36,200 bases of DNA from Candidatus Methanoperedens nitratireducens (GTDB lineage: Archaea; Halobacteriota; Methanosarcinia; Methanosarcinales; Methanoperedenaceae): assembly GCF_000685155.1 (NCBI RefSeq), contig NZ_JMIY01000003.1, positions 69,047-105,246 on the forward strand. The letters run 5' to 3'. The position numbers and the translations under genes are program-made. A model generated the notes under the pieces. That model was not told the DNA's origin, ran no database searches, and was given only the letters and a program-made list of their open reading frames with translations. This document shows positions 1-36,200 of this stretch, piece by piece. How positions within the stretch are numbered: the first letter of the stretch is position 1; every line of letters starts with the position of its first letter.

Positions 1-39
1 AACTAAATATAATTATTATGTATTAAATACTTCGGTCAA

Positions 40-462
40 ATGGGGTTTTTCAAAATTCTCTTAATAGATTCTTCAGTGGATTTATCCACAATAAATGAAA
101 ATCTGACTGAGGATTCACTATTTGAAGAAAAATGGATTTTGACCTATGAGTCTATTATTCATGGGTGGTTGTCTCCAATAGGTCCCAATCCTTTAGAGGT
201 TAACGAATATTTTAAAATTTTAAAGGATAATAACATAAAATTTTATGATGAAACCATAATAGCAAAACCACTAGCAATTAGAGGGCTGGAAGGAGAACTT
301 TCAGAAGAAAAACCACCTGTAGAAGTACCACCTGTAGAAGTACCACCTGTAGAAGTGCCACCTGTAGAAGTGCCACCTGTAGAAGTGCCACCAGAAGAGG
401 AATATTATGAGGAACCTCAAGAAGAGGAATATTCAGACGAAGAGGATTCATCTTATTATTAG
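40..462 (+). CDS. Hypothetical protein with Pro-Val-Glu pentapeptide repeats
   Basis: I do not recognise this 140-residue protein. The first ~90 residues are of ordinary composition. They are followed by five near-identical PPVEV pentapeptides (15-bp DNA repeats, 313-387) and a very acidic Glu/Tyr/Ser tail ending in SSYY. There is no signal peptide or membrane segment. An in-frame stop at 10-12 limits the 5' extension, so ATG 40 is the first ATG, but no clear ribosome binding site precedes it. It is AT-rich compared with the genes downstream. The repeats and acidic tail suggest a flexible linker; function is unknown. Confidence 0.5.
   Translation: MGFFKILLIDSSVDLSTINENLTEDSLFEEKWILTYESIIHGWLSPIGPNPLEVNEYFKILKDNNIKFYDETIIAKPLAIRGLEGELSEEKPPVEVPPVEVPPVEVPPVEVPPVEVPPEEEYYEEPQEEEYSDEEDSSYY
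313..387 (+). repeat. Five tandem 15-bp repeats encoding PPVEV
   Basis: Unit CCACCTGTAGAAGTA/G occurs five times in register from 313. The only variation is the third base of the last Val codon (GTA in the first two, GTG in the last three), so the protein repeat is perfect. Confidence 0.85.
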
Positions 463-533
463 ATATTATAAATGTAACCACAATTCCCCATCCCCCCGTA
501 AACGAGGTGAATCAGCCCTTATTAATCCCAAAA

Positions 534-1820
534 CTACTTCCCCTCCTTCACCGCCTCAGCACACTTAAATCCTGCTACTACCGAGCCGTTCATGCTCCTC
601 TCTGGATAATTCGCCTGCGAGAACATGCCTGCCAGATAAAGTCCTTTTATACCTGTTACATACGGCAGGATCTTTTTCCCGTATCCCACCTCATACACAG
701 GCGCGGTATCCATATCACGGCGCAGGCGCCACCATTTCACCTTTTCCCTGAATCCAGGGAAGAGCTTCTCAAGTCCGCCAAGGTATAATTCGATCACCTC
801 TTCATCAGATGATCTCCACAGAACGCTGTCAGGGCTCTGGAAATACGAGGTCGCATACATGAGATGCTCTCCGTAATCCGATGCAGGGATAAAGTTGGTA
901 TGTTCTATCACAGCGCCAAAAGGCACATCCTCTTTGATATTGAGCCAGTATATATCATCCATGATCCTTTCTGTCAATCCAAATAGCGCGCATGCTGTAC
1001 CCTGGTAGCTGATATCCAGATTATGTCCCAAAAGCCCTGTATCGATTATTTTTTCCAGAACACGGGGGACGACTGTTGAAATAACCCTGTCGCACCTGAT
1101 ATGCTCCTTATCCACAACAACACCCTGCACAGAGCCATCCGCGACCTCGATCTGCGATACAGTGCCGTTTACTATCTTACCCCCTTTTTTCCTGATGTTA
1201 TCTGCCATTGCCTCTATAAGTGCATTAAAACCACCGCGCATATAACCCAGCCTTTCACCTTTTGTCCCCCTGTTAGAGCGTATCTGCACACGTCCTAATA
1301 GCCATGCTGCTGATACTTTTTCTTTATTGTCCCCGAACTTGCTCTGAAGCAGTGGCTCAAAGAAATTATTATATACCGATTCACCTGCAGTATCATATAT
1401 CCACTCCCTTGCTGTCATATTGTCGTAAGGAGACCTGTCTTTTATGGCTTTTGCCCTCAGCACAAGCAGTGTCAGCCTGATAACATCCACCAGTGGAAGG
1501 GCTCTCAGGATCTCAAAAGGAGTGTTCATTGGATATATCCTGCCGTTAAAATAGTATCCTGTTGTACCTCTTTGCCACTCAAGCCTGTCCCCAAGACCAA
1601 GCTCATCTATGAGCGCTATGAGTTCCTTATCGCCTGCAAAGATATGGTGATAGTATTCCTCGATATGATATGCCCCCGTATCCGGTGTATTTATACTGTA
1701 ACTTGATGCCATGCCACCAGGCTCAGGCTCTCTCTCTATGATCACTATTTCGTCGCTCTCCGCAAGCCTGTATGCAGCAGCAAGCCCTGCCAGTCCTGCG
1801 CCGATAATTACTGTTTTCAT
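534..1820 (-). CDS. FAD-dependent amine oxidase-family oxidoreductase (protoporphyrinogen oxidase-like)
   Basis: A 428-residue flavoprotein. The N-terminus has the Rossmann dinucleotide-binding motif GAGLAGLAAAYRL (residues 7-19), an acidic strand end (IIERE), then the GGMASSY motif typical of amine oxidase/phytoene desaturase/protoporphyrinogen oxidase-like enzymes. The C-terminal FAD-contacting segment is also present (GLYLAGMFSQANYPERSMNG, then VVAGFKCAEAV). ATG at 1820 is the natural start because the Rossmann strand begins at residue 3. It stands alone on the reverse strand, divergent from surface module A. Related archaeal proteins often sit near lipid or glycan genes; the substrate cannot be read from the sequence. 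No N-terminal signal is seen, so it is probably cytosolic or peripheral. Confidence 0.8.
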   Translation of the reverse strand: MKTVIIGAGLAGLAAAYRLAESDEIVIIEREPEPGGMASSYSINTPDTGAYHIEEYYHHIFAGDKELIALIDELGLGDRLEWQRGTTGYYFNGRIYPMNTPFEILRALPLVDVIRLTLLVLRAKAIKDRSPYDNMTAREWIYDTAGESVYNNFFEPLLQSKFGDNKEKVSAAWLLGRVQIRSNRGTKGERLGYMRGGFNALIEAMADNIRKKGGKIVNGTVSQIEVADGSVQGVVVDKEHIRCDRVISTVVPRVLEKIIDTGLLGHNLDISYQGTACALFGLTERIMDDIYWLNIKEDVPFGAVIEHTNFIPASDYGEHLMYATSYFQSPDSVLWRSSDEEVIELYLGGLEKLFPGFREKVKWWRLRRDMDTAPVYEVGYGKKILPYVTGIKGLYLAGMFSQANYPERSMNGSVVAGFKCAEAVKEGK

Positions 1821-1864
1821 GATATAGGGATATAGTTATAAGAAATATAAAAAAGATGGTCTGA

Positions 1865-1932
1865 CATATGTCTTGTCATATGCACTCCCATATGTCTTGT
1901 CATATGCACTCCCATATGCCTTGTCATATGTC
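1865..1932. repeat. 24-bp tandem repeat with CATATG every 12 bp
   Basis: CATATG occurs six times at 1865, 1877, 1889, 1901, 1913 and 1925, exactly 12 bp apart. The connectors alternate between TCTTGT (or CCTTGT) and CACTCC, giving 2.8 copies of a 24-bp unit. The outer copies extend to the palindrome GACATATGTC (1863-1872) and its relative GTCATATGTC (1923-1932). It lies between the divergent oxidoreductase and module A lipoprotein genes, 45 bp upstream of the oxidoreductase start, so a regulatory role is plausible but unproven. Confidence 0.8.
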
Positions 1933-2089
1933 AATTATTCTTAATACTTTTTAAGGTTGTGCTATTATAGTAACTACTACCGCAAGTTAACAAATACCTC
2001 ATAAATTCTTTCGGGAATCGGGTGATCAGCAGAAACTCAAAAGATACTGCGGGGATATCATAGAAGACGTAGAAAAGTGGGGATAAGAC

Positions 2090-2650
2090 TTGGATAACAA
2101 ATCAACATCAGTAAGACTATTATTTACCAGGATAGGTGGAGTTATTGGGATACTGTTACTCATATCTGCCCTGGGTGGATGTATTGACGGTGAAAGTAAG
2201 CTGGGTGCAGAGTCTCCTGATCAGAATATTACCCTGACAGGTAATGAAAATGAGATGGGCGCAGAACTTCCTGCAGGGAATATCAGTGTGAATAGCCTGA
2301 CTAAGACAAAATCTGCATCCAACAAATCAGAACCAAACCAGATACGTTTAATTCTAAATCAAAAGCAGTTCCAGAAGACTGGCAAGCTCCCGGTCACGGT
2401 AAAGATCATTAATCCCGGTATGAACGAGACAGTGCTTACAGCGTTCAGGCCAGAGTTCGGTTCTGAGTGGTATAACAAGGCCAGGGTGACTCGCATCAAC
2501 AACGGTAGCTGGACCAAGAGCTTCTCCATAAAACCGAAAGGGAATACCAGTTATGTCCACATATTTGTCCAGGTTTCTAAGAATAATACTGTGGTAAAGA
2601 GGGCTGCATGGAATGTTACATTTAATACGCCCATCGGCGGGCCGAACTGA
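2090..2650 (+). CDS. Secreted lipoprotein, first gene of module A
   Basis: A 186-residue protein with a lipoprotein-type leader: an uncharged stretch IGGVIGILLLISA followed by lipobox-like LGGC at about residues 28-31, then an Asn/Ser/Glu-rich linker. The C-terminal ~100 residues look like one beta-sandwich domain with several N-glycosylation sequons. The start is TTG 2090, preceded by GTGGGG about 9 nt upstream; no in-frame ATG gives the leader. It is paralogous to the gene at 10512-11090, sharing PVTVKIINP-type and VVKRAxWNxTF strands and the tail TPxGxPN. It heads module A, 79 bp before the acidic repeat protein. Function is unknown; probably cell-surface anchored. Confidence 0.7.
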   Translation: MDNKSTSVRLLFTRIGGVIGILLLISALGGCIDGESKLGAESPDQNITLTGNENEMGAELPAGNISVNSLTKTKSASNKSEPNQIRLILNQKQFQKTGKLPVTVKIINPGMNETVLTAFRPEFGSEWYNKARVTRINNGSWTKSFSIKPKGNTSYVHIFVQVSKNNTVVKRAAWNVTFNTPIGGPN

Positions 2651-2698
2651 CCGGGTTCAAGTCCCGGGGGCGCATTTGGCCCGGCAAGAGCGCCGGGC
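2651..2698 (+). other. tRNA T-arm-like hairpin plus GC-rich hairpin after the lipoprotein gene
   Basis: Directly after the stop codon, CCGGGTTCAAGTCCCGG forms a 5-bp stem with the 7-nt loop TTCAAGT, as in a tRNA T-arm, and is followed by GGGCGCA, resembling a tRNA 3' acceptor strand. A second stem, GCCCGGC/GCCGGGC (2679-2685 with 2692-2698), follows. The T-arm-like part recurs after the paralogous gene at 11091-11114. No complete tRNA can be folded. It could be an attachment-site remnant or an RNA element of the module. Confidence 0.6.
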
Positions 2699-2729
2699 AC
2701 AATAGAATAAAAAGAAACGAGGTGAATAA

Positions 2730-4898
2730 ATGAAGAAAGCACTGACACTAATACTTATAGTGTCGATAGCTATAGGACTGATACTTCCAGCAGCAGCTCA
2801 ACCTACGGCTGAAGCAGATTCTGATTTAGCAGGAACTGCTGACTCTGCAGCCACGGGAGAGGCTGACTCGGAGGGCACAGGGACTACTGACTCTGCAGCC
2901 ACGGGAACTGCTGACTCGGAAGGCACAGGAACTGCTGAGTCTGATGTAGCAGGTACTACTGAGTCTGATGTAGCAGGAACTGCTGATGCAACAGGCACAG
3001 GAACTACCGACTCTGAAGCCGCAGGGACAACAGATTCTGATGTAGCAGGTACTACTGAGTCTGATGTCGCGGGGACAGCAGATTCAACAGGTACAGGGAC
3101 TACTGAAGCCGATGTCACAGGAGAAGCTGACTCAACAGGCACAGGGACTACTGAAGCCGATGTCACAGGAGAAGCTGACTCAACAGGCACAGGGACTACT
3201 GACGCTGAATCAACAGGGGCAGCCGACGCAGTGGGCACAGGAACTACTGACGCTGATGTTACAGGTACCGCTGAGTCTGAAGCCCTGGGGACAACAGACG
3301 CTGATGCAGCAGGGGGAACCTCCTCTACTGACATCGCTGTAGACATGGATGGAGAAAACATAGCCACCAACTCTGTAACCCAGAGCCAAAGAACTGGCGA
3401 TCAGGAAAATTCTGCAAGGGGATCGGCAGTAGGCGGTAACGCGGTAGCAGGCTCAAGCGTAGACTCAAAGACAGATGCAACGACAGAATCGGATATAGAC
3501 TATGACGTTGTGGGTGGCGACGGCGGCGAAGGACTTGGCGGCGAAAGCGGCGACAGTGTAGCTACTGGTGAAGGCACCGGTACCGGCACAGGCGAAGCCG
3601 AGAGCGTTGGCGGAGAAGCTGACAGCGTTGGCACTGCAACTGGCGAAGGCGAGAGCGTTGCAACTGGCGAAGGCGACAGTGAAGGCCTTGGCGGCGAGGG
3701 AAGCAGCGTTGCTGAAGGCACTGGCGAAGGCGTGAGCGAAGCCACGAGCGGCGAGAGCCTTGGCGGTGAAGGCGGCGAAGCCCGCAGTGACAGCGATGAG
3801 TTCGGCGATGCTGATAGCGAAGCTGGTGAAGGCGGAGAGAGCGAGAGCGGCGAAGCTGAGAGTGATGCTGAAGGCCGCGGTGATGTCGATAGCGTTGGCG
3901 AAGGCGGCGAAGCAGAGAGCGATAGCGAGATCGATGTCGAAAGCGATGCCACCGGTGAAGGCGATGCAAGCAGCGATGCCACAGGCGGCGACGCTGACAG
4001 CGTTGGTGAAGGCCGTGGCGAAGGCGATGGAGCAAGCGACAGCAGAAGCGGTGACGGCGGCGAAGGTCTTGGCGGCGAAAGCACAACAGACGGCAGCGTA
4101 GATGCCAATGTTGAAACCAATGGCGGAGATTCAGAGGTAGACTCTCAAGCTCAGGCCGATGGCGGAGATCCTAAGGGATTCGACGGCGATGTCACGCAGG
4201 TAAATGCCAATGTGCAGACCGCATGGGCACAGATCGACAATGATCAGAGACTTGACCAGACAGCAAACGTAGACTACTATGGAGACGCTAGCGGCGGAGA
4301 TATAGATGCAGAATCAAATCCGATATCTGAAGCATCCAGTGATCCATCCGTTGATGCAGCCTCAGATGCAACATCTGAAGCAACCAGTGATCCATCAACC
4401 GATGCAGTAACAGACACAGCCTCAGACGCAACATCAGATACAGAATCAGATGCACAGACAGACACAGCCTCAGACGCAACATCAGATACAGAATCAGATG
4501 CAGCAACAGACACAGCCTCAGACGCAACCACAGATGCAACAGGTGATGCACAGACAGACACAGCCTCAGATATAACCAAAGATATATCCTCAGATGCAGA
4601 CACAGATACAACATCAGATGCAACCGCAGATACAGAATCAGATGCAGCAACAGATGCAACAGGTGATTCAGAGACAGACGTAACCTCAGATGCAGCAGGT
4701 GATGCAGAATCAGATGCAGAGACAGATGTAACCTCAGATGCAGCAGGTGATGCAACCTCAGATGCAGCCACAGATACAGACTCAGAAGCAACCGCAGACG
4801 CAACAGAAGAGACAGACATAGAGACAACAGAGGAAACAACAGAGGAGACAACAGAGATAACAGACATAAGAGAGGAGACAACGGACATAAGAAGGTAA
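2730..4898 (+). CDS. Giant acidic low-complexity secreted repeat protein (module A)
   Basis: A 722-residue protein with a signal peptide (MKKALTLILIVSIAIGLILP, cleavage near AAA-QP). Residues ~25-200 are Thr/Ala/Gly/Asp/Ser repeats of the GTADSxGTG type. Residues ~200-260 form a first core (DMDGENIATNSVTQSQ, GDQENSA). Residues ~260-455 are Gly/Glu/Ser/Asp repeats. Residues ~485-520 form a second core (GDVTQVNANVQTAW, DQRLDQTANV). The last ~200 residues are TASDATSDTESDA-type repeats. The two cores match the 244-residue module B paralogue at 11169, so this is the same protein enlarged by low-complexity insertions. It is very acidic, has no Cys, and lacks an obvious C-terminal anchor. ATG 2730 follows the ribosome binding site GAGGTGA. 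It probably forms or coats an extracellular structure, possibly binding divalent cations; this is inference. Confidence 0.75.
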   Translation: MKKALTLILIVSIAIGLILPAAAQPTAEADSDLAGTADSAATGEADSEGTGTTDSAATGTADSEGTGTAESDVAGTTESDVAGTADATGTGTTDSEAAGTTDSDVAGTTESDVAGTADSTGTGTTEADVTGEADSTGTGTTEADVTGEADSTGTGTTDAESTGAADAVGTGTTDADVTGTAESEALGTTDADAAGGTSSTDIAVDMDGENIATNSVTQSQRTGDQENSARGSAVGGNAVAGSSVDSKTDATTESDIDYDVVGGDGGEGLGGESGDSVATGEGTGTGTGEAESVGGEADSVGTATGEGESVATGEGDSEGLGGEGSSVAEGTGEGVSEATSGESLGGEGGEARSDSDEFGDADSEAGEGGESESGEAESDAEGRGDVDSVGEGGEAESDSEIDVESDATGEGDASSDATGGDADSVGEGRGEGDGASDSRSGDGGEGLGGESTTDGSVDANVETNGGDSEVDSQAQADGGDPKGFDGDVTQVNANVQTAWAQIDNDQRLDQTANVDYYGDASGGDIDAESNPISEASSDPSVDAASDATSEATSDPSTDAVTDTASDATSDTESDAQTDTASDATSDTESDAATDTASDATTDATGDAQTDTASDITKDISSDADTDTTSDATADTESDAATDATGDSETDVTSDAAGDAESDAETDVTSDAAGDATSDAATDTDSEATADATEETDIETTEETTEETTEITDIREETTDIRR

Positions 4899-4910
4899 GG
4901 TAGAAACGAA

Positions 4911-4998
4911 GGAGCTTTATGAGCTCCAACCTGATCCGTAAGCTACAGCTACAAGGTCTAGAGGAAGGCAAAACCTTCCTCTATTCCCCTTAGCTTAC
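4911..4998 (+). terminator. Nested hairpins between the acidic protein and the 137-aa gene
   Basis: GGAGCT/AGCTCC (4911-4916 with 4922-4927) forms a first hairpin. Then GTAAGCTA (4938-4945) pairs with TAGCTTAC (4991-4998), enclosing the perfect 9-bp hairpin AGAGGAAGG-CAAAA-CCTTCCTCT (4960-4982). A related AGAGGA...CAAAA...TCCTCT structure followed by CCCCTT sits in the same place in module B (11911-11949). A processing, partial-termination or translational-control element is likely; it ends 11 nt before the next start. Confidence 0.6.
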
Positions 4999-5009
4999 AA
5001 TAACCGGGG

Positions 5010-5423
5010 GTGAGTAGTATAAATAAAATTTTGGCTGTACTGTCGATAATCATGATTCTGGCAATTCCTGTACTTGCAGATATTGATCAAAAAGCAAAGA
5101 TGACAGGCGATAACGTAATAGAAATAAATATAAAGCAGACAGCCTGGAACTACGGCAGTGGAGATGTAAACCAGTATATAGATGTTTTTGCATCAGGAAA
5201 TTACCAGATGGTATCCCAGGACAGTATAATACTTATCTCTGACTCTGATCACTCAAGTAATATAAGCAATAACATGAACGGGACTAATCTCGTAATACTC
5301 AATCTGGATCAGTATACAAAGAACATGGGGTCTGGCAATGTCGCCCAGGGTATTGAAGTTACAATAGAGGATAATATACAGATGCTGGATCAGGATGTCA
5401 TAGTAGCCATTGCAGGAGAGTAA
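5010..5423 (+). CDS. Small secreted Gln/Asn-ladder protein (module A)
   Basis: A 137-residue protein with a hydrophobic signal peptide (INKILAVLSIIMILAIPVLA) and a mature region of two repeats. Repeat one contains INIKQTAWNYGSGDVNQYI and ends SGNYQMVSQDS. Repeat two contains LNLDQYTKNMGSGNVAQGIE and ends DNIQMLDQDV. The spaced Gln/Asn and GSG(D/N) turns resemble curlin-like beta-repeats, although the exact curlin spacing is not matched. It is paralogous to 11989-12405. The start is uncertain: GTG 5010 overlaps the GGGGGTGA ribosome-binding-like sequence, and where the paralogue has ATG this gene has ATA (5019). Ten bases separate its stop from the next gene. Confidence 0.7.
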   Translation: MSSINKILAVLSIIMILAIPVLADIDQKAKMTGDNVIEINIKQTAWNYGSGDVNQYIDVFASGNYQMVSQDSIILISDSDHSSNISNNMNGTNLVILNLDQYTKNMGSGNVAQGIEVTIEDNIQMLDQDVIVAIAGE

Positions 5424-5432
5424 GGAGTAAGC

Positions 5433-6365
5433 ATGGTGAAATGGGTCTGGCTATTTGCAGGTCTGTTGGTCATGGGTATGGCGGCTGCTGAGGAAGATAT
5501 GAGTTCTGCCCAGCTTGCTCAACTGGCTGTGGATATGATGGGGGACTCAGGCCAGGACGCACAGATCTCAGGCTTTGGAATTGCCAATTCAAGCCAGATA
5601 GGTTATTCATCAGATGGCAACGTTACCCAGACGATCTTTTATGATAATATCGAGAATGGAAGTGTTATTCAGTGGGGCGAATCTGGAGATATGCCCCGTG
5701 AGGAGAGGACTATGTTTATAGATAGTGTGAGAGATCCAGGCCTAACATGGCAGTGGAACAAGGGCAATGTGAACCAGACGATCAATATTACAAACTCCGA
5801 GAACCTGTATCTAAGGCAGATCATGGGGGGATTAAGGAAAATCCTTTTCCCTGATCCAGATAAAGAGATAGGCAGAGACTGGTGGTTCTGCGGTAAGGCG
5901 GTAAACGGTACAGGTGGCCTGCCTCTGTGCGCTGAAAAAATAGCAAAGAGGATATTCGAAGGAAAAGCCACTCCGCGGGATTATTATATGCTGCATGTTC
6001 TTGAGGAAGATTACTATGTTTTCCCTCCTGAGAATCTTACGCCCCGTATAATACTGACAAAGTGGAGTATAACTAGAGCTGGTGATAACCTCACTATAAA
6101 GTTCAGGGCACATAACTTTGGTAAGGAGACTTACAATGCAACCCTTATGATGGACATTATCCCGAAGATTGATATAGAAGGTTTTGATGGAAAGACTTTC
6201 AGGGCAGAAGATGCGCAGAATTGGGAGATTAAGGTGCCTGATAAGAAGGTCATTGAGATCGGGAGGTACACGGTTCCCAGCATGAAGGAGATTGAGGGAG
6301 AAGTAGTAGTACCTCTTGATGGTATGAAAGTAAAGAACATGAAAATGAAGATGATGAGTGGATAA
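5433..6365 (+). CDS. Secreted protein with Gln/Asn-repeat N-half and Cys-pair motif (module A)
   Basis: A 310-residue protein with a signal peptide (about residues 1-20, cleaved near AAAEE). Residues ~45-130 hold the module's beta-repeat motif: SSQIGYSSDGNVTQTI, GSVIQWGESGDM, LTWQWNKGNVNQTINI and LYLRQI. A conserved segment with two Cys (FCGKA...GLPLCAEKIAKRIF, about residues 150-175) follows, and the C-terminal third looks like a CARDB-type beta-sandwich (LTIKFRAHNFGKETYNATL). ATG 5433 follows AAGGAGT. It is paralogous to 12418-13398 with clear similarity throughout. The beginning of the next gene overlaps its 3' end in reading-frame terms, and I place that gene's start downstream at 6385. 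Function is unknown; likely an accessory or base component of the extracellular assembly. Confidence 0.7.
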   Translation: MVKWVWLFAGLLVMGMAAAEEDMSSAQLAQLAVDMMGDSGQDAQISGFGIANSSQIGYSSDGNVTQTIFYDNIENGSVIQWGESGDMPREERTMFIDSVRDPGLTWQWNKGNVNQTINITNSENLYLRQIMGGLRKILFPDPDKEIGRDWWFCGKAVNGTGGLPLCAEKIAKRIFEGKATPRDYYMLHVLEEDYYVFPPENLTPRIILTKWSITRAGDNLTIKFRAHNFGKETYNATLMMDIIPKIDIEGFDGKTFRAEDAQNWEIKVPDKKVIEIGRYTVPSMKEIEGEVVVPLDGMKVKNMKMKMMSG

Positions 6366-6384
6366 CTGCTTGAATGGGGGAGAA

Positions 6385-9300
6385 ATGGATCTTAAAAAAA
6401 TAATAATCGGACTCACTGTTCTCTTAATCCTTTTTTTAATTCCTTTTTTAGGAGCAAGTGCCTCTAATGGTTATAGTGTGAGTGGCTATGTATCCGATAA
6501 TTATGGTCTTGGCCTGGAGGGTGTTCTGGTAAAGAACGGCTCCTATAGTGATACCACCTCAGCGGATGGCTACTATGTGATAAATGGTCTGCCTGAGGGT
6601 ACTTATAGATTCAGGTATTCCAGGTCCGGATTCAATACTGGCTATTTAGAAGTTACAATTAGAGATAAAGATCATAAAAATGCGAATATAACAATCTACG
6701 ATACTACACCTCCTGGCAGTATCAGGGAGCTGGTGAGCGATACTCCAGCCCGGACAACGGTTAATCTTAGCTGGAATCCAGTAAGAGATAGCGACCATTA
6801 TCTGGTATTCAGAAACTCCACCAGCATCGGGTCTACCAGGAATAGCTACTGGAATGATACTGGATTAACTCCGGATACCCCGTATCGATATTTTGTAAGG
6901 GCGATAGATTCTTATAATAATTCAGGTCGGAGATCCCCAACATTAAGTATTAGAACGGCTCCGGATACTACTTCACCTGATCTGGTATCCAGTTCAGACA
7001 CTACTTCACCTGATTTAGAGTCCAGTTCAGACACTACTTCGCCTGATTTAGTATCCAGCCCAGATACCACTTCTCCTGATTTAGAGTCCAGCCCAGATAC
7101 TACTTCTCCTGATTTAGAGTCCAGCCCAGATACTACTTCGCCTGCTTCTGTATCCAATCCCCGGACAACAACCGGCAACTTCTATATAAACAACACCTGG
7201 ACAAACCCTGAAGATACGTATCTCAGCCATATATGGTTCAGATATAAGAGTGGTGGTACACTGCAAAATGTTAGCGCACCTGTTAATTATCTTAATCTTA
7301 CCTGGCGACCGCATTATAAACAGAATATCAGCGCTCAAACTGTAGATATATATGGGAATGTTAACCCGACAAAAGTCTGGTTCAACACTACTATACCCAA
7401 TAACCCTATTAGAATAACCAACACATCGGATTGGTCGGGCAAAGAAGGACAGACTGTGTATATAGATTTTGATTACGAGGATGCAGATGACGATACAGGC
7501 ATATTTACAACCAGCGCAACAAAAGGCACACTGGATAAGTGGACAGGAGTTTTCAAATGGACAACACAGAAGGGCGATGAGGGTACATATTACTGGGTAT
7601 TCAGAGTACGGGATAGGTATGAGTCGGTCTCAGAATACCCAGCAACCATAACAGTCGAAGGAGATAATGCAACAGAGAACAATACGATATGGGACAATAC
7701 GACAGGGGACAATGTGACAGGAGATGATACGACATTTAAGCCAGGGGAGGCCAAGAAGCCTGAGAATTTACAGAACACGACAGGCAATTTCTGGGTAAGT
7801 TACACATGGGAAAAAGGAGCGAATACGGATTCGTTTAACGTTAGTTTCAATGATAGATGGAGTAACGGAAGTTCGAAAACATTTACCAATCATACGGTAG
7901 GCCCGCATGGCTGGGGAAATATTACAGTTTATGGATGGAACAGTACTTTTAATGTCTTAGGCCAGGGTGTATCCCAGGATACCCAGGTCCCTAACAATCC
8001 TCCCAACCAATCTATCATAGGGGATAAGGTGGTATACACAGGTCAGACACTGGATTTGCGCATAAATACAACCGATGCAGATTCAGATCCTATAACCTAC
8101 GGAACCAATGCAACAAAGGGTAGCCTTAATAGCAGTACGGGGATCTACAATTGGACCACGGATGAGAGCGATACAGGGGTGTATATATGGGAATTCAACA
8201 GCAGTGACGGTTACGGCGGGGTAGCCAGCGAAACCATAAATGTAACAGTTAATAATCCTCTTGATATTGATCTTAAATTTATCGAGCCGTATGTAATTAA
8301 TCATAATGAAACATGGGTAAAGACATGGCGTGATGCAGAGGTAGGCCATGCAGGCAAATTTATTGGAATCGACGGCACCTTTAATAATACAGGGAATGAT
8401 TCGCTTGTTCTTACGGTAACTGAAATCCATGGTAACGAATCAAGGGGACCCTTTACATCAATACTGGAAAAGAACGAGTCCAAGTCCTATATGCAGGCCT
8501 TCGGAAAACCGGCATTTCCAATAAATTCAACTGAGATTAAAGATGGGTTCTTTAATTTTACCATAATAGTAAATATTAGAGGTCAGCAGAATGGTACCTG
8601 GACATCTAACTACACTAATACCACCTCCATTTCGCTTCCGATAATCCCCATTCTCAAGATAAAACAAGCAAATACGGATACGATCGTGGTCAGTGAAGGC
8701 AGGACTACCACTGTTACTTATACACTTGAAGCCAGCAGTGACATCAATTTAACAAATGTTTCTATTTATGATCCGCTTTATCCAGAGAACCAGGGGTACT
8801 TTAATGTCTCAAAACTTGAGGCCAACATACCCAGTAATATAAGCTATTCTTATCCTGCTACAACCAGCGATTTATCTAAATTTAAATGCGAAGGGTCGTA
8901 CTCATGTATTATAAATCTGGCAACATTCACAGGTGAAACTGAATCCGGTGTCCAGATCAATGATACTGATTATATAGAGTTATATGTATGTAAGGACACA
9001 GATACAAACTGCTTCTCATCTGGCACTGGCGGTGAAAGCGGTGGAAGCGGTGGTAATAGCGGGAACAGCGGTGGAGGAAGCAGTGGCGTAGGAAGCAGCG
9101 GTGGAGGAGGCAGCAGTGGTGGTGGCGGCGGTGGTGGCGGCGGTGGAACGCAGCCCAGTGAGGACTTCAATAACATGGAACGAAGAGAGGTAAGGGAAAT
9201 GGACATAACCGCCGGATCATCACCAGCATATGTCTTCAGTACGGCAGATCCTGTTATGGTGGTAGCATTTGAGAGCAGTGTGAGCCAGAACGAAGTGCCA

Positions 9301-9825
9301 GTCGCTATTGAGGTACTGAGGAACAGATCAAAACACATAGGGGTTGATGCCCCGGGCAAACTCTATAATTACTTCAATATCTTTGTTGGTATGAGCGGTT
9401 TTAGCAAGAAGGTGAGTAAAGGTGTTGTGGCTTACCGTGTCAGCAACACCTGGCTTGAGGAGAATGACCTGAATCCTAAGGATATAAGCCTGTATAAATG
9501 GGAGGGGAAATGGGTGAAAAAGAATACTGAGATCGTTGAGAGCAAGCAAAATTATACCTATTATGCAGGTCTGGTCGGGAACTTCAGCAGTTTTGCCATA
9601 TCCGGTATTAAAAAACAGGAGGTAACTATACAGGATGTAACTTCTGGATCTATGCCAGAGATCTCCGTGCCTTCAGATGAATCAACAGAGGACACTACAC
9701 AAACATCAGATGATTCTGACCTCCCGGATTCCAGACCGACTAGAAGAAACCTGCAGCTATCAGTAATCCTGGTCGTTATTTTTGGGATATTAGGAATAAT
9801 CTATTACCTTAAAATGCTGCGTTAA
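6385..9825 (+). CDS. Large multidomain surface protein with PGF-pre-PGF domain (module A)
   Basis: A 1146-residue cell-surface protein counted from ATG 6385, preferred over GTG 6358 because GGGGGAG lies just upstream. Order: signal peptide (~1-25); carboxypeptidase regulatory-like domain (~26-103); FN3-like domain (~105-192); six 11-residue DTTSPDLxSSx repeats (194-259); two cadherin/Ig-like domains (~340-420, ~540-622); a long beta-rich stalk (~625-865); a poly-Gly/Ser linker (~875-925); a PGF-pre-PGF domain (~928-1075, starting SEDFNNMERREVREMD); a Ser/Thr/Asp spacer; and one membrane helix (VILVVIFGILGIIYYL) ending KMLR. It has many Asn-glycosylation sequons. There is no PGF-CTERM tripeptide, so a plain membrane anchor replaces archaeosortase processing. 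The C-terminal half is strongly similar to 13450-15906. Probably the anchor or adhesin of the module. Confidence 0.8.
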   Translation: MDLKKIIIGLTVLLILFLIPFLGASASNGYSVSGYVSDNYGLGLEGVLVKNGSYSDTTSADGYYVINGLPEGTYRFRYSRSGFNTGYLEVTIRDKDHKNANITIYDTTPPGSIRELVSDTPARTTVNLSWNPVRDSDHYLVFRNSTSIGSTRNSYWNDTGLTPDTPYRYFVRAIDSYNNSGRRSPTLSIRTAPDTTSPDLVSSSDTTSPDLESSSDTTSPDLVSSPDTTSPDLESSPDTTSPDLESSPDTTSPASVSNPRTTTGNFYINNTWTNPEDTYLSHIWFRYKSGGTLQNVSAPVNYLNLTWRPHYKQNISAQTVDIYGNVNPTKVWFNTTIPNNPIRITNTSDWSGKEGQTVYIDFDYEDADDDTGIFTTSATKGTLDKWTGVFKWTTQKGDEGTYYWVFRVRDRYESVSEYPATITVEGDNATENNTIWDNTTGDNVTGDDTTFKPGEAKKPENLQNTTGNFWVSYTWEKGANTDSFNVSFNDRWSNGSSKTFTNHTVGPHGWGNITVYGWNSTFNVLGQGVSQDTQVPNNPPNQSIIGDKVVYTGQTLDLRINTTDADSDPITYGTNATKGSLNSSTGIYNWTTDESDTGVYIWEFNSSDGYGGVASETINVTVNNPLDIDLKFIEPYVINHNETWVKTWRDAEVGHAGKFIGIDGTFNNTGNDSLVLTVTEIHGNESRGPFTSILEKNESKSYMQAFGKPAFPINSTEIKDGFFNFTIIVNIRGQQNGTWTSNYTNTTSISLPIIPILKIKQANTDTIVVSEGRTTTVTYTLEASSDINLTNVSIYDPLYPENQGYFNVSKLEANIPSNISYSYPATTSDLSKFKCEGSYSCIINLATFTGETESGVQINDTDYIELYVCKDTDTNCFSSGTGGESGGSGGNSGNSGGGSSGVGSSGGGGSSGGGGGGGGGGTQPSEDFNNMERREVREMDITAGSSPAYVFSTADPVMVVAFESSVSQNEVPVAIEVLRNRSKHIGVDAPGKLYNYFNIFVGMSGFSKKVSKGVVAYRVSNTWLEENDLNPKDISLYKWEGKWVKKNTEIVESKQNYTYYAGLVGNFSSFAISGIKKQEVTIQDVTSGSMPEISVPSDESTEDTTQTSDDSDLPDSRPTRRNLQLSVILVVIFGILGIIYYLKMLR
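6964..7161 (+). repeat. Six 33-bp repeats encoding DTTSPDLxSSx
   Basis: In-frame units begin at 6964, 6997, 7030, 7063, 7096 and 7129. Most differences are at codon third positions (cct/ccg), with the Val/Glu and Ser/Pro alternations also seen. The unit forms a rigid Thr/Ser/Pro linker between the FN3-like and Ig-like regions. The paralogue at 13450 lacks it. Confidence 0.85.
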
Positions 9826-10236
9826 CCAACAACTTTTTTTAATGTTATAATATAGCTCAAGTTTTGCACAGTATCGAGTCCCACAGTTCTTTAAATAAAT
9901 TATTGTAGAATTTATTGTATTCGTCAAATATTCCCTCGATGGATACATTTGTTCCATTTTCAGCTTTTTCCGCTCTGTATAAAGCTTTTTTATCAAACGG
10001 ATGATATTAGAGACATGTACATCCACAACATCAAGCGTAGTAAGTTTTCTCATACTCTTTTTTATATTTCTAAGAGTACCATCTATTATCTGTAAAAGAG
10101 TTCTTAAATCTGTTAGTCCATTCTCCGAGCACAATGCTTTTATTGTATCCTGAATATACTCCAGTATCGGGCGATTGTTATTTTGCATAAATTTCAAAAA
10201 TCGCCCACTTATATTTAATAATTTACATTTAAACAA
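9790..10236 (-). CDS. Hypothetical ORF inside the TIR element
   Basis: A 148-codon reverse frame lying mostly within the TIR-bounded element; an internal ATG at 10188 is an alternative start. The predicted protein is basic and helical, with many Lys/Arg/Leu/Ile (DTIKALCSENGLTDLRTLLQ, RNIKKSMRKL), and has no recognisable transposase catalytic motif. Its stop lies 66 bp beyond the left inverted repeat, so the last ~22 codons come from flanking DNA. This suggests either chance or that insertion or deletion altered the 3' end. I cannot assign a function and it may not be a gene. Confidence 0.3.
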   Translation of the reverse strand: MFKCKLLNISGRFLKFMQNNNRPILEYIQDTIKALCSENGLTDLRTLLQIIDGTLRNIKKSMRKLTTLDVVDVHVSNIIRLIKKLYTERKKLKMEQMYPSREYLTNTINSTIIYLKNCGTRYCAKLELYYNIKKSCWLTQHFKVIDYS

Positions 10237-10283
10237 TTAACAATTAATAAATAAAGATAATATTATCTAATGCAAAACTTGAG
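9856..10283. mobile_element. 428-bp MITE-like or degenerate IS element
   Basis: Perfect 13-bp terminal inverted repeats: CTCAAGTTTTGCA at 9856-9868 and TGCAAAACTTGAG at 10271-10283. They are flanked on both sides by the direct repeat ATATAG (9850-9855 and 10284-10289), a 6-bp target-site duplication. The interior is AT-rich and too short for a transposase. A 5-6 bp duplication would fit IS1634-type elements, which are common in Methanosarcina, but the family is only a guess. It separates surface modules A and B. Confidence 0.75.
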
Positions 10284-10299
10284 ATATAGCTCTTCTAGC

Positions 10300-10316
10300 A
10301 CATATTGCTAATATGT
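10300..10316. promoter_or_regulatory. Inverted repeat upstream of module B
   Basis: ACATATT-GCT-AATATGT is a perfect 7-bp inverted repeat about 200 bp upstream of the module B lipoprotein, just outside the TIR element. The core ATATG/CATAT resembles the CATATG motifs upstream of module A. The rest of 10317-10511 is AT-rich with no gene. It may hold the module B promoter (for example TTTATAGTATG near 10400), but I cannot fix the start site. Confidence 0.3.
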
Positions 10317-10511
10317 ACCTATGGTATATGTCAGTGCTATATGTATCCTAACTATGCTATTACAGTGTGCTTTTATCATATAGTAACATTTCTTGATAAT
10401 ATTTATAGTATGATAGTAATTATTGAGAGTGCGACTAAAAGTCCTTGAGAGATTCTGAATGTTCTTAAGAGACTCTTTAGGAGTTGGTGGATTTGTGGAG
10501 GGTGGAAAAAT

Positions 10512-11090
10512 TTGTATGACAGATCAACTCTGGTGGGATTAACATCTGTCCCCGTATCCTGTAGAATCCTGGCAATATTGATTCTCGTACTGGCGTCCGG
10601 GGGATGCACAGATCTGGAAGGTAAGCCTGGAAATGAGCTTACAGATAAGAATCTTAAAGACGGTAATCTTACGGATAGGAATCTCCCTGATCAGAATATA
10701 AGCGATAACAATATGGCTCTGGCGCTGGCTTCCTCCAGTATAAGCGAGCCAGAGATAGACAGGGCAAACCTGTCAAACCAGATACTTCTGATTCTCAGGA
10801 ACAAGGAATTCAATAGAACCGGCAGTCTGCCGATTACGTTAAAGATCATAAATCCGAGACTGAATGAAACCGTACTTACGGTATTCAAGCCTGATCTGGG
10901 GCAGGAGTGGTACAATCAGACCAGTATAACGTACATCGCTGATGGTAACTGGACTCAGAATTTCTCCCTGATGCCAAAGGGAAACGTCAGTTATGTCAGG
11001 ATGCTCGTACAGGTCTCTGAGAACGATACTGTGGTAAAGAGGGCTGTATGGAACATTACCTTTGATACGCCGGTCGGCAGGCCGAACTGA
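10512..11090 (+). CDS. Secreted lipoprotein, first gene of module B
   Basis: A 192-residue paralogue of the gene at 2090. The leader CRILAILILVLASGGC ends in a lipobox-like SGGC. An Asn/Asp-rich linker with DKNLKDGNLTDRNLPDQN-type degenerate heptads follows, then the same single beta-sandwich domain (LPITLKIINP, VQVSENDTVVKRAVWNITF) and the tail TPVGRPN. The start is TTG 10512 with GGAGGGTGG just upstream; GTG at codon 8 is an alternative. Nucleotide similarity to the module A copy rises sharply at the 3' end and continues past the stop codon. Function is unknown. Confidence 0.7.
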   Translation: MYDRSTLVGLTSVPVSCRILAILILVLASGGCTDLEGKPGNELTDKNLKDGNLTDRNLPDQNISDNNMALALASSSISEPEIDRANLSNQILLILRNKEFNRTGSLPITLKIINPRLNETVLTVFKPDLGQEWYNQTSITYIADGNWTQNFSLMPKGNVSYVRMLVQVSENDTVVKRAVWNITFDTPVGRPN

Positions 11091-11114
11091 TCGGGTTCAA
11101 ATCCCGGGGGCGCA
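11091..11114 (+). other. tRNA T-arm-like hairpin after the module B lipoprotein gene
   Basis: TCGGGTTCAAATCCCGG folds as a 5-bp stem with a TTCAAAT loop and is followed by GGGCGCA. It matches the copy at 2651-2674 with two substitutions, both of which preserve the fold (C to T gives T-G pairing; G to A lies in the loop). The downstream GC-rich hairpin of copy A is replaced by a weaker TGCC/GGCA stem (11117-11142). Confidence 0.6.
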
Positions 11115-11168
11115 GTTGCCTGGTTAAAATAACAGCCTGGCAGAAGAATAAAACATGAGGTGTAAAAT

Positions 11169-11903
11169 ATGAAGAAAATATTTGTACTGTTACTGTTGGT
11201 ATCAACAGTAATAGGGATGGCTGTCCCTGCGATGGCTAATCCAACGAATTGGAAGGAAATCAAAATAGATATAGATGGCTACAATTTTGCCACCAGCAAT
11301 ACAGAGCAAAAACTGGTCAATGAAGGTGACCTGACAAACTCGGTGGTTGGTCTTGGCGCAGGTGGTGATGCAGCAGCGTTATCTACTGCATGGAACGATA
11401 ATGATGCAAAGGCAGTTTCGGACGCAACGACTAGCGGCCATGCAAAGAGCGGTGATGCTACCAATAAGTGCCCGGCCACTGCTAAGGCTGACGATGCTGT
11501 AGCAGAGACTAATGATAATGATAGCGTCGCTGTCGCGGTTAATATTCCCATAGGTGTTGCTGTCTGCGACGCTGATAGCGGGGATGCAAACAACTTCGGT
11601 GAAGCATTTTCAGAATCCTTCAACGATAATGATGCCAGAGCGAACTCTGCGGCCAATGCCTTTGGTGGAAGTGGTGAGGGATTCTTCGTCAGTGGTGACC
11701 TCACACAGGTAAACGCTGTTGTTCAGCTTGCCTTTGCAAACACTGATATCGACCAGAAACTTGTTCAGACTGTCAAGATAAAAGAGTTCCAGAAGATCGA
11801 TATCGATGACACCTCATTTGTTGAGGGCAACAAACTTGAGGACGGAATCATAGTCTCAGCAGGCGACGACGCAGTCGACGATAAGAACAAGCTCTCGACT
11901 TAA
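11169..11903 (+). CDS. Secreted acidic beta-repeat protein (module B)
   Basis: A 244-residue protein with a signal peptide (MKKIFVLLLLVSTVIGMAVPA, cleaved near AMA-NP). The mature chain begins KIDIDGYNFATSNTEQKLVNEGDLTNS. It continues through Gly/Ala/Asp-rich turns (AWNDNDAKAVSDA, ESFNDNDARANSAANAFG) and closes with SGDLTQVNAVVQLAFANTDIDQKLVQTV. The first and last blocks are homologous to the two cores of the 722-residue module A protein, so this is the compact form without the large repeats. Two Cys lie in the middle. Asp/Asn/Gly-rich periodicity suggests a beta-solenoid or calcium-stabilised fold, but I know no named family. ATG 11169 follows GAGGTG. Probable major structural component. Confidence 0.7.
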   Translation: MKKIFVLLLLVSTVIGMAVPAMANPTNWKEIKIDIDGYNFATSNTEQKLVNEGDLTNSVVGLGAGGDAAALSTAWNDNDAKAVSDATTSGHAKSGDATNKCPATAKADDAVAETNDNDSVAVAVNIPIGVAVCDADSGDANNFGEAFSESFNDNDARANSAANAFGGSGEGFFVSGDLTQVNAVVQLAFANTDIDQKLVQTVKIKEFQKIDIDDTSFVEGNKLEDGIIVSAGDDAVDDKNKLST

Positions 11904-11910
11904 AACCTGA

Positions 11911-11956
11911 TAGAGGATTTAGGGGGGCAAAAATCTCCTCTAACCCCTTTATATTT
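11911..11956 (+). terminator. Hairpin and T-rich tract between module B genes 2 and 3
   Basis: TAGAGGA (11911-11917) pairs with TCCTCTA (11936-11942). A competing GGGG/CCCC pairing (11922-11927 with 11944-11947) is possible, and the T-rich tract ATATTTTTAA follows. It occupies the same place as the module A structure at 4911-4998 and shares its AGAGGA, CAAAA and TCCTCT elements. Confidence 0.55.
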
Positions 11957-11988
11957 TTAACAATTTATTAAATCTGGAGGTGAGTGAA

Positions 11989-12405
11989 ATGAAAAAAATA
12001 TTAACGACGCTGGCAATAATTCTGCTCTTGATAGTTCCAGCAGTGGCGGATATCAATCAAAACGCAAGACTGAGGGGTGAGAACATGGTGCTTGTCAGTG
12101 TGAACCAGGAAGCGTGGAACTACGGCAGCGGTAATATAAACCAGGATATAGGCATTCATGTTACAGGGAATCACCAGATCATAGACCAGGACAGCAGGCT
12201 TGTGCTCATGAACAGTTCGCTTGTTTTAGATCCCGATTATGCAGTTGATATAAACAATACGATGAAAGGACTTAATCGTATCGTGATCGACCTTGACCAG
12301 TATGGAAACAACTCGGGCTCTGGCAGCATTGCCCAGGGTATTGAAGTTCTGGTGGATGATAATGTGCAGATCCTGGACCAGGAGATCATAGTGCTTATCG
12401 GCTGA
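11989..12405 (+). CDS. Small secreted Gln/Asn-ladder protein (module B)
   Basis: A 138-residue protein with a signal peptide (MKKILTTLAIILLLIVPAVA). Its two repeats are SVNQEAWNYGSGNINQDIGI...GNHQIIDQDS and IDLDQYGNNSGSGSIAQGIE...DNVQILDQEI. It aligns closely with the module A gene at 5010. The start is ATG 11989, correctly spaced from the strong GGAGGTGA (11976-11983); GTG 11980 lies inside that site and is unlikely. The regular pattern hydrophobic-x-Gln...Gly-Ser-Gly-(Asn/Asp/Ser)-hydrophobic-x-Gln recalls curli subunits CsgA/CsgB, but homology to Pfam curlin is not established here. Likely a minor or nucleating subunit. Confidence 0.7.
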   Translation: MKKILTTLAIILLLIVPAVADINQNARLRGENMVLVSVNQEAWNYGSGNINQDIGIHVTGNHQIIDQDSRLVLMNSSLVLDPDYAVDINNTMKGLNRIVIDLDQYGNNSGSGSIAQGIEVLVDDNVQILDQEIIVLIG

Positions 12406-12417
12406 GTGGTGAGCATA

Positions 12418-13398
12418 ATGAAATGGATTTATCTGCTGTCGGCATGTCTGCTGGTATTAGCCGCAACAGCAGCGGCTGAGGAGAACATAAGTTCAGCCCA
12501 GCTCGTTCAGTTTGCTGTAGACACAATGGGGGATTCCAGTCAGAATGCCCTAGTCTCGGATTTTGATACTGCTGAATCAAGACAGATAGGCTATTCATCA
12601 GACGGGAGCGTTACCCAGACCATCTCTTACGATAATATCAGGAATGGAAGCATCATCCAGTGGGGTGAATCCGGCGATATGCCCCTTGAGGAGAGAACTC
12701 TCAATCTGAGCAGTGTCGGAGATTCAGGCTTCATATGGCAGTGGAATAAGGGCGATGTGAACCAGACGATCAATATCAGAAACTCAGAGAACCTGTATCT
12801 GAAGCAGATTGTCGGAGGATTAAGGAAAATACTTTTCCCCGATCCCAGGGCAAATCAAGAAGATCAAATGGGCACATGGACATTCTGCGGAAAAGCGACT
12901 GACGGTAAAGGTGGATTGCCCCTTTGCGCTGAGAAAATCGCCAAAAGAATATTCAATGGAAGTGCAACTGACCGTGATTATTATATGCTGGATTATCTTG
13001 AGTCGGAATACAATGTTTTCCCTCCAGAGAACCTCACGCCACATATTACCCTTACAAAATGGAACATAACCAGAGTTAATGATAGTCTCAGGATAAAGTT
13101 CTATGCTCATAACTTCGGAAGGCAAGCCTATAATTCAACCCTTATGTTAGATCTGATACCAAAAATTAATATTCCTGATATTGATGGAGATACTGAAAGG
13201 GCCAATACTGAAGGGGATACGGTTCAATTAAAGTTGATGGAAGAAAACTTCAATAGTAAGATCGAAATACCACAGAAGCAGAGCATTGAGATTGGTAGCT
13301 ACACTGTTCCCAGAATGCGTGGATTGGAGATGGAGGTAGAAGTTCCCCTAAATGGTATGAAAATAAAGGGCCTGGAAATGAGGATGATAAGCGAGTAA
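12418..13398 (+). CDS. Secreted protein with Gln/Asn-repeat N-half and Cys-pair motif (module B)
   Basis: A 326-residue paralogue of the gene at 5433. Signal peptide (MKWIYLLSACLLVLAATAAA), then ISSAQLVQFAVDTMGDSSQN, the beta-repeat motifs (SRQIGYSSDGSVTQTI, GSIIQWGESGDM, FIWQWNKGDVNQTINI), the two-Cys block (FCGKA...GLPLCAEKIAKRIF), and a C-terminal CARDB-like domain. It has a short insertion near residues 265-280 relative to module A. ATG 12418 is chosen because AGTGGTGAG precedes it and the hydrophobic leader begins there; GTG 12406 adds only MVSI. It starts 12 bp after the previous stop. Confidence 0.7.
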   Translation: MKWIYLLSACLLVLAATAAAEENISSAQLVQFAVDTMGDSSQNALVSDFDTAESRQIGYSSDGSVTQTISYDNIRNGSIIQWGESGDMPLEERTLNLSSVGDSGFIWQWNKGDVNQTINIRNSENLYLKQIVGGLRKILFPDPRANQEDQMGTWTFCGKATDGKGGLPLCAEKIAKRIFNGSATDRDYYMLDYLESEYNVFPPENLTPHITLTKWNITRVNDSLRIKFYAHNFGRQAYNSTLMLDLIPKINIPDIDGDTERANTEGDTVQLKLMEENFNSKIEIPQKQSIEIGSYTVPRMRGLEMEVEVPLNGMKIKGLEMRMISE

Positions 13399-13449
13399 AT
13401 GAGACTCCTGGTACAGGAAGAAAACGTAATTAACTACGGGAAATGACCA

Positions 13450-15906
13450 ATGCGTAATAAAAAAAAGATCCTTATCATACTTCTGATCTCTTCAATCTCT
13501 TTATTTTCTTCAGGGGCAAGAGCCGATGCTCCAGTACTGGAACCCATAGGCAATAAGACCGTGAACGAAGGAGAACTCCTGGAGTTCACCATCAATGCTA
13601 CAGGTGAGAACCTGACGTATTCTGCAGGCAATTTACCAGCAGGGGCAAGCTTTGACCCTGATACTCATGTTTTTACCTGGACGTCGGATTTTACCCAGGC
13701 TGGGACATACCGGGTTAATTTTACGGTATCTGATCCTGGTGATCTTGTGGACAGCGAGGATATTACCATTACTGTAAATAATGTGAACCGTGCTCCCTCA
13801 TCTCCAGCAAGAATAGCTCCTGTAAACTGGCAGAATCTATCGGATGGAAACATCAGGCTTACCTGGAAGAACAGTACTGATGCAGATGGAGATAATCTTA
13901 CCTACGACTGGCAGTTAAGCAATCAGGCAGGTTTTCCCAATATTCTCAGATCTGGAAATACTGCTGATCTCTTCTCAGATCTATCTTTATCTCCAGGCAC
14001 ATATTACTGGAGGGTGAGGGCTAACGATTCCCTGGCCCTATCGAACTGGAGTAATCGATCAAAAACACCTGATTTCCAGATAGTATCAGCCCCGAATATA
14101 GATAACGTTAAGGCATTCATAATAACTAACAGCACCATAAAGGTAGAGTGGACGACAGACCAAAGCTATAGCTCAAACAGGGTACTGTACGGCTATCATC
14201 CGGACCTGGAGGATGGTAACTGGAGTTCCTGGAATAATAATACTGATAATCCCGCTATCGTAATAGATGGGTTAACAGGTCAGTCAATATATTATCAGGT
14301 GTTCAGCTTCAACGCCAGCAACTCCTCGGCGTATAGCAATTCCAGTATTAGTAATATCTTTTACCCTCTTGAGCTTGATATAAGATTCATTGAGCCGACT
14401 ATGATAGATGATGCTGGAACGTGGGTTGAGACGTGGGTTGATGCCAGGGTTGGCCACACAGGAAAATTCATAGGGTATAGCAGTACCTTTAAGAATATGG
14501 GTGCGGACTCGCTGGTTCTTACAGTGACAGAGATCTATAATAATAGATCCCACTATGATCAATCTTTTAAAGTAACTTTATCAAAAAATGAGTCTAAGTT
14601 CTGCCAGGATAACGTCACAGGATGCAGATTAGCATTTTACATAGAGCCTGATGGAGTCAATTATATACAGAGTAAAGAGGGATTTTTCAATCTCACCCTT
14701 AAAATAGACGTTACAGGCAAGAGTGGTTCATGGGCATTTAACTACACCAATATCACTACAATCTCGCTTCCAGTACTTCCCATTTTCAGAATAAAACAGG
14801 CCAGCGGAGGTGCAGCGGTAGTTATTGAGGGGCGTACAACATCCATTATCTATACCCTTGAAGCCAACAGTACTGTCAATCTGACAAATGTTTCAATCTA
14901 TGATCCTATATACTCACTGGTCTCGGGAAGAGAGAGCTATTTTATTGAGAAACTTGAGGCAAATAAACCTCAGAGCATAAGCTATACCTATCCTGTTACG
15001 ATACATGACTTATCTAAATTTAAGTGTGAAGAGACCGAAAGAGGGTACCCATGTATTATAAATATAGCAAACTTCTCAGGCACAACCGAATCCGGGGATA
15101 TGATTTATGATACTGATTACGTGAAGATCTGTGCGAATAAGTGCTACGAAGGCACTGTTCCCAGTAATGAAGGTAGCGGCTCAAGCGCAAGAGGAGGTAG
15201 CAGCAGCGGTGGAATACCGCCCAGTGAGGACTTCAATAACATGGAGCGAAGAGAGGTAAGGGAGATGGATATACTTGCCAGATCATTATCAGCTTATGTC
15301 TTCCGTAGTGCTGATCCTGTTATGGTGGTGAGTTTTGAGAGCAGCATGAGCGAGAACGAAGTGCAGGTCGCTGTTGAGGTGCTTAAGAACAGGTCGAAAA
15401 ACATAGGGGTTGATGCTCCGGGCAAATTGTATAAATACTTCAATATCTTCGCCGGCATGGGCGGCTTTAGCAGGAAGATAAGCAATGGAGTTGTGGTTTA
15501 TCGTATCAACAACACCTGGCTTGAGGAGAATGACCTCGATCCTAAGGATATAGGCCTGTATAAATGGGAGGGGAAATGGGTGAAAAAGAATACTGAGATT
15601 GTTGAGAGCAAGCAAGACCATACCTATTATGCCAGCCTGGTCGGGAACTTCAGCAGTTTTGCCATAGCAGGGGTTAAAAAACAAGAGGTAGCCTCTGGAT
15701 CTCCACAAAATATCTCCATGCCTTCAGATGAATCGGCAAATAACACAAGCCAGATGTCAGTAGATTTAAATCTCTCAAGTGTTGAGCCGCCTGGTAATGC
15801 TTTAAAGCTGCCTGCGGCTTTTATCTTAATTATTGGAATTATTGTTGCGATTATTTATCTTAAAATGAACCATAATAAATCAAATGAGAATGGAGGGAGA
15901 AAATGA
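13450..15906 (+). CDS. Multidomain surface protein with PGF-pre-PGF domain (module B)
   Basis: An 818-residue protein: signal peptide (~1-25); putative Ig domain of the He_PIG/cadherin type (~28-112, LEPIGNKTVNEGELLEFTIN); two FN3-like domains (~115-300); a beta-rich stalk (~303-570) shared with the module A protein; a short Gly/Ser linker; a PGF-pre-PGF domain (~598-745) that is largely identical in residues to module A; and a membrane helix (FILIIGIIVAIIYL) ending in a basic Asn/Lys tail. It differs from the module A protein in its N-terminal domains and lacks the Thr/Pro repeats, which indicates domain swapping on a conserved anchor. There is no PGF-CTERM motif. Its stop overlaps the next gene by 4 bp (ATGA), so they are co-translated. 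Confidence 0.8.
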   Translation: MRNKKKILIILLISSISLFSSGARADAPVLEPIGNKTVNEGELLEFTINATGENLTYSAGNLPAGASFDPDTHVFTWTSDFTQAGTYRVNFTVSDPGDLVDSEDITITVNNVNRAPSSPARIAPVNWQNLSDGNIRLTWKNSTDADGDNLTYDWQLSNQAGFPNILRSGNTADLFSDLSLSPGTYYWRVRANDSLALSNWSNRSKTPDFQIVSAPNIDNVKAFIITNSTIKVEWTTDQSYSSNRVLYGYHPDLEDGNWSSWNNNTDNPAIVIDGLTGQSIYYQVFSFNASNSSAYSNSSISNIFYPLELDIRFIEPTMIDDAGTWVETWVDARVGHTGKFIGYSSTFKNMGADSLVLTVTEIYNNRSHYDQSFKVTLSKNESKFCQDNVTGCRLAFYIEPDGVNYIQSKEGFFNLTLKIDVTGKSGSWAFNYTNITTISLPVLPIFRIKQASGGAAVVIEGRTTSIIYTLEANSTVNLTNVSIYDPIYSLVSGRESYFIEKLEANKPQSISYTYPVTIHDLSKFKCEETERGYPCIINIANFSGTTESGDMIYDTDYVKICANKCYEGTVPSNEGSGSSARGGSSSGGIPPSEDFNNMERREVREMDILARSLSAYVFRSADPVMVVSFESSMSENEVQVAVEVLKNRSKNIGVDAPGKLYKYFNIFAGMGGFSRKISNGVVVYRINNTWLEENDLDPKDIGLYKWEGKWVKKNTEIVESKQDHTYYASLVGNFSSFAIAGVKKQEVASGSPQNISMPSDESANNTSQMSVDLNLSSVEPPGNALKLPAAFILIIGIIVAIIYLKMNHNKSNENGGRK

Positions 15907-16601
15907 GATTATTTTCAGTAATAATTGTAATAATCCTGCTGACTCAGGTCGGGGCTGCCAGAGAAAATTCCCTCTGGACAAGCCCTGAAGATTTTCTGTA
16001 TCCTTTAAAGATATGGATGGAAAAGTTCAGCCTGAATTTTGTGTTTAACCAGACAGAGAAAGCCCAGAGGATGCTTGATATGGCAGAGAAACGGCTAAAT
16101 GAGGCCGAAAAAGTAGAGAACAACTCAAGAGCCTTTGAGAGGGCTATGGAAGAATACACCGGTCATCTGGAAGACCTTGAGGATATTATAGAAAAGGATG
16201 TTCATAATAACACTGAGAATATTCGGGCCAGTATAAAGGAAAAAATAGAGGAACATAAAAACAGAACAAAGGCATTAAAAAGTACGGGAAAGATCAGCAT
16301 AGTTCAGCAGAGCATTATTGAGGCGAGCAGTTCCTCAGGCGGGAGCAGGGTTAAAGTTAGCATTGTTAACGGGGATGTCTCTATGCATACTGAAGGCGGC
16401 AATGCGACAGTTACAAGAGATGGGAGCAATGTGACCGTTGTTTCTGTGACCAATAATTCAAGACAGATGGTAGTTGTCAGATCCTCTCAGAATTCATCCT
16501 CAGTGGTGCAATCGAGTTCAGTGGTACAATCGAGTTCCTCGGAAGATGAGTCTGAACTGGATGATGATCCTGAAGATTTGGAGTCTGAAGTGATGATTTA
16601 G
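15903..16601 (+). CDS. DUF5667-type exported protein
   Basis: A 232-residue protein with an N-terminal signal (MRLFSVIIVIILLTQVGAA). A helical DUF5667-like region (~25-110) follows, with the family hallmarks: SPEDFLYPLKIWMEKFSLNF, then KAQRMLDMAEKRLNEAEKV. The C-terminal part is beta-like with many Asn/Ser (VKVSIVNGDVSMHTEGGNAT), a Ser-rich stretch with repeated SSSVVQ, and an acidic end. ATG 15903 overlaps the previous stop. This gene has no counterpart in module A. DUF5667 proteins accompany other secreted genes; no biochemical role is known to me. Confidence 0.7.
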   Translation: MRLFSVIIVIILLTQVGAARENSLWTSPEDFLYPLKIWMEKFSLNFVFNQTEKAQRMLDMAEKRLNEAEKVENNSRAFERAMEEYTGHLEDLEDIIEKDVHNNTENIRASIKEKIEEHKNRTKALKSTGKISIVQQSIIEASSSSGGSRVKVSIVNGDVSMHTEGGNATVTRDGSNVTVVSVTNNSRQMVVVRSSQNSSSVVQSSSVVQSSSSEDESELDDDPEDLESEVMI

Positions 16602-16631
16602 AGAACTGATGATCTCAAAAACCATCACTTC
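16587..16631. terminator. Bidirectional terminator hairpin between convergent genes
   Basis: GAAGTGATG (16587-16595) pairs perfectly with CATCACTTC (16623-16631). An inner GAGA/TCTC stem (16601-16604 with 16613-16616) is also present. It overlaps the ends of the DUF5667 gene and of DHQ synthase II, which converge here. Confidence 0.55.
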
Positions 16632-17758
16632 TCTATTATCGTCTCCTCGATCTTGATCCCGAAATGCCTGGCTGATGCATCAAAATACACCAGCACTTCA
16701 TCGCCTTCCTTGAGTTCGGTCACAGGCATGGGCTTTCCGTTATTTCCCACAAGTTTTATGGTCTCTGCGTTCTGCAGCAATGTCTTGATAACGGCTCCTT
16801 CTACCTCAGCCTCCACAAGCATCAGTGGACGGCGCTCGATCTTGACCCTTCCGATAACTGCAGGCCGAGTCTCTCCCTCTGAGTTGATTATCAGGACCTC
16901 ATCGCCAGAGACAAGCTCAGAGAGGTAGCGCGTCTTCTCCCCGATCCTGATATAAGCATGAACTGCCCCTGCATTCACCCTGAACGGGCGTGCGGCCACA
17001 TACGGGCTTTCCTCTGATTCTGAATGCACAAGGAACAACCCATTGCTCTGTGAGCCTATCAGCATCCCTTCCCCGGGAATCATCAAGGATGCTGTATCAA
17101 CGCATACCCTGTCTCCCATGCCAACAGACTTTACTTTTATCACCCTGGCTTTTATTAGTGGTATCCTTTCCATTCCCGATCTATCCCTGATGGATATAAC
17201 GTTCTTTATCTCTGAGAGATTGTCGGTATCAAGAAGCACACCATCTGAGCCATGCTCCAGTGTCTCAAGTGCAAGTTTCGCTTCCTCTGAGTCCTGAACG
17301 CCTGCTATAATCTCAACATCGAGCTGCTGGAGACCTGCTATCAGGTTCTCAAGCGGAATTACTTTCCAGTCAGTGCCTACAGTGATCAGGTAATCGCATG
17401 TTTTGCCAAGCTCAAGTGCAAACTGCTCGTATCTCTTATTCCTGATGATAACATACCCTGCAACAGTCTTACCCTCTCTTGATAGACGTATTGCCTCTGA
17501 TATATCAAGGGAATCTGCAAAATCCTCTGGTAGCTCTCTTGTTCCATCCCCTTCACTGCCGCACCCAACCACTATGATATCAGCTTCATCACCCGGTGCA
17601 GCAACCCTGATATTGCCAAGCTCTCTTGCTCCTGGAATATCCTCTGTATTCAAAAGAATGCAGTCAGCGCCTGATTCAAGTCCGGTTGTGATGCGAGGCT
17701 TATTCTCTTCCCAGGTTATGCCGTCTGCCTTTATCCAGACGGTTTTATCTTTTTTCAC
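16625..17758 (-). CDS. 3-dehydroquinate synthase II (AroB')
   Basis: A 377-residue archaeal-type enzyme. It oxidatively deaminates and cyclises 2-amino-3,7-dideoxy-D-threo-hept-6-ulosonate to 3-dehydroquinate with NAD+, feeding the shikimate pathway where the DAHP route is absent. Family features: N-terminal [36 protein letters not shown] in the middle, and the C-terminal half with [19 protein letters not shown] and [13 protein letters not shown]. Length is normal. ATG 17758 overlaps the upstream gene's stop by 4 bp (ATGA), so the two genes form a translationally coupled pair catalysing consecutive steps. Cytosolic. Confidence 0.93.
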
Positions 17759-18552
17759 CGAAGCGCCTCCATTGCCTCAGCCACGCTCATACCTCTGTGG
17801 ACTATGAGTGTCAGGGCGCGCGTCATGGCAGTGGGATTATCATGCTGGAATACATTCCTTCCGATCGCCACACCCCGGCCTCCGGCATCAACTGCAGCGC
17901 GAACCATTGAGAGAAATTCCTCATCTGTACTGGTCTTCGGTCCGCCTGCCATCACCACAGGCACAGGACAGCCCTCTACAACTGCCCTGAACGAGTCGAT
18001 ATCGCCTGTGAAGTTGGTCTTTATGATATCTGCGCCCAGCTCTGCACCTACGCGCGCAACATGGGCGACAAGCTGTGGGTCGTTCGAGTTTTTGATATCC
18101 TTCCCGCGCGGGTACATCATCGCAATCAGTGGCATTCCCCAGTCATCGCACTGCTCTGCTGTAGAGCCCAGTTTTTTCAATTGAGCAGCTTCGGTTTCAG
18201 AGCCGATATTGATATGCACGCTCACAGCATCTGCCCCCATCTTTATAGCTTCTTCTACTGTGCAGACCTGTACTTTATCGTTGGGATCAGGCCCAAGTGA
18301 AGTGGATGCGCTCATGTGTATGATAAGCCCGATATCACGCCCATACCCGCGATGACCGTGTTTTGCCATACCCTTTTGCATAAGAACTGCATTAGCTCCA
18401 CCCTCTGCCACCCGGTTCACCATATCTGTAAGATCGACAATACCTCTTATAGGCCCCATGGATATTCCGTGATCTACAGGGATTATAACCATGTTCCTGC
18501 TCACCCTGTCCATTATCCGTTCAAGTCGTATTTTTTTACCAAGTTCTGACAA
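17755..18552 (-). CDS. 2-amino-3,7-dideoxy-D-threo-hept-6-ulosonate synthase (AroA')
   Basis: A 265-residue class I aldolase-family (DhnA-type) enzyme, the first archaeal step to aromatic amino acids from 6-deoxy-5-ketofructose 1-phosphate and aspartate semialdehyde. Seen: [15 protein letters not shown] (residues ~23-37), [10 protein letters not shown], the probable Schiff-base Lys in IIKTNFTGD, then [11 protein letters not shown] and [16 protein letters not shown] of the phosphate-binding end. ATG 18552 is preceded by the ribosome binding site AGGTGATT. It is followed by AroB' in a 4-bp overlap. Paralogous DhnA aldolases exist, but the AroB' coupling decides the assignment. Confidence 0.92.
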
Positions 18553-18584
18553 TCAAATCACCTTAGCTATTAACCATGTTAGTC

Positions 18585-18621
18585 TGTAACACAGTTACAC
18601 AGCAATCTCGATATATATAAT
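18585..18621 (-). promoter_or_regulatory. Promoter and palindromic operator of the aro operon
   Basis: On the reverse strand a TATA box (TTATATATATCG, about 18610-18621) lies about 60 bp before the AroA' start. Between them, where transcription should begin, is the perfect inverted repeat TGTAAC-ACA-GTTACA (18585-18599). The position suits a repressor site. Confidence 0.5.
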
Positions 18622-18665
18622 TAACGCATACCAGGCAAATAAAAACAAGATTATAAATTACCATA

Positions 18666-19034
18666 TCAAATGAGTTTCTTGACTTTTTCTGCAGCTTTTT
18701 TGATCTCATTCAGGATCAAACCGATATAGCCTTCTCTCCCTACCAGTACCACGATTAATGCATGCTGACCTGCAGCGTATGTTATGAGATGCTTGTCCTC
18801 AGTTTCGACTATAATGGATCTTGGTATCTGCTCACTAAGTCTTCTTGTTGTTGATTCAGCCGAAAGATATAGGGTTGCTGTTAATGCTGCAAAAGCTTCG
18901 CTATTAAGTCTGCCATCAGTCTCTTTAGAGACCATAAGCAATCCCTGTCTTGAAACAATTGCAGAAAGTTCAATACCGCCAATTGCATCCAGGCCATCAA
19001 GGATCTTCTCAAGGGATCTTGAAATTGTTTCCAT
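18666..19034 (-). CDS. Roadblock/LC7 domain protein
   Basis: A 122-residue single-domain protein of the Roadblock/LC7 (MglB-like) fold. It has an N-terminal helix (ISRSLEKILDGLDAI), a strand GIELSAIVSRQGLLMVS, a helix with FAALTATLYLSAESTTRRL, a central strand RSIIVETEDKHLITYAAG, and a C-terminal helix rich in Lys. Family members regulate small GTPases or cell polarity in bacteria and act as scaffolds; the archaeal partner is unknown. ATG 19034 lies 11 bp after the PAN stop on the same strand, so it is probably co-transcribed with PAN. Confidence 0.8.
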   Translation of the reverse strand: METISRSLEKILDGLDAIGGIELSAIVSRQGLLMVSKETDGRLNSEAFAALTATLYLSAESTTRRLSEQIPRSIIVETEDKHLITYAAGQHALIVVLVGREGYIGLILNEIKKAAEKVKKLI

Positions 19035-19045
19035 TCCTTGCCAGA

Positions 19046-20284
19046 TCAGACGAACATGCCTTCAGGAAGAGGATTTTGTTTTTCTGCAGGAGCTTTTAAT
19101 TTTTTAATCGCGCTGAGAAAATCATCCATTCCAATACTGTAGCGTTCTTCCCTTACAGCGAACATCCCAGCCTCCATGACAATCGCCCTGAGATCAGAGC
19201 CATTCGATCCTTCTGTAAGCGATGCGAGTTTATCAATATCAACATCATCTGAGAGCTTCATTTTTCTGGAATGGATCTTAAAAATAATTGCACGTGCTTC
19301 TGTATCCGGCATCGGGATCGGGATGAACCTATCAAACCGTCCTGGTCGCAGAAGAGCAGGATCAAGGATATCAGGCCTGTTTGTTGCTGCGATGATTCTG
19401 ACATTCCCGCGGGCATTAAAGCCATCCATCTCAGAGAGGAGTTGCATCAGTGTGCGCTGGACTTCCCTGTCTCCCGATGTTGCGGTATCAAGACGTTTTG
19501 CCCCGATGGAATCGATCTCGTCAATAAATATAATACTTGGGGCTTTTTCTTTTGCCATTTTGAATAGATCCCGGACAAGCCTGGCTCCCTCACCGATATA
19601 TTTCTGGACAAGCTCAGAACCTACTATCCTTATGAATGTGGCTTTTGTCTGGCTTGCCACGGCTTTGGCCAGTAGTGTCTTCCCTGTTCCTGGTGCACCA
19701 TACATTAATACACCTTTTGGCGGCTCTATTCCAATGCGCTCAAAGATCTCTGGCCTGGTAAGCGGCATCTCCACAGTCTCACGCACCTCACGGATCTGTT
19801 CATCCAGACCTCCAATATCTGAATATGATACATCGGGTGATTCTATAACCTCCATGCCATTCACAAAAGGATCACGTGATGAAGGCAGGATACCTGTTAC
19901 TGCAAGAGTCTGATAATTTAAAGAGACCCGCATCCCGGGTACTATTTCTGAGCTGTTTATAAGCTGGGATGCTCCTACTACAAACTGGGGACCAGTGCTG
20001 CTTCTGATGATGACTTTACCGTTCTCAAGTACATCCACGACATTCCCCACGATCATTGGCGGTGTTTTTAGCCGCTCAAGTTCACTTTTTAACTGTCTTA
20101 GCTCCCTCTCGTATTTGAGTTTCTGGTTCTCGGTAAAACGTCTCTCTAATTCGATCTTATTAGCCTGCTCCTTCAGAACATTGTTCCTCTCTTCAAGTAT
20201 CTTGATTCTATCCATTAAATAGCGAGAAAAATCGTCACTTCCTATTCCGATCTGGCTTTCCCTATTCTCCTGAGTTTCAGACAT
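19046..20284 (-). CDS. pan: Proteasome-activating nucleotidase PAN
   Basis: A 412-residue AAA+ unfoldase that feeds substrates to the 20S proteasome. It has an N-terminal coiled coil (~20-75, [20 protein letters not shown]), an OB domain (~75-150), Walker A GAPGTGKT (~195-202), aromatic pore loop KYIGEG, Walker [12 protein letters not shown], the second region of homology ([20 protein letters not shown]), and a helical lid. It ends in MFV, an HbYX-like tail with Phe in place of Tyr. ATG 20284. A TATA-like element (TATATACC on the reverse strand, 20314-20321) lies about 30 bp upstream, which suggests a nearly leaderless transcript. Divergent from aMBF1. Confidence 0.95.
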
Positions 20285-20297
20285 TTACTATCGAATG

Positions 20298-20321
20298 ATA
20301 TTTAAGCGTGTACGGTATATA
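20298..20321. promoter_or_regulatory. Back-to-back promoters for PAN and aMBF1
   Basis: ATATTTAAG (20298-20306) sits ~31 bp before ATG 20337 on the plus strand, and GGTATATA (20314-20321, TATATACC on the reverse strand) sits ~30 bp before the PAN start. Both imply very short leaders, and the two promoters overlap within the 52-bp divergent gap. Confidence 0.45.
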
Positions 20322-20336
20322 GAGTTTTCGTCAAAG

Positions 20337-20822
20337 ATGCAATGCGAAATATGCGGAAGCGATATAAAAGGAAGCCCGATACGAGTAACCGTAGAGGGAA
20401 CTGTACTGGATGTATGCGGAAAATGCGCACGCTATGGAAAATCATCGGATAAGTGGACTCCTGTATCCAGAAAGATCTCACCCACTGAGAAGGTAGTTAT
20501 TACCCGCAGGCCAAGAAGAGATGTTTTTGATAAGATCCAGGATGAGATTATCCCTGATTATGCCCAGATCATCAAAAAAACAAGGGAATCACATGGATTG
20601 ACCATTGAAGAGCTTGCCTCCAGGATTATGGAGAAATCCACCCTTCTGAGAAAGATCGAGCGTGAAGAACTTATACCTGAAGATGCAATAAGGAAAAAAC
20701 TTGAGATAGCCTTAAATATAAAATTGACCGAGAGAGTTTCATCTCAGGACCAGCGTGGAGGCGGGTTCATCAGGGGAACTACACTCGGGGATGTGGCTAT
20801 TATAAAGAAGAAGGCAAAATAA
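20337..20822 (+). CDS. Archaeal multiprotein bridging factor aMBF1
   Basis: A 161-residue protein of the TIGR00270 family. It has an N-terminal zinc ribbon (CEICGSDI...CGKCARYG), a basic linker, then a Cro/C1-type helix-turn-helix (~75-130, IIKKTRESHGLTIEELASRI, EKSTLLRKIEREELIPEDA). It ends in the typical TLGDVAIIKKK. The family links to the ribosome and transcription machinery in archaea. ATG 20337 is chosen over ATG 20295 because the zinc ribbon starts at residue 2 and the TATA element lies between the two candidates. Confidence 0.9.
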   Translation: MQCEICGSDIKGSPIRVTVEGTVLDVCGKCARYGKSSDKWTPVSRKISPTEKVVITRRPRRDVFDKIQDEIIPDYAQIIKKTRESHGLTIEELASRIMEKSTLLRKIEREELIPEDAIRKKLEIALNIKLTERVSSQDQRGGGFIRGTTLGDVAIIKKKAK

Positions 20823-20860
20823 TCTATACACGATTAGTTTCAGAAGAACAACGTAGTTAG

Positions 20861-21042
20861 CTTTATGTAATATGAAAGGCATTTGGGGGGAAGGGTTGAA
20901 TCATCCCTTTATGATTCTACAATAGCCGTAGCAAGCAGATGCTTGTGGCGCATGGATTGAAATAATTCGAACGTAGAAAAGCCTATCTTAAACGTATACC
21001 AGGCAGTACTGCGTGAGTCAGACCTGATAGGTCTTACGGAGG
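20861..21042 (+). promoter_or_regulatory. Structured 5' leader of the L18e operon
   Basis: A TATA-like CTTTATGTAA (20861-20870) predicts a start near 20890, leaving a leader of about 160 nt. It holds hairpins AAGGG/CCCTT (20891-20909) and CAAGC-AGAT-GCTTG (20932-20945). A perfect 6-bp hairpin AGACCT-GAT-AGGTCT (21020-21034) lies 4 nt before the ribosome binding site GGAGGA. CCTATC at 20982-20987 can instead pair with GATAGG at 21026-21031, disrupting the last hairpin. No gene or tRNA is seen in this gap. Confidence 0.45.
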
Positions 21043-21048
21043 AACAGA

Positions 21049-21411
21049 ATGAAACATAATTATAAAACAAATCCACAAACATTATACCTGATATCAAATC
21101 TTAAAAAGCAATCGCGAGAGAAGGGAGTCCCTATATGGCGTGATATCGCTCTCAGGCTTGAGCGCCCTTCCAGGAACCGTCCAGAGGTCAATCTCAGCAG
21201 GATAAACAGGTACACCAAAGATAGCGATCTAATACTCGTTCCTGGAAAAGTCCTGGGGGCAGGTGAGCTGAACCACCAGATAACAGTAGCAGCAGTGAGT
21301 TTCAGTGAAAACGCAAGGAACAAGATAGCAGCAGTAGGCGGTACATGCCTTACTATCGAAGAGCTCATGAACACGAATCCACAGGGCTCTGGTGTAAGGA
21401 TAATGGGGTGA
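21049..21411 (+). CDS. rpl18e: 50S ribosomal protein L18e
   Basis: A 120-residue archaeal/eukaryotic-type large-subunit protein. Hallmarks are [24 protein letters not shown], the [11 protein letters not shown] loop and C-terminal [11 protein letters not shown] 21049 follows GGAGGAACAGA. It opens the conserved cluster L18e-L13-S9-rpoN. The upstream part of the usual archaeal operon (S13, S4, S11, rpoD) is absent here, so this gene has its own leader. The L13 start lies 4 bp after its stop. Confidence 0.95.
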
Positions 21412-21415
21412 GATC

Positions 21416-21835
21416 ATGACAGTAATTGACGCAAGTAATCTTATTCTGGGAAGAATGGCCAGTATAATCGCACAGCGGTTATTAAATGGTGAAGAGATTA
21501 AAATCATTAATGCAGAGAGAGCGATCATCTCAGGCAGAAAGGATACAACATTTGGGCGATACAGAAAATACGCCAACAGAGGCTCACGGGAATTCGGTCC
21601 TCATTTCCCAAGGCGTCCTGACCAGATCATCTCAAGAACCGTAAGGGGTATGATCCCCCATAAGAAGATGAGTGGAAGAGAAGCATATAATAGGTTGAGA
21701 GTATATATAGGAGTGCCGCCTGAATTGAGTAAAGAGCAGGCCAGTACATTAGAGGATGCAAGTATCACACGCTTGAGCACAAGTAATTACACTGTGCTTG
21801 GTGATTTGAGCAAGAAATTAGGATCAAAATTTTAG
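21416..21835 (+). CDS. rpl13: 50S ribosomal protein L13
   Basis: A 139-residue protein with the L13 signature: VIDASNLILGRMASIIAQRL at the N-terminus and RTVRGMIPHKKMSGREAYNR centrally, followed by RVYIGVP. ATG 21416 is preceded by GGGGTGAGATC, overlapping the L18e stop. It lies in the ribosomal/RNA polymerase operon, 9 bp before S9. Confidence 0.95.
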   Translation: MTVIDASNLILGRMASIIAQRLLNGEEIKIINAERAIISGRKDTTFGRYRKYANRGSREFGPHFPRRPDQIISRTVRGMIPHKKMSGREAYNRLRVYIGVPPELSKEQASTLEDASITRLSTSNYTVLGDLSKKLGSKF

Positions 21836-21844
21836 GAGTCATAC

Positions 21845-22243
21845 ATGAAAATCGTTAACTCATCAGGAAAAAGAAAAACTGCGATCGCCCGTGCAACCCT
21901 GAGAGAAGGGAAAGGGCGGATAAGGGTTAATCAGAAACCCATTGAGATCATAGAACCTGAGCTGATTCGTCTTAAGATGTCAGAGCCTCTTGAATTCGCA
22001 AACAGCGTAATTCCAACTGTGGACATCGATATCAATGTTCACGGAGGCGGTATCTTTGGACAGGCCGGCGCAGTTCGCACTGCTATAGCCCGGGGTCTTG
22101 TAGAATGGACAAATGATACTGCGCTCAGAGATGCAATGGCACAGTATGACAGAAGTTTACTTGTAAATGACACCCGCTATAAACTGCCCAAGAAGTTCGG
22201 CGGCCGGGGTGCCAGAAAGAGAAGACAGAAATCATACAGGTGA
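21845..22243 (+). CDS. rps9: 30S ribosomal protein S9
   Basis: A 132-residue protein. N-terminal [21 protein letters not shown], central [21 protein letters not shown], and C-terminal [12 protein letters not shown], whose tail reaches the ribosomal P site in the family. ATG 21845 after AGGAGTC. Three bases separate it from rpoN. Confidence 0.96.
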
Positions 22244-22246
22244 AAC

Positions 22247-22432
22247 ATGATACCGGTACGATGCTTTACCTGTGGAAAAGTCATCTCCAGTGTATGGGAT
22301 GAGTACAAAAAACGAACCCAGACCGAAGAACCAGGCAAAGTACTCGATGATCTTGGAATAGAACGATATTGCTGCAGGCGAATGCTGCTGACTCATGTTG
22401 AGCTGGTGGATTTGCTGGCGCCATATCAGTGA
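22247..22432 (+). CDS. rpoN: DNA-directed RNA polymerase subunit N
   Basis: A 61-residue archaeal RNA polymerase subunit (Rpb10 homologue). It has the zinc-binding [11 protein letters not shown] at the N-terminus, the paired Cys in [15 protein letters not shown], and a short C-terminal tail. Length is typical. ATG 22247. It overlaps no neighbour and is followed after 3 bp by a tRNA gene. Confidence 0.96.
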
Positions 22433-22435
22433 GGA

Positions 22436-22510
22436 GGGGTTGTAGGGTAGCCTGGTCCATCCTATGGCGTTCGGGACGCCGTGACCTGAGTTCAAATCTC
22501 AGCAACCCCA
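22436..22510 (+). tRNA. tRNA-Pro (CGG)
   Basis: A 75-nt cloverleaf. Acceptor GGGGTTG pairs with CAACCCC, with discriminator A. The D-arm is GGGT...ATCC. The anticodon stem TGGCG/CGCCG holds loop TTCGGGA, anticodon CGG. The T-arm is CTGAG-TTCAAAT-CTCAG. CCA is not encoded and there is no intron. It lies directly between rpoN and rpoK. Confidence 0.92.
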
Positions 22511-22542
22511 TACCCTGGGACACGGCATGGAACATGAACCAC

Positions 22543-22582
22543 TCTCAGAGGGACTCTGAGAAAAAATTAGTATATATAAATA
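22543..22582 (+). promoter_or_regulatory. Hairpin after tRNA-Pro and promoter of the rpoK-S2-MEMO genes
   Basis: TCTCAGAG-GGA-CTCTGAGA (22543-22561) is a perfect 8-bp hairpin ending the upstream unit, followed by A-rich rather than T-rich sequence. AGTATATATAAATA (22569-22582) is a strong archaeal TATA box about 45-55 bp before the rpoK start. Confidence 0.6.
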
Positions 22583-22624
22583 AAATTTATTCAACTCTTG
22601 GATACTTGTTTTTGAGGTGATTAG

Positions 22625-22861
22625 GTGACTGAAACCAATTTTACACGGTATGAGCGTGCGAGGATTATCGGTGCAAGGGCGCTTCAGATATCTATGGGAG
22701 CCCCTGTGCTGATAGAAACAGATAAAAAAGAACCCATAGATATTGCACTGGCTGAGCTGGAGAAAGAAGTAATCCCTATTACTGTGAAAAGAACAGTGGA
22801 GCAAGAAAAGGGAGTAGTCCCTACTCTGGAAACACATCTTACCCTGGCAGAAGAAGAATAA
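22625..22861 (+). CDS. rpoK: DNA-directed RNA polymerase subunit K
   Basis: A 78-residue subunit (Rpb6/omega homologue). Signature [25 protein letters not shown], and [20 protein letters not shown]. The start is GTG 22625, preceded by GAGGTGA at 22613-22619; no suitable ATG exists. The tail of ~20 extra acidic residues ([18 protein letters not shown]) extends past the usual core. S2 follows with no enolase gene between. Confidence 0.93.
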
Positions 22862-22873
22862 AAGGTGATTGAA

Positions 22874-23500
22874 ATGGAAAATATCGTTGATATTAAACAG
22901 GATGTAAAACAGGATACTGGTTATGAATCGATTATTCCGCAGGATGAATATCTGACTGCAGGAATTCACATTGGTACACAGCAAAAAACAAAAGAAATGA
23001 TGCGTTTTGTATATCGCGTGAGGACTGATGGCCTGTATGTTCTTGATATACAGGCTACTGACCAGCGTATACGGCTTGCTGCAAAAATGCTCGCAAAATA
23101 CGACCCGGGCAGGATACTTGTGGTATCTGCCAGGCAGTACGGCCATTATCCTTCAAGGATGTTTGCAAAAGCAATCGGTGCAAGAGCGATAACAGGTAGA
23201 TTTATTCCCGGTACTTTAACTAACCCGAAGCTGCATATGTATGTAGAACCTGATATCCTGGTAGTAACAGATCCTGCCGGGGATGTTCAGGCTGTAAATG
23301 AAGCGGTCAATGTCGGGGTACCGGTTATAGGCCTGTGTGATACCAATAACTCGATATCTAATGTTGATCTTGTAATTCCCACAAATAATAAAGGAAGAAA
23401 GGCCCTGGCATTAATCTACTGGCTCCTTGCAAAGAAGGTGCTTGAGGAGAGAGGAGATACTATTAATTACACAGTAGCTGATTTCGAGGCTGAGATATAA
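22874..23500 (+). CDS. rps2: 30S ribosomal protein S2
   Basis: A 208-residue archaeal S2. Seen: [60 protein letters not shown], and [23 protein letters not shown] 22874 is chosen because GGTG at 22864-22867 is then well placed as ribosome binding site; GTG 22865 lies within it. MEMO starts 7 bp downstream. Confidence 0.95.
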
Positions 23501-23506
23501 CCGAGT

Positions 23507-24301
23507 ATGAGAGTTCCGGCAGTTTCAGGACAGTTCTACCCGCGTGGTAAAGACGACCTGAGACAGGAGATCAGCAGATGTTTTGCTGATACCCCTTCAA
23601 CTGAAAGAGTTGCACTTGGAGCCGTGGTACCCCATGCAGGTTATATATACTCGGGAAAAACTGCTGCTTATGTGTATTCCACTCTTCCCAGGGCAGATAC
23701 TTTTGTGATATTAGGGCCAAACCATACCGGTCTTGGTTCACCCATCTCAGTCTCCAGTGATATATGGAGTACTCCTTTAGGTGAGGTCGTATCTGATATT
23801 GAGTTTATCAGGGCATTACCTAAAAAAATTATTGATATGGATGAGAGTGCCCATAGATATGAGCACTCCATTGAGGTACAGCTCCCTTTCTTGCAGTACA
23901 GATTCGGGGAGTTCAGTATCGTCCATATTTGCATGGGTATGCAGGATGAAGAGACAGCACTTGATGTAGGGTTAGAACTTGCAGAAGCCGTACGCAGGAC
24001 TAATAAAAAAATCGTGATAATAGCATCGAGTGATCTCACCCACTACAGATCCGAAAAAGTAGCAAGGGAAAACGATGCATATTTTATTAGATCTATTCTT
24101 GATCTGGATATCACGGGTTTCTATCAGAGGTTGCATGAGCGCAATGCCTCTGTATGCGGATATGGGCCTATCGCTGCTATGCTGGCGGCTACAAAGAGCC
24201 TTGGTGCAAAAAAGGCCTCACTGCTCAGATATAGCACAAGCGGTGATGTAAATGGTGATCTGTCTGCTGTAGTGGGTTATGCAGGGATAATAGTGGAATA
24301 G
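23507..24301 (+). CDS. MEMO family protein (AmmeMemoRadiSam system protein B)
   Basis: A 264-residue MEMO1-like protein, structurally related to extradiol dioxygenases. N-terminal RVPAVSGQFYPRGKDDL, metal-site-like AVVPHAGYIYSGKTAAYVYS, ILGPNHTGLG, SDLTHYR and GYGPIAAML are all present. Archaeal members lie next to rpsB as here, but the reaction is not known; related bacterial genes travel with AMMECR1 and a radical SAM protein, neither of which is in this window. ATG 23507, 7 bp after S2. Confidence 0.92.
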   Translation: MRVPAVSGQFYPRGKDDLRQEISRCFADTPSTERVALGAVVPHAGYIYSGKTAAYVYSTLPRADTFVILGPNHTGLGSPISVSSDIWSTPLGEVVSDIEFIRALPKKIIDMDESAHRYEHSIEVQLPFLQYRFGEFSIVHICMGMQDEETALDVGLELAEAVRRTNKKIVIIASSDLTHYRSEKVARENDAYFIRSILDLDITGFYQRLHERNASVCGYGPIAAMLAATKSLGAKKASLLRYSTSGDVNGDLSAVVGYAGIIVE

Positions 24302-24363
24302 GGCACCGGGAATGCATCGATGCTTTTATTAACCTTCGCCCTAATTAGTAATTTGGAGGAAGT

Positions 24364-25107
24364 ATGGTATCAGAATCAGCAGAACCGCCTGTAAAGATAA
24401 TCTGCAAACCTATAGAATCGGAGAATCCGTTAATTATTGAGGGGTTCCCTGGCATCGGTCTTGTAGGGAACATAACATGCCAGTATATTATAGAAGAGCT
24501 TAAGATGAAATATATAGGCTCAATTGACTCTAAGTATTTCCCGCCTCTTGCTGTACTTTTTAACGGAATTATCACAATGCCTGTGCGTATTTATGAATCA
24601 GAAAAACATGGGATTGTTGTAGTGATTTCGGATATTCCCATACATCCGACGGCTTCATATGATATCAGTAAGGTTCTGGTTGACTGGATGCAATCCGTTC
24701 ATGCCAGAAACATTATTTCAATTGCAGGTATAGCGACCACGACAGGGGAGCGACGTGTCTTTGGGGGAGCAACGAATGCCGAAATGCTGGATAAGATTAA
24801 AGATATAACAGAAATATTCCAGGTCGGGACAATCTCAGGTATTTCAGGCAGCATAATGACAGAATGTTTTATTCGCAGTATACCTGCCATGAGCCTGCTG
24901 GGTGAGACCCCTGGACCTAATCCTGATCCGAGAGCTGCTGTCCAGGTAATAAATGTTCTAAATAATCTATTCGGTTTATCTATAGAGACTCAGAAATTAA
25001 TAAGCCAGGCTGAACAGATAGAGCTTGAGCTTTCAAAACTTGCCGAGCAGGTAAAGACGACAGAGGTACCTCCAATTCCCAAAAAAGAGTTCCCGATGTA
25101 CGGGTGA
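24364..25107 (+). CDS. PAC2-family proteasome assembly chaperone-like protein
   Basis: A 247-residue PAC2 family protein. N-terminal PLIIEGFPGIGLVGNITCQYI, then PPLAVLFNGI, IVVVISDIPIHPTASYDIS, and GISGSIMTECFIRSIPAMSLLGETPG. It has a C-terminal helical segment (QAEQIELELSKLAEQV) and ends FPMYG, a true HbYX-type tail (Met-Tyr-Gly). Archaeal PbaA/PbaB proteins use such tails to contact proteasome rings (known for the family; inferred here). ATG 24364 after GGAGGAAGT, with a possible TATA (TTTTATTAA) beginning near 24325. It is 4 bp before the next gene. Confidence 0.85.
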   Translation: MVSESAEPPVKIICKPIESENPLIIEGFPGIGLVGNITCQYIIEELKMKYIGSIDSKYFPPLAVLFNGIITMPVRIYESEKHGIVVVISDIPIHPTASYDISKVLVDWMQSVHARNIISIAGIATTTGERRVFGGATNAEMLDKIKDITEIFQVGTISGISGSIMTECFIRSIPAMSLLGETPGPNPDPRAAVQVINVLNNLFGLSIETQKLISQAEQIELELSKLAEQVKTTEVPPIPKKEFPMYG

Positions 25108-25111
25108 TGTT

Positions 25112-25501
25112 ATGCAATATATCGTATTCAGCGGCATATCACAGCATGTCTTAAAGAGTCTTGAACAGGATAAAATAAAAACTATCGAGATAAGAAGCCC
25201 TCACAATTTTCTCTCGGCACTTGAAACCGATATAGGAGATGTGGTATTCCTGACATCAACAAGTCTGGGAGATATAAGGCCGGGTATAACTGGTATTATT
25301 GCAAAGATACGTGAGAAGCAGATCTCAATGCACAGGATGGTCCAGAGAACCGAGGATTTTTATGAGGAAGCTGAGGTTCAGATGGCACGTCTTCAGCTTG
25401 AACTAAAAGGATATGCAAGGGTGCGCCGCGCGATATGCTGCGCCATAGGTGAAGCCGCAATCGTTGATGCAGACCAGATGCTGTTCTTTGAAGGGAGATA
25501 A
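25112..25501 (+). CDS. Conserved archaeal protein, DUF473-like
   Basis: A 129-residue soluble protein: YIVFSGISQHVLKSLEQDKI, IEIRSPHNFLSALETDIGDV, VFLTSTSLGDIRPGITGII, MHRMVQRTEDFYEEAEVQMA, and a C-terminal AICCAIGEAAIVDADQML. From memory this matches the archaeal family DUF473, of unknown function. ATG 25112 is set 4 bp after the PAC2 stop with GGGTGATG upstream, so it is co-translated with it. There is no membrane segment. Confidence 0.65.
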   Translation: MQYIVFSGISQHVLKSLEQDKIKTIEIRSPHNFLSALETDIGDVVFLTSTSLGDIRPGITGIIAKIREKQISMHRMVQRTEDFYEEAEVQMARLQLELKGYARVRRAICCAIGEAAIVDADQMLFFEGR

Positions 25502-25520
25502 TATTAATCCATTAATAATT

Positions 25521-25877
25521 TCAATAGATCTGCGTTGGGTCACCTTCTGCTATAAGTTCAGTCACCTCGTCTACGAATTCCTGCATATACCTGTCAAGTT
25601 GATCCTTCCTCTGCTCGATGATATCCCTATCGGCTGGATGCTTATCAATAAGCTCTGAGAACTCGTTGTATATCTCCATTGTTTTATCCATCATGGCCTC
25701 TTTTGGTTCACCCATTTCTGCCATGTGGACAATATAGCGGCGAAGGCGGATACACCCCCTGTTTTTTCCAAAACCTCGATCAAAGAATAGTGGAATCCTC
25801 CATAAGCCCCTCTCAACCACACCGCTTTTAACGGATGGAAAGAGCCTGATAATCTCAGGGTCAATACTCTCTTGCAT
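25521..25877 (-). CDS. Conserved hypothetical protein (118 aa)
   Basis: Not recognised. A soluble, charged protein: EIIRLFPSVKSGVVERGLWR and a basic middle (KNRGCIRLRRYIVHMAEMG), then a long acidic helical C-terminal half (ELIDKHPADRDIIEQRKDQL). ATG 25877 lacks a ribosome binding site, but a TATA-like CTTAAA lies ~30 bp upstream, which suggests a leaderless mRNA. It converges on the DUF473-like gene with 19 bp between. Composition is normal for the window, so it is likely real. Confidence 0.6.
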   Translation of the reverse strand: MQESIDPEIIRLFPSVKSGVVERGLWRIPLFFDRGFGKNRGCIRLRRYIVHMAEMGEPKEAMMDKTMEIYNEFSELIDKHPADRDIIEQRKDQLDRYMQEFVDEVTELIAEGDPTQIY

Positions 25878-25916
25878 TAGAATAGTATTAAGTAGGACGG
25901 GTTTAAGTAGATTATG

Positions 25917-26108
25917 CTAGAACTCCTCCATTAGATCAAGATCATGCTCAAAACGGGTGGGGATACATCTTGGTCGTTTCCTGTCCCTCTCACGTATCTT
26001 GTCCTCAAGGGCTTTATAGGCCACATGGTACTCAGCATCACGCGCCGGGTCACGCTTTGCCTCTTCCCTCAATTCATCTGTAATATCCTGCAGTTGTCTT
26101 ATGGACAT
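25917..26108 (-). CDS. Small hypothetical protein (63 aa)
   Basis: Not recognised. A highly charged helical small protein (LQDITDELREEAKRDPARD, LEDKIRERDRKRPRCIP) ending in DLDLMEEF. There is no signal or membrane segment. A TATAAATAT sequence lies right at the ATG (26108) and no ribosome binding site is seen, so the start is uncertain. Reverse strand, 39 bp before the 118-aa gene; the two may form a unit. Confidence 0.45.
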   Translation of the reverse strand: MSIRQLQDITDELREEAKRDPARDAEYHVAYKALEDKIRERDRKRPRCIPTRFEHDLDLMEEF

Positions 26109-26211
26109 ATATTTATAGCGATCAGCACCAGAGTTAATAACAACACCTCTGTGGTACTTTTCTCTTCAGTTATATAAATAAACCTGCTTGGAGTTCTGAT
26201 CGATTAACCTT

Positions 26212-27699
26212 TTATGTTTGATCTACAGGCCTGATCGCAGTACTCCGTGTGATCAGGAGATTATAGGAGGAGAATGCCTTATTCTCACGGATCAGTGTAC
26301 CGTATATCTCAACGATATCGCCATACCCTGCCTCAAGGATCGCCTTATTGCCATCATTTATGTGATAAGAGGGAAGTACAGCATAACACGGGACAGATGT
26401 GGTGGCATCACATACCTTGAACACAAAGGTTTTCTCATCACCCAGATTTCCAGACATTACTGAAGCTACGATATTAATCCTTTTTTCGATATGTCTCTTC
26501 AGGTTCACAAGCCGTACGAACTTTCCTTTCGCCCTGTAGGCATGTTCTGTCACTCCATCTTTTCTCAGGATTACAGATGAAAACTTCATATCCGTATTTA
26601 TATACTTATATGAATCCTCTGTTCTTGCTATCTTCTTCATAAAGCCCGGCACCTGGATATTGCCAGGTTCCTCGAAGCTCCAGCAGTTATCTCCACTGCA
26701 TCCTATTCCCCAGATAAGAGTGCATGGATTAAAGATGTTGAACCCTTTTTTGATAAGGGCATGCTGGGTAATACGCAGGGCTTTTGAATTAACAAGTTCA
26801 GCAGGCTCTATAATGATGACTGTAGGGTTTTTGCTTCCTGAAGCAATCCTGTCAACCACATCTGCGCGTTCAGAAGGCGCAGCGCTCATCTCTGTCAATA
26901 CATATGAGAATATTATCAGGTCTTCGTCTTTTGGAACTTTTGCTATCTCGATGGGTGAATGAACAGGCTCATTTATAGTAATACTGGCATTCTCAAGCAA
27001 GAGGTTTGAGAGATAAAGGGATGTAAGTTCATTATAACAATAGATATTCTCCCCGGACTTTTCGATTGAATCGATCCTGATGTTCAATTTAACATCCATA
27101 TTCCTCTTTGAATAAATATCAAGCAACCTTCTGAGGAAATCAATGGTACTGAGTGTTATTGTTCCAGGCCCTGAGCCAGCATCCAGTATGCTCATTTTGG
27201 TTGTGAGCAACCCGTTTTTAAATAAATCGAGTAAAAGGTACTGGAACTGGCAGAAATAGACAGGGAAATGATAAAGCAGATAAGATATAGTCCTGATCTT
27301 CGGATACCGTGGTCTACCCTTCCAGTATTCTTCTTTCTGTTTCACGATGTTCTTGCGGATCAATTCTGCTGTCTTGCCCGTGTGCCAGTTTTTTCCGCAT
27401 GAGCGCTCGATATACGATTCAACCAGTCTTTCGATACCTGAGGGCAGCCCCTGGTTCTTAAATGAATCTTCAAGTTCCCCGATTATTGCATCATCTACTG
27501 GCAGAGGGCGCTTTACGAGCCTGTGGCATTTATAATCTGTACCGCAGAGGATGTCCAGATCATAGAAGTGAGGTTTTAAAAGGGTATAAAGATCTCTCTC
27601 GTCGTATTTTTTACTGAGATATTGATTCATCTCAGAGAGTGCAAACTCGACGCGTGAGGCGGCAAGGTATTTTGCAAGGGAAACGACTTCTTTATTCAT
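26212..27699 (-). CDS. Rsm22/METTL17-like methyltransferase with C-terminal OB domain
   Basis: A 495-residue protein counted from ATG 27699; a TTG at 27738 would add 13 residues. An N-terminal helical region is followed by a SAM-binding motif (MSILDAGSGPGTITLSTIDF, about residue 180), then a conserved DLIIFSYVLTEM and TVIIIEPAE. A Cys cluster sits in NPCTLIWGIGCSGDNCW, as in the Rsm22/METTL17 family that acts on small-subunit rRNA or its assembly. The last ~110 residues look like an OB-fold nucleic-acid-binding domain (VYAxLPSYH, AGYGDIVEIYGTLIRENKA), an extension beyond the usual family core. The role as an rRNA methyltransferase or assembly factor is inference. Confidence 0.75.
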   Translation of the reverse strand: MNKEVVSLAKYLAASRVEFALSEMNQYLSKKYDERDLYTLLKPHFYDLDILCGTDYKCHRLVKRPLPVDDAIIGELEDSFKNQGLPSGIERLVESYIERSCGKNWHTGKTAELIRKNIVKQKEEYWKGRPRYPKIRTISYLLYHFPVYFCQFQYLLLDLFKNGLLTTKMSILDAGSGPGTITLSTIDFLRRLLDIYSKRNMDVKLNIRIDSIEKSGENIYCYNELTSLYLSNLLLENASITINEPVHSPIEIAKVPKDEDLIIFSYVLTEMSAAPSERADVVDRIASGSKNPTVIIIEPAELVNSKALRITQHALIKKGFNIFNPCTLIWGIGCSGDNCWSFEEPGNIQVPGFMKKIARTEDSYKYINTDMKFSSVILRKDGVTEHAYRAKGKFVRLVNLKRHIEKRINIVASVMSGNLGDEKTFVFKVCDATTSVPCYAVLPSYHINDGNKAILEAGYGDIVEIYGTLIRENKAFSSYNLLITRSTAIRPVDQT

Positions 27700-27801
27700 A
27701 ACTTTCCAATTCCTCGACCAGCATCTTTTCTTCTCCAATGATTCTTCCGACTAAATGTTCATTTTTGAATTTAAAGATGAATCGAGATAGAACACGGATT
27801 G

Positions 27802-27869
27802 CACGGATGACATGGATACGCACGGATTACAATTATACATGAAAATCCATCTGATCCGTGTCATCCGTG
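27802..27869. repeat. Imperfect inverted repeat in the Rsm22-HSR1 intergenic region
   Basis: CACGGATGACATGGAT (27802-27817) pairs with ATCCGTGTCATCCGTG (27854-27869), 15 of 16 bases. A partial CACGGATT repeat lies on each side of the left arm. This looks like a dispersed intergenic palindrome. Nothing coding is seen between 27739 and 28022 apart from this repeat and the heat-shock promoter. Confidence 0.6.
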
Positions 27870-27954
27870 ATGCTGGGATAATATAAAAATCTCACCGCAG
27901 AGTCGTACATTTACAGAATCTGAATTGGCGTATGGGCTCCCGGTATTAGTAACA

Positions 27955-28014
27955 TTTATATACCATCAATACTAACTTAAGGTTACTAACCTTAAATTAC
28001 TAACTTGAGGTTAG
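27955..28014 (+). promoter_or_regulatory. Heat-shock promoter with three tandem 14-bp operators
   Basis: TATA box TTTATATA (27955-27962), then CTAAC half-sites at 27972, 27986 and 28000, exactly 14 bp apart. The third is the perfect palindrome CTAAC-TTGAG-GTTAG (28000-28014); the first is CTAAC-TTAAG-GTTAC and the second CTAAC-CTTAA-ATTAC. CTAAC-N5-GTTAG is, from memory, the motif reported for the Archaeoglobus regulator HSR1. The sites cover the expected start point, as for a repressor. Confidence 0.75.
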
Positions 28015-28022
28015 GTACGGAT

Positions 28023-28655
28023 ATGAGATCGGCACAACTCTTAGACATACTCGGAAACGAGAACCGCAGGAAGATCCTGCAGCTTCTGGCAAGCAGGCCA
28101 TGCTATATGAGCGAGATAGCAGAACGGCTTGATGTTGGGGCAAAAGCGGTACTCGGGCATCTTGAACTACTCGTACGTGCAGGTCTGATTGAGGCCAGAG
28201 TAGACGATCAGCGGCGCAAATATTTTAACATTGCAGACAACCTGCAGTTGGAAGTATCTGTGTCGCCATACTCCTTTGAAATAGAGATGACCACCATCGC
28301 TATCTCTGTTGCGCCAGAACATCGTAGAAAAGACGTCCACGCGCTAACAGATCTAATATTGCATTACAAGGAGATACAGAAGCTCCTGGAACAGAGGCAG
28401 CAGATAATGCTGGAGTACCAGAAGATCCAGGCAGACATAACCCATGCCATGGGATTATGCATGGACGCTATCGGGAAGATCACAGAGGATAACATAGAGG
28501 CTGAGATACTCTATGCCCTGCTAAAGAAGCCCATGGATCAGCGTGCGTTATCTATACAGCTTGGAATACACGAGCATGTGCTTGAGGAATATCTAACAAG
28601 AATGGAAAGAAAAGAAATAATAAAAGAGGATAGAGAGAGTTATAGTATATGCTAA
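28023..28655 (+). CDS. HSR1-like ArsR-family heat-shock transcriptional regulator
   Basis: A 210-residue protein with an N-terminal ArsR-type winged helix (~5-75: LLDILGNENRRKILQLLASR, MSEIAERLDVGAKAVLGHLE, RAGLIEARVDDQRRKYF), a middle coiled region (LEQRQQIMLEYQKIQADI), and a second C-terminal HTH-like segment (LKKPMDQRALSIQLGIHEHV). ATG 28023 is chosen; TTG 28005 lies inside the operator. It heads an operon with Hsp20 and CDC48, the same arrangement as HSR1-hsp20-cdc48 in Archaeoglobus fulgidus. It probably represses its own operon through the CTAAC sites and is released on heat stress. Confidence 0.85.
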   Translation: MRSAQLLDILGNENRRKILQLLASRPCYMSEIAERLDVGAKAVLGHLELLVRAGLIEARVDDQRRKYFNIADNLQLEVSVSPYSFEIEMTTIAISVAPEHRRKDVHALTDLILHYKEIQKLLEQRQQIMLEYQKIQADITHAMGLCMDAIGKITEDNIEAEILYALLKKPMDQRALSIQLGIHEHVLEEYLTRMERKEIIKEDRESYSIC

Positions 28656-28701
28656 AGTATATCACTCAAGATTTAGATTAATACATGGAGGTTAGAAAAA
28701 C

Positions 28702-29193
28702 ATGTTCAGAGATTGGAGAAGACCTGCAAGAGGGTTTTTTGATGAATTTGAGAAAGAGATTGAAGAGATGAACGAATCTGTCAACCGCATGATGAGATCA
28801 CTTGGCGACAAACCGCTGGTCTATGGGTTCAGCCTGCAGGTAGGACCTGATGGAGTGCCGCATGTAGAGCACTTCGGAAACGTAAGACCGACGGGTAGAG
28901 GTGAGGATATGAGAGAACCTTTTACAAGTTCAATGATTGATGAGAAGAATAATGAATTTAGAATAACAGTTGAAATGCCAGGAGTTCAAAAAGAGAACAT
29001 AGAGGTCAATGCAACTGAAAATGAGGTAATGATCAAAGCTGATGGGGAACGGAAGTATTATAAACGTGTAAAAACCCCCATAGACGTTGATCCAGATAGT
29101 GCAAAGGCAAAGTATAACAACGGTATACTGGAGGTAACTTTTAAATTCAAAGAGCCCTCCAAACAGAAAGGAAAGACCGTAAAAATTGAGTAA
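28702..29193 (+). CDS. Hsp20/alpha-crystallin small heat-shock protein
   Basis: A 163-residue protein. A hydrophobic/acidic N-terminal region (GFFDEFEKEIEEMNESVNRM), then an alpha-crystallin domain (~75-155: EFRITVEMPGVQKENIEVNA, NEVMIKADGERKYYK, YNNGILEVTF) with the conserved A-x-x-x-N-G-x-L element. The C-terminal tail is short and lacks a clear IxI motif; KTVKIE may serve instead. An ATP-independent holdase. ATG 28702 with GGAGG 14 nt upstream; 46 bp after the regulator and 7 bp before CDC48. Confidence 0.93.
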   Translation: MFRDWRRPARGFFDEFEKEIEEMNESVNRMMRSLGDKPLVYGFSLQVGPDGVPHVEHFGNVRPTGRGEDMREPFTSSMIDEKNNEFRITVEMPGVQKENIEVNATENEVMIKADGERKYYKRVKTPIDVDPDSAKAKYNNGILEVTFKFKEPSKQKGKTVKIE

Positions 29194-29200
29194 TTGAAAT

Positions 29201-31393
29201 ATGGTAACCATTGATAGAAAAGATAAAGTTGTAACCTTAAAGGTCAGCGAAGCAAAATCATACGATGCTGGAAGAGGAATTGCACGTATAGATCCTGAAG
29301 TAGCCTACAGTCTGGGATTACAGACAGGCGACGTCATAGGTATTGAAGGCGCAAAAAAGACGGCAGCATTGATATGGCCTGGTTATCCAGAGGATAGTAA
29401 CACAGGATTGATACGCATAGACGGAACCGTGAGACGTAACGCTGGCGTCGGCATAGATGACAGGGTGAAAGTACGGAAGATACAGACTGCATCCGCAGAG
29501 AAGGTGCTGTTTGCCCCGACCCAGCCCCTGAAAATACAGGGTGGAGAAGCATACCTTGCCCATAGTCTTGAAGGGCGGGTAATCTCCCGCGGGGATGTAG
29601 TTGAATTGAACATCATGGGACGCCGCGTTGATCTTGTGGCTGTCTCCGCAAAACCTGTTTTTGACTCTATCATAATAGGCGCAGGTACGCAGATAGAGAT
29701 CAGTGACAGGCCTGCAAAAGAGATCCCTGCAATCCCGAGAATATCATATGAGGATATAGGAGGCCTGGGAGATGAGGTCAGGAAGGTAAGGGAGATGATA
29801 GAACTTCCGCTCAGGCATCCTGAGATCTTCGAACGTCTCGGTGTTGAAGCGCCAAAAGGAGTCCTGCTTCATGGGCCACCCGGTACTGGAAAAACCCTCC
29901 TGGCAAAAGCCCTTGCATCAGAGACGAATGCTAACTTCACGACACTCAGCGGGCCTGAGATCATGAGTAAATTCTATGGTGAATCTGAGGAACGTCTCAG
30001 AGAGATATTCAAACAGGCCGAGGAGAATTCGCCCAGCATAGTATTGATAGATGAAATAGACAGCATTGCCCCGAAGAGAGAAGAGGTCACAGGCGAAGTA
30101 GAGAGGCGCGTTGTAGCGCAGCTTCTGGCTCTAATGGACGGTCTTAAGGGGCGTGGTAAAGTTGTGGTTATAGGTGCCACTAATCGTCCTCATGCCATCG
30201 ACCCTGCGCTTCGGCGTCCGGGCAGGTTTGACCGTGAGATCGAGATTGGAGTCCCTGATCGGAAAGCACGGTTTGAGATCCTGCATATCCATACACGGGG
30301 AATGCCCCTTGCTGAGGATGTAAGCCTTGGGAAATTCGCTGATCTCACACACGGTTTTGTGGGCGCAGATCTTGCAGCCCTGGCACGAGAGGCTGCTATA
30401 TGGTCTATAAGGCGTGTACTTCCTGAGCTTGATCTTGATGTGGAGAGCATCCCGGCCGATATACTGAACAAGCTGATCGTTACTGCGGCAGACTTCAATA
30501 ATGCCCTGAGGGAGATGACACCATCTGCCCTGCGCGAGGTGTTCATAGAGTCGCCGAACGTACACTGGAGCGAGATCGGAGGACTTGAAGACGCAAAACA
30601 GGAGTTGAAGGAGGCAGTAGAGTGGCCATTGAGGTATCCTGTCCTGTTTAATCATCTTAATGCCAAACCGCCAAAGGGTATCCTGCTTTACGGTCCGCCC
30701 GGAACTGGCAAGACCATGTTAGCGAAAGCAGTAGCTACAGAGAGTGAGGCAAATTTCATCAGTGTGAAAGGGCCAGAGTTCTTAAGCAAATGGGTGGGTG
30801 AAAGCGAAAAGGCGGTTCGTGAAACATTCAGGAAAGCAAAACAAGCAGCGCCATGCATCATCTTCTTTGACGAGATCGACTCCATAACCCCAACACGGGG
30901 GGCTAACTCAGACTCTCATGTTACTGAAAGGGTTATAAGCCAGATACTATCAGAGATAGATGGCATCGAGGATCTGCATAACATCACTGTTATTGCTGCT
31001 ACCAACAGACCTGACATCATCGATCCTGCACTTCTCCGACCTGGCAGGCTTGACCGTATGGTTTACGTAGCTGCGCCTGATGAGAAAGCAAGATATGAAA
31101 TATTCAATATCCACCTGACAAACAAGCCTCTTGAGGACGATGTTGATCTGAATATACTTGCGGACGATACCGATGGCTTCACAGGGGCAGATCTTGCATC
31201 CGTATGTAATGAGGCCACCATGCTTGCAATAAGAGAATATGTTAATCTAGGTAAATCACTGGATGAGGAATCTATCAAGGAGCTAAGAGTCAGTAACCAG
31301 CATCTAAGAGATGCAATGAAAAAGGTAAAACCGTACTCCAAGAAAGAGATGGAGAAATACAAGAAGATATCTGAGACCTTTATATATCAATAA
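29201..31393 (+). CDS. CDC48/VAT family AAA ATPase
   Basis: A 730-residue unfoldase. N-terminal double-psi barrel and following domain (~1-180: [20 protein letters not shown]). D1 has Walker [14 protein letters not shown], pore segment KFYGESE and Walker [16 protein letters not shown]2 has [20 protein letters not shown] and [15 protein letters not shown]. Both second-region motifs ([19 protein letters not shown] and [19 protein letters not shown]) are intact. It ends in FIYQ, an HbYX tail (Ile-Tyr-Gln), consistent with archaeal Cdc48 docking on the 20S proteasome. ATG 29201, 7 bp after Hsp20. The 3' end converges on RtcB with only 3 bp between. Confidence 0.95.
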
Positions 31394-31396
31394 GCT

Positions 31397-32875
31397 CTAT
31401 CCCTTCGCCACTCCTATCGGCATGACCCTTACCACCTTCCGTGCTATACCCAGTTGATGAACCACATCCACAACTTCCTCGCTTGATTTGTATACTGAGG
31501 GGGCTTCTTCAGCTATCACGGAGGGCCGGGTTGCCCTCACAGATATACCTCTGGCTGCCAGTTCTTTTTGTATGGTCTCACCATCGAACGCTTTCAGCGC
31601 CTGTGTACGGCTTGATACCCTGCCTGCACCATGACATGCGCTTCCGAATGTGAGCTCCATTGCTCTGTATGTTCCGTGCAGTACGAACGAGGGTGTACCC
31701 ATGCTGCCCGGGATGAGAACAGGCTGGCCTGATTTTCTGTAGGATCGCGGGATATCGGGATGACCGGGCGGGAAAGCTCTTGTTGCTCCTTTTCTGTGCA
31801 CGTAGACCATCTTTTTCTCTCCGTCTACAGTATGCTCCTCAAGCTTAGCAACGTTGTGCGCCACATCATAGACAAGATGCATACCCAGGTCATCCATATC
31901 GCGCCCGAAGAACTTTGTAAACACCTCCCTTACCCAGTGGGTTATGACCTGCCTGTTTGCCCATGCGTAGTTCGCACCCGCTGCCATTGCCCTGAAATAG
32001 TTCTGTCCTTCTGTTGATTCAGCGGGTGCACAGGCAAGCTGCTTATCAGGCAGGACGATGCCGTATTTGCGCGCCGCATTATCAAGAATCTTGAGGTTGT
32101 CCTCGCATATCTGGTGACCTGCGCCTCGTGAGCCGCAATGTATCATGACCGTGATCTGCCCTTTATGAAGCCCGAATACCTCTGCAGCCTCTTCATCATA
32201 TACTTCATCCACATACTGCACCTCAAGGAAATGGTTGCCGCTTCCGAGTGTCCCGAACTGGGGTTTTCCCCTGCTCCTTGCTTTATTACCCACCTTTGAG
32301 GGATCAGCGGCTTCCATGAATCCGTTCTCCTCGCAGTGTTCAAGATCTTCCTTAACACCGTACCCGCTTTCCACAGCCCATTTCGCACCGTGGAGAAGCG
32401 CATCTGTCAGTTCCCTATCAGATGCTCGAAGCTTACTCTTTGAGCCCACGCCTGAGGGAATACCTCTGAAAAGAAGCTCAATCAACTCCTTCATCCCCGG
32501 ACGTACTTCCTCCAGTGAGAGATCTGTCCTGATTATCCGAACACCGCAGTTGATATCGTACCCAACGCCTCCCGGGCTGATGATCCCGGTATTCCTGTCA
32601 AAAGCTGCTACCCCGCCGATAGGGAACCCGTATCCTGAGTGCGCATCAGGCATGGCCATAGCATGTCCCTGGATGCCTGGAAGGGTTGCCACGCTGGCTG
32701 TCTGATCAAGTGTATTGCGCTCAAGGTTCTCAAGCAATTTTGAAGATACGAATATACGGCCAGGCACCCTCATCCCGGGTTTGTAGCTTGTGGGTATATC
32801 CCAGGAGTAATCATTGACTTTTGTAACAAGGGCTGCAACATCTTTATTAACATCTTTATTACTCACGTTTTGCAT
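31397..32875 (-). CDS. rtcB: RNA-splicing ligase RtcB
   Basis: A 492-residue GTP-dependent ligase that joins 2',3'-cyclic phosphate and 5'-OH ends in tRNA splicing and RNA repair. Seen: AMPDAHSGYGFPIGGVAAFD, SPGGVGYDINCGVRI (metal Cys), GTLGSGNHFLEVQ, MIHCGSRGAGHQ, and the guanylated-His region GSACHGAGRVSSRTQA. Full length with no intein. ATG 32875. An archaeal tRNA-splicing role fits although the tRNA here has no intron. Divergent from MfnF across ~100 bp. Confidence 0.95.
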   Translation of the reverse strand: MQNVSNKDVNKDVAALVTKVNDYSWDIPTSYKPGMRVPGRIFVSSKLLENLERNTLDQTASVATLPGIQGHAMAMPDAHSGYGFPIGGVAAFDRNTGIISPGGVGYDINCGVRIIRTDLSLEEVRPGMKELIELLFRGIPSGVGSKSKLRASDRELTDALLHGAKWAVESGYGVKEDLEHCEENGFMEAADPSKVGNKARSRGKPQFGTLGSGNHFLEVQYVDEVYDEEAAEVFGLHKGQITVMIHCGSRGAGHQICEDNLKILDNAARKYGIVLPDKQLACAPAESTEGQNYFRAMAAGANYAWANRQVITHWVREVFTKFFGRDMDDLGMHLVYDVAHNVAKLEEHTVDGEKKMVYVHRKGATRAFPPGHPDIPRSYRKSGQPVLIPGSMGTPSFVLHGTYRAMELTFGSACHGAGRVSSRTQALKAFDGETIQKELAARGISVRATRPSVIAEEAPSVYKSSEEVVDVVHQLGIARKVVRVMPIGVAKG

Positions 32876-32979
32876 GGTTATCTCCCAGTAATCAGATTTT
32901 TGATGTTAATTAATGTGCAAGGCTATTAACCTTGGTACAGTATAAGAACAAAACCCTTTTTAACTTATTCAGCTTACTC

Positions 32980-33954
32980 ATGCCTATGATTCTCGGTATC
33001 GACATTGGCGGCGCGAACACCAAGGTAGCATCCTGTGATGGCAGGATCGTTGAGCTTCATTATATTCCCCTGTGGAAGAACACCACACTTCCAGGCGTGC
33101 TTCTTGATATCTCTGAGCGCTTAGAACCAGAGAAAGCAGGGGTAGTGATAACTGGCGAGCTCTCAGACTGCTTTACTGATAAAGAGACAGGACTTTCTTA
33201 TATTATAGATGCTTCAAACAATGCATTCAGGGATGCCTGGTACCTTGATATTAATGGGGTTTTCACGAAGCAAAAAAAACGCGATCTTGCAGCTGCCAAC
33301 TGGATGGCATCCTCCATGATCGCAGGTGAGGATTTCGGGAACAGCATCTTCGTGGATATAGGCTCAACGACCGCAGATATAATACCGATCAAGAATGGCA
33401 AACCTCTGGCAGGAAAAACAGATTTTGAGCGCTTAAAGAACGGAGAGCTTGTATATACAGGTACGCTTCGAACAAATATAGCGGCTATTCTTGATAAAAT
33501 CAAGCTAAGTGGCGGAGTTTCGCGCATATCATCAGAACTTTTTGCTATAACTGCGGATGCATATCTTGTTCTTGGGATTATCTCCCGGGAGGATTACACA
33601 TGCGACACCCCGGATGGGGCGGGAAAGGAGATAATCGATGCAAGAAGGAGGCTTGCCCGTGTTGTATGCGCCGATCTTGCCCAGATAGAAGAAGAGGATA
33701 CGCTGGTTTTGATAGCACAGCAGGTTATGGAAAAGCAGGTTAAGGATATAGCAGCTTCAATTCAGGATGTTGCCAGCCGGCATGATTTAGACCATATAGT
33801 AGCATGCGGTATTGGTGAGTTCATGGCCAAAAAAGCGGCTGATGAGCTTGGATTTGAAATCGCTCTTATCTCAGAGAAATATGGAGGGGAAATATCTAAG
33901 GTATTCCCTGCATATGCTGTTGCGCGGCTGCTCGGTGAAAGCTGCAACTCCTGA
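32980..33954 (+). CDS. mfnF: MfnF-like methanofuran biosynthesis protein (ASKHA fold)
   Basis: A 324-residue protein of the H4MPT-linked C1-transfer/hydantoinase-like family. MfnF joins the furan and tyramine-glutamate parts of methanofuran. It has the ASKHA phosphate-binding motif MILGIDIGGANTKVASCDG at the N-terminus and a second motif FVDIGSTTADIIPI (~125-140). HIVACGIGEFMAKKAADELG lies near the C-terminus. ATG 32980 is preferred over TTG 32932, since the family begins at the MILGID strand and a TATA-like CTTTTTAACTTA lies ~25 bp upstream, which suggests a leaderless mRNA. It converges on PheT with 4 bp between. Presence of methanofuran synthesis suggests a C1 metabolism by methanogenesis or its reversal. 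Confidence 0.8.
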   Translation: MPMILGIDIGGANTKVASCDGRIVELHYIPLWKNTTLPGVLLDISERLEPEKAGVVITGELSDCFTDKETGLSYIIDASNNAFRDAWYLDINGVFTKQKKRDLAAANWMASSMIAGEDFGNSIFVDIGSTTADIIPIKNGKPLAGKTDFERLKNGELVYTGTLRTNIAAILDKIKLSGGVSRISSELFAITADAYLVLGIISREDYTCDTPDGAGKEIIDARRRLARVVCADLAQIEEEDTLVLIAQQVMEKQVKDIAASIQDVASRHDLDHIVACGIGEFMAKKAADELGFEIALISEKYGGEISKVFPAYAVARLLGESCNS

Positions 33955-33958
33955 TGGG

Positions 33959-35557
33959 CTATAATTCTATTTCAAAACCGATAATCGGATGCTCCAGTCC
34001 AGAGTTTGATATGACCTCCGGGTGTAGCTCACCGAACACTCCTGCCCTCTCACCTCGTATCATGATATCTGCGCGCCTGTCTTCAATGAATGCCGGGTCG
34101 CTTGATTCTGCGACCTCATATTCAATGCTTCTTTCTCTCATCACAGCATCCACCACAGCCTGTATCTCAGTAAAATTGGCCTGAGGATGGATAGCGACAG
34201 CCCCGAGATGCTGTACTGTCCTGCAGTCCTTGACCACCTCGCCAACCTCGAAGATTCGCTGAGGAAGCTCACGGTGCCTGTTGATTGACAGTATCTCAAG
34301 AAGATTGGGCAGGATGGCAGGGCGCACGATGGTATGTTCTTCGCTTATCGGATACAGGATATGAGTAACATTCTTGATCCGTTCCCTGCGCATCATATCG
34401 AACTGGATGCGCTCGCTGGTGAGAGTGAATGGCATTACCTCAGAGTAACCCAGTCCCACCATGATCTCACGGATTGCTTCCTTTAGTCTTGATATGGGAT
34501 GGGCATTGCCAATCGTGGAAGTGGATGGGAACTCTGGCCTGATCCTATCAAAACCATATCCTATGGCGATATCCTCGACCAGATCCCATGTGTGAAGTAT
34601 ATCTGATCGGTAGGCCGGGACCGATACCTCAATGTTGCTCCCTGATATTATGGCTCCGTATCTCATCCTCTCAAGGCAGTGGATAAGTTCTTTATCCTCA
34701 AGCCTGATTCCGAGAAGTTCCTCAACTTCACTTATTTTCAGTTCCATGATCCCGGGCTCTAGCCCGGGGGTCTGCATCCTGCCGTCGATGGTGACGGATT
34801 CGATCCTGCCTCCGCGCTCTGCAAGTGCTGTCACCACTATGTTCAGGGCAACTGACACGGACGGGTCAAGGCCTGTGGCCTCGATAAACAGATCTTTTGT
34901 GTCTTCTGTTACTCTTGTAAGTTCGCCGTTGATAATGGGCGGGAATGAGAGTATATTATCCTCTGCATCAAGAATAAGCGGGTATTTATCGAATTTTTCA
35001 AGGATATAGGCAAATTTAACACCTTTCGGGTGTTTTTCAAGTATCTCCCTCATTGTCATCGGCTCTGTGAAGTCAAGAGGTATGAATTTGAAACCCGGAT
35101 CCTGCGCGATATACCGAAAAGGCGGTTTTATTCTTCCAAGGTCGTGAACTCCTATTGATACTTTTTTGCGGTTCCTCCCCACTGCCCAGTGGAGAGACTC
35201 CTGGAGCGACATGAGCGATTCAATGCTGCGGGAATTGAACCTGATCCCGCGTATTACTGCGCAGGCAAGATATGGGCGGATCTTCTCAATCTCTCTGTCT
35301 TTTGTAATGCTGATATCTGATGGTGTTAAACTGAACTTACGCAGCCCGGTTTCGATATCAAGGAACCCCCTGATTGCACGCGCCACGCCCTCTGTGCTGT
35401 AAAGATCAGGTCTGTTCGGGAAGAACTCGATATCAACATGATCTTCCTCGATACGTTCTATATCGCACCCCATCATCGGGATGCGCTGAATGATAATATC
35501 TTTATCGACCCCTGAGAGTTCCTCAATGTCATCATAGTATAATGTAATAACAGGCAT
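33959..35557 (-). CDS. pheT: Phenylalanine--tRNA ligase beta subunit
   Basis: A 532-residue archaeal-type beta subunit. N-terminal [20 protein letters not shown], the [21 protein letters not shown] stretch, the B3/B4 domain around [20 protein letters not shown], the B5 domain ([19 protein letters not shown]), and a catalytic-like core with [19 protein letters not shown]. The bacterial B1 EMAP and anticodon-binding domains are absent, as usual in archaea. ATG 35557. Partner PheS is not in the window. Confidence 0.95.
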
Positions 35558-35686
35558 TTTAATCGTCTGAAAAATGATTAGAAGATATATTAATTTACTG
35601 TTTCAGGCCAGTTTGTTAGCCAGCTTTATTTTTAAAGCCAACACAGCTCTGCCTTCGGGCTCATGGAGTTCAACCGTTCTTTGGTA

Positions 35687-35700
35687 GGTTCAGCTGAACC
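35687..35700. promoter_or_regulatory. 14-bp palindrome upstream of PheT
   Basis: GGTTCAGCTGAACC is a perfect palindrome about 130 bp upstream of the reverse-strand PheT start. Nearby GTTCAACC and AGGTTGAA are partial matches. It might be an operator; the rest of 35558-35868 is AT-rich with no supported gene. Confidence 0.3.
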
Positions 35701-35868
35701 CCTTATGATTTGCTTTCTACCTATCACAATATAAAGCCTTTGAAGGTTGAATGTTTTTGTTCTCTTCAACAATCGGAAGGCAAAATACCAGAGAGTAAAG
35801 GTATAGCCAATTTCTTAAATTTCCGTATTTTTATTTAAGGCATGGGTCAAATGGACAGGATGTAGATA

Positions 35869-35924
35869 AACGCAGATACGATGCAACAAATCTGCGTTCA
35901 TCGGCGTCATGCTCGCCGTGACGC
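35869..35924. repeat. Hairpin cluster preceding the tandem arrays
   Basis: AACGCAGAT (35869-35877) pairs with ATCTGCGTT (35890-35898), followed by CGGCG/CGCCG (35902-35918) or the alternative GCGTCA/TGACGC (35904-35924). Similar in style to the dispersed palindrome at 27802-27869. Confidence 0.6.
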
Positions 35925-35930
35925 ATAGAC

Positions 35931-36035
35931 ACGTATCAAGGGCTGCGCCCCTTGAGGACGCACACACGTATCAAGGGTTGCGCCCCTTGAGGACGCACAC
36001 ACGTATCAAGGGTTGCGCCCCTTGAGGACGCACAC
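35931..36035. repeat. Three tandem 35-bp stem-loop repeats
   Basis: Units begin at 35931, 35966 and 36001 with ACGTATCAAGGG. Each holds the hairpin TCAAGGG/CCCTTGA with loop TTGCGC (CTGCGC in the first) followed by GGACGCACAC. They are identical apart from that one base. A length of 35 does not preserve a reading frame. Confidence 0.9.
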
Positions 36036-36200
36036 ACGTATTGCGAAGCAATACGTGGATACGTAATCGACTGGCGTAACAGTCGACGTGGATACGTAAT
36101 CGACTGGCGTAACAGTCGACGTGGATACGTAATCGACCGGCGTAACAGTCGACGTGGATACGTAATCGACTGGCGTAACAGTCGACGTGGATACGTAATC
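36036..36200. repeat. Junction hairpin and 33-bp stem-loop array running off the window
   Basis: ACGTATTGC-GAA-GCAATACGT (36036-36056) is a 9-bp hairpin joining two arrays. The 33-bp units begin at 36061, 36094, 36127, 36160 and 36193 (the last cut by the window end). Each has TCGACTG/CAGTCGA with loop GCGTAA and the connector CGTGGATACGTAA. The third copy has one T to C change in the left arm that breaks a pair. Confidence 0.9.

Follow-up and report, generated by a model that had tools for sequence, protein, structure and literature searches.

A repeated T-arm-like sequence in Candidatus Methanoperedens belongs to a conserved tRNA-like RNA element ahead of exported-protein genes

Why should a sequence resembling the T-arm of a tRNA stand immediately behind two lipoprotein-like genes of an archaeon? 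The locus lies in a 36,200-nucleotide stretch (hereafter the window; G000:C3:69047-105246) of the 3.2 Mb genome of Candidatus Methanoperedens nitratireducens (G000). As originally noted, CCGGGTTCAAGTCCCGG followed by GGGCGCA occupies positions 2651-2674 (copy A) and recurs at 11091-11114 as TCGGGTTCAAATCCCGG followed by GGGCGCA (copy B); the copies are 8440 bases apart, in agreement with the direct-repeat spacing of about 8.4 kb first given. A search of the window with the pattern CGGGTTCAARTCCCGGGGGCGCA, allowing up to three mismatches, returned exactly two matches against 0.00 expected from shuffled sequences, and the repetition is real rather than a product of chance. In register, the identity between the copies is 68% over 2334-2590 (the gene body), 87.5% over 2591-2678, 92% over 2651-2674 and 38% over 2679-2720, directly after the element, which bears out the claim that similarity is high over the final ~60 coding bases and the ~25 bases beyond the stop, and then falls. 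Both differences within the 24 bases preserve the fold, as had also been predicted: from A to B, a C-to-T change at the edge of the T-stem turns a C-G pair into U-G, and a G-to-A change lies in the loop, at T-loop position 59.

The surroundings consist of two duplicated cassettes, each with the order lipoprotein, signal-peptide protein, two small ORFs and a large cell-surface protein with a PGF-pre-PGF domain. The original prediction that the two copies bracket a module (A) fails, since each copy sits between the first and second genes of one cassette, its T-arm-like hairpin abutting the TGA with which a lipoprotein-like gene ends. Lipoprotein gene A matched no Pfam or NCBIfam family; homologs are found in eight genomes of the genus, and among named records its relatives belong to Candidatus Methanoperedens and to an uncultured archaeon. 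The paralogous large surface proteins (6358-9825 and 13450-15906) carry the PGF-pre-PGF domain TIGR04213. The products of the second genes differ strongly in length (722 residues for protein A, 244 for its counterpart in the second cassette), and the gene for protein A (2730-4898) is made up almost wholly of 24-nt and 12-nt DNA repeats, its product being rich in T, S, D and A. Upstream of the first cassette, at 1856-1930, a 24-27 nt repeat occurs three times head to tail with CATATG palindromes (ATGCACTCCCATATGTCTTGTCATATG); these are possibly operator sites.

Individual folds of many copies, together with their alignment, identify the repeated sequence as the 3' half of a folded tRNA-like RNA of ~50 nt, with the architecture of the acceptor/T-arm half of a tRNA, accompanied by one further hairpin (Table 1). 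The conserved structure is larger than the segment first described, extending in copy A from the 5' strand of P1 at 2626 to the end of P4 at 2698. P1 is an acceptor-like stem of 6-7 bp, stacked directly on the T-arm, with its 5' strand in the last codons of the lipoprotein gene; position 1-72 is often mismatched, leaving P1 with 6 bp in most copies, one below a normal acceptor stem. P2, a mini-hairpin of 12 nt with 3-5 bp, replaces the D and anticodon arms and is missing from two copies. P3 is a 5-bp T-arm with a TTCRANY loop and no gap to the 3' strand of P1; copies d and e have a 6-nt T-loop. The element ends in an unpaired discriminator-like A, followed in most copies by U, as in the tRNA genes of G000, and never by CC. 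P4, a separate stable hairpin, lies 2-5 nt downstream of this end, after a short U-rich linker. Most P2 loops carry a GG toward the 3' side, perhaps in imitation of the D-loop GG with which the T-loop of a tRNA interacts; we offer this as a suggestion only, because copies G007b, G010 and e lack it. In loci L024, L025 and L033 (copies G009b, G005b and G007b) the P4 loop has grown to ~80-90 nt through repeated CAGTCCCTGCGGC-type units, with the stem retained. P4 does not qualify as an intrinsic terminator, being followed by an A-rich leader and a Shine-Dalgarno (SD) site with no U run.

Table 1. Positions of the features discussed (window coordinates unless a locus is named).
Feature	Position	Strand	Remarks
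Lipoprotein-like gene A	2090-2650	+	186 aa, TTG start, GGC lipobox; contributes the 5' half of the element through its last codons
P1 5' strand, copy A, acceptor-like TACGCCC	2626-2632	+	Inside coding sequence; from covariance-model alignment, with compensatory partners
P2 mini-hairpin, copy A, TCGG CGGG CCGA	2634-2645	+	Stands where the D and anticodon arms would be
P3 T-arm-like hairpin, copy A, CCGGG TTCAAGT CCCGG	2651-2667	+	Abuts TGA stop (2648-2650)
P1 3' strand, copy A, GGGCGC, and discriminator-like A	2668-2674	+	
P4 hairpin, copy A, GCCCGGC AAGAGC GCCGGGC	2679-2698	+	
Shine-Dalgarno-like GAGGTG, copy A	2719-2724	+	Read directly; belongs to the downstream gene
Signal-peptide, low-complexity repeat protein A	2730-4898	+	722 aa; leader carries the element
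Lipoprotein-like gene B	10512-11090	+	192 aa
P1 5' strand, copy B, TACGCCG	11066-11072	+	Weaker pairing: A-C and G-G mismatches
P2 mini-hairpin, copy B, TCGG CAGG CCGA	11074-11085	+	
P3 T-arm-like hairpin, copy B, TCGGG TTCAAAT CCCGG	11091-11107	+	
P1 3' strand, copy B, GGGCGC, and discriminator-like A	11108-11114	+	
P4 hairpin, copy B, TTGCC-T-GGTT ... AGCC-T-GGCAG	11116-11143	+	
Shine-Dalgarno-like GAGGTG, copy B	11157-11162	+	Read directly
Signal-peptide protein B, downstream of the element	11169-11903	+	244 aa
Methanosarcinaceae copies	L077 9174-9233, L078 8090-8149 (oriented); also G117, G118, G131		Between two small genes

The folding energy of single copies was not below that of shuffled sequence (z of -0.1 to -0.8), and copies c and d, folded alone, adopt an alternative minimum-energy structure. 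As single-copy free energy carried no signal, covariation was used as evidence instead. In a MAFFT alignment of 15 copies made without reference to structure (alignment A2), the T-stem is 98.7% and P1 86.7% paired, and five pairs have changed on both sides. The covariation score was 0.215, compared with 0.136 for shuffled alignments (0 of 500 reached it) and at most 0.129 when the structure was slid along the alignment; all 500 shuffles were beaten on the number of cells paired, the number of cells with a double change and the covariation score. P4 covaries as well, its first six pairs being formed in 17-18 of 18 copies. The T-stem occurs as CCGGG/CCCGG and CUGGG/CCCAG, and P1 as ACGCC/GGCGU, GCGCC/GGCGC, GUGCC/GGCAC and GUACC/GGUAC, with AUGCGU/GCGCAU in copy e. 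By parsimony, counted by hand on the lipoprotein protein tree, the C-G to U-A swap in the T-stem arose at least three times (in G009a, in the G009b/G005b pair and in G010, the tree placement of the last being weak) and P1 underwent at least three swaps (C-G to U-A twice and G-C to A-U once, in G008). G-U and U-G pairs are common, where the opposite strand would have A-C, indicating that the folded strand is the sense-strand RNA and not DNA. That base pairs are kept by compensating mutations in P1, P3 and P4 means that the cell probably uses the structure, and we are highly confident that the element is real, structured and under selection.

Part of this conservation falls within a reading frame, which raises the question of whether it could be explained without any RNA, by conservation of a C-terminal peptide (TP-V/I-G) together with reading through the stop. 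The high similarity does cover the last codons, and in copies A and B the frame continues open for some distance beyond the stop. However, a lipoprotein frame is missing from copies c, d and e, the window copies and G000c are not in the same frame across the junction, changes in the T-loop obey TTCRANY rather than synonymous positions, and a change on the coding strand of P1 in G008 (GTA for ACG) is matched on the non-coding strand. In G010 the lipoprotein stop codon is lost and the frame reads through the element with the fold intact. The copies without a lipoprotein frame and G010 led us to reject a coding or read-through origin, and coding constraint as the sole explanation is very improbable. 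A fold that overlaps the last codons of the lipoprotein and is kept after loss of the stop is an unusual constraint of RNA structure on the end of a protein.

Pattern, protein and covariance-model searches found 19 copies in eight of 31 Candidatus Methanoperedens genomes, and the lipoprotein and the strong element matches occur in the same eight. Thirteen copies, distributed over all eight genomes, follow a lipoprotein gene, while six (copies c, d and e of G000 and G024) do not; all 19 precede a gene for a signal-peptide, mostly low-complexity protein. The region upstream of copies d and e has no similarity to the lipoprotein, copy c retains only its last codons, and copy e keeps the element with a wholly different P1. 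Of the two readings offered by the original prediction, that of a conserved RNA element is upheld by the covariation and by its occurrence in eight genomes, although not as a 3' element of the lipoprotein gene: a leader of the downstream gene fits better, because the six copies without a lipoprotein gene still directly precede an exported-protein gene. Where checked, the downstream gene opens with a signal peptide of MKKILVLLLLVSTVIGMAVPAMA type. It usually begins ~40-65 nt from the element (~125 nt where the P4 loop is long) and is preceded in most copies by a GAGGTG-type motif; the products are structural or unknown exported proteins and form no metabolic set. Copies c and e have a TATA-like box ~30 nt ahead of P1, so that transcription would be expected to start just ahead of the fold, giving a short leader like that of a pre-tRNA.

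Signal-peptide genes SP1 and SP4 of the C2 array (L073, oriented positions 4315 and 8361) lack a full element; ahead of SP4, ATGACCGGGTTCAAAATGCCGTG resembles a decayed copy. A weak candidate in G017 (L045, 24 bits; L079 ~6820-6882, G017:C49) lies at the stop of a ThiF-like gene, with the T-arm and a downstream hairpin present and P1 doubtful.

Outside the genus, five Methanosarcinaceae genomes, placed in that family from the order of the host and the kinship of the controls, match the Methanoperedens covariance model at 31 to 23 bits. These copies share the geometry, with P1 CUCCGG/CCGGAG, P2 GAC..GUC, a T-arm of UCGGG/CCCGA or CCGGG/CCCGG and a P4 (GCCUGCA/UGCAGGC) whose sequence is unlike that of Methanoperedens; MAFFT misplaces P1 between the two groups. 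Their surroundings are provirus-like: the region holds a gene for a large terminase (PHROG, E 2e-31) along with others that are primase-like or replication-like. The phage collection contained no relative of this region, and IMG/VR no relative of the lipoprotein. None of the eight IMG/VR matches to the pattern is a full element, five overlapping an ARAGORN tRNA and the other three matching the T-arm only. In a model search across the phylum (393 genomes), the matches beyond Methanoperedens and the provirus-like copies were tRNAs, mostly tRNA-Gly; the one exception, L090 in G344, is perhaps a tRNA with an intron.

The other reading originally offered was that the element is the remnant of an attachment site, or a tRNA pseudogene, carried by a mobile module. 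Its resemblance to a tRNA 3' end, the two copies in direct orientation 8.4 kb apart and the related copies in provirus-like regions of Methanosarcinaceae all speak for such an origin. Against it, none of the 44 tRNAs of G000 has this 3' end, the best match to the 3' part of the element being 18 of 24 nt. Three places in the G000 genome lie within three mismatches of the pattern, none of them a tRNA; the third departs from it only at degenerate positions of the T-loop (TTCGAGC). ARAGORN and the Rfam tRNA model are silent at the element copies, whereas they find the true tRNA-Pro at 22436-22510, and we rejected a tRNA gene or pseudogene, the tRNA models recognizing no cloverleaf with an anticodon arm. 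(The 3' end of this tRNA-Pro, with anticodon CGG, overlaps the end of a 215-residue ORF on the opposite strand, at 22499-23146.) Comparison of 4227 Rfam models with the window and 13 related loci gave only true tRNAs at gathering score. A Pfam scan of 30 window ORFs yielded no integrase or recombinase, and an integrase attachment site at a tRNA was likewise rejected, for want of both 3'-end identity among the 44 tRNAs and a neighbouring integrase among those ORFs. A relic would not be expected to show compensatory changes in several lineages. The copies in provirus-like regions are intergenic, close to the terminase and replication genes rather than at a host tRNA, and the Methanoperedens copies are always at one junction, before a signal-peptide gene. 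After searching G000 by pattern and by DNA similarity and comparing all its tRNAs, we consider an attachment-site or pseudogene remnant exceedingly improbable.

Among known features, the archaeal 't-element' comes closest: a mimic of tRNA that RNase P and tRNase Z cut. In Haloferax, t-elements are established substrates of both enzymes (PMC4326828, PMC4946936) and define where 5S rRNA begins (PMC4326828). We somewhat favour the proposal that the present feature is such an element, that is, an RNA-processing signal carried by the mRNA leaders of one exported-protein family in Candidatus Methanoperedens; the structure follows from the sequences, and that it is processed we infer. RNase P and then tRNase Z would recognize the minihelix of acceptor stem and T-arm and cut at its 5' and 3' borders, detaching the downstream message from what precedes it, either the lipoprotein cistron or a short 5' leader. 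The putative longer transcript would span co-directional genes, with the element at the stop codon and upstream of the SD site. The freed message would start with a few U-rich nucleotides followed by the P4 stem-loop, and this structured 5'-phosphate end, capped by P4, would protect it and set its level apart from that of the upstream gene. Since the RNase P cut would precede the lipoprotein stop, one transcript could serve either for the lipoprotein or for the processed exported-protein message, and wherever a lipoprotein gene is linked, each transcript would be subject to competition between processing and lipoprotein synthesis.

Several observations are consistent with processing. The acceptor-like stem is contiguous with the T-arm, as judged by covariation of P1 and P3 and by the compact variant in copy e. 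An RNase Z gene scores above the curated cut-off in seven of the eight carrier genomes, the exception being G010, which is 84% complete. The discriminator-like A is not followed by CC(A), which inhibits many tRNase Zs. This is a weak criterion, because methanogen RNase Zs tolerate CCA (PMC7479834). Methanogen RNase Zs, including one from Methanolobus psychrophilus of the same order, process pre-tRNAs without the D or anticodon arm and require the acceptor stem, and the Methanolobus enzyme in Mg2+ is slowed by loss of the T-arm (PMC7479834). The enzymes studied also depend on a mature 5' end (PMC7479834). RNase P would therefore have to cut before them, destroying the lipoprotein stop codon on that transcript, a point that counts against the proposal. 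So do the 6-bp P1 of most copies, the alternative folds of copies c and d, the 6-nt T-loop of d and e, and single-copy folding energies no lower than those of shuffled sequence.

A purely regulatory or ligand-binding role would fit the covariation equally well. The element might be a leader, riboswitch-like or protein-binding, in which the T-loop serves the tertiary fold; it would then govern how the downstream gene is translated or how stable its message is, with no cut by tRNA enzymes. Its structure is conserved, and it always stands ahead of an exported-protein gene, also in copies that have no upstream cistron and a TATA-like box; T-loops and tRNA-like folds also occur in riboswitches, as described for yjdF (PMC9142559). 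On the other hand, no Rfam family matches, GAGGTG is free downstream of P4 with no alternative pairing over it seen, the downstream genes encode structural or unknown exported proteins rather than a metabolic set, and an acceptor/T-arm geometry this exact is not easily accounted for unless some factor recognizes tRNA. On balance, we regard a cis-regulatory leader as rather doubtful. Less probable still is that the element acts only as a stabilizer: once another nuclease has cut, P1-P3 would guard the lipoprotein message at its 3' end, and P4 the following message at its 5' end. Strong stems do flank the U-rich linker, and P4 is conserved and covarying, but a plain hairpin needs neither a TTCRANY loop nor a direct acceptor/T-arm junction, both of which have been kept.

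If the processing signal is the correct reading, its nearest counterpart would be the 5S t-element of Haloferax volcanii, likewise a tRNA-like structure in a longer transcript of a euryarchaeon, just upstream of another RNA, where it serves RNase P and tRNase Z as a cutting site (PMC4326828, PMC4946936, PMC7714728). The Methanoperedens element differs in preceding protein genes, in partly overlapping coding sequence, in having a conserved P4 hairpin and in forming a multi-copy family, and its cleavage is predicted. In plant mitochondria, too, mRNA precursors contain tRNA-like t-elements, processing signals at which RNase P cuts (PMC4919922); they belong to another lineage, whereas the present elements have no cloverleaf and accompany a single gene family. 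The mascRNA and menRNA of MALAT1 and MEN-beta are tRNA-like structures in long RNAs, cut by RNase P and RNase Z (PMC4919922), but form the 3' ends of eukaryotic lncRNAs and overlap no coding sequence. Archaeal tRNA-Gly, to which most of the covariance model's tRNA matches belong, shares the GCGCC.. acceptor, the CCGGGTTCRA T-arm and A73 followed by U. In contrast, the element has no anticodon arm and a P1 of 6 bp whose sequence is free to change (ACGCC, GUGCC, GUACC, AUGCGU), and so keeps no glycine identity.

To our knowledge, mRNA processing in archaea is poorly known, and archaeal tRNA-like processing elements are documented mainly at 5S rRNA. The kind of element is known; its form here (multi-copy, overlapping coding sequence, P4-capped and found in host and provirus-like settings) is new as far as the literature shows. 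Tentatively, these elements may form a class of their own among the mRNA leaders of Methanosarcinales, mimicking tRNA and common to host exported-protein genes and provirus-like elements, in which the partly coding fold would make RNase P and tRNase Z choose between translation of the upstream cistron and release of a P4-capped downstream message. The family gives exact predicted cut sites that can be checked in existing metatranscriptomes. If the proposal is true, the enzymes of tRNA maturation would also shape mRNAs in methane-oxidising archaea.
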